Below are positions 1 through 64,000 of a stretch of DNA of 64,000 bases, one piece after another. Below the pieces are notes generated by a model that saw only the letters and a list, made by a program, of their open reading frames with translations, did no database searches and was not told where the DNA came from. The stretch is from positions 1 to 64,000 of the forward strand of contig CAMAZP010000009.1 in the NCBI GenBank assembly GCA_945863605.1, written 5' to 3'. The stretch is from Chitinophaga pinensis (GTDB lineage: Bacteria; Bacteroidota; Bacteroidia; Flavobacteriales_D; Crocinitomicaceae). Both the position numbers and the translations under genes were made by a program. Each line of letters opens with the position of its first letter. Positions within the stretch are counted from its first letter, which is position 1.

Positions 1-644
1 TCTCCTCCACCTCCAGAACAACCCGCTCCACCACCACCTGAAGCAACAATAATTCTATTTGATAAATTATTTCCTCCGAATCTAACATCAGATGCACCAC
101 CACCACCACCCGAACAACCAATTGGCCCAGCATTCCCGCCTCCATTCCAACCACCTCCTGAATTCACATTACATCCAAGACCAGCTCCGCCGACGTAAAT
201 CAAAATTTGCTGTCCTGCATTCAAATTAATGGTACCTGTCGCGTATGCTCCACGTCCTCTATGGTTGTTACAATCTGACCCGCCCCACGCACCCCAACAT
301 TGAATTGTATAGGTTCCAGTGATTGGGGCAGTGAATGTTTGGACATTCGAATTAAGATAAAATTGTTGAGAACTAGTTGAAGTAGAATTATTTATCGTTT
401 GAAGATAAAAAGTGGTTGTTGAATTAATTTGTGTTGTCGTGAATGGATTGCCTGTTCCGATAAGATTAGTGCCATTCGAATTAGCATACCAATTGAAAAT
501 ACCGTTACTTCCTGACGCTTGTAAAATGGCAGTGCCTGGTGCACAAAGTGTAATATCAGAAACGATTGGCGTCGGTGCAGGGCATTGACCATTTAATAAA
601 AAATGGAAAAATAAAAAACATATAACAATTATAAATCTATTCAT
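1..644 (-). CDS. Secreted protein, N-terminal part: signal peptide, Ig-like/SprB-type domain, then glycine-rich domain (truncated at window edge)
   Basis: Own minus-strand translation from ATG at 644: MNRFIIVICFLFFHFLLNGQCPAPTPIVSDITLCAPGTAILQASGSNGIFNWYANSNGTNLIGTG... then GGGWNGGGNAGPIGCSGGGGGASD; open to window edge, so absent from the ORF track. Confidence 0.75.
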   Translation of the reverse strand, partial: MNRFIIVICFLFFHFLLNGQCPAPTPIVSDITLCAPGTAILQASGSNGIFNWYANSNGTNLIGTGNPFTTTQINSTTTFYLQTINNSTSTSSQQFYLNSNVQTFTAPITGTYTIQCWGAWGGSDCNNHRGRGAYATGTINLNAGQQILIYVGGAGLGCNVNSGGGWNGGGNAGPIGCSGGGGGASDVRFGGNNLSNRIIVASGGGGAGCSGGGG

Positions 645-814
645 AAGTATGATCTACAAAATTAAATACTTCAGAACAATTCAATATTAAATAATTTATA
701 CAATTCAATTAAGATTATGTTTATTTTTGATATTAAAACTGCTGAAATTACACTTTAACTAGCTGTCTGAAAGTAGTGGAATTACAATTATTAGTTTTGT
801 TTCCAATAGCCAAT

Positions 815-2104
815 TTACTCATACAACAAATACTTAATTCGAGTAACTTTGAAATTGTCAATTCCATCCTTCCAAGTGGCGCGTATTTCTTCTTCACTCC
901 AACATTCGTGTAATTGGTCGCGAAGGATTGAATTTCCTGCTAAACGATTAAAAAATACGTTTTGATTGATGAAAATTCCTGAATCTGCTAGCAATTTATT
1001 GGCATTGATCAAATATTCTAAATTGATTTTTGTTAAACGCGTCGGAGCATTCGATAAATCGTAACCGTTGCATTTTTTGTTTAACTGCGTCGAGGTTTTC
1101 GCCCCCGGCATCGGAATTGGTGTGAATTCAAAAGCAGTTTGAGGAAATTTTGGATGTCCGTATAGCTCAAATGGTCGTTCAGTGCCGCGTCCTAAACTAA
1201 CGGTTGTTCCTTCAAATAAACACAAACTTGGATACAGCGCAATTGCACGATCCGTTTTTAAGTTGGGTGAAGGTGCAATTGGCAGTGAGTAACTCGTTTG
1301 ATGGGTGTAATTTTTACAAGGTAAGACACTTAAGTCGCATTTCACGCCATTCTCCAACCAATTCTCACCATTAATCATCATCGCATATTCGCCAATCGTC
1401 ATTCCGTAAATAATTGGTACAGGATGCATTCCAACAAATGAAGTAAATTCTTTTTCTAGAACGGGACCATCCATGTAATGCGCATTTGGATTAGGCCGAT
1501 CAAGTACAATGACTTTTTTTCCATTCTCAGCAGCAGCTTCCATTACATAGTGCAAAGTAGAAATGAAGGTGTAAAATCGCACACCAACGTCTTGAATATC
1601 AAATACAATTATATCCACATCTTTCAGTTGGTCAACGCTAGGTTTTTTGTTGTTTCCATAAAGCGAAACCAAGGGCAATCCTGTTTTTGAATCGACCGAA
1701 TGATTGATTTTTTCACCAGCATCAGCTTCGCCACGAAATCCATGTTCAGGAGCGAAAACTTTTACAACTTCTATCTTTAAAGCAAGTAAAGTATCAACCA
1801 AATGAACATTATTTAAAACCGAAGTTTGATTGGCAACTACAGCAACTCTTTTTCCTTTTAACGAGTCAAGAATTAAATCAATGCGCTCAATTCCTAATAT
1901 CGGTTTGGTTTTCGTGACAACATTCATTTCTTTCTTTAACCTCAAAGAATCTTCCGAAATCACACTTGTTTGACCAAAATTGATAGTTGTTTTATCTGGA
2001 TTGCCACATGAAATAAGTAAAAACACCAAAAATAGGTGTAAGCCAAAAAGCTTTCCGTAACTTTGAAGGCTAAAAAAAGAACTATTGTCTTTTGAATTTT
2101 TCAT
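815..2104 (-). CDS. DUF1343 / YbbC (NamZ-like exo-beta-N-acetylmuramidase) family lipoprotein
   Basis: GKRVAVVANQTS, FAPEHGFRGEADAGE, DVDIIVFDIQDVGVRFYTF motifs; lipobox LLISCG. Start moved to M25 of the listed ORF (MKNSKDNSS...). Confidence 0.88.
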   Translation of the reverse strand: MKNSKDNSSFFSLQSYGKLFGLHLFLVFLLISCGNPDKTTINFGQTSVISEDSLRLKKEMNVVTKTKPILGIERIDLILDSLKGKRVAVVANQTSVLNNVHLVDTLLALKIEVVKVFAPEHGFRGEADAGEKINHSVDSKTGLPLVSLYGNNKKPSVDQLKDVDIIVFDIQDVGVRFYTFISTLHYVMEAAAENGKKVIVLDRPNPNAHYMDGPVLEKEFTSFVGMHPVPIIYGMTIGEYAMMINGENWLENGVKCDLSVLPCKNYTHQTSYSLPIAPSPNLKTDRAIALYPSLCLFEGTTVSLGRGTERPFELYGHPKFPQTAFEFTPIPMPGAKTSTQLNKKCNGYDLSNAPTRLTKINLEYLINANKLLADSGIFINQNVFFNRLAGNSILRDQLHECWSEEEIRATWKDGIDNFKVTRIKYLLYE

Positions 2105-3764
2105 ATCGCAACGCATGATTCGTAATCGGGAACAAGGTACTAAAGTTTCCAAACCGATAATTCGTATATCTGTCATAAGTATTTCACTTGCAATTGTTGT
2201 TAATTTAATTACTGTTGCAATTGTTACTGGTTTTCAGAACGAAATTCGTACCAAGATTACAAGTTTCAATGCGCCTTTATTCATTTCAAAAGCTGGAACA
2301 GTTGGTTTTTATGACTGTGAACCCATTTATAAAAACGGATTAAATCGCTACGATATTGCCAAAATCAATGGTTTAGCTGCAATAAATAACGTTTCTTATA
2401 AACCTGCGTTACTTCAATCGGACAAATTTCAAGACAAAATTAAACTTGCTTCCGGAAAAGATTCTTTGATTTCGAGACAAGAAATTGCTGGAATAATTAT
2501 GAAAGGAGTCGAGCAAAATTACAATTGGGATTTCATCAAAAGTAATTTAACGCAGGGTCGAATTCCTAATTTTAAAGCCTCTCAAGTTTCCAACGAAATC
2601 CTTATTTCTGAGAAGATATGTCAACAGTTGAATTTCAAATTGAACGAAGAAATTGCTGCTTTTTATGTGAAAAACCAACCGGTTCAACGACGTTATAAGA
2701 TTGTTGGGATTTTTAAAACTGGATTGGAAGAATACGATAAAAAGATACTTTTCTGCGACCTTCGAGAAGTACAAAAAATGAATGATTATGGTATTTCTTC
2801 ATCGATTGAAATAGCTGATACTTTATCTACAAATGGTTCGCTCATCGTAAAAGCTTCTATTTCTGGCTCAATGGAAAATCTTCAGTTTGATTGGGGAAAT
2901 GGAAGAGATATGTATAGTGGTTTTTATTTGAACACGATTAAAGACACTTCTATTCGCTTGATTGTTTATCAAATGGATTACAATTTGAACACGGCAAAAG
3001 CAATGGATACCGCGTATTTGAAAATTAAAACAACACGTAACTTTCCTGCTCAAGCGTTATTGAAAAACGAAGACAGAACGCTTCAAAAAGCAGTAATTAA
3101 TACCAACTTAATTGAATTGACTGACGGTACAACAAAAGTGAAAATTGAATCAAAAGAAGGTGCTGGCAATTATCAAGATTTTATCGCTGGAATGGAAGTG
3201 CATATTTCAAATTGGAAAGATTTAGAAAAAGTAGAAGAAGCATTGAAATCAAAATTGGAAATGCACCCAACTAGTCAAGGGGAATTATTACAAGTTTCCA
3301 GCATTTTGGAAAACGAAGGAGATTTGTTTACTTGGTTAAGTTTTCTTGATTATAACGTTATGATTATCTTATTCTTAATGTTGATTATCGGAATTATTAA
3401 TGTAGGTTCAGCAATGCTTGTTTTAATCGTAATGCGCACAAATTTTATTGGAATGTTAAAAGCAATGGGTGCAACGAATTGGAGCATTCGAAAAGTCTTT
3501 TTGTACCAAGCTTCTTATTTAATTTTGAAAGGTTTGATGTATGGAAATATTATTGGAGTTAGTTTATGTATAATTCAAGCTCAATTTGGTTTGTTTTCAC
3601 TTGATCCTGCCGTTTATTATTTAGATAAAGTTCCAGTGGAATTAACACTTTTTAATTGGTTGGGAATTAACTTACTAACATTTTTTGTTTGTCTTACTGC
3701 TTTGTTGTTGCCAAGTTATGTGGTAACACGTATTAGTCCTTCAAAAGCAATTCGATTCAATTAA
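2085..3764 (+). CDS. FtsX/LolE-like ABC transporter permease
   Basis: N-terminal SFEFFISQRMIR...SKPIIRISVISISLAIVVNLITVAIVTGFQNEIR and C-terminal TM block with MLKAMGATNWSIRKVFLYQASYL; TTG start. Confidence 0.85.
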   Translation: MSFEFFISQRMIRNREQGTKVSKPIIRISVISISLAIVVNLITVAIVTGFQNEIRTKITSFNAPLFISKAGTVGFYDCEPIYKNGLNRYDIAKINGLAAINNVSYKPALLQSDKFQDKIKLASGKDSLISRQEIAGIIMKGVEQNYNWDFIKSNLTQGRIPNFKASQVSNEILISEKICQQLNFKLNEEIAAFYVKNQPVQRRYKIVGIFKTGLEEYDKKILFCDLREVQKMNDYGISSSIEIADTLSTNGSLIVKASISGSMENLQFDWGNGRDMYSGFYLNTIKDTSIRLIVYQMDYNLNTAKAMDTAYLKIKTTRNFPAQALLKNEDRTLQKAVINTNLIELTDGTTKVKIESKEGAGNYQDFIAGMEVHISNWKDLEKVEEALKSKLEMHPTSQGELLQVSSILENEGDLFTWLSFLDYNVMIILFLMLIIGIINVGSAMLVLIVMRTNFIGMLKAMGATNWSIRKVFLYQASYLILKGLMYGNIIGVSLCIIQAQFGLFSLDPAVYYLDKVPVELTLFNWLGINLLTFFVCLTALLLPSYVVTRISPSKAIRFN

Positions 3765-3765
3765 A

Positions 3766-4293
3766 ATGCAGTTCAAAGTCGGAGATATCGTTTCACTATT
3801 GCATCAAACGGGTAAATACACCATTCTCGCAATAAATCATACGCAAATAACAATTGAGGACGAACATGGATTTGACCAAAAAATTGATGTAAAACACTTG
3901 GTTCCACAACGTCCAATTACAGTTTCTGAAGTTCTAATTTTTGATAAAGATTCGAGTCCGAATTCTAAAGTATTTCCATTAAAAACGAAGAATGAATATT
4001 TTGAAATTGATTTACATATTGAAGCATTGATTTCAAAAGATGCAGGATTGTCTGCGCATGATAAATTCATGTTACAAATTAAATCTTTCCAAGCGTTTAC
4101 GAATTTAATGATCGACAAACGACAGAAAAAATTCCGTATCATTCACGGTGCAGGCGAAGGTAAATTGAAAAATGAAATTCGTTCAATGCTCTCTGCTAGA
4201 AATGGTTTCACTATGCACGACGACCAATATTCGTTTGGTAGAGTTGGCGCATCAATCATTGAAATCAAGCTATCGGTTGCTGCTAAATTTTAA
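3766..4293 (+). CDS. Smr-domain protein
   Basis: IDLHIEAL... and RIIHGAGEGKLKNEIRSML (Smr signature). Confidence 0.82.
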   Translation: MQFKVGDIVSLLHQTGKYTILAINHTQITIEDEHGFDQKIDVKHLVPQRPITVSEVLIFDKDSSPNSKVFPLKTKNEYFEIDLHIEALISKDAGLSAHDKFMLQIKSFQAFTNLMIDKRQKKFRIIHGAGEGKLKNEIRSMLSARNGFTMHDDQYSFGRVGASIIEIKLSVAAKF

Positions 4294-4299
4294 ATTTAA

Positions 4300-5067
4300 T
4301 TATTTTCGTTTTACTTTTTCAAGTTGCTTTACAAATTCTTTAAGAATCAATAAATTTTCAGGTTGTTGTTTGTAATACCGTTCTGGATGCCATTGCACTC
4401 CTAAAATCCAACGTTTATCTAGCCCTTCCTTCCATTCTATTGCTTCGATAATTCCGTCAGGACTTGTTGCGCTGATTCTTAAATTTTTTCCTAGTAAAGA
4501 AACGGTTTGATGGTGCCAACTATTTACATTCGTTTGTCCAATACCAAGAATTTTATATAAATCAGAATTTGAATTAACTTCAATAGAATGAATTACATCA
4601 TTTAATTCTTTTGGGTCGCGATGATATATGAATATACTATCATTACTACAAAAAGTTGGGATATCAACACATAACTGACCTCCAAAATAAATATTCATTA
4701 ATTGCATTCCACGACAAATTCCTAGAATTGGAAGTGAATCAAACATTGCATTATTTAAAAGTAATAATTCAATTTTATCTCTTTCAGTTTCAGTTTTACA
4801 AAATGTTTCTAAAGAATCTTGTAAATAATGTTTTGGGTGAATGTCTAATCCTCCGCTTAATAACAAACCTGAACATTTTTTAATGTTTGAATTCCAATCC
4901 TTTTTATCAACTTTCATAAAGTCGATTAATTCAAAATTTGTATTAATATCTTTAAAATAGTTTTCTATATTTTTATTCATCTTTGCAGTTGCAATGTAGA
5001 TTTTATCAGTTTGTCCAAAAAAATTGATACAAACAATTAAGAAAGAAATTAAAATAAGATTTTTCAT
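4300..5067 (-). CDS. Class I glutamine amidotransferase-like / gamma-glutamyl-GABA hydrolase (C26) with signal peptide
   Basis: LLSGGLDIHP, ILGICRGMQLMN, WHHQTV, SPDGIIEAIE, VQWHPE. Confidence 0.85.
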   Translation of the reverse strand: MKNLILISFLIVCINFFGQTDKIYIATAKMNKNIENYFKDINTNFELIDFMKVDKKDWNSNIKKCSGLLLSGGLDIHPKHYLQDSLETFCKTETERDKIELLLLNNAMFDSLPILGICRGMQLMNIYFGGQLCVDIPTFCSNDSIFIYHRDPKELNDVIHSIEVNSNSDLYKILGIGQTNVNSWHHQTVSLLGKNLRISATSPDGIIEAIEWKEGLDKRWILGVQWHPERYYKQQPENLLILKEFVKQLEKVKRK

Positions 5068-5678
5068 TTATTTGAGAGTTGAAAAGGTTGTCGATGTTGA
5101 ATTGAACGTCCTAATGTAACTTCGTCTGCATATTGTAATTCTGATCCTACTGAAATTCCTCTCGATAATGTTGTTATCAAAATTTCATATGATTGTAATT
5201 TTTTGAATAAATAGAAGTTTGTGGTATCGCCCTCCATTGTTGGACTTAATGCAAAAATAACTTCTACAATTTCATTAGAAGTTGCTTTCTGAACAAGCTT
5301 TTCAATATTTAAATCAGCAGGACCAATTCCGTCCATTGGAGAAATAAGTCCACCTAATACGTGGTATATGCCTTTAAATGTGGATGTTGATTCAATAGCC
5401 ATAACGTCTCGAATATCTTCAACAACACAGATTATTTTTTGATCGCGAGAAGGATTTGTACAAATCGAACAAATTGGTTCATCAGAAATATTCCCACAAC
5501 TTAAGCAATTATTAAGGTTGCTTTTTAGCTCTAATATAGCTTTGGTAAAATCGACGATTTCTATTTCAGATCTTTTTAATAAGTTCAAAGCCAAACGTAA
5601 AGCTGTTTTTTTTCCAATTCCGGGTAATGAAGCAATTTGCTCTGTCGCATTTTCAAGAAATTTAGAAGGAATTTGCAT
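5064..5678 (-). CDS. recR: Recombination protein RecR
   Basis: LPGIGKKTALRLAL, zinc finger CLSCGNISDEPICSIC, Toprim VVEDIRDVMAIE. Confidence 0.96.
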   Translation of the reverse strand: MQIPSKFLENATEQIASLPGIGKKTALRLALNLLKRSEIEIVDFTKAILELKSNLNNCLSCGNISDEPICSICTNPSRDQKIICVVEDIRDVMAIESTSTFKGIYHVLGGLISPMDGIGPADLNIEKLVQKATSNEIVEVIFALSPTMEGDTTNFYLFKKLQSYEILITTLSRGISVGSELQYADEVTLGRSIQHRQPFQLSNK

Positions 5679-5694
5679 TTATTCGTTTTCTTGT

Positions 5695-5702
5695 CAAAAG
5701 TA
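5695..5702 (-). promoter_or_regulatory. Candidate Bacteroidota -7 box (TACTTTTG) upstream of recR
   Basis: CAAAAGTA on + strand = TACTTTTG on - strand, 16 nt before the recR start. Confidence 0.45.
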
Positions 5703-5797
5703 AGGAAAACTTTCACTTTCTAAATTTTTGAAATAGAAAGTTGTGATCGAATATTTAGCTCAATAACTTATAAAAGTTTTAGAATGATTGTTTTTCT

Positions 5798-5805
5798 TAA
5801 TTTTG
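5798..5805 (+). promoter_or_regulatory. Candidate Bacteroidota -7 box (TAATTTTG) for smpB, 4 nt from ATG
   Basis: Matches TAnnTTTG; ATG at 5810. Confidence 0.5.
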
Positions 5806-5809
5806 TATT

Positions 5810-6262
5810 ATGTCAGTCAAAGAATTAAATATTCGAAACAAAAAAGCAAAATTTGAATACCATTTAGAAGATCAATTCACCGCTGGAATTCAACTATCAG
5901 GAACTGAAATTAAAAGTATTCGCAGTGGCAAAGCAAGTATCCTTGAAGCATATTGTATTTGCGAAAATAGGGAAGTTTGGATTCGTAATATGCACATCAA
6001 TGAATATGTTAATGGTTCGTTTTATAATCATAAACCAAAAGCAGATCGTAAATTATTATTAAATAAAAAAGAAATAATTTCAATCGAAAAATTTTTAAAA
6101 ATCAAGGGGAATACGCTTGTACCAATAAAACTTTTTTTATCAGATAAAGGTTGGGTGAAAGTAGAATTTGCATGTGCTACCGGTAAAAAACTCCACGATA
6201 AACGCCAAGATTTAAAGGAGAAAGACGATCGGCGAGAAATGGAGAGAGCGATGAAGAAGTAA
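5810..6262 (+). CDS. smpB: SsrA-binding protein SmpB
   Basis: IRNKKAKFEYHLEDQFTAGIQLSGTEIKSIRSGKASI and C-terminal KKLHDKRQDLKEKDDRREMERAMKK. Confidence 0.97.
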   Translation: MSVKELNIRNKKAKFEYHLEDQFTAGIQLSGTEIKSIRSGKASILEAYCICENREVWIRNMHINEYVNGSFYNHKPKADRKLLLNKKEIISIEKFLKIKGNTLVPIKLFLSDKGWVKVEFACATGKKLHDKRQDLKEKDDRREMERAMKK

Positions 6263-6397
6263 ACTCATTTCTTTGACATATTTTTTTCACTCAATTTTAT
6301 GAAATTATTATTTTGTTGATATTATTTCAATAAAATCACAAATTATTCCAATCAATTCAATCAAAAATAAATACATTTACCCCACAAATTTTCAACT

Positions 6398-7609
6398 ATG
6401 AATTTACACGAATATCAAGGAAAATCTATTTTAAAAAGCTACGGCGTTGCAATTCAAGAAGGAGTTGTCGTTGATAGAGTAGAGGATGCTGTTGAAGCAG
6501 CAAAAAAATTAACAGAGCAAACTGGTACTAGCTGGTATGTTATAAAGGCTCAAATTCATGCAGGTGGTCGTGGAAAAGGTACTGTTGAAGAAACTGGTTC
6601 TCATGGTGTTGTTCTTGCAAAAGGAATTGATCAAGTTGAAGAGAAAGTAAAAGGTATCTTGGGAGGTCATTTGACTACGCTTCAAACAAACGGTAAGGGT
6701 AAGCTAGTTAGCAAAGTACTAATAGCTCAAGATGTTTATTATCCTGGTCCATCAGAAGTAAAAGAATTTTACATGTCTGTTTTATTGGATCGTGAAAAAG
6801 GGAAAAATGTAATCGTTTATTCTACTGAAGGAGGTATGGACATAGAACATGTTGCAGAACATACCCCTGAAAGAATACACAGAGAATTTGTTGACCCACG
6901 TGTTGGTTTACAAGGTTTTCAAACACGTAAAATTGCTTTTAACCTAGGTTTGTCAGGTGAAGCATTTAAACAGATGACAAAGTTTGTTGCAAACTTATAT
7001 AAAGCATATGAAGGTATTGATGCATCTATGTTTGAAATCAATCCATTGTTTAAAACATCAGATGATAAAATTATTGCAGTTGATGCCAAAGTTACTTTAG
7101 ATGGAAACGGTTTATTTCGTCATCCTGATTATGCATTAATGCGAGATAAAACAGAAGAGGATCCTACAGAAGTTGAGGCAGACGAAGCAGGATTGAATTT
7201 TGTGAAGCTTGACGGAAATGTTGGATGTATGGTTAATGGTGCAGGTCTTGCTATGGCAACAATGGATATCATCAAATTATCAGGTGGTAATCCTGCTAAT
7301 TTCTTAGACGTTGGAGGAACGGCAAACGCAGAGCGTGTTGAAAAAGCTTTTGGAATCATTTTGAAAGATCCAAATGTAAAAGCAATTTTAATCAATATTT
7401 TTGGTGGTATCGTTCGCTGTGACCGTGTAGCTCAAGGTGTTGTTGATGCATACAAAAATATGGGTTCAATTCCGGTTCCTATCATAGTTCGTCTGCAAGG
7501 AACAAATGCAGTAGAAGCAAAAAAATTAATCGATGATTCAGGATTAAATGTTCATTCAGCAGTTCTTTTACAAGAAGCAGCTGATTTAGTAAAGCAAGTT
7601 TTAGCTTAA
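6398..7609 (+). CDS. sucC: Succinyl-CoA synthetase (ADP-forming) beta subunit
   Basis: [41 protein letters not shown]-like [16 protein letters not shown]. Confidence 0.97.
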
Positions 7610-7628
7610 ATTAAGTGGTATGATATCT

Positions 7629-7657
7629 AAAGCCATCGCTTTAAGCGGTGGCTTTTT
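7629..7657 (+). terminator. Rho-independent terminator after sucC
   Basis: AAGCCATCGC-TTTAA-GCGGTGGCTTTTTT hairpin plus T-run. Confidence 0.85.
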
Positions 7658-7956
7658 TGTTTATATCTTATGCAGAAATGAATTTTAGGTAGTATTTACA
7701 ATAATTTCAATAGTTCACTTAGTTTATTTAAATCAATTTATAAATAAATGATTGATTTAGTATTTTTATCATTGAATTAATTTTACTCTTTTAAAATAAT
7801 TCTGAACTAAAACAGAAATTAATTTACAAAATATTAATATATCTTTTTCCCAAAAATACATCCCTTTTTTTTGAAATCAAATGGTTTTTCACTCATTTCA
7901 ACATTGTTTGTTTATTAATAGTCAAAAAAGATAGTAAGAAACCTAGTGAATCGAAT

Positions 7957-7964
7957 TATCTTTG
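7957..7964 (+). promoter_or_regulatory. Candidate -7 box (TATCTTTG) for guaA, 4 nt from ATG
   Basis: Matches TAnnTTTG; ATG at 7969. Confidence 0.5.
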
Positions 7965-7968
7965 TGCC

Positions 7969-9501
7969 ATGCATGAAATGATTTTAGTTTTAGATTTCGG
8001 TTCTCAATATACGCAATTGATTGCCAGAAGAATACGTGAACAAAACGTATATTGTGAAATTCATCCTTGGAACAAAATTCCTGAATTAACACCCAACATT
8101 AAAGGTGTAATTCTGTCAGGTAGTCCATTTTCAGTGAGAGATGAAGCCTCTCCACATCCAGATTTGTCAGCGATTAAAGGAAAAATGCCATTGCTGGGAA
8201 TTTGTTTTGGTGCGCAATATCTTTCACATCATTTCGGAGGTGAAGTGTTGCCTTCCAATACGCGTGAGTATGGTAGAGCGCATTTGACTTTCGTGGATGA
8301 AAACAATATTTTAACTCAAGGAATGACTTTCGGTTCGCAAGTTTGGATGTCACACGGCGATACCATTAAAAAGATTCCAAGTAACTATAAAATTATTGCA
8401 AGTACGCACGATGTAGAAGTGGCTGGATATGAAATTCAAGGGGAAACAACCTTCGGAATTCAATTCCATCCTGAAGTTTACCACTCAACAGAAGGAGCTA
8501 CTTTATTGAGAAATTTCGTTCGTACTATTTGTGGCTGTAAAGGCGATTGGACTCCTGATTCATTTGTGGATGAAACAACTAAAAAGTTAAAAGCTCAATT
8601 AGGTGACGACAAAGTGATTTTAGGTTTGTCAGGCGGAGTTGATTCATCAGTTGCTGCGGTATTGTTGCATAAAGCAATTGGTTCAAATTTGCATTGCATT
8701 TTCGTTGACAATGGCTTGTTGCGCAAAAATGAATTCAGTTCTGTTTTGGAATCTTACCAAGGAATGGGCTTGAATGTGAAAGGTGTGGACGCATCGGATA
8801 AATTCTATGAAGCTTTGAAAGGATTAACAGATCCTGAATTGAAACGTAAAGCAATCGGTAAAGTGTTTGTGGACGTTTTCGATGAAGAATCAAAAAAAGT
8901 GGAAGGTGCAAAATGGCTTGGTCAAGGGACGATTTATCCCGATGTGATTGAGTCTGTTTCTGCAACAGGTGGACCTTCACAGACGATAAAATCGCATCAC
9001 AATGTGGGAGGTTTGCCTGACTATATGAAATTACAAGTAGTGGAGCCTTTGCGATTATTGTTCAAAGACGAAGTGCGAAGAATCGGACGTTCATTGGAGA
9101 TCGATCAACGCATTTTGGGAAGACATCCTTTTCCTGGGCCAGGCTTAGGAATTCGTATCTTAGGTGAAGTTACTGCCGAAAAGGTACGTATTTTGCAAGA
9201 GGTAGATGCATTATTTATTGACGGTTTGAAAGAAGATAAATTATACGATGAAGTTTGGCAAGCTGGAGCGATTTTCCTTCCTATTCAATCTGTTGGTGTA
9301 ATGGGCGATGAGCGAACGTATGAGAATGCAGTTGCTTTACGAGCTGTTACTTCAACCGATGGAATGACTGCTGATTGGTGTCATTTACCGTATGAATTTT
9401 TGTCAAAAATATCCAATCGTATTATCAATCAAGTGCGAGGCATTAATCGTGTTACTTATGATATTAGCTCTAAACCACCTGCAACAATCGAATGGGAATA
9501 A
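7969..9501 (+). CDS. guaA: GMP synthase (glutamine-hydrolyzing)
   Basis: [63 protein letters not shown]-terminus. Confidence 0.98.
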
Positions 9502-11258
9502 TGAAAGTTAAAAATGTTTTTTTCTTGTTTTTCTTTTTCTTGCTGAGTTTACAACAATTTGCTGCACAGCAATATGCACTAATCACTCAGAAAGAAGGCA
9601 AAAAATACTACAATCACACCGTTGTTGATGGTAATAGTATTTTTGGTTTACAGCAAATGTACAATTGTCCGGTTGAAGATATTTTGGAGGCTAATCCTGG
9701 AATTGAACGCGGTTTGAACGATGGTCAATTGGTGCTAATTCCAGCAAATGAAAAGATAATTTTACATACAGTTCAAAAACAAGAAACACTTTATAAAATC
9801 TCTAGAATGTATGCCGTTCATGTTGACACTATTATTTCAAAAAATCCAGGTTGTGAAAATGGTTTAAAGGTTGGTCAACGCTTGAAATTGGAAAATGCAG
9901 TGCCGCTAATTCAAGTTGATTTATTGAGTGTAAGTGTAGAAGAAAACACACGCGAAGTTCCAAAACCAAGCGAAGAAGTGAAATCAAAATTTATCATTTC
10001 ATTTAAAGATTCTATCATCAGCCACTTGGTTTTGCCAACGGAAACGATTCACTCAATTTCGAAACGCTTTATGATTCCAGTGGAGACTTTGAGAAGTCTC
10101 AATAACTTGAATTCCAATAAATTACAAACTGGACAAAGCATAAAAATTCCGCTTAAAAAAGAGAAAATTGAAAAAGTAAAAATACGTGAGGTTCCAATTA
10201 AAAATCGAACTACGAAGGACTCTTTATTGGTGTTTGAGAAAAAAGAAATGTACAATGTTGCATTGTTTTTGCCTTTTAATTTAGATTCTACAGCTAGTTT
10301 CAATAAATCGGTTGTAAACGCAGCTTTTGATTATTATATGGGCGCAAGTTTGGCAATTGATTCGCTTCGTCGAATGGGTTTACGTGCCAGTTTCTACGTA
10401 TATGATTATCAAGCAAAAAACGAAACGATTCAACAGCAATTGGCAAAACCAGAATTTAAAGATATGGATTTGATTTTTGCACCTCTTCAATTAGCAGAAG
10501 CTGAAATCGTTGCAGATTGGGGAAGAAAAAATAAAGTAAGAGTGGTTTTGAGCGTGAATATGCCTCCAAAATTGTTAGAGTCAAATCGCTATGTTTATGC
10601 ATTGAATCCAGATAACGAAATTCTTATTCGGAATTTAGCGTATCATATTTATCAAAAACACGACAATCAACAAATTGTTTTAATCAAAGGAACGAAACCC
10701 GATGAAGATTGGATGAATCAAGTATTCATGAATTATTTCAAAGAGTTTCCTACGAAAAATTCACGTCCACGAGTGATAGAAGCAGATTGGGCCAATTTAA
10801 AAAATTTCGAAAGTTTAAGTGCACAAACAATGTTTATTTTCTTATCAACGGACAAGGATAAAGTGCTGAAATTATTGGATAAATACAAAGAAAATCAAAC
10901 GGTTAGTCTTTTTGGTTTAAAAGAATGGGCGGATTGGAAAGAAGTGAATGGTATTATAATGAATAAGTACGAATTTACATATGCCTCACCAACTCATTTT
11001 GATTTGCGCGACCCACAAGTGATTAATTTTCACAAACTTTACAGACGTTCTTACAATGCCGACTTAACCAAAACTGCTTGTCAAGGTTTCGATGCAGTAC
11101 TGAATGTTTGTTCGACTTTCTTCCTTGATATTGAAATGAAAAAAGGATTAATCAATTCATATCAATTAAACCAAATTGGAAAAGGAAATGGTATTCAAAA
11201 TGAAGGAGGTTTTGTTTTGAAATTCCAAGATTTTGAACCAAAAGTTGACAATCAATGA
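9501..11258 (+). CDS. LysM-repeat protein with periplasmic substrate-binding-like C-terminal region
   Basis: LysM motifs HTVVDGNSIFGLQQMYN...ANPGIERGLNDGQLVLIP and HTVQKQETLYKISRMY...GLKVGQRLKL; signal peptide; ATG overlaps guaA stop (taATGa). Confidence 0.82.
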   Translation: MKVKNVFFLFFFFLLSLQQFAAQQYALITQKEGKKYYNHTVVDGNSIFGLQQMYNCPVEDILEANPGIERGLNDGQLVLIPANEKIILHTVQKQETLYKISRMYAVHVDTIISKNPGCENGLKVGQRLKLENAVPLIQVDLLSVSVEENTREVPKPSEEVKSKFIISFKDSIISHLVLPTETIHSISKRFMIPVETLRSLNNLNSNKLQTGQSIKIPLKKEKIEKVKIREVPIKNRTTKDSLLVFEKKEMYNVALFLPFNLDSTASFNKSVVNAAFDYYMGASLAIDSLRRMGLRASFYVYDYQAKNETIQQQLAKPEFKDMDLIFAPLQLAEAEIVADWGRKNKVRVVLSVNMPPKLLESNRYVYALNPDNEILIRNLAYHIYQKHDNQQIVLIKGTKPDEDWMNQVFMNYFKEFPTKNSRPRVIEADWANLKNFESLSAQTMFIFLSTDKDKVLKLLDKYKENQTVSLFGLKEWADWKEVNGIIMNKYEFTYASPTHFDLRDPQVINFHKLYRRSYNADLTKTACQGFDAVLNVCSTFFLDIEMKKGLINSYQLNQIGKGNGIQNEGGFVLKFQDFEPKVDNQ

Positions 11259-12148
11259 CAAGTGAGTACATAAAATCAGAGTTCAGAAAATTGCAATTGC
11301 ACATTTCTGATGCGCTAGAGAAAATTGACGGTTTAGCCCTTTTTAATGAAGACGCTTGGACGAGAGAAGAGGGTGGAGGAGGATTCACGCGAACTATTTC
11401 AAACGGAAATATTTTGGAAAAAGGAGGGGTTGCATTTTCTGCAGTTGAAGGCCCAGTAAGCGAAACAATGACAAAACAATTAGGAATGGAAGGCAATGAT
11501 TTTTTTGCTTCAGGTGTTTCGATTGTATTACACCCTTTTCATCCGCGTCATCCTATCATTCATATGAATGTGCGTTATTTTGAATTAGATAATGGAACTT
11601 ATTGGTTTGGTGGAGGTATTGATCTTACACCACATTACATCAATAAAGAAGCAGCTAAACTATTTCATCTGAGCTTGAAAAAATTGTGTGATTCTTACCA
11701 CAATGAATTTTATACCAAATTTAAACCTTGGGCAGATACCTATTTTCATTTGCCACACCGTGGAGAATCTCGTGGAATTGGAGGAATTTTCTTCGATCAT
11801 TTAGATGAAAAGTTTGGTATAGAGAAATCTAAAATATTTGAGTTTTGTATTGAATTAGGTAAATTATTTCCAATTCTGTATGGCCAACAAATTGATTTTA
11901 CCAAGTTATCACAAGCAACAGAAGCAGAATTAGCTTGGCAAGCTTCCAGACGTTCGCGATATGTGGAATTCAATTTATTGCACGACCGAGGTACCAAATT
12001 CGGAATTTATTCAGGTGGAAGAACAGAATCCATTTTAATGAGTATGCCTCCAATGGCAAAATGGGATTATAATGTACAACCAAGTCTAAATTCAGAGGAA
12101 GCAAAATCTTTAGAGCTATTAAAAGAGGTAGTTGATTGGCTTATTTAA
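11255..12148 (+). CDS. hemF: Oxygen-dependent coproporphyrinogen-III oxidase
   Basis: WTREEGGGGFTRTISNGNILEKGGVAFSAVEG, HPRHPIIHMNVRYFE, WFGGGIDLTPHY, SRRSRYVEFNLLHDRGTKFGI; ATG overlaps upstream TGA. Confidence 0.97.
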   Translation: MTSEYIKSEFRKLQLHISDALEKIDGLALFNEDAWTREEGGGGFTRTISNGNILEKGGVAFSAVEGPVSETMTKQLGMEGNDFFASGVSIVLHPFHPRHPIIHMNVRYFELDNGTYWFGGGIDLTPHYINKEAAKLFHLSLKKLCDSYHNEFYTKFKPWADTYFHLPHRGESRGIGGIFFDHLDEKFGIEKSKIFEFCIELGKLFPILYGQQIDFTKLSQATEAELAWQASRRSRYVEFNLLHDRGTKFGIYSGGRTESILMSMPPMAKWDYNVQPSLNSEEAKSLELLKEVVDWLI

Positions 12149-12251
12149 TTATGTTTTAATTATCATTTACTGTGGATTAACTCATATTAAATAAAGTCAA
12201 AAACTTCAAACTGCCATATTTTTATAAGTTTAAAACAATTATTAGATATTA

Positions 12252-12259
12252 TATGTTTG
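12252..12259 (+). promoter_or_regulatory. Candidate -7 box (TATGTTTG) for NUMOD4 gene, 6 nt from ATG
   Basis: Matches TAnnTTTG; ATG at 12266. Confidence 0.42.
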
Positions 12260-12265
12260 TAAATC

Positions 12266-12859
12266 ATGGAAGTATGGAAAAGTATTCCAGGTTTTTCAGA
12301 CTATGAAGTCTCTGATTCTGGATTAATTCGTTCAAAAGATAGAATTAAAATATATAAGAATGGTCGTACTATTCACTACACAATGAAATTAAAATTATTG
12401 CGAGTACATACTGATAATGGATTTTTAATGACAGATCTAATCGATGACAAAGGGGTTCGTAAAACAGTTTATCCTCACAAAGCAGTTGCACAAGCATTCA
12501 TTGAAAATAAATTTACACGCAAAAAAAAAGTTGTTATTCACATTGATGGAAATTATAATAACAATAATGTTTCGAACTTAAAATGGTCAACATATAGTGA
12601 ATCAATTTTGATTGGCTTTCGTCAAGGAAAAAGAGATAACAGTGATTTATGGATTAAGAGAAGATTGAAATATGGACCAAAAGGAGGAAATACATCTATC
12701 GGTCGACCTGATCCATTAAATTTTACTCAAAAGAAGAGGATTGTTTATTTACGAAATGAGAAAGGAATGACACTAAATCAATTAGCTGAAAAATATAATT
12801 GTAGTGTTTCACACATACATAAAACAGTTAAAAATTGGGATGCAACTATTGAGTCCTAA
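12266..12859 (+). CDS. NUMOD4 / HNH-type homing-endonuclease-like protein with C-terminal helix-turn-helix
   Basis: MEVWKSIPGFSDYEVSDSGLIRS (NUMOD4), VYPHKAVAQAFI...VVIHIDGNYNNNNVSNLKWST (HNH_3-like), KKRIVYLRNEKGMTLNQLAEKYNCSVSHIHKTVKN (HTH). Confidence 0.8.
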   Translation: MEVWKSIPGFSDYEVSDSGLIRSKDRIKIYKNGRTIHYTMKLKLLRVHTDNGFLMTDLIDDKGVRKTVYPHKAVAQAFIENKFTRKKKVVIHIDGNYNNNNVSNLKWSTYSESILIGFRQGKRDNSDLWIKRRLKYGPKGGNTSIGRPDPLNFTQKKRIVYLRNEKGMTLNQLAEKYNCSVSHIHKTVKNWDATIES

Positions 12860-14184
12860 ATCAACTTATTTTTTCTAAAAATTCTTTTAACTGGTATCTG
12901 TAAACTACCATAGCTTTCATAAGTTGTTAGTGAATCAATATTAAAAACATAACGAGTACCTTCTTTAGTCCATATAATTTGATTTCTTGTACTTTCTACT
13001 TTTTTGGGAGCTTTTTTTCCTGAATAAAATTGATAACTTGTTTTGTTAATGGTAGCATACAACAATGGTGAAAATAAAAACCGATAATTATTCTCCTCAT
13101 GTCTAAGGATGCCTTTATTAATTAATTTATTGATGAAAACTGGTGCATCTAAAGTAGATGAAATATAGATAGAATAACCTGGAACTAGAATTTCTCTTGT
13201 TTTTTCAACTTCTGCTGTATTAAAATCTTCATCTAATTCTGTTTCAATATAGGTTTCTTGAACCGTTTGCATACCACCTTCCATAAATGATAAATCGCCA
13301 TTCCAAGCTTTTAAGAAATCAACAAAAGGGAATCCAAAACGCTTCCCAATCTTTGATAATTCAATATAAAGTTTATCTTCTGGATGTTTCCTTAATTCGG
13401 AAATCTCCAAATGTAATTCTATTGATTTAGTAGCATTTTCGATATTTTTATATCCTTCACCAATTTCTTTTTTCTTTATATAAAAAGGAGTTTCTTTTCG
13501 AAAATAACTTTTTAAATTGAAGCTCAAAGAATCGCTATCGTGTGCAAACATAGCTGTTTTAATTCCCATATTTTTAAGTCGATTCCAGTTCGAATAAATC
13601 ACTAAATACTCACTTTTAAACTGTTTTTTACTTAAAAATGTTTTCCAAGATTTATTAATTCCTAAATATTTCGCTTTTGTAACTTGATCGAAATAGGTTT
13701 TATAATCAGATCCTTTGTAAAAGAAAAGATAATTTCGACCATAGTGAATATACATTTTTTCTTGTTTGTATCTAAAAATTTGATGTTCATTGATGGTAGT
13801 ATCATCTATCGAAATAAATTTTCGTAAGCGTTCAATTCCTTGATTTATTTTAGATGAATCACTTACTTCAATCAAACAACCCCAATCTCCGCTTTCATTT
13901 CCAAATAAATAAACTTGTTTTTGAAGGTTTAAACCGTACATTTTTCCTTGCCCTAAAAGAAATTCATAGGAGGTAAAATCTCGAAAAGGAATTTTATGGT
14001 AGTACATCATTCCACTAGTTTCGCGTGCCAAATCCAAAACATTTGCTTTTCCTATGAAATCTGCACTTGGAAGTCGATCAATCAATCGGGGAGGAGTGGG
14101 TTTTTGAAATAAAAAGGGTTTTAAGTACAAAAATGCACCTAAAGCAGATGCAAGTATAACGATGGTGATTGTTTTGCGAATCAA
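12856..14184 (-). CDS. Uncharacterised single-TM/secreted protein, similar in layout to its neighbour
   Basis: N-terminal TM segment then LIDRLPSADFIGKANVLDLARE...; no clear enzyme motif. Confidence 0.6.
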   Translation of the reverse strand: MIRKTITIVILASALGAFLYLKPFLFQKPTPPRLIDRLPSADFIGKANVLDLARETSGMMYYHKIPFRDFTSYEFLLGQGKMYGLNLQKQVYLFGNESGDWGCLIEVSDSSKINQGIERLRKFISIDDTTINEHQIFRYKQEKMYIHYGRNYLFFYKGSDYKTYFDQVTKAKYLGINKSWKTFLSKKQFKSEYLVIYSNWNRLKNMGIKTAMFAHDSDSLSFNLKSYFRKETPFYIKKKEIGEGYKNIENATKSIELHLEISELRKHPEDKLYIELSKIGKRFGFPFVDFLKAWNGDLSFMEGGMQTVQETYIETELDEDFNTAEVEKTREILVPGYSIYISSTLDAPVFINKLINKGILRHEENNYRFLFSPLLYATINKTSYQFYSGKKAPKKVESTRNQIIWTKEGTRYVFNIDSLTTYESYGSLQIPVKRIFRKNKLI

Positions 14185-14191
14185 AGCTATA

Positions 14192-16051
14192 TTATTTTGT
14201 AACGATGTAAATAGAATTTATTAAATCCAAGAGGTGTTTGCCAGAAGTATCATCTCCTTGAAACGTATATTCAATTTTGAAGTCTGTTTTCTTAACAGAT
14301 GTTTTACTAGAAATCAATTCAAGACTTCCAGATTTCCCTTTCAAAGTTTGGATAATTTCATTTTGACGATCGTTTAAAACGTCCATTGGAAAACGATTGA
14401 TAGTTTCTGCAACATTGATATTAGCATACATGAATCCACTTTTCTTCGCTTTTTTCCCTGCTTTGCGATTTAGTTTTTCTTTTCCATACCCATCAGCATG
14501 ATTTACAGCTAAATCTTCATCGTTAGTAAGAATAAATAAACCGTTTCTGTTAATCATGTATAGCGGAGCAGCATCGAAAATTGCGTTTTCAAACACCCAA
14601 TATTTTCCTTTGTTTTGAATTTTTGAAGTCAATCTTCCGAAATGTTTTAAAATTTTCTCAGGAATATCCGTTCTATCGATTGTTATTCCATAGGTGAAAA
14701 TTGGCATATCTTCCTCGGCTTCAGCAACTCGTTCACCATATTCAAATGTTTCTTCATCATAGAAGAATTCAATTTTCTTTGTTTTGATTTTTTTAAAACC
14801 ATTAAATGACCCAAACATGCTTCCTTTATAGGTTCCGAAAAGTGCATCTTTATTTATAAATTCATTCAATAATTCAATGGTTAAAACATTCATTGCTATT
14901 TGAGCATTTTTTTCTTCACTAAGAATTGGCATGATGATTTCATATGCTTTTTCGTAAGCTTTTCGCATATTTACGTTGTATGAAAAATAACCAGAACTAT
15001 TATTAGGGATGTATTTCAAACAATTTTTATCGAATTTAGAATCGTTCATTTCTTTATAAATTGCACCTAAACCCGTCCCATATTCAGCTGTAATGTCAAA
15101 TTGTACAACTTGTTCCTTTAAATAGATATCCCCTAAAATTACGTTTCCAGCATACAATTCTTGGATGTCTTTATACAAACTTGGCAATACTGTTTGAAAA
15201 TACCAAAGGCCATTTGCTTTATCTATATTTCTTGCATTATCCATGTAGAAAACGCCTTCTGAATTGTGCGTCAATTGATTAGCAAATCGACTATCGAAAG
15301 AAGGTAAATTGATGTTTTGTACCAATAGTTCATTTAAAATTATTTCTAATTGTGCTTGTTGTAAAACTAACTGAACGCTATCTCTTAATTCATAATAGTT
15401 TTTTACATTTGGATTTTCCGACGCATCTGGAAATAATTCTGTTTCTTCCAAATTAATATCTTCCTCTTCCCCAAAAACTTTTTCCTCTAAAATCGAAGTT
15501 TCTTCAAAGTCATCCTCGAAATAATCAAAAGGACTTTCGTTTCCACGAGCGTACCAAATTGAATCGGTCATTTCAGAAATGTAATCCATTGTTGGTTCTA
15601 CGCGAATTAATAATGCACTGTTTTCGCGAATGATTAAATTATTAAAAAATGAACCATAAACCTTTGTGCTTTCAGAGCTCATTTTATCAATCAAATCGAA
15701 ATCATCAAAAACAGTGAATAATTTTTGTTGATCTTTTACACCAAATGTGAAACCTGAAATTTCAGATTTTTTTGCTTTTCCATAAAAAACATTCAACTTT
15801 TGATCGAAATCTAGCCCAGAATCTTTTAATGTGCTGCCACTTGTTGAACCATCGAAAAGTTCTTGGTGCACTTCATACATGAAATCGTAACTGATAAGTT
15901 CGTCGAGGGAAATTTTTTGAAAAAGATTTATGTTATTGATACTGAATACGGTAACTGCATCTTTTGGGATGAGATTTTCAGATTTTTGAGCTTTTACACT
16001 TAAAAAACTTAGTAAAAATCCAGAAAATAAAAGTTGTTTTTTGAAGGACAT
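14192..16051 (-). CDS. Uncharacterised secreted protein (DUF4836-like by eye)
   Basis: Signal peptide MSFKKQLLFSGFLLSFLSVKAQ; LIPKDAVTVFSINNINLFQKISLDELISYDFMYEV. Confidence 0.6.
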   Translation of the reverse strand: MSFKKQLLFSGFLLSFLSVKAQKSENLIPKDAVTVFSINNINLFQKISLDELISYDFMYEVHQELFDGSTSGSTLKDSGLDFDQKLNVFYGKAKKSEISGFTFGVKDQQKLFTVFDDFDLIDKMSSESTKVYGSFFNNLIIRENSALLIRVEPTMDYISEMTDSIWYARGNESPFDYFEDDFEETSILEEKVFGEEEDINLEETELFPDASENPNVKNYYELRDSVQLVLQQAQLEIILNELLVQNINLPSFDSRFANQLTHNSEGVFYMDNARNIDKANGLWYFQTVLPSLYKDIQELYAGNVILGDIYLKEQVVQFDITAEYGTGLGAIYKEMNDSKFDKNCLKYIPNNSSGYFSYNVNMRKAYEKAYEIIMPILSEEKNAQIAMNVLTIELLNEFINKDALFGTYKGSMFGSFNGFKKIKTKKIEFFYDEETFEYGERVAEAEEDMPIFTYGITIDRTDIPEKILKHFGRLTSKIQNKGKYWVFENAIFDAAPLYMINRNGLFILTNDEDLAVNHADGYGKEKLNRKAGKKAKKSGFMYANINVAETINRFPMDVLNDRQNEIIQTLKGKSGSLELISSKTSVKKTDFKIEYTFQGDDTSGKHLLDLINSIYIVTK

Positions 16052-16088
16052 CGATGTATGAATATTTTGCGAAATTACGAAAATATTC

Positions 16089-16766
16089 CTAGTTTTTGGT
16101 TGAATTTAAATAGATTACATTTTCTAAAATGTCGGGATTTTCCTTCAGTCGGTATGCGTCAGTTTTGATCATAACAGCGAGTTTGTTTTTTGACAACTCA
16201 GCCAATGGGTTAACAATTTTTTCAACTGCTTTATCAAACCGAGAAATACAAGTATATGAACCCATTTTCAATAGCTCTACATCATTTTGATTTAATTTCC
16301 TCAATTTGTTAAATGCAATTGTTGGAATTGTACGTGTTAATTTATTTCCATCCCAGGTTATCCAAATTTGATTTATATCAGAAGTATTTTTTTCTTTTGT
16401 CATACTACTGATTGTCGTTTTAATTCCTTCTTGTAGCAAAAGTACATTTGTGAAATCGCACGAAAATTTTAAAACAAAATCAGTGTAATTTTCTTCTATT
16501 TTCACATTCGAAATCCCATTTTGAGCATCTAAAGTTTTTATAAATTGCTGAACTTTTTCTTTTATATCCTCAATTTTAGGAACCTTTTGACCATCTAAAC
16601 TATCTAAAGAAAGAATTGAATTAACTTTTATTTTATTGGAACTCAGATTGATATTGTAGCGAAAAGTTCCTGAACCATCAGCGTGTATTGTCAAGTCGTC
16701 TAAGATTTCTATACAAGAATTTAAACTAAAAATAAGTATGAATAGAAATAGTAAGTTATTTTTCAC
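16089..16766 (-). CDS. Uncharacterised lipoprotein with DGSG motif (LppM-like by eye)
   Basis: Lipobox-like FSLNSC then IEILDDLTIHADGSGTFRYNINLSSNKIKV. Confidence 0.6.
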   Translation of the reverse strand: MKNNLLFLFILIFSLNSCIEILDDLTIHADGSGTFRYNINLSSNKIKVNSILSLDSLDGQKVPKIEDIKEKVQQFIKTLDAQNGISNVKIEENYTDFVLKFSCDFTNVLLLQEGIKTTISSMTKEKNTSDINQIWITWDGNKLTRTIPTIAFNKLRKLNQNDVELLKMGSYTCISRFDKAVEKIVNPLAELSKNKLAVMIKTDAYRLKENPDILENVIYLNSTKN

Positions 16767-16825
16767 GTTTAATGTTTAAAATCAGACTTTGGTTACAATT
16801 TAAGTGCCAAAGGTAATAGCTAAAT

Positions 16826-17533
16826 TCAAAATAAAAAACCTTGAATAAAATCTTCTTGATAGAATACTTGTACTTCTTTTCTATTTGGCTGTTTTGAATT
16901 AATTATTCGCTTGTCAATCAAGTGTGCATCAATTTCATTTTCAGGCAATAAATTTATGTTTTGTAAGTCGATAGCTGTTCCAGAAAGCCAAGATTCAATA
17001 GATGCTTCATCAAGTAAGAAGGGCATTCTTTTTTTAGAATTATGAATTTCAGCCAAAAATGGATTTGCTTCACACGTAATAATAGAAAAGGTTTTCAACT
17101 TTTTTTGTGTAGCTGGCTGAATCCATTCACTGTATAGTCCTGCCATTGAGAAAAGTTCTTGTGATTTTGGAAATACAAAAAATGGAAGTTTATCTTTTCC
17201 CTTGTGTTGCCATTCGAAATAACCAGTAGATGGAATAATGCAACGTTGTTGGTGAATCAATCCCTTGAAGGAAGGAGTTGTATCGATAGTTTCAATTCGT
17301 GCATTAGGAGTTTTTGCAGCGATTTCGGAAAAGTTTTCTCCTTTAAACCAATTAGGAACCAATCCCCAATTCATTAATTCTATCTCGGGTTTTTGTGTGA
17401 TAATTCGCCACTCGGGAAAACTAAAAGCGGAAGCATAGAATAGGGGAGTGTCTGGAAATTGAAAAGGAATTTCTTTCTTGTATTTTTTTGCTAAATCGAT
17501 ATTTTTTGAAGTAGAGGAATTACTGTAACACAT
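16826..17533 (-). CDS. SOS response-associated peptidase (SRAP; YedK/HMCES family)
   Basis: Cys2 (MCYS), WGLVPNWF, NARIETIDTTPSFKGLIHQQRCIIPSTGYFEW, AEIHNSKKRMPFLL. Confidence 0.93.
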   Translation of the reverse strand: MCYSNSSTSKNIDLAKKYKKEIPFQFPDTPLFYASAFSFPEWRIITQKPEIELMNWGLVPNWFKGENFSEIAAKTPNARIETIDTTPSFKGLIHQQRCIIPSTGYFEWQHKGKDKLPFFVFPKSQELFSMAGLYSEWIQPATQKKLKTFSIITCEANPFLAEIHNSKKRMPFLLDEASIESWLSGTAIDLQNINLLPENEIDAHLIDKRIINSKQPNRKEVQVFYQEDFIQGFLF

Positions 17534-17548
17534 TTATAATCAGATTTT

Positions 17549-18427
17549 TTAAGACAATCTTTTCGGTTCAATATGTATCAAAACATCAGCAATTTCAGGA
17601 AGTTGTACCATTAAAAAATCCTTCAGGCGGTGAGAAATTTCATGCCCTTCAAAAACGCTTAACTTACCATCCACTTCTACATGCAAATCAACGATGTAAA
17701 CCATTCCTGTTTTTCGAACCAAGCATTTTTCAGTATCCAAAACGCCATCAACTTTTGTAGCTTCCTTGCGAATTTGAACAATTAAAACATCGTGTAAATG
17801 TTCGTCCATAATTTCCCCAAGTGCAGGTCTGAAAATCAAAAATGCATTGTAAACGATGAAAACAGAGGCTACTAAAGCTGCCCAATCGTCTGCTTTTTCA
17901 TAGCCTTTTCCGAAAAATAAAGCGATGCTTATTCCAATAAATGCCATTACAGATGAAATTGCGTCACTTCGGTGGTGCCATGCGTCGGCGTGTAAAGAAC
18001 TGGATTTGGTTTCTATACTTTTTTGTTTCACATAACGGTAGGAGAATTCTTTAATTATAATAATCATACCAAGTACATACAAAGTGAAAACTTCAGGTTT
18101 TTCTTGTGGTTGTTGTAAATTTCGAATGCTTTCAACGGCGATTATTGTAGCGGAAATCAATAGAAATCCAACTACCGCAAAAGTCACTAATGCTTCCGCT
18201 TTTCCATGACCGTACGGATGATTTTCATCTGCAGGTTTTGACGAATAATTTAATCCAAAAAGTACAAGTAAGCTTGCAAAAACATCTGTTGTTGATTCAA
18301 TAGCATCTGCAATCATTGCGTCTGATTGTCCTAAAACACCAGTGAATCCTTTTGCAACCGCTAGCCCAGCATTTGAAATAAGACTGAGAAAAGCAGTTTT
18401 TTGAGCAGATTTTTTAATTGAATTCAT
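17549..18427 (-). CDS. Cation diffusion facilitator family transporter
   Basis: SDAMIADAIESTTDVFASLLVLFGL, ENHPYGHGKAEAL, HADAWHHRSDAISSVMAFIG. Confidence 0.94.
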   Translation of the reverse strand: MNSIKKSAQKTAFLSLISNAGLAVAKGFTGVLGQSDAMIADAIESTTDVFASLLVLFGLNYSSKPADENHPYGHGKAEALVTFAVVGFLLISATIIAVESIRNLQQPQEKPEVFTLYVLGMIIIIKEFSYRYVKQKSIETKSSSLHADAWHHRSDAISSVMAFIGISIALFFGKGYEKADDWAALVASVFIVYNAFLIFRPALGEIMDEHLHDVLIVQIRKEATKVDGVLDTEKCLVRKTGMVYIVDLHVEVDGKLSVFEGHEISHRLKDFLMVQLPEIADVLIHIEPKRLS

Positions 18428-18498
18428 TTTGTTGACAAAGAGAAATTGTTCCTTGTTAGGTTATAAATTGTGATTAAATCAATCTCAACTGAATGTAT

Positions 18499-19764
18499 TT
18501 AAAGGTTTACATCAATTTCTTCGTAGATTAAATAGGGTATTTCCAAGTAATTCAACTCTTTTTTCCATTCTTGCGAATTTGGATTTTCAGTGTTAAATAA
18601 ATTAATTCCAATTAACTTGATTTGTTTTTCTTTACAAAGTTGTTCGCGTAAAGCTCTCTTAGAAGAAATATCACTTTTAATTTTTGCTATTTTTTCAGTC
18701 GAATTTAAGCTTTTAAAGGTATCCAATTCAAGAAAATAATTCCAGGCTTTTTTAGAAATTAGTTGGGTTAAGTTTTCAATGATTCGACTTCCTTTTAGCG
18801 GGTCTTGAACTTTATCAAAATAACTTTCTTCTTTTAATAAATTGGAAATATTTGCAGCCATACGATACGCAAATTCCGAACTTCCTTCTATTGCATATTG
18901 ATCATAAGGATGTACTACAATACTATCAGCGCCACCAGCTGCAGCAGACATTGTTTCGGTTGTTTGACGCAACAAATTCGTATGTTGATCTTTTAATGAT
19001 TTATTTGACCAACCAACGTGCGCAACAATTTCTACTGAATTATCAAAATTATAGGCAGTTGTAATTTGGTTCCATAAATAACGTAAAGCTCTAACTTTTG
19101 CGATTTCTAAAAAATAATTACTACCAATTCCAACTGACAAAGAAAGTTGACTTGGATTAAATCCACGATTAACTAACTCATGTGCTGTTGATAAAACAAC
19201 GCCAATTTCTTGCCAAGCACATGCACCAATTTGTTGACATTCAAACCCATTAATACCAAGGACACGATTTACGGTAAGATGTTTTAACTCCGCTTCAAAT
19301 TCATTAAAATGATTGGCTAATGGATCGATTTCAAAAGAAAAATAGTGAATTTTTGATGTAAAATTGGTAGTTAAAAATGATATCAACTGTTCAACACTTT
19401 GAAAAGCTAAACGAGTATGAATATACTCAACTAAAATTTCTTTTAGTAAAAGTTCCCAATCGATATTATTTGAATTGAACTTAAAAATTAATTCGTTATA
19501 ACCTTGATTTAAGCAATTTAATGCAAGTTTGTTAGCTGATTTTTCATCATTGACTTCAATAAATGCACTCGCTTTCCAATCATTTGTAGGATTGCTACTC
19601 GCTGAATTAAAATCCTGAGAGGCTGGAGATGTAATATCCAAAGAAATCTCTTCAATATTATCTGTAAATTCAATTTTTGAAGATTCGACTTTTAATTCTT
19701 TTACGATTTGATTTTTCCAAACTTCGTTGCTTGCTTCGGAAAAATCGAATAGAATACCATTCAT
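18499..19764 (-). CDS. mutA: Methylmalonyl-CoA mutase small (beta) subunit
   Basis: GINGFECQQIGACAWQEIGVVLSTAHEL, TTETMSAAAGGADSIVVHPYD, DPLKGSRIIENLT. Confidence 0.87.
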   Translation of the reverse strand: MNGILFDFSEASNEVWKNQIVKELKVESSKIEFTDNIEEISLDITSPASQDFNSASSNPTNDWKASAFIEVNDEKSANKLALNCLNQGYNELIFKFNSNNIDWELLLKEILVEYIHTRLAFQSVEQLISFLTTNFTSKIHYFSFEIDPLANHFNEFEAELKHLTVNRVLGINGFECQQIGACAWQEIGVVLSTAHELVNRGFNPSQLSLSVGIGSNYFLEIAKVRALRYLWNQITTAYNFDNSVEIVAHVGWSNKSLKDQHTNLLRQTTETMSAAAGGADSIVVHPYDQYAIEGSSEFAYRMAANISNLLKEESYFDKVQDPLKGSRIIENLTQLISKKAWNYFLELDTFKSLNSTEKIAKIKSDISSKRALREQLCKEKQIKLIGINLFNTENPNSQEWKKELNYLEIPYLIYEEIDVNL

Positions 19765-19783
19765 TGTACATTGTTTGATTTTT

Positions 19784-19791
19784 CAAAGATA
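19784..19791 (-). promoter_or_regulatory. Candidate -7 box (TATCTTTG) for mutA
   Basis: CAAAGATA on + strand, 19 nt upstream of the mutA start. Confidence 0.45.
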
Positions 19792-19935
19792 CAATAGTTG
19801 TACTAAAAGCCTTGAATTTATAATTAAAACTAAATTGTTTAATATAGTTTTTTATTGCTTGATTATGCTTTTATACTATTTGATAAAAATTATGTCTTTA
19901 AAAATGGATAAAAGTGCTATTCAAATAAATTCTCT

Positions 19936-19943
19936 TAATTTTG
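19936..19943 (+). promoter_or_regulatory. Candidate -7 box (TAATTTTG) for tatA-like gene, 3 nt from ATG
   Basis: Matches TAnnTTTG and overlaps the TTG used by the ORF track; ATG at 19947. Confidence 0.5.
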
Positions 19944-19946
19944 AGC

Positions 19947-20408
19947 ATGTTTTATTTACCATTATTCTTAAACGATATCGGAGGTTCCGAGATTTTACTT
20001 ATTATGATGGTCGTTTTGATGTTTTTCGGATCTAAAAGTATTCCTGGAATTGCTAAAACATTAGGAAGGACATTATATGAGTTTCGAAATGCGACCTCTG
20101 AATTACAAAATGAAATTAAAAAGTCAGGATTTGATATTAAAAATGAGCTTAAAATTGATAATATCTTAAAAGATACTACTGAACCTATAATAAAACCAAT
20201 GGATCAGGTATTTACAGATATTGAAAATACAGTTCATTATGGAGCAACAACTCAAGATTCAGTTTCATTATCGGAAAAATCAATAGCTGAAAATACTGTT
20301 GAAGAAACCTTAGAATCATCTGAAAAACAAATAGATAATGCTATTACTAATGCATCATCAGTTGCTGATGTTGAAGATTCTAACACAAAAAAAACAAACG
20401 AACAATGA
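19947..20408 (+). CDS. TatA/TatE family twin-arginine translocase subunit
   Basis: [42 protein letters not shown]. Confidence 0.85.
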
Positions 20409-20890
20409 TTCAAGTAGGAATAATTATGGGGAGCGCATCAGATTTTCCAATTATGAATGCGGCCAAAGAATTTTTAGATGAAATGGGAATAGGTTCAGAG
20501 GTTAAAATTGTCTCTGCTCATCGAACTCCAGAATTAATGGTTGAATACGCAAAATCTGCTATTAATCGAGGTCTAAAAGTTATTATCGCAGGGGCTGGTG
20601 GAGCTGCTCATCTTCCTGGAATGACAGCATCAATGACAACTTTACCCGTAATAGGCGTTCCCATTAAATCATCGAATTCTATTGACGGTTGGGATTCAAT
20701 ACTGAGTATTTTGCAAATGCCTAATGGTATACCGGTAGCAACAGTTGCTTTAAACGGTGCAAAAAATGCTGGAATTTTAGCAGCAAGAATTATTGGAAGT
20801 TTTGATAAAGAAATTCAACAAAAATTAGATGCATACGCTATTTCAATGAAAGAAGCTGTTTTGGAAAGTCAGATTAAGATTGAAGAATGA
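20405..20890 (+). CDS. purE: 5-(carboxyamino)imidazole ribonucleotide mutase
   Basis: [53 protein letters not shown]. Confidence 0.97.
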
Positions 20891-20892
20891 TT

Positions 20893-20977
20893 TAATGAGG
20901 AACGAGGGAATGAGGAAATGACTTTAGGATGTAAGGAAATTAAGACTTTAGGATTTTATGAGGAATGAAGGATTTAG
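20893..20977 (+). repeat. Degenerate purine-rich repeat tract (ATGAGGAA / GACTTTAGGAT units)
   Basis: GACTTTAGGAT occurs at 20920 and 20944; several (A)TGAGGAA(T) units. Confidence 0.6.
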
Positions 20978-21005
20978 TTTAATAGTTGCCTTCGAGAGCC
21001 TCAGA

Positions 21006-21022
21006 CAATAATTAAATTATTG
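21006..21022. terminator. AT-rich palindrome between convergent purE and 5'-nucleotidase C-domain gene; possible terminator
   Basis: CAATAATT-A-AATTATTG perfect 8-bp arms; no strong T-run. Confidence 0.3.
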
Positions 21023-21067
21023 TTATGGAATTTAATTCTATACTTTTAATCCAAAAACTATCGGCAT

Positions 21068-21757
21068 TTAGTTACTGGTTGAAAGTGTTCCTTGATTTCT
21101 TGCTTCTTCTATTAAAATATCTCTTAATAGCTTTCCTGTTTGATTAACATTTGTACGTTTATCAAAAAAAGTCATTTTATCACCTCCATTCATTAAATAG
21201 TCCGAAGTAATAATCCAAAAATGAGTAGGATTTTTTGGGCTACTAGTAATCGATAATTTCCCTTCTTTTAGTGTCAAATTAGCCATTGGTTCACCACCTG
21301 TTTTATTCAGAAATGATTCAATTTCAGGTAAAATACCAATCGGTAATTCAACCCAAACGACTGTATTGTCGAATGGCATCACTTTATAGATATCACCCAA
21401 AGTCACATTTCCTTTACCAATACTGGAGCGAATTCCACCTGTGTTAAGTAAACAAACCACTGGCTGTGTTAATCGAACGTTTTTAGTTTGATTCACGAAT
21501 AGAGCATTCGCAACCCAATTCATTAAATTAGAGGATGGTCGTTGAACAATAAAATCAACATCAGCAGCTGCTAGTACTTCATTCATTCTTTTATCAAGTG
21601 AATCTTTAAATGGTGTTATGAAATTATTTACAGCGTTATCATTAGTAATTTCATTACTAACAGGTTCTTTTGATTGATTTGTGTTTATCACCAAATGCGA
21701 AGAGCAAGCCCAAAGGCCTGCTCCTGCAAAAATCAATATGCTATTTTTTAGTTTCAT
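21068..21757 (-). CDS. 5'-nucleotidase C-terminal domain lipoprotein (no metallophosphatase domain)
   Basis: CLLNTGGIRSSIGKGNVTLGDIYKVMPFDNTVVWVEL, TSDYLMNGGDKMTFF; lipobox-like GLWACSS. Confidence 0.85.
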   Translation of the reverse strand: MKLKNSILIFAGAGLWACSSHLVINTNQSKEPVSNEITNDNAVNNFITPFKDSLDKRMNEVLAAADVDFIVQRPSSNLMNWVANALFVNQTKNVRLTQPVVCLLNTGGIRSSIGKGNVTLGDIYKVMPFDNTVVWVELPIGILPEIESFLNKTGGEPMANLTLKEGKLSITSSPKNPTHFWIITSDYLMNGGDKMTFFDKRTNVNQTGKLLRDILIEEARNQGTLSTSN

Positions 21758-24021
21758 TCAATAATAAATTGTTGTTGAACTTGACCATAAATTGTGTCTA
21801 CAGTTAGAAAATATACTCCTGAATTAAAATCAGATACATTTAATTCCAATACTGGTAAGTCAATATTTGACTTTTTAGTAATTACTCTTCCTGTCATATC
21901 TGTAACTAAATAAGCTGTAATGCTAACACCATTTACTTGAGCAAATACTTTGTTGTTCGATGGCACTGGGAATACTGAAAAATTACTTTTTAACATTTCT
22001 GGTAAATCCACTAAACAAGCATTGTATGTCATATTTGAGAAATTAACGTGACATACAAAATCAGCTGAATCAATATAAGGGTTTCTGTTTGCTTGTGTTG
22101 AAAAAATAAATTCTTGACGAGCAATTTCGTAATTGTCTACAGGATCAGATTCGTGCCATTGTTTTAAAATGTCTTGCGATTGGTTTGATGGGATTTGCCA
22201 ATTATTTCCAGCTATTCCGTTATAACAAGTTGCCATATACATAATTGCACGTGCTGCATTTCCTTTTTGGCTTGCTCTAGGTTCAAAAACTAGTTGGTTT
22301 GAATTGTTGTAGCCAACTTTACAATCCAAATATGAAAATACTATATTTCCTGTAATAATATCTAAAGGTAAATTACTTCTTGGTGTATTCGCACTTTGCA
22401 AATTTGTTGGATATAAATTGTGTTGATCTGAATATTCATTTTTCTCAGGATTATCAGCTGGAAATGTTGGCATCCAAGAATGTGAGTAAGTGTGCTCTCT
22501 TGAATATCCAGTTGCAGTCCAATCAAAAGGATCATTAAATATTTTACGTTCACCAGAGTAAGCGCAGGTAACATACGATTGTCCGTTCGTTGTATCTCTT
22601 ACTTCAAATTGATTCATTACTGTTGATTTGTAATTGAAATATGAAACAAATGTGTGTGGGTTAATTAATGCTGATAGTGTAGTTAAAAAGTTCGGACTAG
22701 AAGAATTTATACCATTATAATAATTTCCAATATTCAATCCCGTACTTGAAACATTTCCAGTTGCTGGCGAAGTTGTCAAATAATTCTCAAAACCTGCTGT
22801 TCCGTTGAAAGCATAAACAGCAAAATGATAATTTTGATTTGCAACAACACCTCTTGGTGTAAATCCAGTTCCATTTCCAACATAAGCAACTCTTGCATCA
22901 CCAACAACATCACCTCTTTTGTAGTTTGTACCATCTATTGGTGCACCTGTAATTGCTGAACCCTTTTTCCAAAGAACAATGTACTTTTCAGCTCCTGTTC
23001 CTGCTGTGTATTGACCACCAATAGTGTAAGCTTTTACTAATGGAAAAGTTAAGTTTGTTGGGTTAGCTGTTGGTTGAGTTGCTAAATTATCTGTTCCAAC
23101 AGCTGAAAGGTTTATGATGTACGGATTTTCATCTGAATCATCATTTGCAATTGTTAAAATAGCTGATCTAGAACCAGTTCCTAGCGGTGCGAATGATAAA
23201 GTAAATGTTTGATTTCCAGATGCAGGAATTGAGGAAGTTGAAAGAGTGGTAGAAAAGTCAGCTGCATTTGTTCCAGTTAATGTTGTACCAGAAACAGTTA
23301 ATGCTTGAATTCCTGAATTTTCAATTACAATAGAAGTTGAAGCAGTATTTCCAACAACATAAGTTCCATTATTGAAAACAGTTGTTCCATTTAATTTTAC
23401 ATTGATTTCTTTAGATGGAGCAACATAAGCAAAAATATCGTTTAGGTTTCTTGGAACTAATTGATAGTTTGTATTGAATTGTCCAACTAAAGCAATAATT
23501 GTTTGAGGACCTGTTGGAATTGCAGTTCCATCAATATTAGTTGAACCATTAATACGAACATCCATAGTTGTAACACCATCCGTAATTTGTACAGTTGAGT
23601 TACCAGTTGCAAAAGAACCAGTAGTTGTGAATGTTACATTATCAACTCGAACTAATTGAGCTTCCAATGATTCGTTAATCGCAGCCAATGGAACAATTAA
23701 AGGTGTAGGTAAAGTTGCTGGACCGTGATTTGTAAAACTTGTAGTTGGTGAAATCTCTAAAAGTCCACTAAAATCGAATAAAACACCCGTTGCAGTAATT
23801 GAATCACCACGTTGAACAGAATTTAAATTACTTCCATATGCTGGTATTGCTGCGGTGCCATCTTGAATATAACGAATTGTTCCTAGTTCAGACCCGTTAG
23901 TAACGACACCAGTAACTGTAACAGTTTGACCGATACCTAAATTACGGACATCCGCGATGGTTTGAGTTGTTGCAAAAAAACTTGCAAAAGCTACGAAACC
24001 AGTTAAAATTGATTTTCTCAT
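21754..24021 (-). CDS. Secreted endonuclease I with N-terminal OB-fold-like region and T9SS sorting domain
   Basis: OB-like GIGQTVTVTGVVTNGSELG...IQDGTAAIPAYG; endonuclease I GYSREHTYSHSWMPTFPA...YSDQHNLYPT; C-terminal FSVFPVPSNNKVFAQV...GVYFLTV...QQFIIE. Confidence 0.87.
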   Translation of the reverse strand: MRKSILTGFVAFASFFATTQTIADVRNLGIGQTVTVTGVVTNGSELGTIRYIQDGTAAIPAYGSNLNSVQRGDSITATGVLFDFSGLLEISPTTSFTNHGPATLPTPLIVPLAAINESLEAQLVRVDNVTFTTTGSFATGNSTVQITDGVTTMDVRINGSTNIDGTAIPTGPQTIIALVGQFNTNYQLVPRNLNDIFAYVAPSKEINVKLNGTTVFNNGTYVVGNTASTSIVIENSGIQALTVSGTTLTGTNAADFSTTLSTSSIPASGNQTFTLSFAPLGTGSRSAILTIANDDSDENPYIINLSAVGTDNLATQPTANPTNLTFPLVKAYTIGGQYTAGTGAEKYIVLWKKGSAITGAPIDGTNYKRGDVVGDARVAYVGNGTGFTPRGVVANQNYHFAVYAFNGTAGFENYLTTSPATGNVSSTGLNIGNYYNGINSSSPNFLTTLSALINPHTFVSYFNYKSTVMNQFEVRDTTNGQSYVTCAYSGERKIFNDPFDWTATGYSREHTYSHSWMPTFPADNPEKNEYSDQHNLYPTNLQSANTPRSNLPLDIITGNIVFSYLDCKVGYNNSNQLVFEPRASQKGNAARAIMYMATCYNGIAGNNWQIPSNQSQDILKQWHESDPVDNYEIARQEFIFSTQANRNPYIDSADFVCHVNFSNMTYNACLVDLPEMLKSNFSVFPVPSNNKVFAQVNGVSITAYLVTDMTGRVITKKSNIDLPVLELNVSDFNSGVYFLTVDTIYGQVQQQFIIE

Positions 24022-24030
24022 AGTTAAAAT

Positions 24031-26781
24031 TTAAAATTGTATTCCAAGTGAAACATTAAATCTGAAGCCACCTCCAAACATTACATTTGCTGATTGAGCA
24101 TCGAAGTTATCGAAAGTTCCATTTTGATTGTTGGTCGCATCGGAAATATAAGTGGCATTTAATAAATTGGTAATCGAACCGCTAGCAATAAATGCTACTG
24201 TTTTAAGTGGGTATCTATAACCTGCAAATAAATTAACTAAAGAATAAGCAGGCATTTTCCATGACTCTCGTCCTCCATTTGCTCCTTTTAGTGAGAATGG
24301 GTCAAAGTTTGCATAATAACGGTCGAAATATTGTGTTTGAATCTTGAAATACAAATTTTTGATCGGCTCATATCTTAATGAAGCAGCCAATGCTGTTTGT
24401 GCTGCATCACCTACATGAACCCCTTTTGCATCAAATGTAAAGGATGTATCATATTCAGGAACTGTAACTGTTTTCGATGAATTCCAAAACCAATCACCAT
24501 AAGAGAACATTAACTCAGCAGAAAGTTTATCATTTATTTTATATGCAAAATCAATTTCTCCACCTAAGTGAATGGCATCCATACCGTTAATGTTAATACG
24601 AATTACGTCTTCTGGATCTTGTGGATTTGGAACTTGAACACCATAAGGAATAGGTTTATTTTTCCAATTTGTAGCATAAGCATTTACGTTTACTCCGAAT
24701 TTTTTACTTGCAAAGTTGTAACCACCTTCAAGTGCTAAAATTTGCTCATTTGAAATTATGCCAAAAAACTCATTAGAATTATTGTCAATTACATTAGAAA
24801 ATTGTGGTGTTCTATTCAAAAAACCTAAATTAATGTAGGCAGTTGCGTCTTTGTGTACATTGTAGCTAAATCCTGATTTAAAAGTAAAACCAGGGATATA
24901 TTTCCAATCAGTAGCATAATCTTCTAGTCCTTCTGAAGATGCATTGTAAGTTTGTCCATTATAAGTAATTGTGTCAGTTGCTCCGATTCTCAAAACAGTA
25001 TCTTCCAATTCTAATACCTTCTTTTGGAAATAATCAACTCCTTTGTAACCATTTACAATTCCCGATAAATTTATGAAATATGCAAATTTATCACTTGTAT
25101 ATTCTATTTGACCGAAAGCACCCGTCCATTGTACGATTCCTTTTCTGTCGGCATTAAACGTGTTTTTCGCAATTTTATCGCCAACACGCATCATAGCAGT
25201 TGCAGAATTATTATTTGAAGTACTTACAAAATAATCACCTCCTAATAAATCCTTCACTTCTTGATAATGTCTTCCTTCGTAATAACGAACATCTAGGCCT
25301 CCAGAAAATTCTAAAGATTTTGAATAGGTGTAATTAAATTGTCCTAAATAACCTGACCAAAAATGATTATTGATACTTGCCAACAAAATTTGACTTGATT
25401 GTATTTCTGTTGGACTATATATTGTGTTTATATTAGGAGTTCCAAATAAAGAACTCACTTTGTTTTCTTGTTCAATTAAATCCCAATTAATTAGACCTGT
25501 TGAATCTCTTAAAATAGCACCTGAATTTAACATACTTGTTCCTCCACCTCGTCCAATTGACACATAAAGTAAGTTTGAGATTGCAAACTTTTCATTTACT
25601 TTCCAAAAATCTTTTAAAGTAATTTGTGGTTTAGAATAGAAATTTAAGCGTTCATTTACTATTTCTTTTTCACCATTTTCATTCGTTCTATATCCCCAAT
25701 GTTGATTAAAACGTATTCCCATATCCCTAAAAATTGTAGTTGAATCAATCGGCACATTTAATTCTCTCGCTTTGTCAGCATCAAAATATTGAATTGCTTG
25801 ATTAAATGATCGTTGACCGTGTTTTTGTGGTGCTGCAAATGCAGAAATGGTTAAAAGGTGATTTTTAATTTTTTTAGATACTTTACCATAACCAAAGAAA
25901 CCTTGACTTGGTGTGCCATAAACCCAACCATCTGCTTGCTTGTATGAACCAGAAACTGTAAAACCCCATCCACTTTTTGTCATACCTGAATTGTATGCAA
26001 ATGTTGAACGAAGCATATTTCCTGTTCCATATTCTTGTTTAAATGAACCTCCTTTTTTACTACCAATTCCTGAAGTAATTATGTTGATAGTTCCACCTAT
26101 TGACGGCATTGCTATTTTTGTAGCACCAAGTCCACGCTGCACCTGCATTTGTGAAGTAATAGCATCCAATCCAAACCAATTTGACCAATAAACAGCACCA
26201 TTTTCCATGTCATTTACTGGGACCCCATCAATCATAACCCCCACATTACGTTGATCGAAACCACGAACACTAATTCTAGCATCTCCATCTCCACCACCAG
26301 TTTGTGTGGCATAAACACCTGCTGTTCCGTTTAAAAGCATTGGTAAATCTCTTGACGCAAGTTCTTCAGTGATTTTTTGTAAAGAAATTTTAGTTACTGC
26401 AACCGGTACATTTCCCTCTTTTACAAGGTTTCCGATTACTTTAACCTCTTCCAATTCTTGACTTCCTCCGAGAACAATATCTTGTTTAACAAGTGGTTTG
26501 TCAATTTTCAAATTCATTTGAATCGTATCAAAAGACAAAATTGTAACCATCATAGAATAAGAACCATAAGGTAAGTTTGGTAGTTCATAATTACCTTCTG
26601 TGTTGGTTACAGCTCTTTTGGGAGTGGAATTATTTTTAGCTGTAAGTGTAATTTTTGCACCTACCACAGGTTGTTTTGTAACATTATCAACTATGGAACC
26701 ACTCAATTTACCACTTGATTGTGCCAAGCTTAAAATTGATAATAGGGAAAAAAAAGAAACAATTAGAATCTTCATAATCAT
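24031..26781 (-). CDS. TonB-dependent receptor with carboxypeptidase-like regulatory domain
   Basis: GKLSGSIVDNVTKQPVVGAKITL, plug ISVRGFDQRNVGVMIDGVPVNDMENGAVYWSNW, C-terminal GGFRFNVSLGIQF. Confidence 0.95.
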   Translation of the reverse strand: MIMKILIVSFFSLLSILSLAQSSGKLSGSIVDNVTKQPVVGAKITLTAKNNSTPKRAVTNTEGNYELPNLPYGSYSMMVTILSFDTIQMNLKIDKPLVKQDIVLGGSQELEEVKVIGNLVKEGNVPVAVTKISLQKITEELASRDLPMLLNGTAGVYATQTGGGDGDARISVRGFDQRNVGVMIDGVPVNDMENGAVYWSNWFGLDAITSQMQVQRGLGATKIAMPSIGGTINIITSGIGSKKGGSFKQEYGTGNMLRSTFAYNSGMTKSGWGFTVSGSYKQADGWVYGTPSQGFFGYGKVSKKIKNHLLTISAFAAPQKHGQRSFNQAIQYFDADKARELNVPIDSTTIFRDMGIRFNQHWGYRTNENGEKEIVNERLNFYSKPQITLKDFWKVNEKFAISNLLYVSIGRGGGTSMLNSGAILRDSTGLINWDLIEQENKVSSLFGTPNINTIYSPTEIQSSQILLASINNHFWSGYLGQFNYTYSKSLEFSGGLDVRYYEGRHYQEVKDLLGGDYFVSTSNNNSATAMMRVGDKIAKNTFNADRKGIVQWTGAFGQIEYTSDKFAYFINLSGIVNGYKGVDYFQKKVLELEDTVLRIGATDTITYNGQTYNASSEGLEDYATDWKYIPGFTFKSGFSYNVHKDATAYINLGFLNRTPQFSNVIDNNSNEFFGIISNEQILALEGGYNFASKKFGVNVNAYATNWKNKPIPYGVQVPNPQDPEDVIRININGMDAIHLGGEIDFAYKINDKLSAELMFSYGDWFWNSSKTVTVPEYDTSFTFDAKGVHVGDAAQTALAASLRYEPIKNLYFKIQTQYFDRYYANFDPFSLKGANGGRESWKMPAYSLVNLFAGYRYPLKTVAFIASGSITNLLNATYISDATNNQNGTFDNFDAQSANVMFGGGFRFNVSLGIQF

Positions 26782-26793
26782 GAGATAAACATT

Positions 26794-26820
26794 AAAAAAG
26801 GTCGATTGCTCGACCCTTCC
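26794..26820 (-). terminator. Terminator-like hairpin between lamin-tail gene and TonB receptor
   Basis: - strand GGTCGA-GCAA-TCGACC followed by TTTTTT. Confidence 0.65.
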
Positions 26821-26836
26821 TTTACTAATTTATAGA

Positions 26837-27901
26837 TTATTTTATGATAACTTTTCTTAATTGTTGCTCACCATTTAGACTGATGATTTTCAAGAAATAA
26901 ACTCCTCTTAAATCGTTTAAGTCTAGTGTAATCAATTGTTTGTTAGTTATGTTTGATACAGTATTAACAATTTGACCTAAAGAATTCACTAATTGAATTG
27001 ATTTTAAATTTCCATTATTGCGAATATTCACAATACCGTTGCTTGGATTTGGATATACAATTAAAGAATTTGAATTAAGTTCATCAACTGATGCAGGATT
27101 ACAAGCACAATCGTGAGTTCCTAATGAGAACCAATTTCCATCTAATATTGGATTTCCACTTGTTCCGAATAATGTATCGCCATTAGCATCTAATCGAACA
27201 ATTACAGCTGGAATTGTATCGTATTCGGATAATGGGTCAAAGAAAGAAGGGTTTGCAGTTACACCTTTTTTAACAGTCGCTTTACGTATCATTGAATGAT
27301 CTTTAGTAACTAAAACACCTAAACCAGTACTGTAGGGAAATTGAGTTGACCAAGCGCCATCGTTTCCAGATGCTGAACCTGTTTCATTTGCAGGGTTTTC
27401 ACCAATTTTACCGAATACATCAATAATTTGAAATCCAGTAACATTTGCTGCGTTAATTAAGGTTGTTGGTTGAGCTGGAAGCGTACCTTTTGCTAACATT
27501 ACAGCATCATTACCATTCCAGTAAAATGAACTTGATAGATCATAGTCTGGAGCAAAGAAACCATCAGCTCTAACTTCTAATGAATCCCAAATTGGAGCTT
27601 CTTGGCCCTCTCCATTTGGATCTCTTTTGTCTAAAACGGCAACAAAAACTCCGTGAGCAGGAACAATTCCAGAAAGCTGAACTGAATTTGCAACAGTCGC
27701 AGTTGTTGAACCATTCGAATAACGAGCCACAAAATAACCTGATAGGTTAATAGGAGTAGAAGTTGGATTATAAATTTCTAAAGCTTTATTATTTCCCCAT
27801 CCTTCAACATACTCAGATATGAATAATTGAGAACAATCAATAACTTGAGAAAATCCAAGCGTACTTGTTAAAAGACCAATACTTAGTAATAGTTTTTTCA
27901 T
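26837..27901 (-). CDS. Lamin-tail-domain secreted protein with T9SS sorting domain
   Basis: LFISEYVEGWGNNKALEIYNPTSTPINLSGYFVARYSNG; C-terminal LIVYPNPSNGIVNIRNNGNLKSI...GVYFLKI. Confidence 0.87.
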   Translation of the reverse strand: MKKLLLSIGLLTSTLGFSQVIDCSQLFISEYVEGWGNNKALEIYNPTSTPINLSGYFVARYSNGSTTATVANSVQLSGIVPAHGVFVAVLDKRDPNGEGQEAPIWDSLEVRADGFFAPDYDLSSSFYWNGNDAVMLAKGTLPAQPTTLINAANVTGFQIIDVFGKIGENPANETGSASGNDGAWSTQFPYSTGLGVLVTKDHSMIRKATVKKGVTANPSFFDPLSEYDTIPAVIVRLDANGDTLFGTSGNPILDGNWFSLGTHDCACNPASVDELNSNSLIVYPNPSNGIVNIRNNGNLKSIQLVNSLGQIVNTVSNITNKQLITLDLNDLRGVYFLKIISLNGEQQLRKVIIK

Positions 27902-28179
27902 TTTATTATTTTTTACGATTTATAAACAAATTTGTAAGAAGTGAACATGCAAATTCTAAATTCAAATTTAACATTGTTTCATTTTTAAGTTATCGATTTT
28001 ATATGGTTTCAGCTGATAGCTTCAAGGATATCATATAAATCATTGCAAAATTAAAGTTTTTTTTAGAGTTTAACATTATGATTTTGTTAACATGTCAGTT
28101 TATTTTTTTGCCGTATTCATCATTTCTCTTTTGATGGTAAAAAGTTATACTTAATTTCGAGTTTTAAAACAAAATTATT

Positions 28180-30342
28180 ATGAATAGAATTAATTTCATT
28201 TTATTGTTTCTCTTTATCTCCTTTTTCGCATTAAATCAGGAACTTACAATAGAAAAGATTTGGAAAAAGTATGAATTCTACTCAAAAAGCGTCGAAGGTT
28301 TTAAATCGATGAAAGATGGTGAAACATATACAAGACCATTAGATGATAGGTCGATTAAAAAATATAGTATTACCGATGCAACTGATCAAGGGAAAAGATT
28401 AGTTGATGGTAAAGATTTATTATTCAATGGGAAAGAAGTGGTTTATGACGACTATGAATTCAATGCAGATGAATCAAAAATTTTGTTTTTAACTGAAACA
28501 AAATCTGTTTACAGAAGAAGTTTTAAAGCTGTTTATTTTCTTTATGATATTGCTACAAAGAAACTTCAACCTTTAGATACAGAACATCAACCGCAAACAC
28601 TGGCTGAATATTCACCCGATGGAACAATGGTTTCTTACATTCATGGTAATGATTTATTTGTGAAAAATATTAAATCAGGATCAGTAACTAAATTGACGAA
28701 AGATGGAAAAAAGAATAAAATTATTAATGGTACAACGGATTGGGTATATGAAGAAGAATTTTCGATCACAAAGGCATATGCATGGTCAGCTGATAGCAAA
28801 ATGATTGCATTCTTAAAATTTAATGAACGAGAAGTCCCTGAATTTTCAATGGCAATATACGGTGATTTGTATCCAGAGCAATACAAATTCAAGTATCCAA
28901 AAGCGGGAGAAGTAAACAGTAAAGTTACAGCGCACATTGTTAAAGTAAAAGATGCTTCAATTAAACAAATAACATTAGGTGAATATGAATACATTCCTCG
29001 CTTAAATTGGTCTAAAACTTCAAATAAACTAATCTTACAAACTTTAAATCGTCATCAAAGTCATTTGAAATATCACTTAATTGATTTCACTACTAAAAAA
29101 CCAACTCAACAGGTCATTTTTGAGGAGAAATCAGAAACTTATGTTGAAATAGATAATAATTTGTTAATATTAAATGATGGTAAATCAATTTTGAGAACTT
29201 CTGAAATTGATGGTTACAATCACATTTATCTACTTGAATTTGATGGAAAGACAACCCAGATTACAAAAGGGAATTGGGATGTAATTGAATTTTTAGGAAT
29301 TGACGCTTCCAATAAAACAATTTACTATAGTTCGGCAGAGCCTTCTTCTATCAACAAGGCGATTTATTCTATTCAAATTGATGGTTCAAATAAAAAACTG
29401 ATAAGTTCAACTAAAGGCTACAACGATGCTGAATTCACAGAGGGAATGAATTATTGTGTTTTATCACATTCAGACGGAAACACGCCTCCAACTCATTCGC
29501 TTTACAAAAATGATGGAACAAAATTGAGAGATTTAGAATCGAATGAAGAACTTAAAAACAGAATTAAAAGCTATAATTTTCCTCAAAAAGAGTTTTTAAC
29601 TTTTAATGCAAATGGAGTTAAACTAAATGGTTGGATCCTAAAGCCTGCTAATTTTGATGCGACAAAAAAATATCCTGTTTATTTCAATGTTTATGGTGGA
29701 CCAGGACATAACGAAGTATTAGATGCATGGGATGGAAACGATTATATTTATCATCAATTGTTGGCGCAAAAAGGTTATATCGTTGTAACAGTTGACCCAA
29801 GAGGAACGATGTACCAAGGAGCAAAATTCAAAAAATCAACTTATTTACAACTTGGTAAACTGGAGATTGAAGACATCATCAATACCGCAAAAGAAATTCA
29901 AAAATTAGAATACGTTGACCCTGCAAGAATTGGAATTATGGGTTGGAGTTACGGTGGATTTATGGCTTCATTGGCAATCACAAAAGGCGCAGATGTTTTC
30001 AAAATGGCAATTGCGGTGGCACCTGTGACCAATTGGAGATATTACGACAACATTTACACAGAGCGTTTTATGCGCACACCGAAGGAAAATGAAGATGGTT
30101 ACGATCGCAATTCTCCTATCAATTTTGTCGACCAATTGAAAGGAAAGTACTTTTTAATTCACGGTTCTGCGGACGATAATGTGCATTACCAAAATTCAAT
30201 GGAAATGATTTCTGCATTGGTTAAAGCCAACAAACAATTTGACTTATTCATCTATCCCAACAAAAATCACGGAATTTATGGTGGCAACACACGTAATCAC
30301 TTGTTTCAAATGATGTTGGATTATGTTTTGGAGAATTTATAA
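28180..30342 (+). CDS. S9 family peptidase (dipeptidyl peptidase IV)
   Basis: DWVYEEEF, GWSYGGFMASL (catalytic Ser), VYGGPGHNEV, HGSADDNVHYQNS, NKNHGIYGG. Confidence 0.95.
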   Translation: MNRINFILLFLFISFFALNQELTIEKIWKKYEFYSKSVEGFKSMKDGETYTRPLDDRSIKKYSITDATDQGKRLVDGKDLLFNGKEVVYDDYEFNADESKILFLTETKSVYRRSFKAVYFLYDIATKKLQPLDTEHQPQTLAEYSPDGTMVSYIHGNDLFVKNIKSGSVTKLTKDGKKNKIINGTTDWVYEEEFSITKAYAWSADSKMIAFLKFNEREVPEFSMAIYGDLYPEQYKFKYPKAGEVNSKVTAHIVKVKDASIKQITLGEYEYIPRLNWSKTSNKLILQTLNRHQSHLKYHLIDFTTKKPTQQVIFEEKSETYVEIDNNLLILNDGKSILRTSEIDGYNHIYLLEFDGKTTQITKGNWDVIEFLGIDASNKTIYYSSAEPSSINKAIYSIQIDGSNKKLISSTKGYNDAEFTEGMNYCVLSHSDGNTPPTHSLYKNDGTKLRDLESNEELKNRIKSYNFPQKEFLTFNANGVKLNGWILKPANFDATKKYPVYFNVYGGPGHNEVLDAWDGNDYIYHQLLAQKGYIVVTVDPRGTMYQGAKFKKSTYLQLGKLEIEDIINTAKEIQKLEYVDPARIGIMGWSYGGFMASLAITKGADVFKMAIAVAPVTNWRYYDNIYTERFMRTPKENEDGYDRNSPINFVDQLKGKYFLIHGSADDNVHYQNSMEMISALVKANKQFDLFIYPNKNHGIYGGNTRNHLFQMMLDYVLENL

Positions 30343-30489
30343 GGTTTCACTAAAAATATAATTGAATTTTGTGTTTCAATTTTCAAAGATTAATCTCCTT
30401 TTTCTTTCTCAAATATATTTAATTCGATTAATGTTTAACACCTTTCCTTTAGCAACAAGAAATTGAACAATCAAATTAATTTATTACTC

Positions 30490-30519
30490 GCGGAATCTAC
30501 CAAAAACAAGAGATTCCGC
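30490..30519. terminator. Hairpin between convergent DPP-IV and ettA genes
   Basis: GCGGAATCT ... AGATTCCGC 9-bp perfect arms, 12-nt loop. Confidence 0.45.
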
Positions 30520-30595
30520 AACTAATAATTTTTATAAAAAATAGTATATTATATTGATTTACAAATATTTAATACTAAAATTAACTAAGCTGAAC

Positions 30596-32278
30596 TTATA
30601 CAATTTTTCTGTAACGAATGCGTTTTGGAGCACTATCACCTAAACGTTTTTTACGGTTCTCTTCGTATTCTGAATAAGAGCCTTCAAACCAATAAACCTC
30701 AGAGTCTCCTTCGAATGCCAAAATGTGCGTACAAATTCTATCCAAGAACCAACGGTCGTGGGAAATAACTACCGCACAACCTGCAAAATTCTCGATTCCT
30801 TCTTCCAATGCTCTTAACGTATTAACGTCGATATCATTCGTTGGCTCATCTAATAACAACACGTTTGCCTCCGTTTTTAAAGTCATTGCCAAGTGCAAAC
30901 GATTGCGCTCACCTCCTGATAAAATACCTACTTTCTTATTTTGATCGGAACCATTGAAATTAAACTTCGATAAATATGCTCGTGAATTGATCTTTTGATT
31001 ACCAACTTCTACGAATTCTAAACCGTTTGAAACAACATCAAATACCGTTTTATCTGGATGAATGTCTTTGTGCGTTTGATCGACGTAACCAATTTTCACT
31101 GTTTCACCCACTTGGAATTCACCTCCGTCAGGTTGCAATTCATCCATAATCATTTTGAAAATGGTTGTTTTACCAGCACCATTCGGCCCAATAATACCAA
31201 CGATTCCTGCTGGTGGCAATTTGAAATTCAAATCACCGTACAATAATTTATCTCCAAATCCTTTCGCAACGTTCACCGCTTCAATTACATTCATACCTAA
31301 ACGTGGTCCGTTTGGAATTGGAATTTCCAATCTTGCTTCTTTGTCTTTCGTATCTTCGGACAACATTTTGTCGTAGTTCTGTAAACGTGCCTTGCTTTTC
31401 GCTTGACGTGCTTTAGGATTCATTCGTACCCATTCCAACTCGCGCGCCAACATTTTCTGACGTTTAGATTCCGATTTCTCTTCATCTTTCAAGCGGTTTC
31501 CTTTTTGCTCCAACCAAGATGAATAATTTCCTTTCCACGGAATGCCTTCTCCTCTATCCAATTCTAAAATCCAACCTGCCACATTATCCAAGAAATAACG
31601 GTCGTGGGTTACGGCAATCACCGTTCCTTGGTATTGTTGTAAATGTTGCTCCAACCAGTCAATCGACTCTGCATCCAAGTGGTTGGTAGGCTCATCGAGC
31701 AATAAAATATCAGGATTTTGCAACAGCAACCTACACAATGCTACACGGCGTTTTTCACCTCCAGAAAGCGTTTCGATTTTTTGATCGTCTGGCGGACAAC
31801 GCAAGGCATCCATTGCACGCTCTAATTTTGTATCTAATTCCCAAGCATCCAACGCATCGATTCGGTCTTGAACTTCTCCTTGACGTGCAATCAATTTATC
31901 CATTTTGTCAGGGTCGTTCAAAATTTCTTCATCCATAAAAGACGCATTGATTTCTTCGTATTCACGTAAAACATCCACTGTTTCTTGTGCGCCTTCCATC
32001 ACCACTTCTTTCACTGTTTTGTTCGGATCTAATTCTGGTTCCTGTGGCAAATACCCTACAGAATATCCCGGAGAAAATACGACATCACCTTGATATGCTT
32101 GGTCTAAACCTGCAATAATTTTCATTACTGTTGACTTTCCCGAACCGTTCAAACCGATGATTCCAATTTTTGCTCCGTAAAAGAAAGAGAGGTAAATGTT
32201 CTTAATGATTTGTTTTCCTTGTGGCGTTGTTTTGGAAACCCCAACCATTGAAAATATTATTTTTTTATCGTCAGCCAT
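30596..32278 (-). CDS. ettA: Energy-dependent translational throttle protein (ABC-F)
   Basis: Two Walker A (GLNGSGKST, GPNGAGKTT), two ABC signatures (LSGGEKRR, LSGGERNR), LLLDEPTNHLDAESIDWLE. Confidence 0.95.
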   Translation of the reverse strand: MADDKKIIFSMVGVSKTTPQGKQIIKNIYLSFFYGAKIGIIGLNGSGKSTVMKIIAGLDQAYQGDVVFSPGYSVGYLPQEPELDPNKTVKEVVMEGAQETVDVLREYEEINASFMDEEILNDPDKMDKLIARQGEVQDRIDALDAWELDTKLERAMDALRCPPDDQKIETLSGGEKRRVALCRLLLQNPDILLLDEPTNHLDAESIDWLEQHLQQYQGTVIAVTHDRYFLDNVAGWILELDRGEGIPWKGNYSSWLEQKGNRLKDEEKSESKRQKMLARELEWVRMNPKARQAKSKARLQNYDKMLSEDTKDKEARLEIPIPNGPRLGMNVIEAVNVAKGFGDKLLYGDLNFKLPPAGIVGIIGPNGAGKTTIFKMIMDELQPDGGEFQVGETVKIGYVDQTHKDIHPDKTVFDVVSNGLEFVEVGNQKINSRAYLSKFNFNGSDQNKKVGILSGGERNRLHLAMTLKTEANVLLLDEPTNDIDVNTLRALEEGIENFAGCAVVISHDRWFLDRICTHILAFEGDSEVYWFEGSYSEYEENRKKRLGDSAPKRIRYRKIV

Positions 32279-32298
32279 TTGTTTGATTTTAGTATTTG

Positions 32299-32306
32299 CA
32301 AATTTA
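32299..32306 (-). promoter_or_regulatory. Candidate -7 box (TAAATTTG) for ettA
   Basis: CAAATTTA on + strand, 20 nt upstream of ettA. Confidence 0.4.
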
Positions 32307-32405
32307 CCAAGAAGTTGAGGATAGACAATGCTTTACTAAACATTAACACTAATTAAAAGTAGATTTCTCATAATTATTTATTTAGAAACATCAGATTCGA
32401 TTCAT

Positions 32406-32413
32406 TACCTTTG
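32406..32413 (+). promoter_or_regulatory. Candidate -7 box (TACCTTTG) for DEAD-box helicase gene
   Basis: Matches TAnnTTTG, about 47 nt before ATG at 32461. Confidence 0.45.
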
Positions 32414-32460
32414 TTAAAATGACACAAGTTGGTCGTTTATTTATAGAATAGCATTACCCC

Positions 32461-33690
32461 ATGAAATTTAAAGATTACAACCTTTCTCAGTCAATTGTCA
32501 AACAGCTTGATTTAATGGGGTTTAACCGTCCAACAGACATTCAGTTTAGAGCAATAAAACATATTTTAGACGGGGAAGATGTCATGGCGGTGGCACAAAC
32601 TGGTACTGGTAAAACTGCCGCTTTCGTTATTCCAATGTTGAATCGTTTATTAGTGAAACCACGTGGAAAATATTCAGGTATTCGTGCATTAATTTTGGTT
32701 CCAACTCGTGAATTGTGTAAACAAATCGCACAAGTAGTTGAAGAAATTGGAGCTCAAACGCATCTACGTGCTTTGGGTTTATACGGTGGAGTAGAGCAGG
32801 AAAAGCAAATAAAATCTTTGAAAGATGGTTTAGATGTTTTGGTTGCCACTCCAGGTAGAATGTTTGACCTTATTTCTCAAGGATTTGTGGATATTTCGCA
32901 ATTGGAAATATTTGTATTGGATGAAGCAGATTTGATGTTGGATTTAGGTTTTAATAAAGACATTCAAGATGTTATCCGCAAAATTCCTAAGCAACGACAG
33001 ACTTTGTTTTTTACAGCTACGATTTCAAAGAAAATAAAATCTTTGGCTTACGATGTGGTTCGCGATGCTATTCGTATTCAAATTTCACCACAAAATCCTG
33101 TTTCTAAGAATGTGGATCATGCTGTTTGTCTAGTTGAAATGGACGATAAACGTTTTTTCTTAGAGAATTTATTGAAAGAATTCCCGGAGTATAAATTTAT
33201 CGTTTTTGTTCGCACGAAAGTCAGAGCAGAACGCGTGGTTGCAGCAATGGAACGCGTTGATATTAAGTCTGAAGCATTGCACGGTGGCATCGAACAACAG
33301 GAGCGTTTTGCAATACTAGACCGTTTTAGAAGTGCTGAAAATAAAGTTTTGATTACAACAGATGTTGCATGCCGTGGAATTGATATACCTAATATGGATT
33401 ACGTTGTGAATTATGATTTACCTGAAAACCCTGAGAATTATGTGCATCGTTGTGGGCGAACAGGTCGTGGTAATAGTAAAGGGCAAGCAATGTCTTTTTG
33501 TAGCAAGGAGGAAGTTCCGTTTTTGGAAGCAATTGAAGTTTACACGGGCGAAGAAGTAGAACGATATTCGATTTCAGAAAGTGATTATCAAGCAATTCTT
33601 AGCGATTCAGATGTTGATTTATTTAAAAATGGGGATTATGATTGGCAGAAATTAATTGCGAAAAACGAAAATCCAGAAGCGTGGGATTAG
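32461..33690 (+). CDS. DEAD/DEAH-box RNA helicase
   Basis: AQTGTGKTAAF, PTRELCKQIA, VLDEADLML, FTATISKK, HRCGRTGRG. Confidence 0.96.
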   Translation: MKFKDYNLSQSIVKQLDLMGFNRPTDIQFRAIKHILDGEDVMAVAQTGTGKTAAFVIPMLNRLLVKPRGKYSGIRALILVPTRELCKQIAQVVEEIGAQTHLRALGLYGGVEQEKQIKSLKDGLDVLVATPGRMFDLISQGFVDISQLEIFVLDEADLMLDLGFNKDIQDVIRKIPKQRQTLFFTATISKKIKSLAYDVVRDAIRIQISPQNPVSKNVDHAVCLVEMDDKRFFLENLLKEFPEYKFIVFVRTKVRAERVVAAMERVDIKSEALHGGIEQQERFAILDRFRSAENKVLITTDVACRGIDIPNMDYVVNYDLPENPENYVHRCGRTGRGNSKGQAMSFCSKEEVPFLEAIEVYTGEEVERYSISESDYQAILSDSDVDLFKNGDYDWQKLIAKNENPEAWD

Positions 33691-33739
33691 TTTTGCATTT
33701 TGAATAGAATTAAATAGCGAAATTTAGAATAAGATTAAT

Positions 33740-34327
33740 CTATCTATTACTAAAATTATCAATTTTGTTTTCTAAACTGTTTTGTTTAATCATAATAGTA
33801 AAAAGTACAGCATCGTAGGAAAAATGAGCTGCAATACAAAACCAAATTCCAAAAAAATTAAAACCCAAAGATATCAAGAAAATAAAAGGCAGAATAATTA
33901 ATCCATAAATTGAAAATTTCCAATTCCATGGATTTAAATAGCCATGTAGCGCAACAAAAAAAATGGAAGTTAAAAGCCAACCTAAATAGGGTTGAATTCC
34001 AGATCTAAAAAGAAATTCTTCACCAAGTCCGGCACAAAGAGATAAGAAAATACCGTGATGAAATTTTAAATTCATAGATCCAATAATTTTATCAATTTTC
34101 ATTGGAACAGTATCGAAAAATGGTGCTTGCATTAATAAGTATGCAAAAAAACCATAAATGAATCCGAATTCCAAACCTAGTCCAATGGGTAAAATTTCTA
34201 AGTTTTTTACTTCAAAGAAATCGATTAAAGAAACACCATCAATCATATAGCGTGTAAGATATCCAGGAATTGGAAAGAATAATAAAGTAAACCAACCAAG
34301 AAGTAAAATTTTTCTACGAAGTAACAT
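33740..34327 (-). CDS. CPBP family intramembrane metalloprotease
   Basis: GLGEEFLFRSGIQ (EExxxR), FFVALHG, AAHFSYDAVLF. Confidence 0.85.
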   Translation of the reverse strand: MLLRRKILLLGWFTLLFFPIPGYLTRYMIDGVSLIDFFEVKNLEILPIGLGLEFGFIYGFFAYLLMQAPFFDTVPMKIDKIIGSMNLKFHHGIFLSLCAGLGEEFLFRSGIQPYLGWLLTSIFFVALHGYLNPWNWKFSIYGLIILPFIFLISLGFNFFGIWFCIAAHFSYDAVLFTIMIKQNSLENKIDNFSNR

Positions 34328-34449
34328 TATTATTGATGAATTTTTGCTTGATTGATTTTAATTAGTTATTTTAGCTGAAATTTTTAAACCTAAAGGCCTA
34401 TAGTTCAAATTTACTTTTAATTGTTGATTTTCGACAGAATTTGTAAATT

Positions 34450-35049
34450 ATGTTTTTAACAAACGAGAACGATTGTAGCTTGATTCAATTGTACATTGCT
34501 GGTAATGAGAAAGCATTCGAAGTTTTATTGCTTCGTCATAAAGATCGTATTTTTAGATTTATCAAACATAAAGTCAAAGACTTTGATTTAGCAAATGACC
34601 TTTTTCAAGAAACATTTGTTAAAATTATTAATACTTTGAAATTGGGAAATTATAATGAGGAAGGAAAGTTTTTACCTTGGTCTTTACGAATAGCTCATAA
34701 TTTAATAATAGACTTTTATCGCCGTCAAAGTAAGGTTCGAATCATTTCAGAGAGCAATTCTTTAGATGAGGAATATTCTGTTTTTTACAAAATAGCTGCA
34801 AATGAGAAGAACTATTTACAACAAATTACTTACGATGAATTAGAATCTCAAATGGTTAATTTGGTAACTTATTTACCAAAACCACAAAGAGAAATGATAG
34901 AAATGCGCATATTTCAAGATATGTCTTTTAAAGAAATTGCTGAATTGGAAAATATTAGTATTAATACGGCTTTAGGAAGAATGAGATATGCTTTAATAAA
35001 TATTCGTAAATTAATAGAGAAGCATAATATTGTAACTGAAATAGCTTAA
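34450..35049 (+). CDS. Sigma-70 family (ECF-type) RNA polymerase sigma factor
   Basis: Region 2 FRFIKHKVKDFDLANDLFQETFVKI; region 4 YLPKPQREMIEMRIFQDMSFKEIAELENISINTALGRMRYAL. Confidence 0.93.
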   Translation: MFLTNENDCSLIQLYIAGNEKAFEVLLLRHKDRIFRFIKHKVKDFDLANDLFQETFVKIINTLKLGNYNEEGKFLPWSLRIAHNLIIDFYRRQSKVRIISESNSLDEEYSVFYKIAANEKNYLQQITYDELESQMVNLVTYLPKPQREMIEMRIFQDMSFKEIAELENISINTALGRMRYALINIRKLIEKHNIVTEIA

Positions 35050-35053
35050 TTTA

Positions 35054-35815
35054 TTACTGCGCCACAAAGCGATAGCGAATATATCCATCTTGCTTTGATG
35101 AACCAGCATTGAATTTTGACATTCCAGCATATTTCAGTGCTTGATCCCGCATACACGTAGTTGCATTTTCACAACGGATTTCGTCAATAGTGGTGCTGAT
35201 TACTTTTCCTAAATTATCTACTGAAATTAAAACAACCACTGTTCCAGCAGAGCCATAACCACAAGTATAACCTGGATTTCTAACAAACCAATTATTATTT
35301 TCGTAGGCAGTTCTTCCTTTTAAACTGAAATCAACCATCACATTTCCAGCAAATTGATTGGATTTTGAAGTTTGAGTTGAGGGATTGGGTTTGCTATTCG
35401 CAGCAGCTGTAATTTTCTTTTTTTGTTCCTCCGCTTCTCTTTTGATTTTTTCGCGTTCCTTTTCTCCTCCAGCTTCTTTAAATAATTGCTTTTCAAAATC
35501 TTTAGCTGTTTGTTCTGGATTACCACTAGCTTGATCTTGCGACCAGTTTTTGTCTGATTTTTTTCGTGTATCGTTGTTGTCACGTACCACATTTGTTATT
35601 TCACCATTCAAATTGGAGGGTGGCACTTGAATTTGATCTTTTGATAATTCAATTTCTTCAGGTTCTTCGATTCGTGAGTATTTTTCGAAAGGTTCAATGT
35701 AAACTGTTTCTTTGTAGGAAGAAATTTGGAAGTACATAAAAAGAAATACATAAACCGACAAAGCAATGATAATTGCAATGAAAAAGTGATCAGGTCGGTT
35801 TAAAATTCCTTTCAT
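35054..35815 (-). CDS. TonB-like energy transducer / AgmX-like protein
   Basis: N-terminal TM, charged linker, C-terminal GTVVVLISVDNLGKVISTTI...ALKYAGMSKFNAGSSKQDGYIRYRFVAQ. Confidence 0.72.
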   Translation of the reverse strand: MKGILNRPDHFFIAIIIALSVYVFLFMYFQISSYKETVYIEPFEKYSRIEEPEEIELSKDQIQVPPSNLNGEITNVVRDNNDTRKKSDKNWSQDQASGNPEQTAKDFEKQLFKEAGGEKEREKIKREAEEQKKKITAAANSKPNPSTQTSKSNQFAGNVMVDFSLKGRTAYENNNWFVRNPGYTCGYGSAGTVVVLISVDNLGKVISTTIDEIRCENATTCMRDQALKYAGMSKFNAGSSKQDGYIRYRFVAQ

Positions 35816-37920
35816 TTAGATTGTTTAAGATACAACTTAGAACGCAAAAAGTAATAAGCTGTTTCATTTTCTTTGATTAAAGATAAGCAATCTCCATCAA
35901 AAACTTTTATTAAATCAAATTCCAATGGAATAATCAATTCACCTTTCTTAGAATACAAACCATATTTTTTACCATTAGAAACTAAGATGTAATCATTCTC
36001 GAATACTTTAACAATTGAAAATGAAATTGGAATCGTCATTCTAAATCCTTGATCCATAAATCCTAGCAACCCATTTTTTTCAACGATAAATCCGGTATAA
36101 CCAATAGTTTCAATGTTGTCAAACTCATACGGAAGAATCGAACGTCCTTTCCAATCAACAATTCCCCATTTCTGATCTTTAATCGCAGGAATAGCAACAA
36201 GTGGTCTTCCTAACGCATCAAATGTGGGTTTTAAATATTCTTTTCCTGTCGTGTCGATTAATCCATATTTTCCTTTTTTTCGAAAAACACTAATTCCTTT
36301 GTAAAAAAGTGCTACCTCAAAAGCGTTTGGAAAATATTCCATTGGCGTTTCAAAAAGCGTTTTTCCTTGGTCGTTGAGATAAAAAATAGATGTCCCTTGC
36401 TTTACGATTAGTTGTTTTTCAACGGCATTAAATTTTGAAAACTCATCGTAAACAGCACGTGTTAATTTTAAATTATTTAAAGTTATTAATCCTTTTTTTC
36501 CACCTAAACCATATTCAATCAAAGTGTCATTTAGAAAGCGAATAGATTCATACTGTGGAGGAATTAACCACTCACAATTTGTATTTAAAACTCCAAATCC
36601 ATCTATCGTTTTTCCTACCGAAATTCCTTTTTTAAACTCTTGAATTTCCTCAAAAATCGCTCTAGTTTTAGGTGAAAAATTAATGTCTGAAATGTAATAA
36701 TTTGAATCACTTTTTTCTTTAATTGCCAATAAGCCTTTACCAAGAGCTATAATATCATTATTTACAATCGGCACAACTTCTCGACCTGAACGATCGATAA
36801 GTCCAACACTATCCCCCTTAAAAACAATACCTCTAGCATCTACAAATTCCAGTATTTCATCAAATACAAAATCAACTACTACTTGATTTTTTTTATTTAT
36901 TAAACCAAATTTATCATTTTTTGAAGCAACTGCTAATCCGTCCTGAAATATCCCTAAATATTCATATTGAGGTGTAATTGTTGTTTTACCCTCCTTGTCA
37001 AAGTAACCGTAAAGTCCATTTTGAACGAACGGATAAAAGGTAGCATTTAATAATTTTAAGTCTTCTTCAATTTCGTTTAAGAAAGGATAATCAGGGTATT
37101 TTTCTTTGAATTCAGTGAATTTTTTTTCCGAATATTCTTTCATAAATAGCTTGTAAACCATTCGCCAAGCTTCTTCGGTGTTTCTGTTTTTTGGGTATTT
37201 CTTCGCGAAATTTTGATACGAAACGAGCGATTTATCAATTGTGCTTAATTCAAAAAGTCGATTTTCAGCATCTTCAGCGTGTGAGTTGCTGGCGCAACAC
37301 TTCAAAAAAGCTTCGTAATCCTCAATTTTTCCTTTACGTGAGAATTCTAAATATTGATATTCTTCAAAATTGAATTTGGCATTTTCTTTTAAATACGAGT
37401 TTGGATATTTACTTAAAAATTCTGCAAATGCTTGTGATGTTTTGACTTGTTCTGCGCTTGCGTAAGCAATAGAATCTCTTAGCTGAATAGCTTTAGGAAT
37501 TATAGTGGACCATTCATTAGCTGCAATAAATTGAACAAAGAGGTCTTCGCTTGGATTATTCAAATACTGATTGAAAATAGCAGTACTTACCATTTGTTTT
37601 AAATCTTGAATAGCAAGCGAATCAAAATCAAATTTTTCTTTTAATTTCACTTTTTTCTTTGCTTTTATTGTTGAAAAAGTAGCTTCAGCTTGAAGCACTA
37701 AACGATAAGCACTATCTAGATTTTGCCAATCATTCGTTAAATACAATTTCGTTAACCCAAACGAGGCAATTGATTTATGCTTTTTAAGTGATTTTTGAAA
37801 ATTTTCGTAAGCATTGAAATAGTTCTTTTTTTCTAGTTCCTGAAATCCTTTTTTAATTTTTGAGGCATTGACAGGAAAAGTAAAAATCAAAAGCAGAGTA
37901 ATCGCAAGAAAACGAGTCAT
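35812..37920 (-). CDS. WG-repeat-containing secreted protein
   Basis: Repeated units such as QNGLYGYFDKEGKTTITPQYEYLGIF, KKGKYGLIDTTGKEYLKPTFDAL, DQKWGIVDWKGRSILPYEFDNI. Confidence 0.9.
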   Translation of the reverse strand: MTRFLAITLLLIFTFPVNASKIKKGFQELEKKNYFNAYENFQKSLKKHKSIASFGLTKLYLTNDWQNLDSAYRLVLQAEATFSTIKAKKKVKLKEKFDFDSLAIQDLKQMVSTAIFNQYLNNPSEDLFVQFIAANEWSTIIPKAIQLRDSIAYASAEQVKTSQAFAEFLSKYPNSYLKENAKFNFEEYQYLEFSRKGKIEDYEAFLKCCASNSHAEDAENRLFELSTIDKSLVSYQNFAKKYPKNRNTEEAWRMVYKLFMKEYSEKKFTEFKEKYPDYPFLNEIEEDLKLLNATFYPFVQNGLYGYFDKEGKTTITPQYEYLGIFQDGLAVASKNDKFGLINKKNQVVVDFVFDEILEFVDARGIVFKGDSVGLIDRSGREVVPIVNNDIIALGKGLLAIKEKSDSNYYISDINFSPKTRAIFEEIQEFKKGISVGKTIDGFGVLNTNCEWLIPPQYESIRFLNDTLIEYGLGGKKGLITLNNLKLTRAVYDEFSKFNAVEKQLIVKQGTSIFYLNDQGKTLFETPMEYFPNAFEVALFYKGISVFRKKGKYGLIDTTGKEYLKPTFDALGRPLVAIPAIKDQKWGIVDWKGRSILPYEFDNIETIGYTGFIVEKNGLLGFMDQGFRMTIPISFSIVKVFENDYILVSNGKKYGLYSKKGELIIPLEFDLIKVFDGDCLSLIKENETAYYFLRSKLYLKQSK

Positions 37921-37937
37921 TTTTATTGAAAATTATA

Positions 37938-38723
37938 TCAAAGGCTTAAAAGATTTTCTTTCAATTCTTCTGGTATTTCACAAACTGGAATTGGATCCAT
38001 TTTATGTTTGTTAGCATTGTGATAAGACCTGTAGATTTTTAATACTTCTTTTTGTCTACTAGAAAGTTCGTATTCATCACCTTTATAATCCATCGCCCAT
38101 TCCAATTCGGGATAAGTCGCCCCAATTTGATCTTCGTCACTTCTTCCGTCCGGCCAAAGTCCATCTGTAGGTTTAGCAATTAAAATATCATTAATAACGT
38201 CAACATCTTTAGCAACTTTAAAAACCTGTGTTTTCGTTAAATCTGCTATTGGACTTAAATCAACACCACCATCGCCATATTTTGTGTAAAAACCAATTCC
38301 AAAATCTTCAATTTTATTTCCGGTTCCCGCCACCAAACATCCTTGAACTTGAGCGATTGCGTACAAAGTAGTCATTCGGATGCGCGCTCTCGAATTTGCC
38401 ATTGCCAATAAATAGTTATCGGTTTCAAATGGCATTTTCGAACTGAAACTTTGAAAAACTGAAGTTAAATCAATTTCAAGAGCTTCCACATTTTCAAATC
38501 GACTTTTTAAATTTTCGATATGTTTTTGGGCTCTTTGGTATTCAACAGAAGTTTGTAAAATTGGCATATTGACCAATATTACTTTTCTCCCTGTTAAAGC
38601 ACATAAAGTTGATGTCAACGCTGAATCAACGCCTCCTGATATTCCAATAACAAAACCTTTAGTATTTGATTTTTTGGAATAAGAATTAAGCCAATCAACA
38701 ATAAAAGAACTAACTTCTTTCAA
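37938..38723 (-). CDS. nadE: NAD+ synthase (ammonia-dependent)
   Basis: GISGGVDSALTSTLC, AGTGNKIEDFGIGFYTKYGDGGVDLSPIADLTKTQVF, DGRSDEDQIGATYPELE. Confidence 0.95.
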   Translation of the reverse strand: MKEVSSFIVDWLNSYSKKSNTKGFVIGISGGVDSALTSTLCALTGRKVILVNMPILQTSVEYQRAQKHIENLKSRFENVEALEIDLTSVFQSFSSKMPFETDNYLLAMANSRARIRMTTLYAIAQVQGCLVAGTGNKIEDFGIGFYTKYGDGGVDLSPIADLTKTQVFKVAKDVDVINDILIAKPTDGLWPDGRSDEDQIGATYPELEWAMDYKGDEYELSSRQKEVLKIYRSYHNANKHKMDPIPVCEIPEELKENLLSL

Positions 38724-38733
38724 TTATTAAAAA

Positions 38734-39534
38734 TTAAAACAATAAAGAAATTCTGATAAGAATTTGACTCATCGTAGATTTGTTAGAAAAATAAATTGTT
38801 TCTAAAGTTGAATTATCTACTGTTGACAATGTTTGTTTGTTTTCTTTTCTATCTAAGTATTGAGGCGTAATACCATAGTAATAACCACCTTCAAGCATTA
38901 AACAAGTAGACCCAACAAAATTCCATTCAGCACCGGCAGAAAGTCCAATGGAACCTTGATAGAAAAATGCTTCACCTTGCGCTTTCATATTATTGTTTTC
39001 AATCATTTCAGTTGTACCTAACACATTTTGACCATAATCATTAAATTTGTTAGCAACCATAAAGCTATTACGAATCCCAAATTTTCCAAAATATCTAAAA
39101 TCCCCAATGAATTCAGTTCTGAAAAGGAGCATTAAGGGAACCGATACATATGTTGATTTTTGATTTCTGTCTGTTAGAGAGAATAATGTTCCACCACTCT
39201 GTTCATTTTGTAGAATTTCAGTGTCAGTATATCTGTAAAAAGTGGGTACGTTGGTTGAATATTTTGTAGTTGCAAAATCAAAATCTAATCCAGTAGCAAT
39301 ACCAAGATTTTTAGAACTTTTGAATGCGCTGTGCATTACTATGCCGATACTAAAGTTACCACCTAGGCCATTAGCTTCCATACGAGTCGTACCCATAGTT
39401 AATAAATTCATCCCAAGATTACTAGTCAAACCTGCTTGAACTCTTTTATCAGCTGCTGATTGTCCGAATACTAATCCTGATGCCAATAAGAATGCTCCAA
39501 GGAATTTAATTTTGTTAGTAAATATACTTTTCAT
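38734..39534 (-). CDS. Outer-membrane beta-barrel protein (PorT-like)
   Basis: Signal peptide and alternating beta-strand pattern; terminal aromatic ILIRISLLF; sits next to nadE and gldB. Confidence 0.65.
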   Translation of the reverse strand: MKSIFTNKIKFLGAFLLASGLVFGQSAADKRVQAGLTSNLGMNLLTMGTTRMEANGLGGNFSIGIVMHSAFKSSKNLGIATGLDFDFATTKYSTNVPTFYRYTDTEILQNEQSGGTLFSLTDRNQKSTYVSVPLMLLFRTEFIGDFRYFGKFGIRNSFMVANKFNDYGQNVLGTTEMIENNNMKAQGEAFFYQGSIGLSAGAEWNFVGSTCLMLEGGYYYGITPQYLDRKENKQTLSTVDNSTLETIYFSNKSTMSQILIRISLLF

Positions 39535-39588
39535 AAGATTTGGTTTTAATGTTTAAATTTGAAACAAAAATAAAGAATAATCCTTTAA

Positions 39589-40590
39589 ATGCGTTTATTA
39601 AAATTATTTCATTTAGTTATATTGCTTCAGATTTTACAAAGTTGTTCTTCTGATCCATATGACGTAGACACCACGAAAGTAAAATTAAAGTTAGATTTTA
39701 TAAATCTTGATTCGATTGTTAATTTTTCAAACAATCAAAAACTGATTGTATACAGAGTAGATTTGATTAAAACACATCGCGAAATTTTAGATTTTTCTTT
39801 TGGCTATTGTTTAGGAATTCCACTACAACCTGATACAACTTTTTTACGCAAAGTCAATGAATTTAAAAAGGATAAATACATTCAACGACTAGAGAAAGCA
39901 ATTCAAAAGTTACCTAAACAACAATTCAAATCAGAATTAACAGATGCTTTTAAACGTTTGAAATTCCATTTTCCTTCTTCAAAAATACCATCCTCTGTTT
40001 TCTTCGTGAATTCGCTTTTTTCTGCAAGTGTATTCTGTACAGAAAAGGAAATCGCAATTGGTATGGAACGTTATTTAGGTGCAAACGCTAGTGTTATTAA
40101 AGAATTGCCATCACAACAATTTTATGAATGGATTAAAATTGGAATGGAACCGCGCTACTTAACACGTGATGCTCTTGCAGCTTGGTTGATGACTAATTAT
40201 TTGGAAGAAACAAACGAGAATTATGCAGCTGAAATGATTCGTTGGGGTAAAATTCTATTTCTTTGTAAAGTTTTGTTACCTGAAGAAAAGGAAGAGATTA
40301 TTTTGAGATATACAGCATCGCAATTAGAATGGGCGATTGCAAGTGAAAAAGCCGTTTGGAGTTATTTGGTTGACAAAGAATTACTTTTTAAAACAGACGA
40401 AGAAACGAGAATTAATTTACTCAAAGAAGGTCCTTACTCAATAGGTTTACCAAAAGAAAGTCCAGATAGAATTGGACAATATATGGGTTATAAAATTGTT
40501 AAGCAATACATGGACGAGGAAGAAATTAGTCTTGAAAAATTGGTGGCAATGCCGTATAATGAATTACTCCAGAAATATAAAGTGAAATAA
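39589..40590 (+). CDS. gldB: Gliding motility lipoprotein GldB
   Basis: Lipobox ILQSCSS; FVNSLFSASVFCTEKEIAIGMERYLGAN; followed by gldC. Confidence 0.9.
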   Translation: MRLLKLFHLVILLQILQSCSSDPYDVDTTKVKLKLDFINLDSIVNFSNNQKLIVYRVDLIKTHREILDFSFGYCLGIPLQPDTTFLRKVNEFKKDKYIQRLEKAIQKLPKQQFKSELTDAFKRLKFHFPSSKIPSSVFFVNSLFSASVFCTEKEIAIGMERYLGANASVIKELPSQQFYEWIKIGMEPRYLTRDALAAWLMTNYLEETNENYAAEMIRWGKILFLCKVLLPEEKEEIILRYTASQLEWAIASEKAVWSYLVDKELLFKTDEETRINLLKEGPYSIGLPKESPDRIGQYMGYKIVKQYMDEEEISLEKLVAMPYNELLQKYKVK

Positions 40591-40593
40591 AAA

Positions 40594-40941
40594 ATGGAAG
40601 AAAAAATTTCAAAGAAATCAGAGATAAATATAAGTGTTGGATTAAATGAAAATAATTTGCCGCTTGCAATGCATTGGACAGCATCAGATGGAGGTATTGA
40701 TAAAGCTCCTGCAAGTGCATTCATTCTTTCTATTTGGGATCCGAAAGAAAAAAACACGCTAAAAGTTGATTTGTGGACTAAAGATATGACGGTTGATGAG
40801 ATGAAGCAATTTTTTCACCAATCCTTGCTTACAATGGCAGATACTTTTGAAAAAGCTACTGGTGAAACTTTAATTTGCGAAGATTTAAGAGATTATTGCT
40901 ATCATTTCGCTGATAAAATGAATATTTTACCAGAAAAATGA
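40594..40941 (+). CDS. gldC: Gliding motility protein GldC
   Basis: KSEINISVGLNENNLPLAMHWTASDGG...ASAFILSIWDPKEKNTLKVDLWTKDMTVDEMK. Confidence 0.93.
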   Translation: MEEKISKKSEINISVGLNENNLPLAMHWTASDGGIDKAPASAFILSIWDPKEKNTLKVDLWTKDMTVDEMKQFFHQSLLTMADTFEKATGETLICEDLRDYCYHFADKMNILPEK

Positions 40942-41735
40942 AGTTAGTTTTACAAAAAATGGATTCCAAATTGGAGTCAACTATCCAGTATTCTTTGCGA
41001 ACTCCTGATAATTCAATAGCAATGAATGAATTAATTGGGAAAGAGATTTCGCTACTGTGGAATGGTGTTATTTACTGTAGTAAATGCGCCAAAGTAACTA
41101 AGAAATCGTTTGGTGAAGGCTTTTGTTTTACTTGTTTTTCGAGTGCTGCGGAAGCTAGTCCATGTATATTACATCCCGAATTATGTGAAGCACATTTAGG
41201 AAAAGGCCGCGATTTAGAATATGAAGAACGCAATCACAATCAACCTCATTTCGTTTATTTGGCAGCAACTGATAAAGTTAAAGTTGGTGTAACGCGCGCC
41301 ACACAAATCCCAACACGATGGATTGATCAAGGTGCAAGTTCGAGTATTATTCTCGCTAAGACACCCAATAGATTTTTAGCAGGTTGCATTGAAGTAGCTT
41401 TGAAGGACTTCTTTACGGACAAAACAAATTGGCAGAACATGTTGCGTAATTTTCAAGATGAATCGATTGATTTGGAAGAAGAAAAATGGCAAGTCCACGA
41501 TGAATTACCATCAGATTTGACACAGTATTGGATTGAAAATGATGAAATAACAAACTTGAATTATCCCGTTTTGGAATATCCAGAGAAAGTTTCATCTATG
41601 AGTTTTGATAAAACACCCCAAATTCAAGGAAAGTTAACGGGAATAAGAGGTCAATATCTTATTTTTGATACTAAAAATGTATTAAATATTCGACGCCACA
41701 CAGGCTACGAAATCGAAATAAATGAAGGTAATTAG
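40938..41735 (+). CDS. DUF2797 protein, Cys-rich with GIY-YIG-like region
   Basis: CSKCAKVTKKSFGEGFCFTCF...CILHPELCEAHLGKGRD...HFVYLAATDKVKVGVTRATQIPTRWIDQGA. Confidence 0.82.
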   Translation: MKLVLQKMDSKLESTIQYSLRTPDNSIAMNELIGKEISLLWNGVIYCSKCAKVTKKSFGEGFCFTCFSSAAEASPCILHPELCEAHLGKGRDLEYEERNHNQPHFVYLAATDKVKVGVTRATQIPTRWIDQGASSSIILAKTPNRFLAGCIEVALKDFFTDKTNWQNMLRNFQDESIDLEEEKWQVHDELPSDLTQYWIENDEITNLNYPVLEYPEKVSSMSFDKTPQIQGKLTGIRGQYLIFDTKNVLNIRRHTGYEIEINEGN

Positions 41736-42198
41736 TACAATTCACGGTATTTTAGATTTTTTCTATCCGCTAGTAAAACGGCTTTTTGACAAAACAACTT
41801 ATTATTATGCGGTTTGTGGAGTTGGGAATTTAGTTCTAAGTTGGATATTGTTCTACGTGTTTTATCAATTTGTTTTTAAGAAACAATTACTTTACATAGC
41901 AGTAATTGACTTCACTTTTTCAGCCTACACCTTAACTGCATTTACTTGTTTTCTTATCACTTTCGTAATTGGTTTCCTATTGATGAAATATATTGTTTTC
42001 ACAGGAAGTGGGCTAAAAGGAAGGGTTCAATTATTTAGATATGGATTAAGTGCGTTGATTTCAGGAATGGTCAGTTGGGGATTATTGAAAATATTTATTG
42101 AAGTTTTTGATTTTTTTCCTTCTATTGCAAATATTCTCGCTTCTTGTTTGGTGGTCATCGTAAGTTATTTATTGCAACGAAAGTTTACATTCAAGTAA
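41722..42198 (+). CDS. GtrA-like family membrane protein
   Basis: Four TM segments, YYAVCGVGNLVLSWILFYVFYQFVFKK; C-terminal SYLLQRKFTFK. Confidence 0.82.
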   Translation: MKVISTIHGILDFFYPLVKRLFDKTTYYYAVCGVGNLVLSWILFYVFYQFVFKKQLLYIAVIDFTFSAYTLTAFTCFLITFVIGFLLMKYIVFTGSGLKGRVQLFRYGLSALISGMVSWGLLKIFIEVFDFFPSIANILASCLVVIVSYLLQRKFTFK

Positions 42199-42216
42199 TA
42201 GTATCATGCATTTACC

Positions 42217-42224
42217 TACTTTTG
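42217..42224 (+). promoter_or_regulatory. Candidate -7 box (TACTTTTG) for downstream secreted protein
   Basis: Matches TAnnTTTG upstream of ATG 42248. Confidence 0.4.
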
Positions 42225-42247
42225 CTTTGTAACAAAAATAATATCTT

Positions 42248-42715
42248 ATGAAATTATCTCTTATTTTTTTAGCTGTATTAAGCTTAATTGTATTCAGCAA
42301 CATGACAATTGCTCAAATTTCTTTGGTTGATTTGGATTGTAGTTCAATCGAAGGTTTTCCTGTTTTAACAAAAGCTCCTGAAGGGGTTAAAGGTGTTGAA
42401 CAATATGGGTCAGTTAAAATTTCGAACGGTGCAAAATTTCAAATGGAGTTGAACTCAGTTTATGATTTTTCTATTGCTGCTGCCAAAAAAGAAATTGAGG
42501 CAAATGACATTAATAAACTTAAAAAATATATTATTGATGAACCTAATGGAATTATTTACCAAACAGAGGTAATGGGACAAATTCAATATCATTTCATATA
42601 TTTCCTAATCGGAGAAGAGGAGTCTTTTTACTTTCAAAATGTAAAGGGTCCAACTTATGATTTAGAGTCTATTAACGTGATGTATGAAGCTGCTAAAACT
42701 AGTAAAATCAAGTAG
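42248..42715 (+). CDS. Hypothetical secreted protein
   Basis: Signal peptide MKLSLIFLAVLSLIVFSNMTIAQ; intact ORF with promoter box and downstream terminator. Confidence 0.6.
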   Translation: MKLSLIFLAVLSLIVFSNMTIAQISLVDLDCSSIEGFPVLTKAPEGVKGVEQYGSVKISNGAKFQMELNSVYDFSIAAAKKEIEANDINKLKKYIIDEPNGIIYQTEVMGQIQYHFIYFLIGEEESFYFQNVKGPTYDLESINVMYEAAKTSKIK

Positions 42716-42733
42716 AAAGTAATTAACTAAGTT

Positions 42734-42766
42734 TAACCGATATTCTCAGGAGTGTCGGTTTTTTTA
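42734..42766 (+). terminator. Rho-independent terminator
   Basis: TTTAACCGATATTCTCAGGAGTGTCGGTTTTTTTATTTTT. Confidence 0.8.
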
Positions 42767-42794
42767 TTTTTGAATAATCAATGCTACAAAAAAA

Positions 42795-42837
42795 AATCTA
42801 CCTTTTCATTTTTTTTTTAAAGTTGAAAAGGTAGATT
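42795..42837. terminator. Strong hairpin, probable bidirectional terminator between convergent genes
   Basis: AATCTACCTTTTCA / TGAAAAGGTAGATT, 14-bp perfect arms flanked by A-run. Confidence 0.75.
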
Positions 42838-42873
42838 ATATTTTGAAAGATATGGAAGCAACTATTAGATAAA

Positions 42874-44715
42874 TTACAATTTAACCATTCTAACTAGTTT
42901 ATTGCTTTTATCATCAGTAATTTGAATTTGATAAATTCCAGCATTTAAGTTTTCACCATCGATTTTGAGATAATTCAGCCCATTCTGAGTTTGGTAATTT
43001 TTAGTTTGTAATAGTTTTCCATCTTGATTAAAAACTTTTACTGTTATTTTCCCTTGTTTAGATGCATTATATTGAACAGTAATTTCCTTTTCAAATGGAT
43101 TAGGATAAGCTCCTACCCAAATTAATGAGTTATCGATATTTGATACACTTATTGTAGGATCAATCATTGGTGCTAAATTACAATTAGAATGATTTCTTGA
43201 AGATTCTGTGCTTGAACTATTTAGGAATCTTTCACCAGAATTTACGTGGAATTTGTTTCCTAGACTTACATTAGTAGAAGGAGTTGTTATTGAATTACAA
43301 AACCAATAGTCACCTTGTACGCGTTGTTGATTGATATCTAAAACTAAATATCCTTTTTTTGTCAAATCAGACCATTTTATGTGTGGATTAGCTGCTGTTA
43401 TTAATGCAGTTGGAATACCAAGTGGTGAACTTGAGCTAGTTACACTAGTTATTACATATTCAACACCTGCGCTACCTGCCCCGGTCGAAGAATTATAACC
43501 TGTATGTGGTAAATCATTTGCCCAAGAAGTATGTATATCTCCAGTCAATACGACTATATTTTCTATGTTATTATCTAAAATATGATTATATAATTTAGTT
43601 CTTTCTGCAGGATATCCATCCCATTGATCTGTGTTTAAAACCGCACCAAATGCAGTTAAAGGAGCCATCATAACTTGTTGACCAAGGATATTCCATTGAG
43701 CAGTACTATTTTCAAGTTCCGTTGCCAACCAATTGTATTGTTCATTTCCCAAAATAGTTCTGTTTGGATTGCTTGTTTCTGGGTCAGTTGCTCCAACTTG
43801 TTCTTCTCGACCTTCAAGTCGTGTATCTAACATATATAAGTTAATTAAATTTCCGTAAGTGATTTTTCGATATAGTCTTGTTGAATCTTCGCTTTGTTCA
43901 CGTACGGGCATCCACTCGAAATATGCTTGCTTACCACTTGATTTTCTGGCAGACCATGATCCTTCTGCTCCTTCTGTATGGTTTTCTGCACCATTCATCC
44001 ACGAATTATTTGCTGTTTCATGATCGTCCCAAACGGATATAAATGCATATTGTTGGTGAACATTTCTTAAATCTTTATCTAATCGATAATGAGAATATCG
44101 TGTTCTGTAATCGGTTAACGTAACAATTTCATTTGCAGGTTCAACAATTCTTCCATCAACTCCAGGTGCAGCAACGTATTCATATATATAATCACCTAGG
44201 TGTAAAACAGCGTCGATATCATTTCTTTCAACAATGGAAGCATATGAATTAAAATAACCATTTTCGTAATCTGAACAAGAAACAACTGCAAAACGCACAC
44301 TATCAGCATTTGTAGATGGAGCAGTTTTCATTCTTCCAACCAATGAGTTAGTACCTTCATAAGTAAAGTCATAATAATAACAGGTTTTTGGACTCAAGCC
44401 AGTAACATCAACCTTAACAGTAAAATCTCTCAATGATGAAGTTGATGCAGTTCCTATTGAAACGATGTTATTCATATTTACATCACTTGCAACTCTCCAA
44501 CTGACAAGTATAGCTTCTCCTGGTTGAACTGTTGTTGAAGGAGTTACTCTTGTCCAAATTATTACACGGTCAGAAAGTGGATCACCAGAAGCTACGCCGT
44601 GATAAAAAGGAGCTAATTGTGGTATTAATCCACTTCGAACATTGTATTCATTTTGACTAAAAAATGACTGAAATCCTACTAAAAATAAGGAAATAAAGAG
44701 TAAATTATTTTTCAT
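42874..44715 (-). CDS. PhoD-like alkaline phosphatase with T9SS sorting domain
   Basis: FYHGVASGDPLSDRVIIWTRVTP, VLHLGDYIYEY, VWDDHETANNSW, VVLTGDIHTSWA; C-terminal WVGAYPNPFEKEITVQYNA. Confidence 0.93.
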   Translation of the reverse strand: MKNNLLFISLFLVGFQSFFSQNEYNVRSGLIPQLAPFYHGVASGDPLSDRVIIWTRVTPSTTVQPGEAILVSWRVASDVNMNNIVSIGTASTSSLRDFTVKVDVTGLSPKTCYYYDFTYEGTNSLVGRMKTAPSTNADSVRFAVVSCSDYENGYFNSYASIVERNDIDAVLHLGDYIYEYVAAPGVDGRIVEPANEIVTLTDYRTRYSHYRLDKDLRNVHQQYAFISVWDDHETANNSWMNGAENHTEGAEGSWSARKSSGKQAYFEWMPVREQSEDSTRLYRKITYGNLINLYMLDTRLEGREEQVGATDPETSNPNRTILGNEQYNWLATELENSTAQWNILGQQVMMAPLTAFGAVLNTDQWDGYPAERTKLYNHILDNNIENIVVLTGDIHTSWANDLPHTGYNSSTGAGSAGVEYVITSVTSSSSPLGIPTALITAANPHIKWSDLTKKGYLVLDINQQRVQGDYWFCNSITTPSTNVSLGNKFHVNSGERFLNSSSTESSRNHSNCNLAPMIDPTISVSNIDNSLIWVGAYPNPFEKEITVQYNASKQGKITVKVFNQDGKLLQTKNYQTQNGLNYLKIDGENLNAGIYQIQITDDKSNKLVRMVKL

Positions 44716-44848
44716 ATCAATCCATTATATTTTAACACAAATTAAGTGTTTTTATTTCCTGTAATTAGAATTTTAAAATGAATATTTAATTAAGTTAATG
44801 TATATTTAATCTTAATAAAATTGGATTTTTAAAGATTTTCAACTGTTA

Positions 44849-46066
44849 TTATGAATTTGTTTTCTTTTTTCGTTGTTGAGATGTTGGTTTTGGACGTGAA
44901 AAAACACGTTTTTCTATCTCATCAATTTTACCTGTCGAAGGAAATGGATGATTGCTCACCACAGGTACCGTCATTCCAATCACTTTTTGAATGTCTTTTA
45001 GGTACGCTTTTTCTTCTGTGTTACAAAACGAAATAGATTTTCCAGAAGCTCCTGCACGACCTGTTCTACCAATACGGTGAACATAGGTTTCAGGGATATT
45101 TGGAATGTCGTAATTGATCACATACGCTAATGAATCGATATCAATTCCACGAGCTGCTATGTCGGTTGCAACTAACACACGTGAGATTCTTTCTTTGAAA
45201 TTTTTCAGTGCGTTTTGACGTGCGTTTTGTGATTTATTTCCGTGAATTGCTTCTGCCTTGATGTCATTTTTCAAAAGGATTTTCACCAATTTATCAGCGC
45301 CATGTTTTGTTCTTGTGAAAACCAAAGCGGTTTCAATATTTTGTTCTTCTAAAACGTGCAAAATCAAATCCTTTTTTTGGTCGGTGTCCACAAAATACAT
45401 TTCTTGTTGTATCGTTTCTGCAGTTGAAGAAACGGGACTTACTTCCACATGACTTGGGTTTGTTAAAATTGAATTTGCTAAGGAAGTGATTTCTTTAGGC
45501 ATCGTTGCTGAGAAGAACAATGTTTGACGTTTTTCAGGAATGATTTTGATGATTTTTTTAACGTCGTGAATAAACCCCATGTCTAACATGCGATCAGCTT
45601 CGTCCAAGACAAATATCTCCAATGTTTTTAAACTGATAAATCCTTGTTGAATCAAATCTAGTAAACGTCCAGGTGTAGCAATTAAAATATCAATTCCAGC
45701 TTTTAAACGATTTACTTGTGAATGTTGACTTACACCACCAAAAATAACCGCACTTTGTTGTTTCAAATTCTGACCGTAATCCTTAAAACTTTCGTGAATT
45801 TGAATTGCCAATTCCCTTGTAGGTGTGACTATTAAAGTACGAATTACTCGTCTGCCGTTTGTTGGTTTCGTATTTTCTAAACGTTGTAAAATTGGAATAG
45901 CAAAAGCCGCTGTTTTCCCCGTTCCAGTTTGGGCGCATCCCATAATGTCTTTTCCTGCTAATACAATTGGAATTGCTTGTTCTTGGATTGGAGTAGGTTG
46001 TGTATAACCTTGGGTGTCAAGAGCGTTTAAAATCGGCTCTAAAAGATTTAGTTCTTTAAATGTCAT
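44849..46066 (-). CDS. DEAD/DEAH-box RNA helicase (RhlE-like)
   Basis: YTQPTPIQEQAIP, AQTGTGKTAAFAIP, VLDEADRMLDMGF, FSATMPKEI, HRIGRTGRAG. Confidence 0.96.
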   Translation of the reverse strand: MTFKELNLLEPILNALDTQGYTQPTPIQEQAIPIVLAGKDIMGCAQTGTGKTAAFAIPILQRLENTKPTNGRRVIRTLIVTPTRELAIQIHESFKDYGQNLKQQSAVIFGGVSQHSQVNRLKAGIDILIATPGRLLDLIQQGFISLKTLEIFVLDEADRMLDMGFIHDVKKIIKIIPEKRQTLFFSATMPKEITSLANSILTNPSHVEVSPVSSTAETIQQEMYFVDTDQKKDLILHVLEEQNIETALVFTRTKHGADKLVKILLKNDIKAEAIHGNKSQNARQNALKNFKERISRVLVATDIAARGIDIDSLAYVINYDIPNIPETYVHRIGRTGRAGASGKSISFCNTEEKAYLKDIQKVIGMTVPVVSNHPFPSTGKIDEIEKRVFSRPKPTSQQRKKKTNS

Positions 46067-46275
46067 AAAATGGATTCCATTCTAAGCTTAACAAAATAAA
46101 TTAAATGAAAGACCTAGAATTTGTGCAAAGGTACACTTTATAAATTGGTTTGTTAAAATTTATTTGCTTCTCAAAATATATAAACTATGTAATTAATTGT
46201 TAATCAATGCTTTTATAAGACTTAAGAGAGTTGAGATTTTGATTTTTTTAATCTCTAAAAATAAAATTTTCACGT

Positions 46276-46312
46276 AAAAAAAAAAAAGACCAATCAAAGA
46301 TCAGCCTTTTAA
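46276..46312 (-). terminator. Terminator downstream of lpd
   Basis: - strand AAAGGCTGATC-TTT-GATTGGTCTTTTTTTTTT (with G-U pairs) followed by T-run. Confidence 0.7.
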
Positions 46313-46333
46313 TTTTATATCGAAAAATCTAAA

Positions 46334-47737
46334 CTAAACGTGCAACGCTCTATTTTCTGTTGCTGCTAACGCTGCCTCTTTTACACCTTCTGAATAAGTC
46401 GGGTGTGGGTGACAGATTCGTGCCATATCTTCTGCTGATGCTCTAAATTCCATTGCTGTAACTGCTTCCATGATCAAATCTGCTGCACGTGCTGCAATCA
46501 TGTGAACACCTAAAACTTCATCCGTCGTTTTATCGGCTAATATTTTGATAAATCCACCTGTATCCATACTTGCACGTGCTCTTCCTAAAGCTTTAATTGG
46601 GAAATTTCCAACTTTGTATTCAATTCCATCAGCTTTCAATTCTTCTTCTGTTTTACCAACTGCAGCAACTTCAGGCCATGTGTAAACTACTCCTGGAACC
46701 AAATTGTAATTCAAATGTGGTTTTTGTCCTGCTAATAATTCTGCAACATAAACACCTTCTTCTTCTGCTTTGTGTGCCAACATTGCTCCACGAACAACAT
46801 CGCCAATTGCGTAGATAGTTGGAACAGCCGTTTGTAAATGATCGTTCACTTCAATTTGTCCACGATTGTTTGCTGTCAAACCAACATTTTCTAAACCTAA
46901 ACCAGCTGTGTATGCTTTTCTACCAACAGCAACCAAGCAATAATCTGCTTCAAAAGTCACTTCTTCCCCTTTTTTGTTCAAAGCAGTTAATACAACGGAT
47001 TTACCTTTATTTTCCACCTTTTGAACACGGTGTTCTAATTGGAATTTAAAACCTTCTTTTTTCAAAATTTTAGCGAATTCTTTTCCAATTGACGCATCCA
47101 TCGTTGGAAGAATCGTTGATGCAAATTCGATTACTTCAATTTCAGTTCCTAAACGACCATAAACTGAACCAAGTTCTAAACCAATAACTCCAGCTCCAAT
47201 CACAATCATTTTCTTTGGAATTTCCTGTAAACTTAAAGCTTCAGTAGAGGTGATGATGCGTTTTTTATCAGGTTCCATTCCTGGGAAGAAATTTGGTTTT
47301 GAACCAGTTGCAATGATGATATTTTTTCCTGTAAGGTTATTTGAAGTTCCGTCAGCAGCAGTAACTTTTACAGTGTTTTTATCAACGAATGAACCAATTC
47401 CAGTATGAACCTCAATTTTATTTTTGTCCATCAAGAATTGTACACCCGCACACGTTTGACTCACAACATCATTTTTGCGCTGAATCATTTGCTTGATGTT
47501 CGCTTTTAGACCTTTTAGTTCAATTCCGTGTTCACCGAAATTATGTGTTGCATTGTGAAAATGCTCGGAAGAGTCCAATAGCGCTTTTGAAGGAATACAA
47601 CCTACATTTAAGCAAGTACCACCTAAAGTGTTGTATTTTTCAATAATAGCAGTTTTCATTCCCAATTGGGCACAGCGAATAGCAGCCACATATCCTCCAG
47701 GGCCAGAACCAATGATAATTACGTCGTATGAACTCAT
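46334..47737 (-). CDS. lpd: Dihydrolipoyl dehydrogenase
   Basis: YDVIIIGSGPGGYVAAIRCAQLG, GGTCLNVGCIPSKALL, C-terminal HPHPTYSEGVKEAA. Start trimmed to MSSYDV. Confidence 0.96.
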   Translation of the reverse strand: MSSYDVIIIGSGPGGYVAAIRCAQLGMKTAIIEKYNTLGGTCLNVGCIPSKALLDSSEHFHNATHNFGEHGIELKGLKANIKQMIQRKNDVVSQTCAGVQFLMDKNKIEVHTGIGSFVDKNTVKVTAADGTSNNLTGKNIIIATGSKPNFFPGMEPDKKRIITSTEALSLQEIPKKMIVIGAGVIGLELGSVYGRLGTEIEVIEFASTILPTMDASIGKEFAKILKKEGFKFQLEHRVQKVENKGKSVVLTALNKKGEEVTFEADYCLVAVGRKAYTAGLGLENVGLTANNRGQIEVNDHLQTAVPTIYAIGDVVRGAMLAHKAEEEGVYVAELLAGQKPHLNYNLVPGVVYTWPEVAAVGKTEEELKADGIEYKVGNFPIKALGRARASMDTGGFIKILADKTTDEVLGVHMIAARAADLIMEAVTAMEFRASAEDMARICHPHPTYSEGVKEAALAATENRALHV

Positions 47738-47754
47738 TTGAATCGAATTTTTGG

Positions 47755-47762
47755 CAAAGTTA
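47755..47762 (-). promoter_or_regulatory. Candidate -7 box (TAACTTTG) for lpd
   Basis: CAAAGTTA on + strand, 17 nt upstream of the trimmed lpd start and inside the ORF-track N-terminal extension. Confidence 0.5.
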
Positions 47763-47866
47763 TAACATCTAAGCAAACGAAATTCGATTCGTGACGAAAA
47801 GTTGAATATGTGGTTTAATTTTAAAAAGCATAGATTCTGTTTTCATAAATTTAATAAACAATTTCC

Positions 47867-47874
47867 TACTTTTG
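47867..47874 (+). promoter_or_regulatory. Candidate -7 box (TACTTTTG) for purT, 3 nt from ATG
   Basis: Matches TAnnTTTG and overlaps the TTG start used in the ORF track; ATG at 47878. Confidence 0.5.
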
Positions 47875-47877
47875 TCT

Positions 47878-49038
47878 ATGAGAAAAAAAATCCTTCTTTT
47901 AGGCTCTGGTGAACTTGGAAAAGAGTTCGTAATTGCATGTCAGCGTTTGGGTCAATACATAATTGCAGTAGATAGTTACGAAGGTGCCCCAGCAATGCAA
48001 GTGGCACACGAGTTTGAAGTTATCAATATGTTAGACGGCGATGCTTTGGACCGAATTGTTGCGAAACACCAACCCGATTTGATTGTACCTGAAATAGAAG
48101 CCATTCGCACCGAACGTTTTTACGATTATGAAGCGCAAGGAATACAAGTTGTTCCAAGTGCCAAAGCAGCGAATTTCACAATGAATCGTAAGGCAATTCG
48201 CGATCTTGCAGCTATTGAAGTAGGAGTGAGGACTGCCACTTATCGCTATGCAACAACTTATGAAGAGTTGAAAGCTGGTGTTGAAGTTACTGGAATTCCG
48301 TGCGTGGTGAAACCATTGATGTCGAGCTCTGGTAAAGGACAATCAGTAATCAAAACAGAGGCAGATATTCAAAAAGCGTGGGACTATGCAATGGAAGGTT
48401 CACGTGGCGATTTGAAAGAAGTGATTGTGGAAGGTTTTATCGATTTTGATTATGAAATCACCATGTTGACAGTGACACAAAAAGAGGGTCCAACTTTATT
48501 TTGTCCACCAATTGGACATAGACAAGAACGCGGCGATTACCAAGAAAGTTGGCAACCGATGCCGATGCATCCAGCACATTTAGCTGAGGCACAAGAAATG
48601 GCAGCAAAAGTAACTGCGGCTTTGGGCGGAGCTGGAATTTGGGGTGTAGAATTTTTCATCACGAAAGAAGGAGCGTATTTCTCCGAATTGTCTCCACGTC
48701 CACACGATACAGGAATGGTGACGTTGGCAGGAACACAAAATTTCTCTGAGTTTGAACTGCATGCAAGAGCTGTACTAGGATTATCAATTCCAGAAGTGAC
48801 ACTTTTAAGAAATGGAGCAAGCGCTGTCGTTTTAGCAACTTCTGAATCGAACAATCAACCTGAATTTGAAGGATTGAACGAAGCTGCAAAAGTTCCAAAC
48901 ACAGACTTTAAACTTTTCGGAAAACCTACGACTCGTCCGTATCGCAGAATGGCAGTTGCGTTGGCTTATGGCACAGAAAATGTTACGGAACTTGTTGAAA
49001 TTGCAAAAGAAGTTGCTAATAAGATTTCGGTTAAGTAA
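47878..49038 (+). CDS. purT: Formate-dependent phosphoribosylglycinamide formyltransferase
   Basis: [85 protein letters not shown]. Confidence 0.96.
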
Positions 49039-49059
49039 TCATATAGTTTTCATTTCTGC

Positions 49060-49180
49060 AAAAAGATTCCTCACCTTGTTCGGAAGGACTTTTGGGTTGG
49101 GTAAATTAGCGAAAATGCGAAGCATTTTCGCAATTCCCTCTAATGAAAGGGTCCTTCCGAGCGGAGTGAGGAATCTTTTT
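49060..49180. repeat. Large nested intergenic inverted repeat (REP/MITE-like), 25 of 30 bp outer arms matched plus inner hairpin
   Basis: AAAAAGATTCCTCAC + TCGGAAGGAC (49060-49089) vs GTCCTTCCGA + GTGAGGAATCTTTTT (49151-49180); inner GCGAAAATGC-GAA-GCATTTTCGC at 49109-49131. Confidence 0.9.
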
Positions 49181-49227
49181 AAAAAGGAGCAAAACAACTC
49201 AACAATCAAATGTTGTCATTGGCAACG

Positions 49228-49250
49228 GGGTGAGGAATCTTTATAAAAAG
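49228..49250 (+). repeat. Partial extra copy of the repeat arm
   Basis: GGGGTGAGGAATCTTTATAAAAAG vs GGAGTGAGGAATCTTTTTAAAAAG at 49163. Confidence 0.75.
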
Positions 49251-49377
49251 AGGAACAATATTCACTTCTCAAAAATTGTTATTGATAATGAAGTGAGACT
49301 AATTGAGCAGCAAAGTAGTTAAAACCTATAGGAGTGTACAGTTAATAGAAATGGGTAGACATTCCTAAAATTAAATT

Positions 49378-49385
49378 TAAATTTG
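49378..49385 (+). promoter_or_regulatory. Candidate -7 box (TAAATTTG) for M61 peptidase gene
   Basis: Matches TAnnTTTG, 17 nt before ATG 49403. Confidence 0.42.
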
Positions 49386-49402
49386 ACAAAATAATTATCA
49401 CA

Positions 49403-51181
49403 ATGAAACTAACCCTTCTTTTCGCCATCAGCTTCTTGACTTTTCAGTTAAGCGCTCAAACTATCGCTTACCAATTGCGCATGCCGAAACCACAAAACCA
49501 CTATTTCGAAGTGGAAATGACACTTTCAGATTTTAAAGAAAAAGAACTAAACTTGAAATTGCCCGTTTGGGCACCAGGTTCGTATTTGGTTCGTGAGTTT
49601 TCAAAAAACTTAAACCTTGTGAAAGCTTTCGACGAAAATGGAAAAGAAATCCAGGTGGTGAAAAAAACGAAAAACACGTGGACAGTAAATTCTAATGGAG
49701 AGAAAAAAATAAAAGTGAAGTATGAAGTTTATTCTTTTGAATTATCTGTTCGAACTTCGTTTTTGGATTTAACACACGGATTTGTAAGTGGCTCAGGTGT
49801 TTTTATGTATGTGGATGGTTACAAAGACAAAAGCGGACTGTTAGAAATCGTGAAGCACCCAACTTTTAGCACCATTACAACCGCACTTCCAAAGGCTAAA
49901 ATGTCAATCGCAAAAGATGGTTCTGAAAGTTTTGAGTTTTCAAATTATGACCAATTGGTAGATTGTCCGATTGAAATTGGAAACCAAGTAGTATTTGATT
50001 TTACTGCTGCTGGAGTTAAACACACAGTAGCAATGTATGGCGAAGGAAACTATGACGTTCCAACTTTGAAAAAAGATATGGCAAAAGTGGTTCAAGCTGC
50101 AACAGACGTTTTTGGGGTAAATCCAAATAAGGAGTATGTTTTTATTATTCACAATGTGGTCGATGGTCAAGGCGGTTTAGAACACACCAATTCCTCAACC
50201 TTAAGTGTTAATCGCTGGACGTATCAAGATGCGGAATACACTGGTTTTCTATCACTTGTGGCACACGAATATTTCCATTTATGGAATGTGAAACGCGTTC
50301 GTCCGATTGAATTAGGACCTTTCGATTACGACCAAGAAAATTACACAAGCCTACTTTGGGTGATGGAAGGATTCACTTCTTACTACGAAAAATTGATTCT
50401 TGTGAGAGCAGGATTTATGAGCAAAGAAGATTTCTTAAACAAATTACAAGGTTCAATCAATTACGTTGAAGGTTCGGTTGGTACACGTGTTCAGCCAGTT
50501 GCGCATGCTAGTTTTGACGCTTGGATTAAAGCTTATCGCCCAACAGAAAACAGTGCCAATACTTCAATGACTTATTACTCACGAGGTTCTGTAATCGCTT
50601 CTATTATCGACATTTTAATCATTGATAATTCCAAAGGAAAACAATGTTTGGATCATTTCTTTCAACATTTGTATAAAAAGTATTTTATCGAAATGAATCG
50701 TGGTTTTTCTGAAATTGAGTTCAAAACGGAATTAGAGAAATTTGTTGGCAAAAACCTAGATGAATTCTACAAAAAGTACATTGACGGAACAGATATTTTG
50801 CCTTATGCGGAAGTTTTTGATAAAGTTGGAATTTCAGTAGTTGACAATACGAGCTTTAAGCCTTCTTTCGGTGCAACAGTGCGTGAAGAAGGAGGAAAAG
50901 TAATGGTAAAAAACGTGCGTTCAGGTTCTAGCGCAGAAGAAGCAGGAATCAGCGTTGGAGATGAAATTGTGGGTTGTAATTCCTACCGAGTAGATCAGGC
51001 GATGCTAGAAGCAATGATGAGTGGATTAGGAACTGCCGAAACAGCTGACTTGTTAATTGCGCGCGAAGAAAAACTATTGGCTGTAAAAGTTCGAATGACC
51101 AATTTCAGAAAACCAAACTTTCAACTCGTAAAACAATCCAACGAAAAACCTACTGCCAATTTTATGTATTGGTTGAGGTAG
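49403..51181 (+). CDS. M61 family (glycyl aminopeptidase-like) metallopeptidase with PDZ domain
   Basis: VAHEYFHLWNVKRVRP (HExxH), YTSLLWVMEGFTSYYEKL; PDZ VRSGSSAEEAGISVGDEIVG. Confidence 0.93.
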   Translation: MKLTLLFAISFLTFQLSAQTIAYQLRMPKPQNHYFEVEMTLSDFKEKELNLKLPVWAPGSYLVREFSKNLNLVKAFDENGKEIQVVKKTKNTWTVNSNGEKKIKVKYEVYSFELSVRTSFLDLTHGFVSGSGVFMYVDGYKDKSGLLEIVKHPTFSTITTALPKAKMSIAKDGSESFEFSNYDQLVDCPIEIGNQVVFDFTAAGVKHTVAMYGEGNYDVPTLKKDMAKVVQAATDVFGVNPNKEYVFIIHNVVDGQGGLEHTNSSTLSVNRWTYQDAEYTGFLSLVAHEYFHLWNVKRVRPIELGPFDYDQENYTSLLWVMEGFTSYYEKLILVRAGFMSKEDFLNKLQGSINYVEGSVGTRVQPVAHASFDAWIKAYRPTENSANTSMTYYSRGSVIASIIDILIIDNSKGKQCLDHFFQHLYKKYFIEMNRGFSEIEFKTELEKFVGKNLDEFYKKYIDGTDILPYAEVFDKVGISVVDNTSFKPSFGATVREEGGKVMVKNVRSGSSAEEAGISVGDEIVGCNSYRVDQAMLEAMMSGLGTAETADLLIAREEKLLAVKVRMTNFRKPNFQLVKQSNEKPTANFMYWLR

Positions 51182-51196
51182 ATTTTATTGAAATTT

Positions 51197-51409
51197 GGGC
51201 GTTCTCCAGACGAAAATGTTTTAGAAAGAAAAACATTTTGTCTGGGTCGGGCTTTCCGCTATATCTCCGACTTACTCGCTCTCACAATTACTTTTCTTCT
51301 TATTCAATGCTCTCTCCGCCGCGACAGACTCCGCTCTAATTCTCCGCTCTCATTTTGCTTAGTCGGAGGATGCCGCTGCTATCCCTAACGCGAGCGAGTG
51401 GCTTGGGTT
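51197..51409. repeat. Structured intergenic repeat element with nested inverted repeats
   Basis: GGGCGTT...AACGC ends; CCAGACGAAAATGTTTT / AAAACATTTTGTCTGG (one bulge) at 51206-51244; CTCCGACT (51265-51272) / AGTCGGAG (51361-51368). Confidence 0.75.
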
Positions 51410-51650
51410 TTGAATCTTGGTTAAATGCTTTAGACTTGTATATTTAAAATGAATTTTTATCTTTGGTTTACGATGTTCAACAAAGTTCCTATTTTTCATT
51501 TTCAAAACCAATCAGATTTAATCAATTGTAATTCGTTATTCGGTTGTAATCGGATTTATGTCTGTAAATCAATAATTTGTAGAAATATGAATTTAAAAAT
51601 TATGGTGGAAGTTGATGCAGTTCGTAGATTTAGATGTTATGGGCAAGTTA

Positions 51651-51681
51651 TTTGGACAAGACAGGAGAAATCGTACCTTTG
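51651..51681 (+). promoter_or_regulatory. Candidate Bacteroidota promoter TTTG-N19-TACCTTTG
   Basis: TTTG 51651-51654, TACCTTTG 51674-51681, exact 19-nt spacer, ATG at 51709. Confidence 0.65.
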
Positions 51682-51708
51682 TAAATCGACATTAAGAAAA
51701 TAAAAATT

Positions 51709-52485
51709 ATGAGAATCATTACAATCACATCTATAGTGCTGCTAACCATCAGCCAGCTTAGAGCACAATCCTTTTTAGGACAAAGTGTTCCTGATGTAAC
51801 AGAGACAGACTGTAATAATAATACCGAACGAATTTACGATGTTTTGGCTACCGGAAAACCAATTTTGATTTTCAAAACAGATATGATTTGCAGTAATACA
51901 ATTGGTTTTGGGACAACGGTTAGACAGTATGCTGACTTATATCAAGCACAATACAGAACTTGGGTTTGTGCAGATTTTATGGATGCTTCCAATTATTCGG
52001 AGCAATGTACTTTCATGCAACAATATCAACAGCAAACGGGTTTAAACGCAAACTCCGCATTTTGTTTTATCGATACAACGTCAGTAGGTGCATACGATCC
52101 AGCAACGCGTTCTTCAATACCAAAATGTTTTCAAGGATATGTCGTGATTGGCTTGGATTCGACCATTATATATGTTGGAGGCGATGTTAATACTGCGGTT
52201 AGTGCTGCGTTGAATGCCTCCCAAACGACAGGTGTTCAACAAAACGATGGGAACGATTATTCAATTAACCTATTCCCCAATCCTGTAACTTCCATACTTC
52301 AAATAGAAACAGATTTAGAAATTCAAAACATCCATATATATAACCAAGTCGGCCAATTGGTACTTCAATCTCAATTGAAGGATACAAAAACTATAGATTT
52401 AACTGCATTAAATAAAGGGGTTTATTTCATTAATGTAGAAAACAAAGATGGCTTATTCTCAAGCAGAAAGTTTTTAAAGCTGTAA
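51709..52485 (+). CDS. Secreted T9SS-sorted protein with thioredoxin-like-looking N-terminal domain lacking CxxC
   Basis: Signal peptide; FLGQSVPDVTETDCNNNTERIYDVLATGKPILIFKTDMICSNT; C-terminal INLFPNPVTSILQIETD...KGVYFINV...SRKFLKL. Confidence 0.7.
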   Translation: MRIITITSIVLLTISQLRAQSFLGQSVPDVTETDCNNNTERIYDVLATGKPILIFKTDMICSNTIGFGTTVRQYADLYQAQYRTWVCADFMDASNYSEQCTFMQQYQQQTGLNANSAFCFIDTTSVGAYDPATRSSIPKCFQGYVVIGLDSTIIYVGGDVNTAVSAALNASQTTGVQQNDGNDYSINLFPNPVTSILQIETDLEIQNIHIYNQVGQLVLQSQLKDTKTIDLTALNKGVYFINVENKDGLFSSRKFLKL

Positions 52486-52501
52486 TAATGAAATAAAATA
52501 C

Positions 52502-52903
52502 ATGTGCTCAAAAAGATATTTATCGATTGCTTTGTTGTTTTGTTTTTTAACCCCTCTTTTTTTAAAAGTGGGCATCTTAACCAACTACATAATTCAATAT
52601 AAATTCTACGTTGAAGTACTTTGTGTTAACAAAAACAAACCAGAACTTAAATGTAATGGAAAGTGCCATTTAGCCAAGGAATTAAAAACTGTTGACGAAG
52701 AGCCTGTAAAACCAGAGTTACCTCAAAAATATAAAGATAAAACAGAAGATATTTTCCTTATTCATGACTTCTTCAATCTTATTTCCTCTGAATTAACTAA
52801 CAATATTAACAGTTATTCAAATTATAACCCACCTTTTCTAAGTTTTCGTTTTAAGGAAAATATCTTTCAACCGCCAGAGCCGATTGGTCATATATCTGTC
52901 TAA
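52502..52903 (+). CDS. Small membrane-anchored protein with Cys motif CVNKNKPELKCNGKCHL
   Basis: N-terminal hydrophobic segment followed by YVEVLCVNKNKPELKCNGKCHLAKEL. Confidence 0.65.
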   Translation: MCSKRYLSIALLFCFLTPLFLKVGILTNYIIQYKFYVEVLCVNKNKPELKCNGKCHLAKELKTVDEEPVKPELPQKYKDKTEDIFLIHDFFNLISSELTNNINSYSNYNPPFLSFRFKENIFQPPEPIGHISV

Positions 52904-52920
52904 TCGGTTCCTTGGCTTAT

Positions 52921-52957
52921 TCGCTTTGAGCAGGTGACCATTTATTTTTCAAAGCGA
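52921..52957. repeat. 9-bp perfect inverted repeat in intergenic gap
   Basis: TCGCTTTGA-N19-TCAAAGCGA. Confidence 0.7.
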
Positions 52958-52980
52958 TATCACAGAAACAAATTTTAAAA

Positions 52981-54948
52981 ATGAAAAAAACAACTTCAAT
53001 CCTGTTGATGGTGATGCTCATCAACTCAATTAACCTATTTAGTCAAACTCCATCCGCACTTCCTGTAGCTTTTTCCTGGGGTCAAAGTGCAGGCGGAACA
53101 GATTGGGACAACAACTTCCGAACTGTAGTTGATAGTGCCGGAAATGTATATAGCTTTGGTTTTACATACAGCCCTATTTTCAACTACACAACGGATAATT
53201 CGATTAACGATGATATTTCAGCTAACACAGGATCGTCTGTTTATCTTATCAAATACTCGCCTTCAGGCAATTTAATTTGGAAACGAATCTATAATGCCAG
53301 TGCTTCAGACGAAAGGCTTGATTTGACATTAAAAAACAATACGTTAGTATGGTCGGCTGGTTTTTCGGGAACTCAAACCTTTGGTGACTCAACTTTTACA
53401 TCTGCCAATTCGGGAGCTGCCTATTCGGTTGTTTTTGTTAGTCTTGACTTAGACGGCAATTTTAATTGGGCAAATCAATTAAATGTTGATTTAGCCGAAT
53501 ATGCCTCTATTGATATGGCCTTTGATGGAAACATGAATGTATATTTCACCACAGCATTTGAAGGCAGTATATCAACTGTTTCAGGAAACTACGCATCTGC
53601 CGGAATAGCTGGAGATATCTTGTATGGTAAGATTAATTCATCAGGTAATTTCGCTTGGATAAACCGAATTGGAAATAATGAAGATGACAAAAGCGGGAAT
53701 ATCATTTTGGATAATAATGGAGATATTTTGTTATCGGGAAGATTCACAACTACAGTAACGATTGGAACCAACAACTTAAGCAGCCCTGTTGGATACGATT
53801 GGTTTTTAACTAAACTTAATCCAACAAACGGTACAGCTATTTGGGCGATTAGTGAAGGTGGATTAGGAAGTGAAGACCGTATTTCTGCTCTTGGTGTCAA
53901 CCCTTGGAACGAAATTATAATTACAGGCCGCTATGCGAGTTCCTTTTCGTTTGGCACACAATCCATATCATCTGTTGGCAATGATGATATTTTTGTTGCG
54001 AAATACGCGAGCAATGGTTCTTTCCTTTGGGTGAAAACATTTGGAACTACGGGAGAAAATGACTGGACTTCCAATAATATTGGAATTGATGACGCAGGAA
54101 CAATTTGGGTAGAGTCCTCAGTTGGGGGAGACAATAATGGACAGAATTACCCGGTCTTTTATGGTTCTCCTAACGATTCATTGAACTTGTCTGGAAACCA
54201 GGATTTTGTTTTTTGCCGATATAGCAATTCCGGTGATTTACTATCTATTAATGCTTTTGGGACAGAAACTTATGAGTTTTCACAGGATTACTTTTTTGAC
54301 AAACAAACAGGCAAATCATATATTGCTGGTCATCATACAGCCGATACAACCATTTTTAATCAGGATACACTATTGGTTCGTGGTGGTTTTGCTGATGGAT
54401 TTACGGCTGTTGTAAATCCAAATATTTACGCAAGAAATGACCTTCATACAGTATCAACAACGGCACAACAAATGATTATGGTATTGATGAATGATATTTA
54501 CCCAACTGCTCCTGTTTTAACAATTGTTCAAGGACCAACACATGGGAGTGCATTTGTAATGGGCGGTAATCACATTGCCTATACTGCAACTGGAAACTCC
54601 AGCGGTAATGACACCATCCGATATAGAATTTGTGAAAGCAATGAATGTGATGAAGCCCTGTTAATTGTAGCAAATAATTTTGCTACCTCTATAGCCGAAT
54701 TGAGTAACATAAATTACATTTTATTGTATCCAAATCCAACATCTGCTATTTTGAACATTTCAAATTTAGAAGAAACGGGAAGTAAAATTATTGTTTCAAA
54801 TGCCTTAGGGCAGGTTGTTTTCACCACAGAAAACGCAAGCAACCTGAAAACAATTGATGTTTCAAGTTGGACAACTGGATTATATAATATTATCGTTATG
54901 TCAACTGACCAAAAAACTATAGGGAGATCTATGTTTATCAAAGAATAA
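52981..54948 (+). CDS. T9SS-sorted secreted protein with SBBP-like beta repeats and Ig/cadherin-like domain
   Basis: Repeats DNNFRTVVDSAGNVYSFGFTYS / DIFVAKYASNGSFLWVKTFG; YILLYPNPTSAILNISNLEETGSKI C-terminal sorting domain. Confidence 0.83.
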   Translation: MKKTTSILLMVMLINSINLFSQTPSALPVAFSWGQSAGGTDWDNNFRTVVDSAGNVYSFGFTYSPIFNYTTDNSINDDISANTGSSVYLIKYSPSGNLIWKRIYNASASDERLDLTLKNNTLVWSAGFSGTQTFGDSTFTSANSGAAYSVVFVSLDLDGNFNWANQLNVDLAEYASIDMAFDGNMNVYFTTAFEGSISTVSGNYASAGIAGDILYGKINSSGNFAWINRIGNNEDDKSGNIILDNNGDILLSGRFTTTVTIGTNNLSSPVGYDWFLTKLNPTNGTAIWAISEGGLGSEDRISALGVNPWNEIIITGRYASSFSFGTQSISSVGNDDIFVAKYASNGSFLWVKTFGTTGENDWTSNNIGIDDAGTIWVESSVGGDNNGQNYPVFYGSPNDSLNLSGNQDFVFCRYSNSGDLLSINAFGTETYEFSQDYFFDKQTGKSYIAGHHTADTTIFNQDTLLVRGGFADGFTAVVNPNIYARNDLHTVSTTAQQMIMVLMNDIYPTAPVLTIVQGPTHGSAFVMGGNHIAYTATGNSSGNDTIRYRICESNECDEALLIVANNFATSIAELSNINYILLYPNPTSAILNISNLEETGSKIIVSNALGQVVFTTENASNLKTIDVSSWTTGLYNIIVMSTDQKTIGRSMFIKE

Positions 54949-54965
54949 CCAGCCCATAACAGCAC

Positions 54966-55069
54966 ATTTGCGGATATGGCGGGTTTAGTGGTAAAAGAAA
55001 CATTCTGCTTCTAATAAACATTTAAGGTAAAATGAAAAATACTGCTACTAAATCCGCCACATCGCAAAT
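54966..55069. repeat. Imperfect ~24-bp inverted repeat with ~57-nt AT-rich loop
   Basis: ATTTGCGGATATGGCGGGTTTAGT (54966-54989) vs ACTAAATCCGCCACATCGCAAAT (55047-55069). Confidence 0.85.
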
Positions 55070-55176
55070 TTGTTCCCCGTTAATTGAGTTGTCTTTTGAA
55101 ATCTTATTGTTTGTTAAAAATTCTTTTTTGTTCGATATATTAACCAATCAATTAAAGTGTTTCATAAGTAATACGT

Positions 55177-55184
55177 ATATTTGA
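55177..55184 (+). promoter_or_regulatory. Candidate -7 box (TATATTTG) for toxin-antitoxin operon
   Basis: Matches TAnnTTTG, 16 nt before ATG 55201. Confidence 0.45.
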
Positions 55185-55200
55185 AATAAACACACGTTTT

Positions 55201-55446
55201 ATGACTAGCAAATTAACACTGACTGTTGAAAAATCGGTTATTGAAAAAGCAAAATCTTATGCGAAGAAAACAGGGAGAAGTTTGTCTGAACTAATTGAGA
55301 AGTACTTAGATACCATCACTAGTGAAGAAAATGATGATAAAGAGCTTTCTCCAAAGATGAAAAAAATAGTTGGAGCAGTTACTCTGCCCAATGATTTTGA
55401 TGAAGAAAAAGAACTTAGTTCTTATTTCGAAAAAAAGCACTTATGA
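55201..55446 (+). CDS. Antitoxin, DUF6364-like ribbon-helix-helix-type
   Basis: KLTLTVEKSVIEKAKSYAKKTGRSLSELIEKYLDTI; 4-nt overlap with PIN gene. Confidence 0.82.
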   Translation: MTSKLTLTVEKSVIEKAKSYAKKTGRSLSELIEKYLDTITSEENDDKELSPKMKKIVGAVTLPNDFDEEKELSSYFEKKHL

Positions 55447-55856
55447 AAAAAGTTTTTGTTGACACTAATATATTAGTAGATTTAATTGCTGACAGAAAAC
55501 CGTTTAGCAAGTTTGCAATAGAACTTTTTTCAAAAGCAGAGTCAGGAAATGTAAGTCTATATACTTCTTCACATTCGATTGCAACAACTCATTACTTGTT
55601 GAAAAAGTACTTAAGTGAGAAAGAATTACGAGAAGTTTTATTGAATCTTCTTGATTTCATTAACATCATTGCTATAGACATTGATGTTCTTAAAAAAGGA
55701 CTCAAATCCAAACATAAAGATTTTGAGGATGCCTTGCAAATAATAAGTGCCTATTCAATTGAAAAAATTGATTGCATTGTAACTCGTAATTTAAAAGACT
55801 TTAAAGATTCGGAAATTCCTGTCTTGAGTCCAGATGAAATCATTGAACAATTATAA
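55443..55856 (+). CDS. PIN-domain toxin (VapC-like)
   Basis: VFVDTNILVDLIADRKPF, HKDFEDALQIISAYSIEKIDCIVTRNLKDFKDSEIPVLSPDE. Confidence 0.9.
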   Translation: MKKVFVDTNILVDLIADRKPFSKFAIELFSKAESGNVSLYTSSHSIATTHYLLKKYLSEKELREVLLNLLDFINIIAIDIDVLKKGLKSKHKDFEDALQIISAYSIEKIDCIVTRNLKDFKDSEIPVLSPDEIIEQL

Positions 55857-55884
55857 TATTAGCTTTAAAATCAACTATTTTTTT

Positions 55885-56523
55885 ATGAAAACACTGATTT
55901 GTATTTTTTTGTCCTTTATCTCCTTCTCTCAAGGCACCTATCAATTAGCCGTTCTAAAATACAATGGGGGAGGAGACTACTACGCCAATCCAACAGCTTT
56001 ACCGAATTTAATTTCGTTTTGTAATCAAAATTTAGGGACAAATATATCCAAAGAAGTTCCTTATGTGGAAGTTGGTAGCAAGGACATTTTTCTCTACCCT
56101 ATGCTTCACATGACAGGTCACGGAAACGTTGTTTTTTCGAAAGCAGAATGTGAGAATTTGCGCAATTATTTACTTGCTGGAGGTTTTTTACACATTGACG
56201 ACAACTACGGAATGGATGAATTTATTAGAGTGGAATTAAAGAAAGTTTTCCCGAATAATAAACTCGTTGAAATTCCAAGTGATCACCCCATTTTTAACCA
56301 AAAGTTCAAGTTTAATGGCTTGCCAAAAATTCACGAACACGATAATAAGCGCCCTCAAGCATTTGGAATTATTGAAAAAGGAAGATTATTGTGTTTATAC
56401 ACCTACGAAACCGATTTAAGTGATGGATGGGAAGACCCACAAGTTCACAACGACACACCTGAAAAAAGAAAACAAGCACTACAAATGGGAGCGAATATTT
56501 TAATGTATGCTTTTATGAAATAA
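55885..56523 (+). CDS. DUF4159 secreted protein
   Basis: LAVLKYNGGGDYYANPTALPNLISFC, FLYPMLHMTGHGNV, GGFLHIDDNYG. Start trimmed to MKTLICIFLSF, past the PIN gene stop. Confidence 0.88.
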   Translation: MKTLICIFLSFISFSQGTYQLAVLKYNGGGDYYANPTALPNLISFCNQNLGTNISKEVPYVEVGSKDIFLYPMLHMTGHGNVVFSKAECENLRNYLLAGGFLHIDDNYGMDEFIRVELKKVFPNNKLVEIPSDHPIFNQKFKFNGLPKIHEHDNKRPQAFGIIEKGRLLCLYTYETDLSDGWEDPQVHNDTPEKRKQALQMGANILMYAFMK

Positions 56524-56573
56524 ATTTATATGCAAACATTTCAATAATTTTATGAAGCATGAAAATAAATTGA

Positions 56574-57308
56574 TTGATGGAAAAATGGTTGGAACGCACT
56601 GAACTTCTACTGAATGAAAAAAAGTTACTTCGCTTAAAAAAATCACATGTTTTAATAGTGGGTCTTGGAGGAGTAGGATCATTTGCAGGTGAATTTATCG
56701 CTCGAGCAGGTGTAGGGAAAATGACTATAATTGATGGTGATGTTTTCGATACAACAAATAAAAATCGCCAATTGACAGCACTTGATTCGACCATTGGAAT
56801 CAACAAAGCAAAAGTTTTAGGTGCTCGTATAAAAGACATTAATCCTTTAATTGAATTGAATATTTTGGAAGAATTTGTGCAACCAGAACGAGTATGGGCC
56901 TTGATGGAGGAATTTAAGCCAGATTATGTGATGGATTGTATTGATTCTGTGACTCCAAAGTTGGAATGGATTAAAGTGTGCAAACGCAAAAAAATCAAAA
57001 TAATAAGTCATTTGGGAGCAGGAGGGAAGATCGATCCATCTAAAGTGCAAGTAGCGAAATTGGAACATGCACACAATTGCAAATTAGGAGCGCATATTAA
57101 AAAACGTTTACGTGGCGAAAACATTACCTTAAAAGGAGTGAAAGCCGTTTTTTCTTCTGAAATACAAGATAAATCGTCACTCAAAATGACCAATGGCTTG
57201 AATTTCAAAAAATCATTTTATGGCACAATTAGTTACATGCCAGCACTTTTTGGTTTAATGGGTGCTGCTGAAGTCATTCGGTATTTAACAGATGAAATGG
57301 AAACTTAA
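56574..57308 (+). CDS. tcdA: tRNA threonylcarbamoyladenosine dehydratase (E1-like)
   Basis: ERTELLLNEKKLLRLKKSHVLIVGLGGVGSFAGEFIARAGVGKMTIIDGD, NRQLTAL, DCIDSVTPK. Confidence 0.93.
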   Translation: MMEKWLERTELLLNEKKLLRLKKSHVLIVGLGGVGSFAGEFIARAGVGKMTIIDGDVFDTTNKNRQLTALDSTIGINKAKVLGARIKDINPLIELNILEEFVQPERVWALMEEFKPDYVMDCIDSVTPKLEWIKVCKRKKIKIISHLGAGGKIDPSKVQVAKLEHAHNCKLGAHIKKRLRGENITLKGVKAVFSSEIQDKSSLKMTNGLNFKKSFYGTISYMPALFGLMGAAEVIRYLTDEMET

Positions 57309-57310
57309 AT

Positions 57311-57357
57311 AAAGGAACAACATGTTACAGTTTTTGACTAATGTTGTTCCTTTTTTA
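57311..57357 (+). terminator. Rho-independent terminator after tcdA
   Basis: AAAGGAACAACAT / ATGTTGTTCCTTT 13-bp perfect arms followed by T-run. Confidence 0.88.
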
Positions 57358-57484
57358 TAATTAGTAGATTTTTATTAAAACTATTGCAAAAGAAGCAATT
57401 AAATGTTCAGTTAATAAATATTTTACAAGCTCTTTAGACTCTTAAACTTTCTTCAGATAGATGATAATATTTACCAATTTTTAA

Positions 57485-58927
57485 TTATTGACCTTGACCT
57501 AGAGAATAAGCAGCAACTCCGTCAAACTCGTATAGATTTTCAGTTTTGATGGTGTCAATTTCTTCTCTTACGGCATTACTTAATAACTGAATAATTTCCT
57601 CTTTTCCGATTGATACTCCTTCAACTGGGTGGAATCTACAACGCCAATGATCCGTACAAAAAGTTTCTGAAAATCCTTCTGGCCAAACTTTGATTCCACG
57701 ATTCGTAATCATTTTCAACTTCATATCTGAAGGAGCAATTCGTTTTACTTTATCTGCCAGTTCGTCTGGATTTGAACCACTCCAATGAACAAAAATATCA
57801 ACACCAACTAATTTTTTAGCTTTTGTAGCTTGTCTGATATATTTAGGCATATTTATAGCAGCAGTGTTAGCATAGGAAACAGCTTTTAAAATTTCTGGTT
57901 TTTGACCCAGGTTAGCAATTACAGCGTCTGCAAATTCTGAAGTGCTTACTTGTTTTTTACTATTTCCTTCTTTGTAAATATCGTAAGTATGTGTTCCATC
58001 TTCAAGCGTTTTTAACCATGCATTTTGAACTTTTTCAGCAACGTTAGATTGTCCAATGTGATTCAACATCATTATTGCGCCTTGTAACAATCCAGAAGGA
58101 TTTGCTACGTTTTGACCAGCACGACGTGGGGCTGAACCGTGAATTGCTTCAAACATAGAGCACTCATCTCCAATATTTGCCGAACCAGCAAGTCCAACAG
58201 ATCCTGTAATTTGAGCAGCAACATCACTAAGTACATCACCATATAAATTAGGCATAACGATCACATCAAACGCTTCAGGTGTATCTGCCATTTTTGCAGC
58301 ACCGATATCAATAATCCAATGCTCGTTTTCTATTTCAGGGTATTCTTTTGCAATTTCATCAAACACTTTATGAAACAATCCATCTGTTTGTTTCATGATA
58401 TTATCCTTGGTGAAACAAGTTACTTTTTTGCGGTTGTATTGTTTGGCATATTCGAAAGCGTAACGGACAATTTTCTCACATCCAGGACGGCTGATCAACT
58501 TTAAGCATTGAACAACTTCATCCGTTTGTTGATGCTCAATTCCAGCATATAAATCTTCTTCATTCTCACGAACAATAACAATGTCCATAACTGGATGCTT
58601 TGTCGCAATAAAAGGATGTAAACTTAAGCATGGTCTTACGTTTGAGTATAATCCTAAAAACTTACGAGTTGTAACATTTAAACTTTTATACCCTCCGCCT
58701 TGTGTTGTTGTTATTGGTGCTTTAAGAAAAACTTTATTTCTTCTAATAACATCCCATGATTCTGAGGCAATTCCTGAGGTATTACCTGAAAGGTACACTT
58801 TTTCCCCAACTTGAATTTCTTCTATTTCAATTTCTGCACCAGCTGCCAGAATAATTTTTAACGTTGCATCCATTATTTCTGGACCAATTCCATCTCCTTT
58901 TGCTACTGTAATTTTTTTCATATTCAT
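57485..58927 (-). CDS. NADP-dependent isocitrate dehydrogenase with C-terminal extension
   Basis: GDGIGPEIMDATLKI, RENEEDLYAGIEH, NLYGDVLSDVAAQITGSVGLAGSANIG, EAIHGSAPRRAGQNVANPSGLL. Confidence 0.92.
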   Translation of the reverse strand: MNMKKITVAKGDGIGPEIMDATLKIILAAGAEIEIEEIQVGEKVYLSGNTSGIASESWDVIRRNKVFLKAPITTTQGGGYKSLNVTTRKFLGLYSNVRPCLSLHPFIATKHPVMDIVIVRENEEDLYAGIEHQQTDEVVQCLKLISRPGCEKIVRYAFEYAKQYNRKKVTCFTKDNIMKQTDGLFHKVFDEIAKEYPEIENEHWIIDIGAAKMADTPEAFDVIVMPNLYGDVLSDVAAQITGSVGLAGSANIGDECSMFEAIHGSAPRRAGQNVANPSGLLQGAIMMLNHIGQSNVAEKVQNAWLKTLEDGTHTYDIYKEGNSKKQVSTSEFADAVIANLGQKPEILKAVSYANTAAINMPKYIRQATKAKKLVGVDIFVHWSGSNPDELADKVKRIAPSDMKLKMITNRGIKVWPEGFSETFCTDHWRCRFHPVEGVSIGKEEIIQLLSNAVREEIDTIKTENLYEFDGVAAYSLGQGQ

Positions 58928-59023
58928 CTAATTTTAGACAAATTTGAAAATAACATATCAATAATAGATATTTATATTTTTTAGAAAGAATATATAAAAA
59001 ATTTATAATAAAGAATTAAAAAA

Positions 59024-59668
59024 TTAATTATTGTAAAGTTGTTTGTGAGATCCATCACAAGAGGGCATTCTTTTGGAAAGACCACAAATACAATCGTTAA
59101 TACCTTTTTTGTTTAAAATTCGTTCGGTGTAGCTGTCTATTCGACTGTAACGAGTTGCTGATTGCTTTGCAGCAGTAAAAAACAGATTATAGGCACGTTG
59201 ACGTCCTGGAGTTAAGGATTCAAATGCTTGTTTAAGCATTGGGTTTTCTTCAAATCGTTGAATTAATTCTGGAATCAAAGATTCGGCATTAGGATCTCTA
59301 GGTGCGATTTTCAGTCCAGCTTTTTCAACTTCAATAGCTTCAAAAATATAGGCTTTAATAATTGGTTCAGCGGCAATAATTTCTTCTAGTGACTTAAATC
59401 GAAGAAATCGACCACTTTGTGAGTTTTCACCTGGTTTTACGAGTAAATTTTCTGTATCAGATAACAAGGCTCCTTTGAAGAAATTAATAGCGCAACTTTC
59501 TTTAAAATTGGCTAAGATGACTAAATTCGATTTATTAAACATGTAACAAGGTTGACCCCATTTCAATGTTTCAATCAATTGACAATCAAGCATAATGTTT
59601 CGAAGGGCAGTCAATTCTGCTTTCCATTTATCTGTTTTTTCTAAAAATGCATCGACGCTAGGATTCAT
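59024..59668 (-). CDS. YdeI/DUF1801-like protein with C-terminal CDGSH iron-sulfur motif
   Basis: LKWGQPCYMFNKSNLVILANFKESCAINFFKGALL; LTPGRQRAYNLFFTAAKQSATRYSRIDSYTERIL; CICGLSKRMPSCDGSH. Confidence 0.88.
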   Translation of the reverse strand: MNPSVDAFLEKTDKWKAELTALRNIMLDCQLIETLKWGQPCYMFNKSNLVILANFKESCAINFFKGALLSDTENLLVKPGENSQSGRFLRFKSLEEIIAAEPIIKAYIFEAIEVEKAGLKIAPRDPNAESLIPELIQRFEENPMLKQAFESLTPGRQRAYNLFFTAAKQSATRYSRIDSYTERILNKKGINDCICGLSKRMPSCDGSHKQLYNN

Positions 59669-59697
59669 ATAGAAATTTTAAAATTATGACTATAAAT

Positions 59698-60657
59698 TCA
59701 GGAAAGTTTCATCAAGTAATTACTAACATAGTCAGCTATTCCCTCTTCTAGCGAATGAAAATGTTTGACGTAACCTGTAGCTTTTAATTTGCTCATATCC
59801 GCTTCTGTGAAATACTGATATTTATCGCGGATATCTAAAGGAGTATCAATAAAACTAATTTTAGGTTTTAAATCCAATGCTTTGAAAGTTAAAGTCGCTA
59901 AATCAAGGAAAGTTCGAGCTTTTCCAGAGCCTAAATTGTAAATTCCAGAACTTGGCTTGTGCTGCATTAAAAATTCGCAAACGCTTGCTACATCTTTTAC
60001 ATACACAAAATCACGTAATTGACCGCCGTCCGCGTAATTTGGGTTGTGTGAACGGAACAGTTTCATGTCTCCATTCAATTTGATTTGATTGAAAGTGTGG
60101 AAAATAACGCTCGCCATACGACTTTTGTGGTATTCGTTCGGTCCGTAAACGTTGAAGAATTTCAAGCCTGCCCAGAAGGGTGGAGTAGTGCTTTGTTTTA
60201 AAACCCACTTGTCAAAATCATTTTTAGATTCACCATAAGGATTTAAAGGTTTTAAGTTATTAACTACTTCATGATCATCTTTATATCCAAATTCACCTAA
60301 ACCATAAGTTGCAGCGGAACTTGCATAAACCAAAGGAATTTTTTTCTCTGTGCACACTTTCCAAATGGCTTGTGAATAGTATAAATTTAAGGTATTGAAA
60401 AGATCCACATTCATTTCTGTGGTATCGGTACGCGCTCCTAAATGAAAAACGAAATCAATTTTTTCATCCGTTGATTCTAACCAATCGACGAAAATAGAAC
60501 GTTCAATTTTGTGAGCAAACTTTAAATCAGCTGTTGTGTAAGCTTTTTGAGTAAACGAAAAGTCATCAACAAGAACTAAATCGTTGAATCCTAAATCATT
60601 GAATCGTTGAGCAACTATACTTGCTATAAATCCAGCTGCACCAGTTATTGCAATCAT
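59698..60657 (-). CDS. hldD: ADP-glyceromanno-heptose 6-epimerase (NAD-dependent epimerase family)
   Basis: ITGAAGFIASIVAQRFNDLG, VFHLGARTDTTE, YGESKNDFDKW, FFNVYGPNEYHKSRMASVIFH. Confidence 0.87.
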   Translation of the reverse strand: MIAITGAAGFIASIVAQRFNDLGFNDLVLVDDFSFTQKAYTTADLKFAHKIERSIFVDWLESTDEKIDFVFHLGARTDTTEMNVDLFNTLNLYYSQAIWKVCTEKKIPLVYASSAATYGLGEFGYKDDHEVVNNLKPLNPYGESKNDFDKWVLKQSTTPPFWAGLKFFNVYGPNEYHKSRMASVIFHTFNQIKLNGDMKLFRSHNPNYADGGQLRDFVYVKDVASVCEFLMQHKPSSGIYNLGSGKARTFLDLATLTFKALDLKPKISFIDTPLDIRDKYQYFTEADMSKLKATGYVKHFHSLEEGIADYVSNYLMKLS

Positions 60658-60658
60658 T

Positions 60659-61273
60659 CTAGAATAAACCGTTAATTTCTGCGTCGATAGAGTTGATGAT
60701 TTTTCCTAAATCTTCTTGATTCTCAGGAAAACGATTATTGTCAATGTCAATTATTAGTATTTTTCCTTTATCGTAAGTAGATATCCATGCCTCATAACGC
60801 TCGTTCAAACGCTTCAAGTAATCCAAACGAATGCTTTCTTCGTAATCGCGACCTCTTTGTTGAATTTGATTCACTAAAGTAGGAACGGAAGCTCTCAAAT
60901 AAATCAATAAATCTGGAGCAGAAACAAATGAATCCATTAGGTTGAAAAGTGAGAAATAATTTTCAAAATCTCTTGTAGTCATCAAGCCCATTGAATGTAA
61001 ATTCGGAGCAAAAATAAAAGCATCTTCATAAATCGTACGATCTTGAATGACAGTATGTTTAGTTTCCTTTATTTCCTGTATTTGTGTAAATCTACTATTT
61101 AAGTAATATACTTGTAAATTAAATGACCAACGTTGCATATCATGGTAGAAATCATTTAAATATGGGTTGTGGTCAACGTCTTCAAAATGTGTTTCCCAAC
61201 CATAATGTTTTGATAAAAGATTGGTTAAAGTTGTCTTTCCTGAACCAATATTTCCGGCAACGGCAATGTGCAT
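60659..61273 (-). CDS. Deoxynucleoside kinase
   Basis: IAVAGNIGSGKTTLTNLLSKHYGWETHFEDVDHNPYLNDFY, VIQDRTIYEDAFIFA. Confidence 0.93.
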   Translation of the reverse strand: MHIAVAGNIGSGKTTLTNLLSKHYGWETHFEDVDHNPYLNDFYHDMQRWSFNLQVYYLNSRFTQIQEIKETKHTVIQDRTIYEDAFIFAPNLHSMGLMTTRDFENYFSLFNLMDSFVSAPDLLIYLRASVPTLVNQIQQRGRDYEESIRLDYLKRLNERYEAWISTYDKGKILIIDIDNNRFPENQEDLGKIINSIDAEINGLF

Positions 61274-61322
61274 AGTCTTAAATTTAAACTGCTAAAATAC
61301 GATAAAAGTCTGAAATGAAGGT

Positions 61323-62141
61323 TTAATTATTGATGCTAATCAGCTTAAATTTTGATATTTTTTTTCCTCCACTAAAATAAAAATCTTTACCATTAACCTG
61401 AAAATTTTGAAATTCAGATAAGGTTTTACTATTTAGTTTATGATTTTCATTGTTAATAATACTCGTGAAAGTCAATGTTTGATTGTTCAATCCAATTATA
61501 GTATCACTAAAAAATGAAAAACTGGATGCTGTTATATTGAAACTATTGCTCCAATTTAGCATTAAATCAAATTCATAAATTTGTTCTGTATCGTATAAGT
61601 ATAGTTTGTTTTGATGTTCTAACATTCCGATTAATTCTGATTTAATTGAGGCTATTCCTGCGAAGTTCTCCACTTTCTGAATGATTTTATCTTGGATGAG
61701 GTCGATTAGCAAAATACTAGAGTTTAATTGGTCATATATCCAAACTAAATTAGGACGATTGGAAACTGCAATAAATTTCGCAAAACTTATATCGTATTGG
61801 TCCATATATTTACACTTACCATTGATTGTTAATGTATTGTCAAGGAGGCAGATACTCTGCTGTTCAGCTGAAAAAAGAACAATTTTCATTGAGTTTATTG
61901 CCGAAATCTGTGAGATTTCTCCCAACGACTTTATACTTTGAGTAAAAGTTTGTTTTCCTGTTGAATCAATTTTCTTAATGGTATTTCCTTGCTGAACAAT
62001 TAGATTACCGATGTTATCAATTGCCCAATTATTAATTTCTTCTTTAAAATTAAAATCTTTAATTAATTCTAAATCAATTGTTTGTGACCAACATAAATTG
62101 GATAACAAAGTAATAAAAAGTAAGAATTTTAATTTTCGCAT
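61323..62141 (-). CDS. Hypothetical secreted beta-propeller-like protein
   Basis: Signal peptide LLFITLLSNLCWSQ; strand-rich repeats; no catalytic motif seen. Confidence 0.6.
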   Translation of the reverse strand: MRKLKFLLFITLLSNLCWSQTIDLELIKDFNFKEEINNWAIDNIGNLIVQQGNTIKKIDSTGKQTFTQSIKSLGEISQISAINSMKIVLFSAEQQSICLLDNTLTINGKCKYMDQYDISFAKFIAVSNRPNLVWIYDQLNSSILLIDLIQDKIIQKVENFAGIASIKSELIGMLEHQNKLYLYDTEQIYEFDLMLNWSNSFNITASSFSFFSDTIIGLNNQTLTFTSIINNENHKLNSKTLSEFQNFQVNGKDFYFSGGKKISKFKLISINN

Positions 62142-62158
62142 AACTTGATTTCATGAAG

Positions 62159-63667
62159 TTAAGAAATCATTTGCATAATTTGTTCTAAAATAGTTCGATT
62201 ATTCATTAAACGTGGAACTTTGTGTTGGCCACCGAGTTTTCCAATGTTTTTGAGCCACATTTGAAAAGTACCAGTTGGAACAAAATGAAAGCAAGGAAAA
62301 TCGATGTTTAAACTTTCAAATCGTTTGGCATCGTAATCGGCATTTGCTTTTTTTAATTCTAAATCCAAAGTTGTTTTAAATTTTTCAATATCCGTAGGTT
62401 CTTCCTCAAATTCTATAATCCATTCGTGACAGCCAGTTGAATTTGCAATATTGAACTTAGGCGCAACAGTAAAATCTCTTATCGAACATTGAAGCGCTCG
62501 ACAGGTTGCTGTAATTGCGGACTCAGCATGTTCAACGATTAATTTTTCACCAAAAGCATTGATGAAATGTGTAATTCTGCCAGTTACAATAAAACGGTAG
62601 GGTTTGATATGGGTAAAGCGTATGGTGTCTCCAATTATATATCGCCACAATCCTGAAGATGTAGAGATAGCAAGTGCGTATTCTTCGTTTGCTTTTACTT
62701 CGGCAAGGGTTAGAACTTTTTGAGATTCCAGTCCATTAAATTCAGTCATTGGTATAAACTCATAAAACACTTGAGAATCTGTTAAAAGCAATAAATCTTT
62801 TGTTTCTAATTGGTCTTGTAAACCAAAATATCCTTCAGATGAATTATAGGATTCCACATAATTTATAGGCGAACCAATTATTTTATTAAAAGTCATAGTA
62901 TAGGGTGCGAAATTCATTCCACCATGAATGTATAACTCTAGATTTGGCCAAACTTCAATGATCGTTTTTTTACCAGAAATTTCCAATACTTTTTTCAGTA
63001 GGAGTGAGGTCCAACTTGGAACACCAGCAATGATGCAGATATTTTCTTCAATTACAGCAAGCGCCATTTTCTCTAGTTTATCTTCCCAATTACTTAAAAG
63101 TGCTATTTCTTTTTTTGGAGATCGGCGCAGTTCTGTCCACCAAGGTAAATTATTGATAATTATTGCGGATAAATCACCGATAAAAATTCCTTCGCTGTTT
63201 GTAATGACTTCGCCGCTGCCACCAATAATTAAATGTTTGGCATTGTAAAGTTTACGATTGGGAAGATTCGTATAATACTGCGCTAATAAGTCTTTTCCGC
63301 CAGCATAATGATTTTCAAAAAGTGAATCTTTGGTGATTGGTAAAATTTTAATTCTGTCAGCGGTTGTTCCAGATGATTTTGCAAACCAAGAAGTTTTCTC
63401 TGGCCAAAGTAAATTTTCTTCGCCTTTAATTGTTCTATCAATCCAAGGTTTTAAAGTTCCATAATCTTGCAGCGGAACTATTTTTTGAAATTGTTGAATT
63501 GTGAATGAATTGTGAATTTGATAATACTTTCCAAATTCAGTGTTTTCCAAATGATTTAATAAAAAGCTAAAAACCTTTTTTTGGGATTCTAAAGGGGAAT
63601 CACGATAAGTATCAATACGAATTTGACGTTTCCTGATAAACCAGGAAAAAACAGTGTTGAATGGCAT
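62159..63667 (-). CDS. GH3 auxin-responsive promoter family protein (acyl-adenylating superfamily)
   Basis: WFAKSSGTTADRIKILPIT, VESYNSSEGYFGLQDQ, GLWRYIIGDTIRFTHIKPYRFIVTGRITHFINAFGEKLIVEHAESAI. Confidence 0.93.
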   Translation of the reverse strand: MPFNTVFSWFIRKRQIRIDTYRDSPLESQKKVFSFLLNHLENTEFGKYYQIHNSFTIQQFQKIVPLQDYGTLKPWIDRTIKGEENLLWPEKTSWFAKSSGTTADRIKILPITKDSLFENHYAGGKDLLAQYYTNLPNRKLYNAKHLIIGGSGEVITNSEGIFIGDLSAIIINNLPWWTELRRSPKKEIALLSNWEDKLEKMALAVIEENICIIAGVPSWTSLLLKKVLEISGKKTIIEVWPNLELYIHGGMNFAPYTMTFNKIIGSPINYVESYNSSEGYFGLQDQLETKDLLLLTDSQVFYEFIPMTEFNGLESQKVLTLAEVKANEEYALAISTSSGLWRYIIGDTIRFTHIKPYRFIVTGRITHFINAFGEKLIVEHAESAITATCRALQCSIRDFTVAPKFNIANSTGCHEWIIEFEEEPTDIEKFKTTLDLELKKANADYDAKRFESLNIDFPCFHFVPTGTFQMWLKNIGKLGGQHKVPRLMNNRTILEQIMQMIS

Positions 63668-63709
63668 TTGTTGTAATATTGAAGAAGGGAAATAATTTTC
63701 AAATGAAAA

Positions 63710-63808
63710 TTAACCCCAAATCAAAATACTAACTATTATTGAGAGAACAATAATTGTGTAAATCGTACCTAATGCAGCTGTTGATTCTTCAAAGAAATTG
63801 TCAGACAT
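63710..63808 (-). CDS. 32-aa single-TM micro-protein (not in ORF track)
   Basis: Own translation: MSDNFFEESTAALGTIYTIIVLSIIVSILIWG*. Confidence 0.5.
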   Translation of the reverse strand: MSDNFFEESTAALGTIYTIIVLSIIVSILIWG

Positions 63809-63862
63809 AATTTAATTTTTCCCAAAGATATAAATTGTTTGGTTTTGAAAAGTAATTAAACT

Positions 63863-63899
63863 AAAAAATCCCGAAAATTCATTTGAACAATCGGGATTT
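63863..63899 (-). terminator. Terminator downstream of the right-edge gene
   Basis: - strand AAATCCCGA ... TCGGGATTTTTTAG hairpin plus T-run. Confidence 0.82.
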
Positions 63900-63916
63900 A
63901 ATAATTTTAAAATAGG

Positions 63917-64000
63917 TTAATCTCTTGAACCTAATATTCTTAGAAGTGAAAGAAATAAATTCACAAAAAGAATATAAAGTTGCAATCCACCAATTAAGGA
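63917..64000 (-). CDS. C-terminus of Bax inhibitor-1/YccA family protein (partial)
   Basis: Own translation ...LIGGLQLYILFVNLFLSLLRILGSRD*, typical BI-1 C-terminus. Confidence 0.75.
   Translation of the reverse strand, partial: SLIGGLQLYILFVNLFLSLLRILGSRD

Follow-up and report, generated by a model that had tools for sequence, protein, structure and literature searches.

Gene organization of the locus

The window, which here means the whole 64,000-nucleotide stretch that was analyzed, carries four consecutive minus-strand genes. They encode a secreted lamin-tail-domain protein (LTD), a TonB-dependent receptor (TBDR), a T9SS-sorted endonuclease I and a lipoprotein with a 5'-nucleotidase C-domain (NTC). 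An earlier note had described this arrangement from the letters alone; open reading frames and Pfam domains confirm it, and the gene order is conserved in relatives. The features are as follows.

26837–27901, minus strand: LTD, secreted lamin-tail-domain protein, 354 aa (Pfam PF00932, 53.4 bits; PF18962, 47.6 bits)
about 27482–27832, minus strand: lamin-tail domain within the 354-aa protein (PF00932)
about 26843–27058, minus strand: T9SS type A sorting tail of the LTD protein (PF18962)
24031–26781, minus strand: TBDR, TonB-dependent receptor, 916 aa (Pfam TonB Plug, 52.4 bits)
about 26518–26706, minus strand: CarboxypepD_reg of TBDR (Pfam)
about 26089–26412, minus strand: plug of TBDR (Pfam)
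21754–24021, minus strand: T9SS endonuclease I with N-terminal DUF5689 and an Ig-like domain, 755 aa (PF04231, 91.9 bits)
23425–23964, minus strand: DUF5689 region of the endonuclease, two tandem OB folds in the model (AF2, pLDDT 96.3)
22063–22515, minus strand: endonuclease I catalytic domain, residues 503–653 (PF04231, motif conservation)
21760–21975, minus strand: T9SS C-terminal sorting domain of the endonuclease (PF18962, 31.1 bits; TIGR04183)
21068–21757, minus strand: NTC, lipoprotein 5'-nucleotidase C-domain, 229 aa (5_nucleotid_C, PF02872, 59.1 bits)
28180–30342, plus strand: DPP IV-like S9 peptidase (DPP4), divergent flanking gene (PF00930, PF00326)

LTD is the first gene of the conserved operon, and its product is also matched by the ExeM model in the NCBIfam search. 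The start of NTC overlaps the stop of the endonuclease by 4 bases.

Endonuclease I and the DUF5689 region

Pfam finds DUF5689 (49.2 bits), an ASH Ig-like domain, Endonuclease_1 and Por_Secre_tail in the endonuclease. The Endonuclease_1 score lies far above its cut-off of 25, and the residues R508-E509-H510, N545 and R548-S549-N550 are invariant in 25 of 25 homologues. The PDB sequence matches, 1oup and 1ouo, are Vibrio Vvn/Dns-type enzymes, whose catalytic domain with its EH and N/RSN motifs is common to the window enzyme. Unlike them, the window enzyme also carries tandem OB folds, an Ig-like domain and a T9SS sorting domain.

The OB-like N-terminal region that had been noticed earlier corresponds to DUF5689, and its model consists of two tandem OB folds. 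The best PDB fold matches of this model are the HIN-200 tandem-OB domains of IFI16, MNDA, p202 and p204, followed by Teb1 and archaeal RPA. The TM score of ~0.4 over both domains indicates that the two OB units are arranged relative to each other in another way than in the matches. By sequence profile, DUF5689 gives marginal matches or none in the PDB, and so does the TBDR sequence. Three unrelated nuclease-type folds, EndoI, PLD and Exo_endo_phos, occur in fusions with DUF5689. From the fold and these fusions, we infer that the DUF5689 region is the part of the nuclease that binds DNA. This assigns a predicted tandem-OB fold of the DNA-binding type to a domain of hitherto unknown function.

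The window genome encodes only one DUF5689 protein. The DUF5689 profile also has a match in the B. subtilis control genome, which is perhaps YhcR. YhcR of Bacillus combines OB, nuclease and 5'-nucleotidase domains in a single polypeptide, and ExeM combines LTD, OB and exonuclease domains in the same way; these domain types are common to the window operon. Neither of them is known to have an adjoining TonB receptor.

A split 5'-nucleotidase

NTC contains PF02872 and lacks the metallophosphatase domain in Pfam. The 5'-nucleotidase proposed earlier is therefore real as a C-domain, but it amounts only to the half that binds the substrate, and an unlinked gene, NTcat, is required for catalysis. The idea that NTC could act as a nucleotidase by itself was rejected, since it has no catalytic domain. 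NTcat is a separate gene with PF00149 only, located outside the window on another contig of the same genome (G000:C16, about 34853–35800). NTcat aligns to residues about 4–270 of UshA/CD73 and NTC to the C-domain. Judging from its sequence, NTC would bind the substrate in a split enzyme of the UshA/CD73 type. Both halves of UshA and CD73 have their homologues here, but the enzyme is divided into two genes.

The motifs of both halves are conserved. In NTC, the lipobox Cys18 as well as N105, G108, R110, F129, N131, D193 and F197 are invariant in 23 of 23 sequences. In NTcat, LHTNDTHS, GNH.FD and GGH.H are invariant. NTcat follows NTC directly in 69 of 78 loci of relatives, and its placement on another contig means that the operon is split in the window genome. 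The own-genome NTcat is 66–75% identical to the four operon copies compared. In some relatives (e.g. L045, L071, L083, L169 and L171) the locus is without NTC-NTcat. The lipoprotein character of NTC and the twin-arginine-like NTcat point to the periplasm as the site of dephosphorylation, which would thus follow import. A search of the window genome for a CNT-type nucleoside permease (PF07662) found none.

Conservation of the operon in relatives

The gene order holds in the 79 species-level loci that were fetched, with identities reaching down to about 50%. Among related loci with enough flank for scoring, TBDR is retained, adjoining the endonuclease, in 79 of 79; LTD is present in 74 of 74, NTC in 76 of 84 and NTcat at the frequency given above. 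The gene order is conserved far beyond chance, and the neighborhood of receptor and nuclease is kept in related genomes. Among 79 Crocinitomicaceae genomes, 47 have both receptor and nuclease, 1 has the receptor only, 8 the nuclease only and 23 neither. The co-occurrence check proposed for this receptor subfamily and endonuclease I is thus strongly positive: 47 of 48 receptor genes adjoin the nuclease, and the 48th is at a contig end.

DPP4 is found at the same flank in 61 of 67 testable loci. Citrate synthase, beyond DPP4, is also kept (35/41), so the linkage of DPP4 may be plain synteny. DPP4 was rejected as a member of the system, its linkage being little better than that of a housekeeping neighbor. 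Part of the conservation within the family is ordinary inherited synteny, as the retained citrate synthase shows. Synteny among family members was therefore not taken as sufficient proof, and more weight was given to domain swaps, to mutual exclusion and to linkage between differing flanks. Linkage of the last kind is seen in other families (L139, L144 and L155). At L139, from another family of the same taxonomic order, LTD-TBDR-DUF5689 is kept and PLDc_2 replaces Endonuclease_1; the receptor of this locus nests inside the clade of the window receptor.

These data bear on the possibility that a nuclease for biofilm or DNA clearance merely lies beside an unrelated receptor and nucleotidase. The retention of DPP4 and citrate synthase in most loci would fit such coincidental synteny, as would the lone endonuclease genes without a receptor at the site in g84 and G186. 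The nearly constant pairing argues against it, and so do its recurrence between different flanks and a cassette swap, described below, that retains the nucleotidase. Coincidence is already disfavored and is considered very improbable.

Relationships of the receptor

The AF2 model of TBDR (pLDDT 68.8) matches TonB-dependent transporters in the PDB. Because the matches span siderophore, copper and PQQ receptors, the substrate cannot be read from the fold. TBDR scores 40 bits against the TIGR01779 equivalog cut-off of 599.7 and 29.6 against the MxcH cut-off of 925. A siderophore or B12 receptor was rejected on these scores. Neither of the computational outcomes that would have spoken against the earlier note, a receptor of that kind or a neighborhood lost in relatives, was obtained. 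That note had also likened the locus to a polysaccharide utilisation locus. This analogy is loose, and an actual locus of that kind was rejected: Pfam finds no SusD domain among the four genes, and NCBIfam gives no SusC/RagA family match for TBDR.

In the tree, the window TBDR groups with nuclease- and phosphodiesterase-linked receptors. Related receptors elsewhere have an Endonuclease_1 gene nearby at L144 and L155. In two other family-level groups, the gene after the receptor has a start that resembles ENPP (11 loci by reading), and Pfam types it as PF01663 in 2 of them, L145 and L153. These nucleotide pyrophosphatase/phosphodiesterase-like neighbors, together with the 5'-nucleotidase of the operon and the siderophore and copper receptors among the structural neighbors, could mean that the cargo of the receptor is not DNA fragments but mononucleotides, phosphate esters or a metal chelate that the enzymes require. 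However, receptors of the window clade are constantly paired with a DNase bearing OB folds of the DNA-binding type, not with a phosphodiesterase, and siderophore or metal genes are absent from the operon. Such a substrate seems improbable, more so than the transformation role considered below.

A second cassette and natural transformation

A second cassette, composed of a homologous TBDR and a DUF5689 lipoprotein with the same NTC-NTcat, is found in 17 other genomes of the family. No genome has both this and the window type, which is seen in 48 genomes (p=3e-9); as the types sort mostly by genus, phylogeny may account for part of this mutual exclusion. Genus g97, however, includes species of either type. 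There, one cassette is swapped for the other at a single site that keeps DPP4, citrate synthase, NTC and NTcat as its flanks. The second-type receptor (e.g. L192) is homologous to the window receptor along its length (hhalign, 837 columns), and pairs of this type are widespread in the class.

In Riemerella anatipestifer, markerless deletion of RS04915, an outer-membrane protein with PF13620, or of its neighbor RS04920 (DUF5689/DUF5017) abolishes transformation (PMC8459023). Among the essential proteins of that study are some without a counterpart in known machinery (PMC8459023). Transformation is also lowered in tonB mutants (PMC8383284). The second cassette fits the published description of this pair, the comparison being made by description. 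RA0C_RS04915/RS04920 resembles the window in that an outer-membrane CarboxypepD_reg protein lies beside a DUF5689 protein, and the receptors of look-alike pairs are homologous to that of the window and replace its cassette within one family. RA0C_RS04920 has DUF5689 and DUF5017 with no nuclease reported, whereas in the window DUF5689 forms the N-terminal region of a T9SS endonuclease I that lacks DUF5017. The window locus further differs in its LTD protein.

The window receptor and DUF5689 protein could accordingly be the outer-membrane step of DNA uptake in natural transformation, with nutrition secondary or absent. The Riemerella mutants and the widespread, homologous and mutually exclusive L192-type pairs speak for this. 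Nevertheless, the window DUF5689 belongs to a secreted nuclease that looks active and would degrade transforming DNA, and it is not obvious what the 5'-nucleotidase halves would contribute to transformation. In the tree, the window receptor lies outside the clade of RS04915-like (A6) receptors, which is separate and supported at 100/100. Transformation as the function of the window operon is considered unlikely. The C7 receptor of the same genome was also tried as a transformation-type paralogue and rejected, as it falls outside both clades and the genome has only one DUF5689 protein.

Proposed function and implications

The preferred reading is that LTD-TBDR-(DUF5689)endonuclease I-NTC-NTcat is a TonB-dependent nucleic-acid scavenging operon of Crocinitomicaceae, an aquatic family, and we consider this likely. 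A gene set nearly always in the same order probably cuts environmental DNA, imports the pieces and removes phosphate. The T9SS-secreted endonuclease would hold extracellular DNA by its tandem OB folds and then cut it. The LTD protein would act as a secreted accessory and may be a further protein that binds DNA or surfaces. Through the adjoining TBDR, the oligo- or mononucleotides so produced would enter the periplasm, where NTC and NTcat, presumably assembled as the split 5'-nucleotidase, would release phosphate and nucleosides. In the window genome, the last operon gene, NTcat, would have moved to another contig. The earlier note had proposed capture, cutting, dephosphorylation and import. 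Its parts fit, but the order would be binding, cutting, import and then dephosphorylation; with this and the 5'-nucleotidase corrected, its DNA-scavenging interpretation is partly supported and looks largely right.

Bacteroidota break down extracellular DNA by means of secreted nucleases together with nucleotidases in the periplasm (Wasmund et al. 2021, PMC8289736). The degraders in that study resemble the window in their secreted nucleases and periplasmic 5'-nucleotidases, and lamin-tail domains are marked in a figure. The word TonB is absent from the main text, and no receptor or conserved operon is described. Literature searches joining lamin tail domain, nuclease and TonB, or Crocinitomicaceae, nuclease and TonB, found no paper in the library searched.

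How DNA passes the outer membrane of Bacteroidota is an unsettled question. It can be speculated, at somewhat less than even confidence, that DNA itself, as oligomers or strands and not just nucleotides, crosses through a TBDR family in which every receptor has a DUF5689 surface protein with tandem OB folds as its partner. Transformation would be the role of one branch, while the window branch, with its built-in nuclease and split 5'-nucleotidase, would serve nutrition, and lineages would swap branches at the same chromosomal site. The operon is a second, independent line to a TonB-dependent receptor with DUF5689 as the answer for DNA crossing, and it offers a nutritional branch that is testable in cultured relatives. 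It would supply the missing import step for the recycling of DNA by secreted nucleases and nucleotidases in Bacteroidota.

Conservation of the Operon

The four genes are arranged as follows, with domains assigned by Pfam.

26837–27901, minus strand: lamin-tail protein (LTD and a T9SS tail)
24031–26781, minus strand: TonB-dependent receptor, TBDR (CarboxypepD_reg and plug)
21754–24021, minus strand: endonuclease I, EndoI (DUF5689, ASH Ig-like, Endonuclease_1 and a T9SS tail)
21068–21757, minus strand: lipoprotein 5'-nucleotidase C-domain, NTC (5_nucleotid_C)

The ORFs, coordinates and gene overlap proposed in the earlier note were all correct on ORF check. The window contains no tRNA and no Rfam match.

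A scan of a genome collection with one genome per species yielded 79 loci, mostly from Crocinitomicaceae. Among these and the family loci fetched later, counting only loci with enough flank, the receptor is retained in 79/79, LTD in 74/74, and NTC in 76/84. A separate catalytic half of the nucleotidase (NTcat) immediately follows NTC in 69/78. Four other genes of the window, encoding PurE, TatA, the ABC-F protein, and the mutase subunit, are kept in 0 of 41–55 loci. On the upstream side, the S9 peptidase gene DPP4 (61/67) and citrate synthase (35/41) are also well kept, and the operon conservation is thus in part inherited synteny.

The window-type receptor is present in 48 and the endonuclease in 55 of 79 family genomes; they co-occur (Fisher exact p = 3e-12, phylogeny not corrected for). 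Side-by-side comparison of coordinates places them next to each other in 47 of 48 cases, and the 48th (genome G191) is at a contig end. In the receptor-less genus g84 and genome G186, a lone endonuclease I, without LTD, NTC, and NTcat, is flanked by the genes for lipoamide dehydrogenase and DPP4.

Loci where endonuclease I alone occupies the operon site (LTD, receptor, and nucleotidase lost)
L231, 8140–9510
L232, 8492–9865
L233, 8037–10202

At locus L056 (5341–7983), the receptor is 83% identical to that of the window and the adjoining endonuclease 64%; at L061 (5247–7988), the values are 65% and 76%. These identities are out of step, which suggests that the receptor gene was exchanged on its own. 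In L163 (10867–13032) and similar loci (L160–L168), a different N-terminal stretch of ~150 aa, without a Pfam match, replaces the recognisable DUF5689 of the endonuclease.

Split 5'-Nucleotidase

NTC spans the C-terminal, substrate-binding domain only. In the window's genome there is a single full-length UshA-like protein (L006, 568 aa). There is also a single NTcat, on contig C16 (315 aa in the gene call), which aligns with residues ~4–270 of CD73 and UshA and keeps the metal motifs. Compared with four operon copies, this NTcat shows 66–75% identity. Together with the position of NTcat in the relatives, this indicates that the ancestral operon is LTD-TBDR-EndoI-NTC-NTcat, and that the linkage of the last gene has been lost here. 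A dispersed repeat lies just downstream of NTC (20885–21060), at the point of NTcat loss, and seven more partial copies of it, 76–90% identical, occur elsewhere in the genome. The close relative L017 carries a ~2.5-kb insert between NTC and NTcat (2640–5137), perhaps an intermediate of the operon break-up.

DUF5689 as a Predicted Tandem OB Fold

The N-terminus of the endonuclease had been described as OB-like, and this is now a supported assignment. In the PDB, the AF2 model of its DUF5689 (pLDDT 96.3) best matches the HIN-200 domains of IFI16, MNDA, p202, and p204, followed by Teb1 and archaeal RPA, all of which are tandem-OB nucleic-acid binders. TM-scores are ~0.4 and rmsd is mostly 6–9 Å, meaning that the OB units of the pair differ in arrangement and that the match is to the fold, not to a particular complex. 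DUF5689 is a putative DNA-binding domain. DUF5689 is fused with Endonuclease_1 in the window protein and relative L169, with PLDc_2 in L139, L197, L198, L200, and L193 (where DUF5689 scores below the cut-off), and with Exo_endo_phos in L140. DUF5689 also matches in the Bacillus subtilis control genome, in a gene that may be the nuclease YhcR.

Related Receptors and Cassette Replacement

In Riemerella anatipestifer, deletion of either RS04915 (outer membrane, PF13620) or RS04920 (DUF5689 and DUF5017) abolishes transformation (PMC8459023). Transformation is lowered in tonBA and tonBB mutants, for tonBB probably via iron (PMC8383284). Pairs resembling RS04915/RS04920 are common across the class; the likeness is in domain content and order, the Riemerella pair being known by its published description. 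At L192, for example, a PF13620 receptor neighbours a protein with DUF5689 and a weak DUF5017 match. RS04915-like receptors (alignment A6) match window-type receptors (A1) with probability 100 and 22% identity across 837 columns. TonB receptors are all related to one another, and the match is therefore evidence of kinship rather than of function. A6 receptors occur in 17/79 family genomes, and the window type in 0/17 of these (Fisher p = 3e-9). Most A6 clusters in the family also contain NTC and NTcat, plus an Exo_endo_phos nuclease.

Within genus g97, citrate synthase-DPP4 is followed by LTD-TBDR-EndoI-NTC-NTcat in genome G177. In G189, citrate synthase-DPP4-(another gene)-Exo_endo_phos is followed by TBDR(A6)-DUF5689 lipoprotein-(another gene)-NTC-NTcat. 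Identity between the two genomes is 84% for citrate synthase and 69% for DPP4 versus 22% for the receptors. One cassette has taken the place of the other at this site, and no other observation hints more strongly that the two serve a similar task.

The closest receptors from beyond the family come from among 149 genomes of the phylum. L139, from another family of the same order, has LTD-TBDR followed by a DUF5689, PLDc_2, and T9SS-tail protein, and its receptor nests inside the window clade in the trees. Endonuclease-linked and phosphodiesterase-linked receptors form neighbouring clades. At L144 and L155, TBDR is followed by a protein without a Pfam match and then an Endonuclease_1 gene (assigned with Pfam for L144 and with a profile built in this analysis for L155). 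At L140, a protein with two DUF5689, Exo_endo_phos, and T9SS domains is encoded two genes upstream of the receptor. In 11 loci of the distant families f14 and f21 (L141, L142, L145, L147, L148, L151, L118, L119, L153, L154, and L156), a receptor or tandem receptor pair precedes a gene with an ENPP-like start, PF01663 being confirmed by Pfam in both tested (L145 and L153). This is a possible nucleotide- or phosphodiester-uptake pair. The ENPP-like neighbour is absent beside the receptors of L143, L146, L149, L152, and L157. Pfam gave no match for genes adjoining the receptors in L144 (5224–6888), L155 (5502–6662), L150 (10649–11779), and L157 (4947–6578); those of L144, L155, and L150 are lipoprotein-like.

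Proposed Function

The secreted endonuclease would capture DNA via its OB folds and cut it, the TonB receptor would import the cleavage products, and NTC-NTcat would dephosphorylate them in the periplasm. A periplasmic site is favoured because NTC is a lipoprotein and the start of NTcat, judged by eye, is twin-arginine-like. Our literature search, thin on subscription journals and preprints, found no description of such an operon as such. A search for the CNT nucleoside permease family (PF07662) found none in the window's genome. As far as sequence can tell, the locus, read in the earlier note as nucleic-acid-scavenging, is a conserved TonB operon, probably dedicated to DNA, and its main gain may be phosphate.
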